From Hydrogenophaga sp. (GTDB lineage Bacteria; Pseudomonadota; Gammaproteobacteria; Burkholderiales; Burkholderiaceae_C), in NCBI GenBank assembly GCA_011390855.1, contig JAABRN010000512.1, positions 1 to 8,129 on the forward strand: a stretch of 8,129 nucleotides of DNA. The letters are read 5' to 3'. Of the stretch, positions 1 to 8,129 are shown piece after piece. Made by a program: the position numbers and the translations under genes. The stretch's first letter is position 1. Every line of letters begins with the position of its first letter. The notes beneath the pieces were generated by a model. The model worked only from the letters and a program-made list of their open reading frames with translations, did no database searches and had not been told where the DNA came from.

Positions 1-27
1 CGGGTGCCATCCCGAGCATCAGAGCGC

Positions 28-414
28 TCAAGAGCGGCGGTGGCAAAACCCATGCGCTGCTGCGGTACGGTCCGGCCAGCAGCACGACCATGAACCGGTG
101 TTGCGAAACGCGGCCACCAGCGCCCTCAGCGAGGCATCGTTCCAGCGGATTCGCTGGTTGATGGTCATGACAACGGCGAACCCCACCAGGATCAGCGCAC
201 ACAGCAGGTAGACCCCGGCCAACGACGCATCGAGCAGCTCCGCGATCGGGGTCGTCGAGCCGAAGCGGTACAGCATGGCCGGCAGGGCAAAGAACAGCAC
301 AAAGCCGTTAAGTCCCGGAATCGCCTCCAGCGGCAGCATGCGGCGGTGGGCCGCCACAAAGCCCGCCAGCACCAGCGCAAAGAACGGGAACGTGACGATC
401 AGGACATTGAGCAC
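28..414 (-). pseudogene. AEC-family transporter, N-terminal remnant with broken frame
   Basis: The first ~107 residues resemble the N-terminus of auxin-efflux-carrier (AEC) family permeases, which are inner-membrane transporters of about 300 residues. Visible are a first membrane helix (NVLIVTFPFFALVLAGFVAA), the PGLNGFVLFFALPAMLYRF stretch, a third hydrophobic segment (VYLLCALILVGFAVVM) and the start of the conserved AAFxNTGFMG region. After NTG (codon 96-94) the frame gives a Trp/Cys/Arg-rich tail and stops at 28-30. In another frame FMVVLLAG follows NTG, as expected for the family but missing several residues (GVPL), so a small deletion plus frameshift is likely. Beyond that I see no AEC similarity up to the window edge. 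I prefer the GTG at 414, preceded by GAGG eight bases upstream, over the ATG at 447, because family members begin close to LNVLIV. It is divergent from the gene at 633. The true 3' limit lies outside the window; a sequencing error could mimic part of the break. Confidence 0.6.
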
Positions 415-460
415 CGCAGGAACCTCGCAGCTTGGTGGCGCCGACACCAGCCGGGCTGTC

Positions 461-483
461 GCGGGTGCACGATCGTCACCCGC
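461..483. promoter_or_regulatory. Interrupted palindrome in the divergent spacer
   Basis: GCGGGTG (461-467) and CACCCGC (477-483) are perfect 7-base inverted arms around nine bases that contain the palindrome ACGATCGT. The element lies between the AEC remnant start (414) and the gene at 633, where an operator for one or both would sit. It has no T-tract, so it is not a terminator on either strand. A binding role is inference. The rest of the 415-632 spacer shows no convincing sigma-70 promoter. Confidence 0.35.
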
Positions 484-632
484 TGCGAGCAGAGACAGTT
501 CCCCGATGTAGGCCTCGAACCCTCGCTTTTGGGACGTTGATTTCTGTCAATGACAAGCCTCCGTAACGATAGGAAATTGGTACGTGTAGGAGTTACATCT
601 GCACGCTTTTCTTCATCAACAGGAGGCATTTC

Positions 633-2876
633 ATGGCATTCAAACGCAAGAAGTTGGCACTGCTCGGCACGGTTGCCGTGGCCGGATTGGCCTACGCTGC
701 GACCCAGATCACGGTCAACACGCCGTTCGCATTGAGCGATGGCATTTCTGGTGACAAGCCCAAGTTGCAGCGCGCTGGTGACGGCACTTTGGTCGTGGCC
801 TATGGCGACTCGCCCACAGGCGCGGGCATGGTGTACGACGTCAAAGGAGGGGAAGAGCGCACGGCACGCGACATCTTCGTCAAGACCTGCAAACCCAGCG
901 CCACCAAGACCTGCAACCTCAAGGCCGACTGGTCTGCCGCGATCAACGTGTCCAACGTAGCCACTCTCCAGAGTTCGGGTGTCTTTGACTGGGGTGGCTC
1001 AGACCTCACCTCGGCATCGGGTGGCGTGCCAGGCAACTATCCTGGCGACATCGACAAACCCAACATCAAGACCAGTGGGCCCATGATGGTCCTCACCTGG
1101 GTCAGCAAGTACTGCCCCGACGGTGATCTGGTTACCCCTGGCATCCAGCCATCGGCCCAGCGGGGCGTGCGCTATCTGGAGCGCAGCGACCGGGTGATTC
1201 CTTTCTCCTGTACCTGGACCTCATACTCGATCAACAAGGGGACCTCATGGAGCACCCCAGTCCAGCTCAGCACCGGTGAACGCGATGCGATCCAGGATTC
1301 GAGCAGCGGCAACATCGTCACCGACACAACCAGTACCAGCTTCAACAAGGGCCAGATCGTCATTTCCTGGCAGGAAGACCCGAACGGCCTGCAACTCGGC
1401 GAGGCTGACGGACCGGGTGACGGCGCTTCGGGTGCCAACGTCTCCGGTGGTACTGACGTCTGGTACGCGTATGCCACCGTCGACCTGACCGATGGCGATA
1501 CCGCCAACGATTTCGCACTCGCGCCTGCCGTGCGGCTGTCGGACAACCAGACCGGCTTCGGCATCAACGGTTCGCTCAACCTCATCTACGACGGCGCTGG
1601 TGCCAACGTTCCGGAGGGTTCAATTGAAAAAGGCCAGGCTGGTGCAGCCCGTCCCAATATCGGCATGGTCAGCAGCACCGCCATCGTGGCCTACGAAGAA
1701 ACCAAGGGTTCCGGCGGACTGGATGAAGGAAAGTTCATCCGCTACCAAGCATTCAACTACGCCACGCCGCCCGTTGCTTCCGCCGGCTGCGTTATCAGCG
1801 ATCCCCTGAAGAACGCACGCCGCGTGCGCTTCCTGACGCAAAGCCCGACCGACGCAGGACCGGGCGGCATTCAGATCGGCATCTTCTGGAAAGAAGGTAT
1901 TTACGACAAAGGCGGCCCTTCGGACATCGTGCTGCGCCGGGGTATCAATGGCTTGCAACCGGCCAACATGGTGCCGGCCGTGGACTCGGCTTCATGTGTC
2001 ACGTCCGACTACAACCAGGCGATTGCACTGACCAGCACCCGCGCGGAAAACATCAGCAGCAATGCACCCACCGCCACAACGGCCAACCTGGCCGACGGCA
2101 CTGAAGCCAACTACACCGAGAACGCGCTGGCCCACCGTGGCGTGCTGCGCGGCAAGGACATGTGGGTCGGCTACAACTACGCCTCCGATCTGGTGAAAGT
2201 GTGGGCTCAGCTGGACAACTACAACTTCTGGCTGCGCAAGTACAACCTGGATACGGGCTGGGGGAACCCCATCAATGTCTCGAACATCACCGACAAGACC
2301 ATCAATGTTCGCGAGCCGCGAATTTTCGGGACGCCCAAGAGCAGCCCGACCGCGTGTCCAAGCGGCGACCCCGCTGCAATGGACACAACGGACCCGACCC
2401 TTTGCCAGAACGCGGATGTCGTGTACTTGGCCTGGGGATCCCAGACCAATGTGTCTCCCTATGACATCAATGGTCCCCAGGATCTTGGCGCGTTCATCAC
2501 TGTCAGCACGGACGCCGGCGCTACGTTCGCCGCCCCGGTGCGACTTTCGGCCGCACAGGGCGCTGCATTCGGCGACGACGAAGCGGCCTATGAAACGCAA
2601 CCGCTGACCCGTCCGGACGGCACGCGCTTCTATTCGGTCTGGGCCCAGAAAGACCTGACCAGTGGCAACACGGTGGCCGAATACACCAGCGGCGATGTGA
2701 GCGACGACGGCACAACGCCTGGTACGACGCCTGGCACGACGCCCTCCACCGATGGTGGTGGCGGTGGCTGCACCGCCGCCAACGGCAAGGCGCCGTTCGA
2801 TCCGATGTTGCCAATGGTGGCTGCGCTGGGTCTGGCCGGCTGGTACATGCGCCGCCGCGCAAGCCGCAGCCAATAG
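633..2876 (+). CDS. Secreted Asp-box repeat protein with JDVT-CTERM-type sorting signal
   Basis: This 747-residue exported protein is predicted to be displayed on the cell envelope. A Sec signal peptide is clear: KRKK at 4-7, a hydrophobic core, and cleavage after AYA (22). Four repeats share an [Asp-box]-W/F-xxP-x-x-VS/LS pattern, around W100, W206, W543 and F632. The best are S199-x-N-x-G-x-S-W206 and S625-x-D-x-G-x-T-F632, typical of sialidase/BNR beta-propellers. Repeated Cys suggest disulfides in an oxidising compartment. A Thr/Pro/Gly linker (693-706) leads into Gly708-Gly712, Cys713, PFDP, a hydrophobic segment (~725-738) and an Arg-rich tail (740-745). This three-part tail fits the JDVT-CTERM signal, whose predicted processing enzyme type is encoded at 6461-6994. 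The start is supported by AGGAGG six bases upstream of the ATG. It may belong to one of the 'choice-of-anchor' families, which share a body but vary the tail; I cannot name an enzymatic activity, and key sialidase catalytic residues were not identified. Confidence 0.85.
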   Translation: MAFKRKKLALLGTVAVAGLAYAATQITVNTPFALSDGISGDKPKLQRAGDGTLVVAYGDSPTGAGMVYDVKGGEERTARDIFVKTCKPSATKTCNLKADWSAAINVSNVATLQSSGVFDWGGSDLTSASGGVPGNYPGDIDKPNIKTSGPMMVLTWVSKYCPDGDLVTPGIQPSAQRGVRYLERSDRVIPFSCTWTSYSINKGTSWSTPVQLSTGERDAIQDSSSGNIVTDTTSTSFNKGQIVISWQEDPNGLQLGEADGPGDGASGANVSGGTDVWYAYATVDLTDGDTANDFALAPAVRLSDNQTGFGINGSLNLIYDGAGANVPEGSIEKGQAGAARPNIGMVSSTAIVAYEETKGSGGLDEGKFIRYQAFNYATPPVASAGCVISDPLKNARRVRFLTQSPTDAGPGGIQIGIFWKEGIYDKGGPSDIVLRRGINGLQPANMVPAVDSASCVTSDYNQAIALTSTRAENISSNAPTATTANLADGTEANYTENALAHRGVLRGKDMWVGYNYASDLVKVWAQLDNYNFWLRKYNLDTGWGNPINVSNITDKTINVREPRIFGTPKSSPTACPSGDPAAMDTTDPTLCQNADVVYLAWGSQTNVSPYDINGPQDLGAFITVSTDAGATFAAPVRLSAAQGAAFGDDEAAYETQPLTRPDGTRFYSVWAQKDLTSGNTVAEYTSGDVSDDGTTPGTTPGTTPSTDGGGGGCTAANGKAPFDPMLPMVAALGLAGWYMRRRASRSQ
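2709..2744 (+). repeat. Three 12-bp tandem repeats coding for a Gly-Thr-Thr-Pro linker
   Basis: Three consecutive units (GGCACAACGCCT, GGTACGACGCCT, GGCACGACGCCC) each encode GTTP. They form a flexible spacer just before the sorting signal. The units differ only at third codon positions. Such repeats can change copy number by slippage, which would alter linker length without changing frame. Confidence 0.85.
2754..2867 (+). other. JDVT-CTERM-like C-terminal sorting signal (codons 708-745)
   Basis: The segment encodes GGGGGC, then a short polar stretch with PFDPMLP, a hydrophobic helix (MVAALGLAGWYM) and RRRASR. Signature motif with Cys, transmembrane helix and basic cluster is the standard design of prokaryotic C-terminal sorting signals. 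GlyGly-CTERM (rhombosortase) is the main alternative because of the glycines. The single Cys after the Gly run, the FDPxLP stretch and the linked CPBP protease rather than a rhomboid protease favour JDVT-CTERM. The family assignment is from memory of the motif, not from a model search. Confidence 0.72.
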
Positions 2877-2885
2877 GCCTCGACT

Positions 2886-2911
2886 GCCCCAGGGTCTGAA
2901 GACCCCGGGGC
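2886..2911 (+). other. GC-rich hairpin after the stop codon
   Basis: GCCCC-a-GGGTC (2886-2896) pairs with GACCC-c-GGGGC (2901-2911) around a TGAA loop, leaving one A/C mismatch. It starts ten bases after the stop codon and has no T-tract. It may block 3' exonucleases or help the terminator that follows. Confidence 0.5.
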
Positions 2912-2920
2912 CTACTCCCC

Positions 2921-2955
2921 AAACGCCGCGCAGTTCTGCGCGGCGTTTTGCTTTT
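2921..2955 (+). terminator. Strong rho-independent terminator of the sorting-signal protein gene
   Basis: AAACGCCGCGCA (2921-2932) and TGCGCGGCGTTT (2937-2948) form a perfect 12-bp stem with a GTTC loop. It is followed by TTTT-GC-TTTT. It should end transcription between the gene ending at 2876 and the gene starting at 3151, so the two are probably separate transcription units. Confidence 0.9.
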
Positions 2956-3053
2956 CGCCACCCGTTTTGCTGCGCGCGGTCCAGGCAAGCAAAGCCCTTC
3001 ATGAAGCACCCGTCAGGTTCCCCGAGGTAGTGACCGAAGTCGACGCGCGCGGT

Positions 3054-3071
3054 CATTGACGCGAGTCAATG
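3054..3071. promoter_or_regulatory. Perfect palindrome CATTGAC-GCGA-GTCAATG, candidate operator
   Basis: Two 7-base inverted arms flank a 4-base spacer, about 80 bases upstream of the start at 3151. The half-site TTGAC/GTCAA occurs again at 3116-3120, and GTCAATG also occurs at 546-552 upstream of the other large surface protein gene. An operator or regulator dyad is plausible. There is no T-tract, so it is not a terminator. No -35/-10 pair with normal spacing was found in 2956-3150. Confidence 0.4.
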
Positions 3072-3086
3072 CAAGTGCCCGGGGGA

Positions 3087-3117
3087 AGCAAATACTGATC
3101 TCTGCAGGGTATTTGTT
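3087..3117 (+). promoter_or_regulatory. Inverted repeat CAAATAC/GTATTTG in the leader
   Basis: CAAATAC (3089-3095) and GTATTTG (3109-3115) are perfect arms 13 bases apart; in RNA the stem extends by a G-U and an A-U pair. It is AT-rich within a GC-rich spacer and ends about 25 bases before the ribosome binding site. It may be a regulator site or a leader hairpin; which one cannot be told from sequence. Confidence 0.35.
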
Positions 3118-3150
3118 GACTCAGTCCGATCAATTCCAAGAGGAGAAACC

Positions 3151-6100
3151 ATGGCTCACAGAAGCACATCAACCCAGTCGCCAACAACGCCCAGGCCTCG
3201 CCGAGGCTGGTCCGGCTGGCGCCCCACAGCCAGCTTGGCGATCGCGCCTGCCGTGGCTTTGTTAATGAGCGCCTGCGGCTCGGGTTCGGGCACAGCCCCG
3301 AGCCTGATCGAGGCCAACATCAATTCCCTGGCCTCGCAGATCGGCGGCGCCACGCAGGATGTGGAGCTGTACAACGATGGCGCCACGGACTGGACGCTCT
3401 ACAGCATGGCCAACCGGTTTGCCAAGACCCAGGTGGGCATGAGCAAGGGCGCGGTCACCGAAATCACCGTGCCAGGCTATATCCAGCACATCACGGTGGT
3501 GAAGAACTACGGCGGGGCCGACTTCGCGCTGCTTTCCATGGGCGACAAGGGTATTGGCGTGGTGAACCTCGCCTCCATGACCTACGTGCGGACCATGACG
3601 GTGAACTACGACACACCCGCCTTCACCTATTCGGACGGCGGCGGCACGATCTTCACCGAAGACCCGGCCACGGGACACACGGGTGGCCCCGTGAACGATG
3701 TGCTGGTGGACGACCAAGGCACGCCCGAGACCACCGACGACGAATTGTTCATCGCGAACACGGCTTTCGGGATCCAGCAGACCAAGCTGTCAAACCTGAT
3801 GGATGCGGCAGGTGACGGTGCGCTGCCCATTGATGGAAAACAGCTCTGGACGCTGAAATATGCGGGCGAGAGTGCCTGGGGCGGCCCGCTGAGCCTGAAG
3901 ATGCATGGCCCCGGTGTCGACAAGAAACTCTATGCCGCGCTGGGCTTCCTGGGCATAGGCATCTACAACCCGGCCGATATCACCGCGCCGCGCCTAGGGG
4001 CTTACAACAAGTACGTGGACTGCACGCCTGGTGGAGCGCAGGAAGACTGGTTTGGCTACCCCGATCTGAAACCGGCCTGCAACAATGCGCTGCAGGCCAG
4101 CGCGACAGATCTCAAAGCTGCATGGGATAACCAGCCGTTCATCGATCTCGATGGCATGCCCACATACAACCAGGCCGCTGCCGAACTCGGCAACAAGAAC
4201 AGTCTGACGGCCTATCCCTGGGCTCAGTTCGACCGCTACGGCAAGTACTACTACAACGCCCGCGCCATGGATTTGGTGGATATCCCGCTAGCCGGTGGTG
4301 GCACCAAGACCATGGCCTACATCGCCTATTCGCTGGGCGGACTGGTGGCCGTGAATGTGAGCAACCCAGCCAGCCCGGCCTATGAAGGGTTTGTGCCGGC
4401 GGCGCCTGCCCACGGCCCGGACGAAGCGCCGATCAATGTGGACAAGAAAGGCATCTTGTCGCACTTCGGTTCCGGCATGCTCAAGGAAGCGGGTGTGATG
4501 GATGTGCGCGTGGTCGTCGATCCAGCGGATAACACCAAGCTCCGCGCCTACTACACCGACCACTTTGCAGGCTTGGTCGTGGTCAGCGGCGCCGAAGACC
4601 CGAATGGGCAATGGAAAAACGGCGGCGGCAACTGGACCGCAACCAACGACACCGATGCACGGGTGTTCTGGCCCGACTACGAGTTCGTCAAGTCCTGGGA
4701 TATGCACCCGGTGCCTGTGGGCGATGAGTCGCTGCCGGCCTTCCTGGTCGCCGATGGCAGCGGCAACTACACCAGCCCGATGATGCTCGCCACCGGTGAG
4801 ATCAATGGCCATGGTGGCGCGCTGTTCATGATGCCCAACCGCGATGTGGCACAGAGTGGTGAAGTGGATGCGGTGCAGTCGTCTGGCGCTGGCGGCGTGA
4901 GCTTTGTGGACTTCATCAACCTGACAGGCTCCGGCGTGCAGGTGGCCAACCGCTTCGCCGTGCCAGTGAATCTGGTGAGCACGGATGAAATCGGTGCCGC
5001 CGAAGATGGCTCGGCCACCCAGCCGATCGCCATCGGCCATGCCGAGGGCGTGACCGTCTCGGGCAACCACCTCTACCTGGCCGACGGCCCGCACGGCGTG
5101 AGCGTCTGGAAGATCGCCGACGGCCTTTCGCCGATCGACGATCTGCACCTGGTGGCCAACACCTTCCAGGACGAATACGCGTCCTCGCCAACCGGCGTGC
5201 AGCCCACACCCCACGCCTTCAAGGTGGGCTTCGGCAGCGATCCGAACCAGGCTTACGTGATGAGCCAGAGCCTGGGCATGCGCCGCGTCAATGTGGCGGC
5301 CGTGACTGGTGGCAGTGCACAGGTGGGATCGCCCGCCTTGCTGGACGCCGCAGGCGGCATCTACGAGCACAACACCGAAGCCGGCAACGTCGGCCTGGTC
5401 ACGGTCGAAGGGCAGGATCATGCCTACGGTATGACCTTCTCCGGCAAGTACGCCATCGTGGCCGACGGCGACAACGGCCTGACGGTGTACGACACCACGG
5501 CCGCTGCAGGAACCAACGAGAGCGTGGTCGCCAACATCGGCGACTCCGATGGCGCCGGCAACCAGGGCAAGCCGCCACTGGGCCGTGCGGCATCGGTGAA
5601 GCTGTGGTCCAAAGACGGCAGGATTTACGCCGTCGTGGCAGCGGGTGCCTACGGCATTTCGGTGGTTGACATGACCGCCTTCCTGGCAGACGGTCTGCCG
5701 TTCAACCTGAGTCGCGACCTGATCAAGACCTTCGAGCCGCTGAAGGCCGACGATGACAACCTGTTCGGTTCTGCCGACGGCAAGAGCGTGGACGTGCATG
5801 TGGTGAACGACATCGCCTACTTCAGCTACGACAGCTTTGGCCTGGTGGCCTACCGCATGAGCGATCTGATCCGGCCCGCTACCGAAGAGCGTCCGGCCGT
5901 GGTGCCCCCTGGTCAGGCCCCCGACGCTTGCTTGCTGGTTGAAGTGACCAAGCTGAGCTCCAAGCAGGGTGGCGTGGGTGAGTGCCGTCCGACTGCGGTG
6001 GGCTACTTCAAGCTGCAGAAGCTGGCTGGCTACGAAGACGCGGACGGCGGCGCGCTGTACATGACGCCGCAGTACTTCCCGGCCAATACGCCCTATGTGG

Positions 6101-6315
6101 ACGCGTCGGGCAATGTGACCTTCAGTGCCACGCCACGCCTGCTGTTTTATGTGGCCTACGGTGCGGCAGGTGTGGTCAAGCTTGACTGGAGCAACTTGGC
6201 CGCCCCTTCGATGATGGCCATCAAGGGTGTGGTGGGTGGCGCCGCGGCGACTGCCATCAACAATGGCCGCGTGTATGTCGCAGCCGGCGGGGGTGGACTC
6301 ACGGTGCTGAAGTGA
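3151..6315 (+). CDS. Giant LVIVD-repeat beta-propeller lipoprotein
   Basis: This 1054-residue protein is predicted to be a lipid-anchored envelope protein. The N-terminus has an Arg-rich region (14-24), a hydrophobic stretch and a lipobox ending in M-S-A-C42 followed by GSGSG. The next residue after Cys is Gly, so no inner-membrane retention signal is seen. The body repeats the pattern 'hydrophobic strand - A/D-G - GLxVxxV', typical of LVIVD repeats that fold as propeller blades. I count about ten, near residues 109, 258, 388, 464, 633, 759, 824, 882, 997 and 1034; the last (VYVAAGGGGLTVLK) ends the protein, suggesting complete propellers. No catalytic motif or C-terminal sorting signal is seen. 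AGGAG five bases before the ATG supports the start; the signal peptide is unusually long (41 residues). It has its own terminators on both sides and lies between a sorting-signal protein and the predicted processing protease. Function unknown; LVIVD proteins are usually surface or binding proteins. Confidence 0.82.
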   Translation: MAHRSTSTQSPTTPRPRRGWSGWRPTASLAIAPAVALLMSACGSGSGTAPSLIEANINSLASQIGGATQDVELYNDGATDWTLYSMANRFAKTQVGMSKGAVTEITVPGYIQHITVVKNYGGADFALLSMGDKGIGVVNLASMTYVRTMTVNYDTPAFTYSDGGGTIFTEDPATGHTGGPVNDVLVDDQGTPETTDDELFIANTAFGIQQTKLSNLMDAAGDGALPIDGKQLWTLKYAGESAWGGPLSLKMHGPGVDKKLYAALGFLGIGIYNPADITAPRLGAYNKYVDCTPGGAQEDWFGYPDLKPACNNALQASATDLKAAWDNQPFIDLDGMPTYNQAAAELGNKNSLTAYPWAQFDRYGKYYYNARAMDLVDIPLAGGGTKTMAYIAYSLGGLVAVNVSNPASPAYEGFVPAAPAHGPDEAPINVDKKGILSHFGSGMLKEAGVMDVRVVVDPADNTKLRAYYTDHFAGLVVVSGAEDPNGQWKNGGGNWTATNDTDARVFWPDYEFVKSWDMHPVPVGDESLPAFLVADGSGNYTSPMMLATGEINGHGGALFMMPNRDVAQSGEVDAVQSSGAGGVSFVDFINLTGSGVQVANRFAVPVNLVSTDEIGAAEDGSATQPIAIGHAEGVTVSGNHLYLADGPHGVSVWKIADGLSPIDDLHLVANTFQDEYASSPTGVQPTPHAFKVGFGSDPNQAYVMSQSLGMRRVNVAAVTGGSAQVGSPALLDAAGGIYEHNTEAGNVGLVTVEGQDHAYGMTFSGKYAIVADGDNGLTVYDTTAAAGTNESVVANIGDSDGAGNQGKPPLGRAASVKLWSKDGRIYAVVAAGAYGISVVDMTAFLADGLPFNLSRDLIKTFEPLKADDDNLFGSADGKSVDVHVVNDIAYFSYDSFGLVAYRMSDLIRPATEERPAVVPPGQAPDACLLVEVTKLSSKQGGVGECRPTAVGYFKLQKLAGYEDADGGALYMTPQYFPANTPYVDASGNVTFSATPRLLFYVAYGAAGVVKLDWSNLAAPSMMAIKGVVGGAAATAINNGRVYVAAGGGGLTVLK

Positions 6316-6358
6316 GCATCTGATCCGGTGCCTATTTCTGCAGACGTCGGCTCCACAG

Positions 6359-6390
6359 AGGCGCCCCCTGGGAACAGGCGGCGCCTTTTT
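6359..6390 (+). terminator. Rho-independent terminator of the propeller lipoprotein gene
   Basis: AGGCGCC (6359-6365) pairs with GGCGCCT (6380-6386), and inside it CCTG pairs with CAGG around a GGAA tetraloop, with one C/C mismatch between the two stems. A run of five T (6386-6390) follows. It lies 43 bases after the stop codon and isolates this gene from the protease gene downstream. Confidence 0.88.
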
Positions 6391-6460
6391 CCTGGGCGCG
6401 CCCCTTTCGAAGCCAGGCAATGGCCCGAAGCGAAGCCCGAGCCTGCCACGTCGTGGGAAG

Positions 6461-6994
6461 ATGTTGGGCGTGAATACACCGCGATCCTCCGAAAGGCCCA
6501 AACCAGCGTCGTTGGCTCAGGCCTTTGGCCTCACGCGGCCACGCCCATCGCTGGCGCAATGGCCACCCGACCGTCACTGGCTGATGGCGGTGCTGCTCGC
6601 CCTTCCAGCCTGGCTGGCGCTGGGCTTGCTGGCGGGCCCGCAGCTCAGGGTGACCAGTGGGCTATGGCCTTGGGCGTCGCTGCTGCTGGTGCAGCCGGTG
6701 GTGGAGGAGCTGGTGTTTCGCGGCCTGCTGCAAGGCCAGGCGCTGAGCTTGCTGGTGCGCCGCGGAAGCCCCATCAAGCTGGGCCCACTGACGCTCGCCA
6801 ACGTGTTGGTCACCGCGGCCTTTGTGGCCCTGCACCTGCGCGCTCAGCCCTTGGCCTGGGCGCTGGCGGTGGCGGTGCCCTCACTGGTGTTTGGCCACCT
6901 GCGTGAGCGGTTCAACAGCGTCTGGCCGGCGGTTGCGTTGCACATGCTCTACAACGCGGGTTTCGGCTTCACCGCCTGGCTGGTCCGTGCTTGA
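6461..6994 (+). CDS. CPBP-family intramembrane glutamic protease, probable JDVT-CTERM processing enzyme (MrtJ type)
   Basis: The 177-residue protein is an integral membrane endopeptidase of the CPBP/Rce1 (type II CAAX protease-like) fold. Motif 1 is E82-E83-xxx-R87 (VVEELVFRG), motif 2 F121-xxx-H125, and motif 3 H161-xxx-N165 (ALHMLYNAG), so the expected catalytic Glu and His residues are all present. Hydrophobic segments lie near 41-60, 68-81, 110-126, 129-145 and 154-175. The compact core without extra domains fits the small sorting proteases. Published computational work assigns such enzymes (MrtJ) to JDVT-CTERM signals; one such signal is encoded at 2754-2867, which is why I prefer this over a general CPBP immunity or CAAX function. 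Cleavage at the Cys-containing motif is inferred. The start is uncertain: GGGAAG directly abuts the ATG at 6461, whereas the in-frame GTG at 6470 has GGAAG nine bases upstream. It is transcribed apart from the upstream gene and ends at a shared terminator. Confidence 0.8.
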   Translation: MLGVNTPRSSERPKPASLAQAFGLTRPRPSLAQWPPDRHWLMAVLLALPAWLALGLLAGPQLRVTSGLWPWASLLLVQPVVEELVFRGLLQGQALSLLVRRGSPIKLGPLTLANVLVTAAFVALHLRAQPLAWALAVAVPSLVFGHLRERFNSVWPAVALHMLYNAGFGFTAWLVRA

Positions 6995-7007
6995 GGCCAC
7001 GCCAGCA

Positions 7008-7034
7008 AAGAAGCCCGGGACAACCGGGCTTCTT
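7008..7034. terminator. Bidirectional terminator between convergent genes
   Basis: AAGAAGCCCGG (7008-7018) and CCGGGCTTCTT (7024-7034) form a perfect 11-bp stem with a GACAA loop. The purine/pyrimidine ends give T-rich tails on both strands. It lies between the protease gene ending at 6994 and the convergent gene ending at 7059, and can serve both. Confidence 0.88.
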
Positions 7035-7058
7035 CTGAGCAACATACCGGCTGCCAGC

Positions 7059-7760
7059 TTATCCGCCACAGGTCTCGTTGGGCGAATTGGCAATGGCGTC
7101 CCACTCGGCCTGGGTGATCACCTCGGGCACGTACACACCGCCCTGGTTGACCAGCGTCCGGTTGAAGGCACGCAGGTGGTTGCGCGAGCCGCAGAGCAGG
7201 TTTTCATAGGCCTGCACCACATCGGGCTCATCGTCCACTTCCTCGATCTTGTCGTGGATATCCTGAATGTCTTTCTCTTCGATCAGGCAGCCGACCTTGA
7301 GCGCATCGATCAGGCTGGCCTGGCCGCGCGCCACCAGCGCGTCGTACATCGCCTGGAGATCCGTGTTCACGAACACGCCGGGCGGGTTGCCGGCGGCCGG
7401 ATCGAGCAGCCCATGGGCGAGTACCAGCTGTCGCATGGTCTCAGCATGCTGGGCCTCGCTCTGGGCGATCTGGTTGAACACGTTGTGGCTCCACCGACTG
7501 AACAGGGCGACATACACGTCATAAGCCAGCTTTTCTTCCTCGCGCATGAACAGCAGGCCGGCGATCTCCTCGGCGGACAGGCCCTCCGGCACCGCAGGCG
7601 CCGAACTCACCGCAGGGTCTGCTGTCACCGCTGTGCGGTCAACCGGCATAGCCGCATCCGCCAGTTCCTCGTCACCCCCACCACAGCCACTCAGCACCGG
7701 CCCGATCACCAGGCCCCCGAGCGCCGCCCCGGCGCAGCGCAAAAACAGGTCTCTTCTCAT
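7059..7760 (-). CDS. DUF2202 ferritin-like domain lipoprotein
   Basis: This 233-residue envelope protein has a DUF2202 ferritin-like four-helix domain. The N-terminus MRRDLFLR resembles a Tat twin-arginine motif and is followed by a hydrophobic stretch and a lipobox V-L-S-G-C26, so a Tat- or Sec-exported lipoprotein is likely. A low-complexity linker (27-60) precedes the domain. Candidate metal ligands are the acidic run E74-E76, E102-xx-H105, E161/E162 and E186 with H195 in the conserved YENLL-GSRNHLRAF segment. Di-iron or other metal binding follows from the ferritin-like family; the actual activity of DUF2202 proteins is not established. C158 and C190 may pair. GAGG seven bases before the ATG supports the start. 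The gene converges on the protease gene and is divergent from the helicase gene. It has no evident sorting signal at its C-terminus and may be an unrelated neighbour. Confidence 0.85.
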   Translation of the reverse strand: MRRDLFLRCAGAALGGLVIGPVLSGCGGGDEELADAAMPVDRTAVTADPAVSSAPAVPEGLSAEEIAGLLFMREEEKLAYDVYVALFSRWSHNVFNQIAQSEAQHAETMRQLVLAHGLLDPAAGNPPGVFVNTDLQAMYDALVARGQASLIDALKVGCLIEEKDIQDIHDKIEEVDDEPDVVQAYENLLCGSRNHLRAFNRTLVNQGGVYVPEVITQAEWDAIANSPNETCGG

Positions 7761-7956
7761 GCATTGTCCTCATGTCGCGGTGCAGGGGCACCGCTCGTGC
7801 ACTCAAGATAGGGGTGCGACCGGCCGGGCCGCATGAGAAAAGTCAAGGCAGCCTGCCCAAAATGTTGGCGTTTGTGAACCCCATCACGATCTCGCAACGT
7901 CTGCTTACCGTCTTTGCAAGACCACTTCACGACCGGGTCAGCCTTCGCCCGCCCGG

Positions 7957-7962
7957 TATGAT
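7957..7962 (+). promoter_or_regulatory. Possible -10 element TATGAT for the helicase gene
   Basis: TATGAT differs from the sigma-70 consensus TATAAT at one position and lies 77 bases before the helicase start. No good -35 stands 16-18 bases upstream, so this is weak. The rest of the 279-base spacer 7761-8039 shows no RNA gene or further ORF that I can support. On the minus strand a TTGACT (7846-7841) could be a -35 for the DUF2202 gene, but no well-spaced -10 was found. Confidence 0.3.
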
Positions 7963-8039
7963 CAAAACCTTGCGTTTTCTCCCGGGCAACCGGCCCGCTG
8001 CTGAGCCGGCTTCGCCCCCTTCGGTCACCTTTTCCCACC

Positions 8040-8129
8040 ATGTCTGCCTCTACCGGTCCCGGTCTCAACCAGGCCCAGCAAGACGCCGTGAACCACCTCG
8101 GCGGTCCTTGCCTGGTGCTCGCGGGCGCG
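8040..8129 (+). CDS. rep: ATP-dependent DNA helicase Rep, N-terminal 30 codons (cut by the window edge)
   Basis: The frame runs open from ATG 8040 to the window end. It reads LNQAQQDAVNHL at 9-20 and GPCLVLAGA at 22-30. This is the Q-motif region and the beginning of the Walker A (AGAGSGKT) of superfamily 1A helicases. The GPCLVLAGA wording matches Rep better than UvrD, which usually has a different sequence before LVLAGAG. Rep unwinds DNA 3'-5' ahead of replication forks and removes obstacles. No Shine-Dalgarno sequence is visible: the bases before the ATG are pyrimidine-rich (CACCTTTTCCCACC), so initiation may be weak or independent of that site. The short length of coding sequence limits certainty about the exact paralogue. 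Confidence 0.82.
   Translation, partial: MSASTGPGLNQAQQDAVNHLGGPCLVLAGA

Follow-up and report, generated by a model that had tools for sequence, protein, structure and literature searches.

The window, the whole 8,129-nucleotide stretch analysed here, encodes a choice-of-anchor O protein with a JDVT-CTERM tail and MrtJ, a protease predicted to cut this tail, which would leave the protein attached to the cell surface by a lipid on its C-terminal cysteine. We give this reading a probability of roughly 0.78. The locus is a further case of the known JDVT-CTERM/MrtJ pairing, made more useful by relatives with a different anchor. Support at the sequence level comprises a signal-peptide-like N-terminus without a lipobox, a tail of Cys713, helix and arginines, CPBP motifs, gene linkage, co-occurrence and two neighbours with a lipobox.

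Both open reading frames of the pair are present on the forward strand, at 633..2876 and 6461..6994. The first encodes 747 amino acids and scored 450.7 bits with the choice-of-anchor O model NF040591 (cut-off 125). The protein is a predicted beta-propeller (structure model, pLDDT 83.8); no solved relative was found by sequence at E 1. Residues 1-22 (633..698) likely form a signal peptide without a lipobox, with a hydropathy segment at residues 8-26 and a cleavage site between GLAYA and ATQ placed by eye. The first-pass annotation had described a cysteine-containing tripartite sorting signal at the C-terminus. The JDVT-CTERM model NF033191 confirmed it with 41.7 bits (cut-off 27) over residues 708-743 (2754..2861). 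The C-terminus has a Gly-rich stretch, Cys713 (codon 2769-2771), a predicted helix at 725-746 (missed by a 19-residue hydropathy scan at 1.4) and the basic end RRRASRSQ.

The second frame encodes the 177 amino acids of MrtJ, a CPBP glutamic intramembrane protease and the predicted sorting enzyme. The motifs EExxxR (E82, E83, R87), FxxxH (F121, H125) and HxxxN (H161, N165) are all present and do not vary among the 21 aligned relatives, in agreement with the compact protease with complete motifs proposed earlier. Its assignment to MrtJ also stands: NF033192 gave 103.4 bits (cut-off 75), and the protein remained below the cut-offs for MrtX (31.8/180), MrtC (45/195), MrtP (39.5/250), MrtS (39.1/130) and MrtZ (17.3/325). 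A profile of 8 sequences found no solved relative at E 1. Plasmid carriage was discarded; the one match was partial (42% over 35% of MrtJ) and came from a Sulfurovum plasmid record, its gene annotated mrtJ. In the accessible part of the literature, the search found no experiment on MrtJ and no cleavage of a JDVT protein. It yielded only tests of MrtX (PMC11980579), as expected from the earlier view that JDVT-CTERM processing by MrtJ is backed computationally.

We infer cleavage, lipidation and surface display of the anchor-O protein. The protein would be exported by Sec and arrested in the inner membrane by the helix 725-746. Cys713 may receive its lipid from an enzyme that was not recognised among the genes of the locus; for the related MYXO-CTERM pathway, the main candidate put forward is Lgt. 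The MrtJ site formed by E82/E83, H125 and H161/N165 would then cut just after Cys713. Surface display may use type II secretion, and a secretin gene is present in the genome (GspD, 611.6 bits). Co-occurrence with GspD was dropped as support: with 175 of 200 family genomes over the GspD cut-off, finding it here says little. No second, lipidating enzyme was recognised among the recurring MrtJ neighbours, which were judged mostly by eye.

Co-occurrence in related genomes argues for the pair. Among 200 family genomes, 25 gave an NF033191 match over cut-off and 14 control genomes gave none, which indicates that the match is not chance. A JDVT tail occurs in 18 of the 20 family genomes that carry MrtJ (Fisher p 5e-18, kinship uncorrected). 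With both proteins passing their models and the genes linked, the idea of a natural substrate/enzyme pair gained support. Seven tail genomes are without MrtJ over cut-off. Four of them have a 63 to 75-bit match near the tail, and one has a two-piece MrtJ match 1.7 kb from the tail. The tail of G046 has no Cys, and G195 has no MrtJ match near its tail. Matches were found in 4 of 399 genomes of the order sample, the two new ones being G227 and G299, and in one of two genomes of the G050 genus, G050 itself.

Among 17 window-like loci, 13 have a JDVT tail within 10 kb of MrtJ (L125 is partly seen at a contig end). Of the four without a nearby tail, three stop on one side within 2.7 kb of MrtJ. For L118, a tail profile of our own found no JDVT tail; in its genome (G042), as in G227, the tail gene is on another contig than MrtJ. 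Of the remaining MrtJ loci (L129-L146, 18 loci, L136 dropped as a copy of L069), at least 2 of 17 (L134, L141) have a tail by the same profile, a lower bound because the profile missed a tail in L130 that is visible by eye.

The neighbourhood is larger than the two-gene unit of MrtJ and one target in the accessible part of the published JDVT-CTERM/MrtJ description (PMC11980579). As published, the enzyme and target genes are close and the window proteins pass both cut-offs, but the window adds an LVIVD gene between them and a DUF2202 gene beside them, and several relatives add a second tail protein. The addition of DUF2202 and LVIVD is new here. The LVIVD-repeat protein (3151..6315, forward strand, 1054 aa, PF08309 49.4 bits) has a lipobox, LMSAC with Cys42, identified by eye, and no C-terminal tail. 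An alignment of 25 sequences has Cys42 in at least 90% of them. The protein resembles a tandem propeller in its model (pLDDT 70.9); a fold search returned numerous large propeller proteins without a specific match. The DUF2202 ferritin-like protein (7059..7760, reverse strand, PF09968 158.9 bits) has the lipobox VLSGC, also assigned by eye, and matches MJ0754 structures (E 1.7e-40). Its gene accompanies MrtJ in 12 of the 17 window-like loci and was not found in the 16-18 kb around the gene in G227 or G299; the literature search by the term DUF2202 found no mention. Locus L124 of Azohydromonas sediminis SYSU G00088 likewise combines an anchor-O protein, MrtJ and DUF2202. Both linked proteins hint at working partners of the sorted protein.

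The LVIVD gene between tail gene and mrtJ, and a hairpin, had been omitted from the first-pass annotation. The hairpin is terminator-like, with a 12-pair stem, at 2921..2948 (forward strand), 3' of the tail gene; hairpins with 12-13-pair stems follow the tail genes of L009, L117 and L122 as well. The intervening gene and the strong hairpin suggest that tail gene and mrtJ may not share a transcript despite their closeness. On the left flank, outside the system, lies the N-terminal part of an AEC/auxin-efflux-type transporter (28..447, reverse strand, PF03547 29.3 bits, cut-off 25.7). On the right flank, a UvrD/Rep-type helicase gene starts (8040..8129, forward strand). Its last 77 bases are the start of contig C134, where the helicase frame scored 285.8 bits with PF00580.

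Relatives of the anchor-O protein carry different anchors. Based on the best 120 of 584 homologues, 121 anchor-O proteins were analysed, of which 14 were not assignable. A true lipobox occurs in 1 of 69 JDVT-type proteins and in 29 of 43 proteins that have neither a tail nor a C-terminal membrane helix; a strict first count gave 1/68 versus 24/43 (p 1e-11, kinship uncorrected). The C-terminal JDVT cysteine and the N-terminal lipobox cysteine are thus nearly mutually exclusive in this set. P0169 carries both anchors; the lipobox match of P0160 falls within its own signal peptide, and the protein was not scored as a genuine double anchor. The anchor changed at least seven times on a FastTree tree in which 37 of 117 inner branches are open and P0161 is left out. 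This near exclusivity and the repeated changes are new here. That tail and lipobox replace each other on one and the same protein body suggests an equivalent role for the two, and at the level of sequence it supports lipid anchoring by the JDVT tail. The C-terminal helix of nine further relatives is not preceded by a Cys; in P0217, one of the nine, a Cys follows it. GlyGly-CTERM was rejected as a name for these nine tails, as no such model matched at E 0.01.

The earlier proposal of a dedicated, possibly single-substrate system is not supported as put forward. The assembly contains a second set of tail and MrtJ, and 4 of 17 window-like loci (L116, L117, L123, L128) have two or three tails per MrtJ, the second tail protein being a choice-of-anchor F protein. 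MrtJ probably acts on all JDVT tails of a cell and not on the window tail alone. There is an even chance that it sorts several JDVT proteins as a general enzyme and that its place next to the window gene reflects block inheritance only. The four multi-tail loci favour this, as do the two to four tails found in 8 of 25 tail genomes (a lower bound, since scoring was limited to 36 candidates in many genomes) and the separation of tail and MrtJ in G042 and G227. A single tail in 17 of 25 tail genomes speaks against it, and so does the window assembly, with no tail over cut-off beyond the window and contig C541. This assembly is 55% complete (contamination 0.7%), so further tails may be missing.

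The first-pass annotation had named many tails and another MrtJ elsewhere in the genome as an argument against its proposal. The whole-assembly search found two tails over cut-off (window and C541); a second MrtJ with a JDVT tail of its own is present on C541 and formally counts against the claim. The C541 set has the order tail-LVIVD-MrtJ-DUF2202, and its MrtJ is 72% identical to that of the window. It is probably another allele of the window locus rather than a second gene, because of a common helicase-contig end and a mosaic relative. Both the window contig (C513) and C541 end in the 77-base stretch (76/77) that starts helicase contig C134, and they diverge strongly just upstream of it. L116, from a Hydrogenophaga relative, combines an LVIVD-MrtJ block as in C541 with a window-like DUF2202-helicase side, the break lying just after MrtJ. 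A plain paralogue was dropped on these two observations. It is improbable that C541 is a true second copy in one genome, giving two enzyme/substrate pairs that each may keep their own partner. In its favour, C513 and C541 were binned together at low contamination, and a single 60-kb contig of L123 carries a double set made up of three tails, two DUF2202 and one MrtJ. The tetranucleotide correlation of 0.975 between C513 and C541 hardly discriminates, because loci of other genomes (L116 and L128) come to 0.969. Besides the common contig end, a helicase adjoining the set in four other window-like loci and the one set at the helicase site of L116 argue against two copies.

Very unlikely is a tail that serves as a plain uncut membrane anchor, with MrtJ acting on another target. 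The accessible part of PMC11980579 reports no cleavage of a JDVT protein, and the helices of the nine relatives with no Cys ahead of them may be plain anchors. Against this stand the strong JDVT/MrtJ co-occurrence, the sole Cys-less JDVT-like match, G046, which has no MrtJ over cut-off, and the related MYXO-CTERM tail, which is cut by MrtX (PMC11980579). The LVIVD protein as the functional partner of MrtJ, exchanged with it as one block, is favoured by the mosaic of L116 but is the least credible reading, with LVIVD in 2 and MrtJ in 20 of 200 family genomes, LVIVD found beside MrtJ in 6 of the 17 window-like loci (contig ends cut some of the others), and a lipobox but no C-terminal tail in the LVIVD protein.

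The preferred reading, an anchor-O protein sorted by MrtJ, resembles MYXO-CTERM/MrtX of Myxococcus xanthus in the Cys-helix-Arg tail, the CPBP protease and the proposed lipidation before cleavage. TraA has its MYXO-CTERM cleaved by MrtX, both in M. xanthus and in E. coli (PMC11980579). The systems differ in the MrtX score of the window MrtJ, far below cut-off, in the window tail (16.6 bits, TIGR03901 cut-off 20) and in the few tails seen here, compared with 35 MYXO-CTERM proteins in M. xanthus (PMC11980579). Within the choice-of-anchor O family, the window protein has the same body, and the anchors vary. The bacterial lipoprotein pathway (Lgt, LspA) is similar in that a lipobox replaces the tail in relatives and that the proposed window product is also lipid-anchored; the window Cys is C-terminal, with inverted topology and another protease family. 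JDVT/MrtJ might, tentatively, be a mirror image of this pathway, in which Lgt lipidates the C-terminal Cys, MrtJ replaces LspA and a body can be anchored by either end. In these bacteria it might build an exchangeable surface set whose members are all held by lipid: propeller, LVIVD tandem propeller, ferritin-like DUF2202 and a diheme cytochrome. The accessible text of PMC11980579 states the enzyme that lipidates the invariant MYXO-CTERM Cys as an open question. A protease of 177 aa, a single substrate in close linkage and natural relatives with a lipobox form a small matched test set for the enzyme that lipidates the tail cysteine.

The name of the NCBIfam 'lipo-invert' model indicates that the idea of an inverted lipoprotein already exists there; a match of this C-terminal anchoring model in a cytochrome (17.8 versus 37) was taken as chance. 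One JDVT tail in L116 is over both cut-offs, with 40.8 bits for JDVT-CTERM and 22.2 for MYXO-CTERM.

A choice-of-anchor O protein of 747 aa is encoded at 633-2876 on the forward strand (NCBIfam, 450.7 bits, cut-off 125) and ends in a JDVT-CTERM tail (NCBIfam, 41.7 bits, cut-off 27). The same strand encodes a 1054-aa LVIVD protein (3151-6315; Pfam, 49.4 bits) and the 177-aa protease MrtJ (6461-6994; NCBIfam, 103.4 bits, cut-off 75). A 233-aa DUF2202 protein lies on the reverse strand (7059-7760; Pfam, 158.9 bits) and matches the solved MJ0754 structures with an E-value of 1.7e-40. A UvrD/Rep-type helicase gene starts at 8040, reaches the right end and continues on contig C134 of the same assembly (553 contigs, 55% complete), in which the window spans the entire contig C513. 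The pairing of tail protein and MrtJ proposed by the first-pass annotation holds, as both pass their NCBIfam cut-offs; it is confirmed as a computational pair of an already known kind. Window scores for the MYXO-CTERM model and the remaining myxosortase models were all below the cut-offs. A strong terminator-like hairpin is located 3' of the JDVT gene in several loci, including the window (2921-2948); JDVT gene and mrtJ may therefore be on separate transcripts. Elsewhere, the hairpin is positioned after 471 (L009), after 4495 (L117) and before 10602 (L122).

The conserved neighbourhood exceeds these two genes. Window-like MrtJ loci numbered 17: the window, contig C541 of its assembly, L116-L128 (13 of 31 in the named-genome scan), L072 and L152. 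L072 and L126 count as non-independent because they are 92% identical across 20 kb. Contig ends cut some loci, so linkage counts are lower bounds. DUF2202 and choice-of-anchor O were each linked to MrtJ in at least 12 of the 17 loci and the LVIVD protein in at least 6. Choice-of-anchor F was a second JDVT protein in at least 4 (L116, L117, L123 and, via its copy L070, L128), and an SO2930 family diheme cytochrome was present in at least 3 (L009, L117, L123). The choice-of-anchor F tail of L116 (5258-6307) passes both the JDVT-CTERM (40.8, cut-off 27) and the MYXO-CTERM model (22.2, cut-off 20). A JDVT tail was found in 13 of the 17 loci, in L125 only partially. The four loci without a tail found include L119-L121, with contig ends less than 2.7 kb from MrtJ; none was found in L118. 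Among 200 genomes of the window's family, choice-of-anchor O occurred in 4, each with DUF2202 within about 10 kb, and DUF2202 in 13 (association p 1e-5). The order sample added two anchor O genomes without linked DUF2202, giving 4 of 6. In a second locus class (L076-L101; Pfam names checked for one member each), redoxin-like, DUF3570, ApbE and DsbD genes adjoin the JDVT proteins and MrtJ is shorter, about 145 aa. The JDVT protein of L077 is a choice-of-anchor D protein.

In the 200 family genomes, MrtJ exceeded the cut-off in 20, JDVT-CTERM in 25 and both in 18 (Fisher p 5e-18, kinship ignored). MrtJ lacked a tail in G104 (76% complete) and G163 (70%), close to a contig end in both. Seven genomes had a tail without MrtJ over the cut-off. 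Four of them (G035, G076, G150, G192) have a sub-cut-off match of 63 to 75 bits close to the tail, G115 has a match in two pieces 1.7 kb from the tail, and no match was found close to the tail of G195. The seventh, G046, encodes a JDVT-like tail without cysteine (L098, 9678-9764). G114, which belongs to the same genus as the window and is 100% complete, had neither model over the cut-off; the distribution of the system is therefore patchy. Two to four tails occurred in at least 8 of the 25 tail-bearing genomes, a lower bound with at most 36 candidates scored in many genomes; the suggestion of a single-substrate system is not supported as a general claim but may hold for this strain. MrtJ relatives in L129-L146, mostly from gamma- and zetaproteobacterial MAGs, had a tail nearby in at least 2 of 17 loci with a custom tail profile. 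This profile overlooked the Cys tail of an anchor O protein in L130.

The best 120 of 584 homologues of the anchor O protein and the window protein itself comprised 69 with a JDVT tail, 29 with a lipobox and no tail, 9 with a different C-terminal helix, 11 with neither and 3 with a missing or short start. P0169 was the only true double-anchor protein in this set, with lipobox and JDVT tail; P0160 was rejected, its lipobox pattern falling inside the signal peptide. On a FastTree tree of the protein body (120 rows, 107 labelled, three anchor states), at least 7 state changes are needed, compared with a shuffled mean of 34. Starred branches require the JDVT state to change at least 6 times. The anchor has therefore switched repeatedly on one body, more than once independently of kinship. 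As the natural substitute, the lipobox, is a lipid anchor, the swap supports a JDVT tail that ends as a lipid anchor, with lipidation itself putative.

The most likely route is modelled on the published MYXO-CTERM scheme of Myxococcus xanthus, in which MrtX was tested and Lgt is the leading candidate for the lipidating enzyme (PMC11980579). The anchor O protein would be exported via Sec and arrested by its tail helix. The tail cysteine, Cys713, would be lipidated by an enzyme outside those recognised in the locus. MrtJ would then cleave the lipidated protein, which could be displayed through type II secretion; the genome encodes the secretin GspD (611.6 bits). We infer all steps past the sequence features for JDVT. 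A metal- or redox-related surface complex with the ferritin-like, propeller and cytochrome neighbours is a guess. The larger conserved setting and the natural anchor swap make the lipidation question easier to test.

Contig C541 carries a second set: the end of an anchor O protein with JDVT tail, LVIVD, MrtJ (72%), a diheme cytochrome and DUF2202. At its right end, C513 shares its final 77 bases with the start of C134, into which the helicase runs on; the terminal 77 bases of C541 agree with this stretch at 76 positions. Upstream, C513 and C541 diverge sharply. Such a pattern is expected at an assembly fork, and the common end places both sets at one site, left of the helicase. The two sets are explained most simply by allelic exchange at a single locus, in an assembly mixing two strains or species. 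A true second copy in the same genome is less likely; it has a precedent in the double set on the single contig of L123, a Rhodoferax MAG, where 6058-17061 carries one MrtJ alongside three JDVT tails, two DUF2202 genes, an LVIVD gene and a diheme cytochrome gene. In keeping with allelic exchange, the Hydrogenophaga contig L116 is a mosaic of C513 and C541. LVIVD and MrtJ were compared in 21 bins, each about 200 columns wide. L116 is 94-99.5% identical to C541 in 13 of them, 80-93% in 7 and 56% in the first, versus 57-87% to the window. From window position 7023, DUF2202 to helicase, it is 85-92% identical to the window versus 54-87% to C541. The similarity switches directly after the MrtJ stop (window 6995-7023, L116 about 10487-10550), a recombination break between a C541-like LVIVD-MrtJ block and a window-like DUF2202-helicase side.
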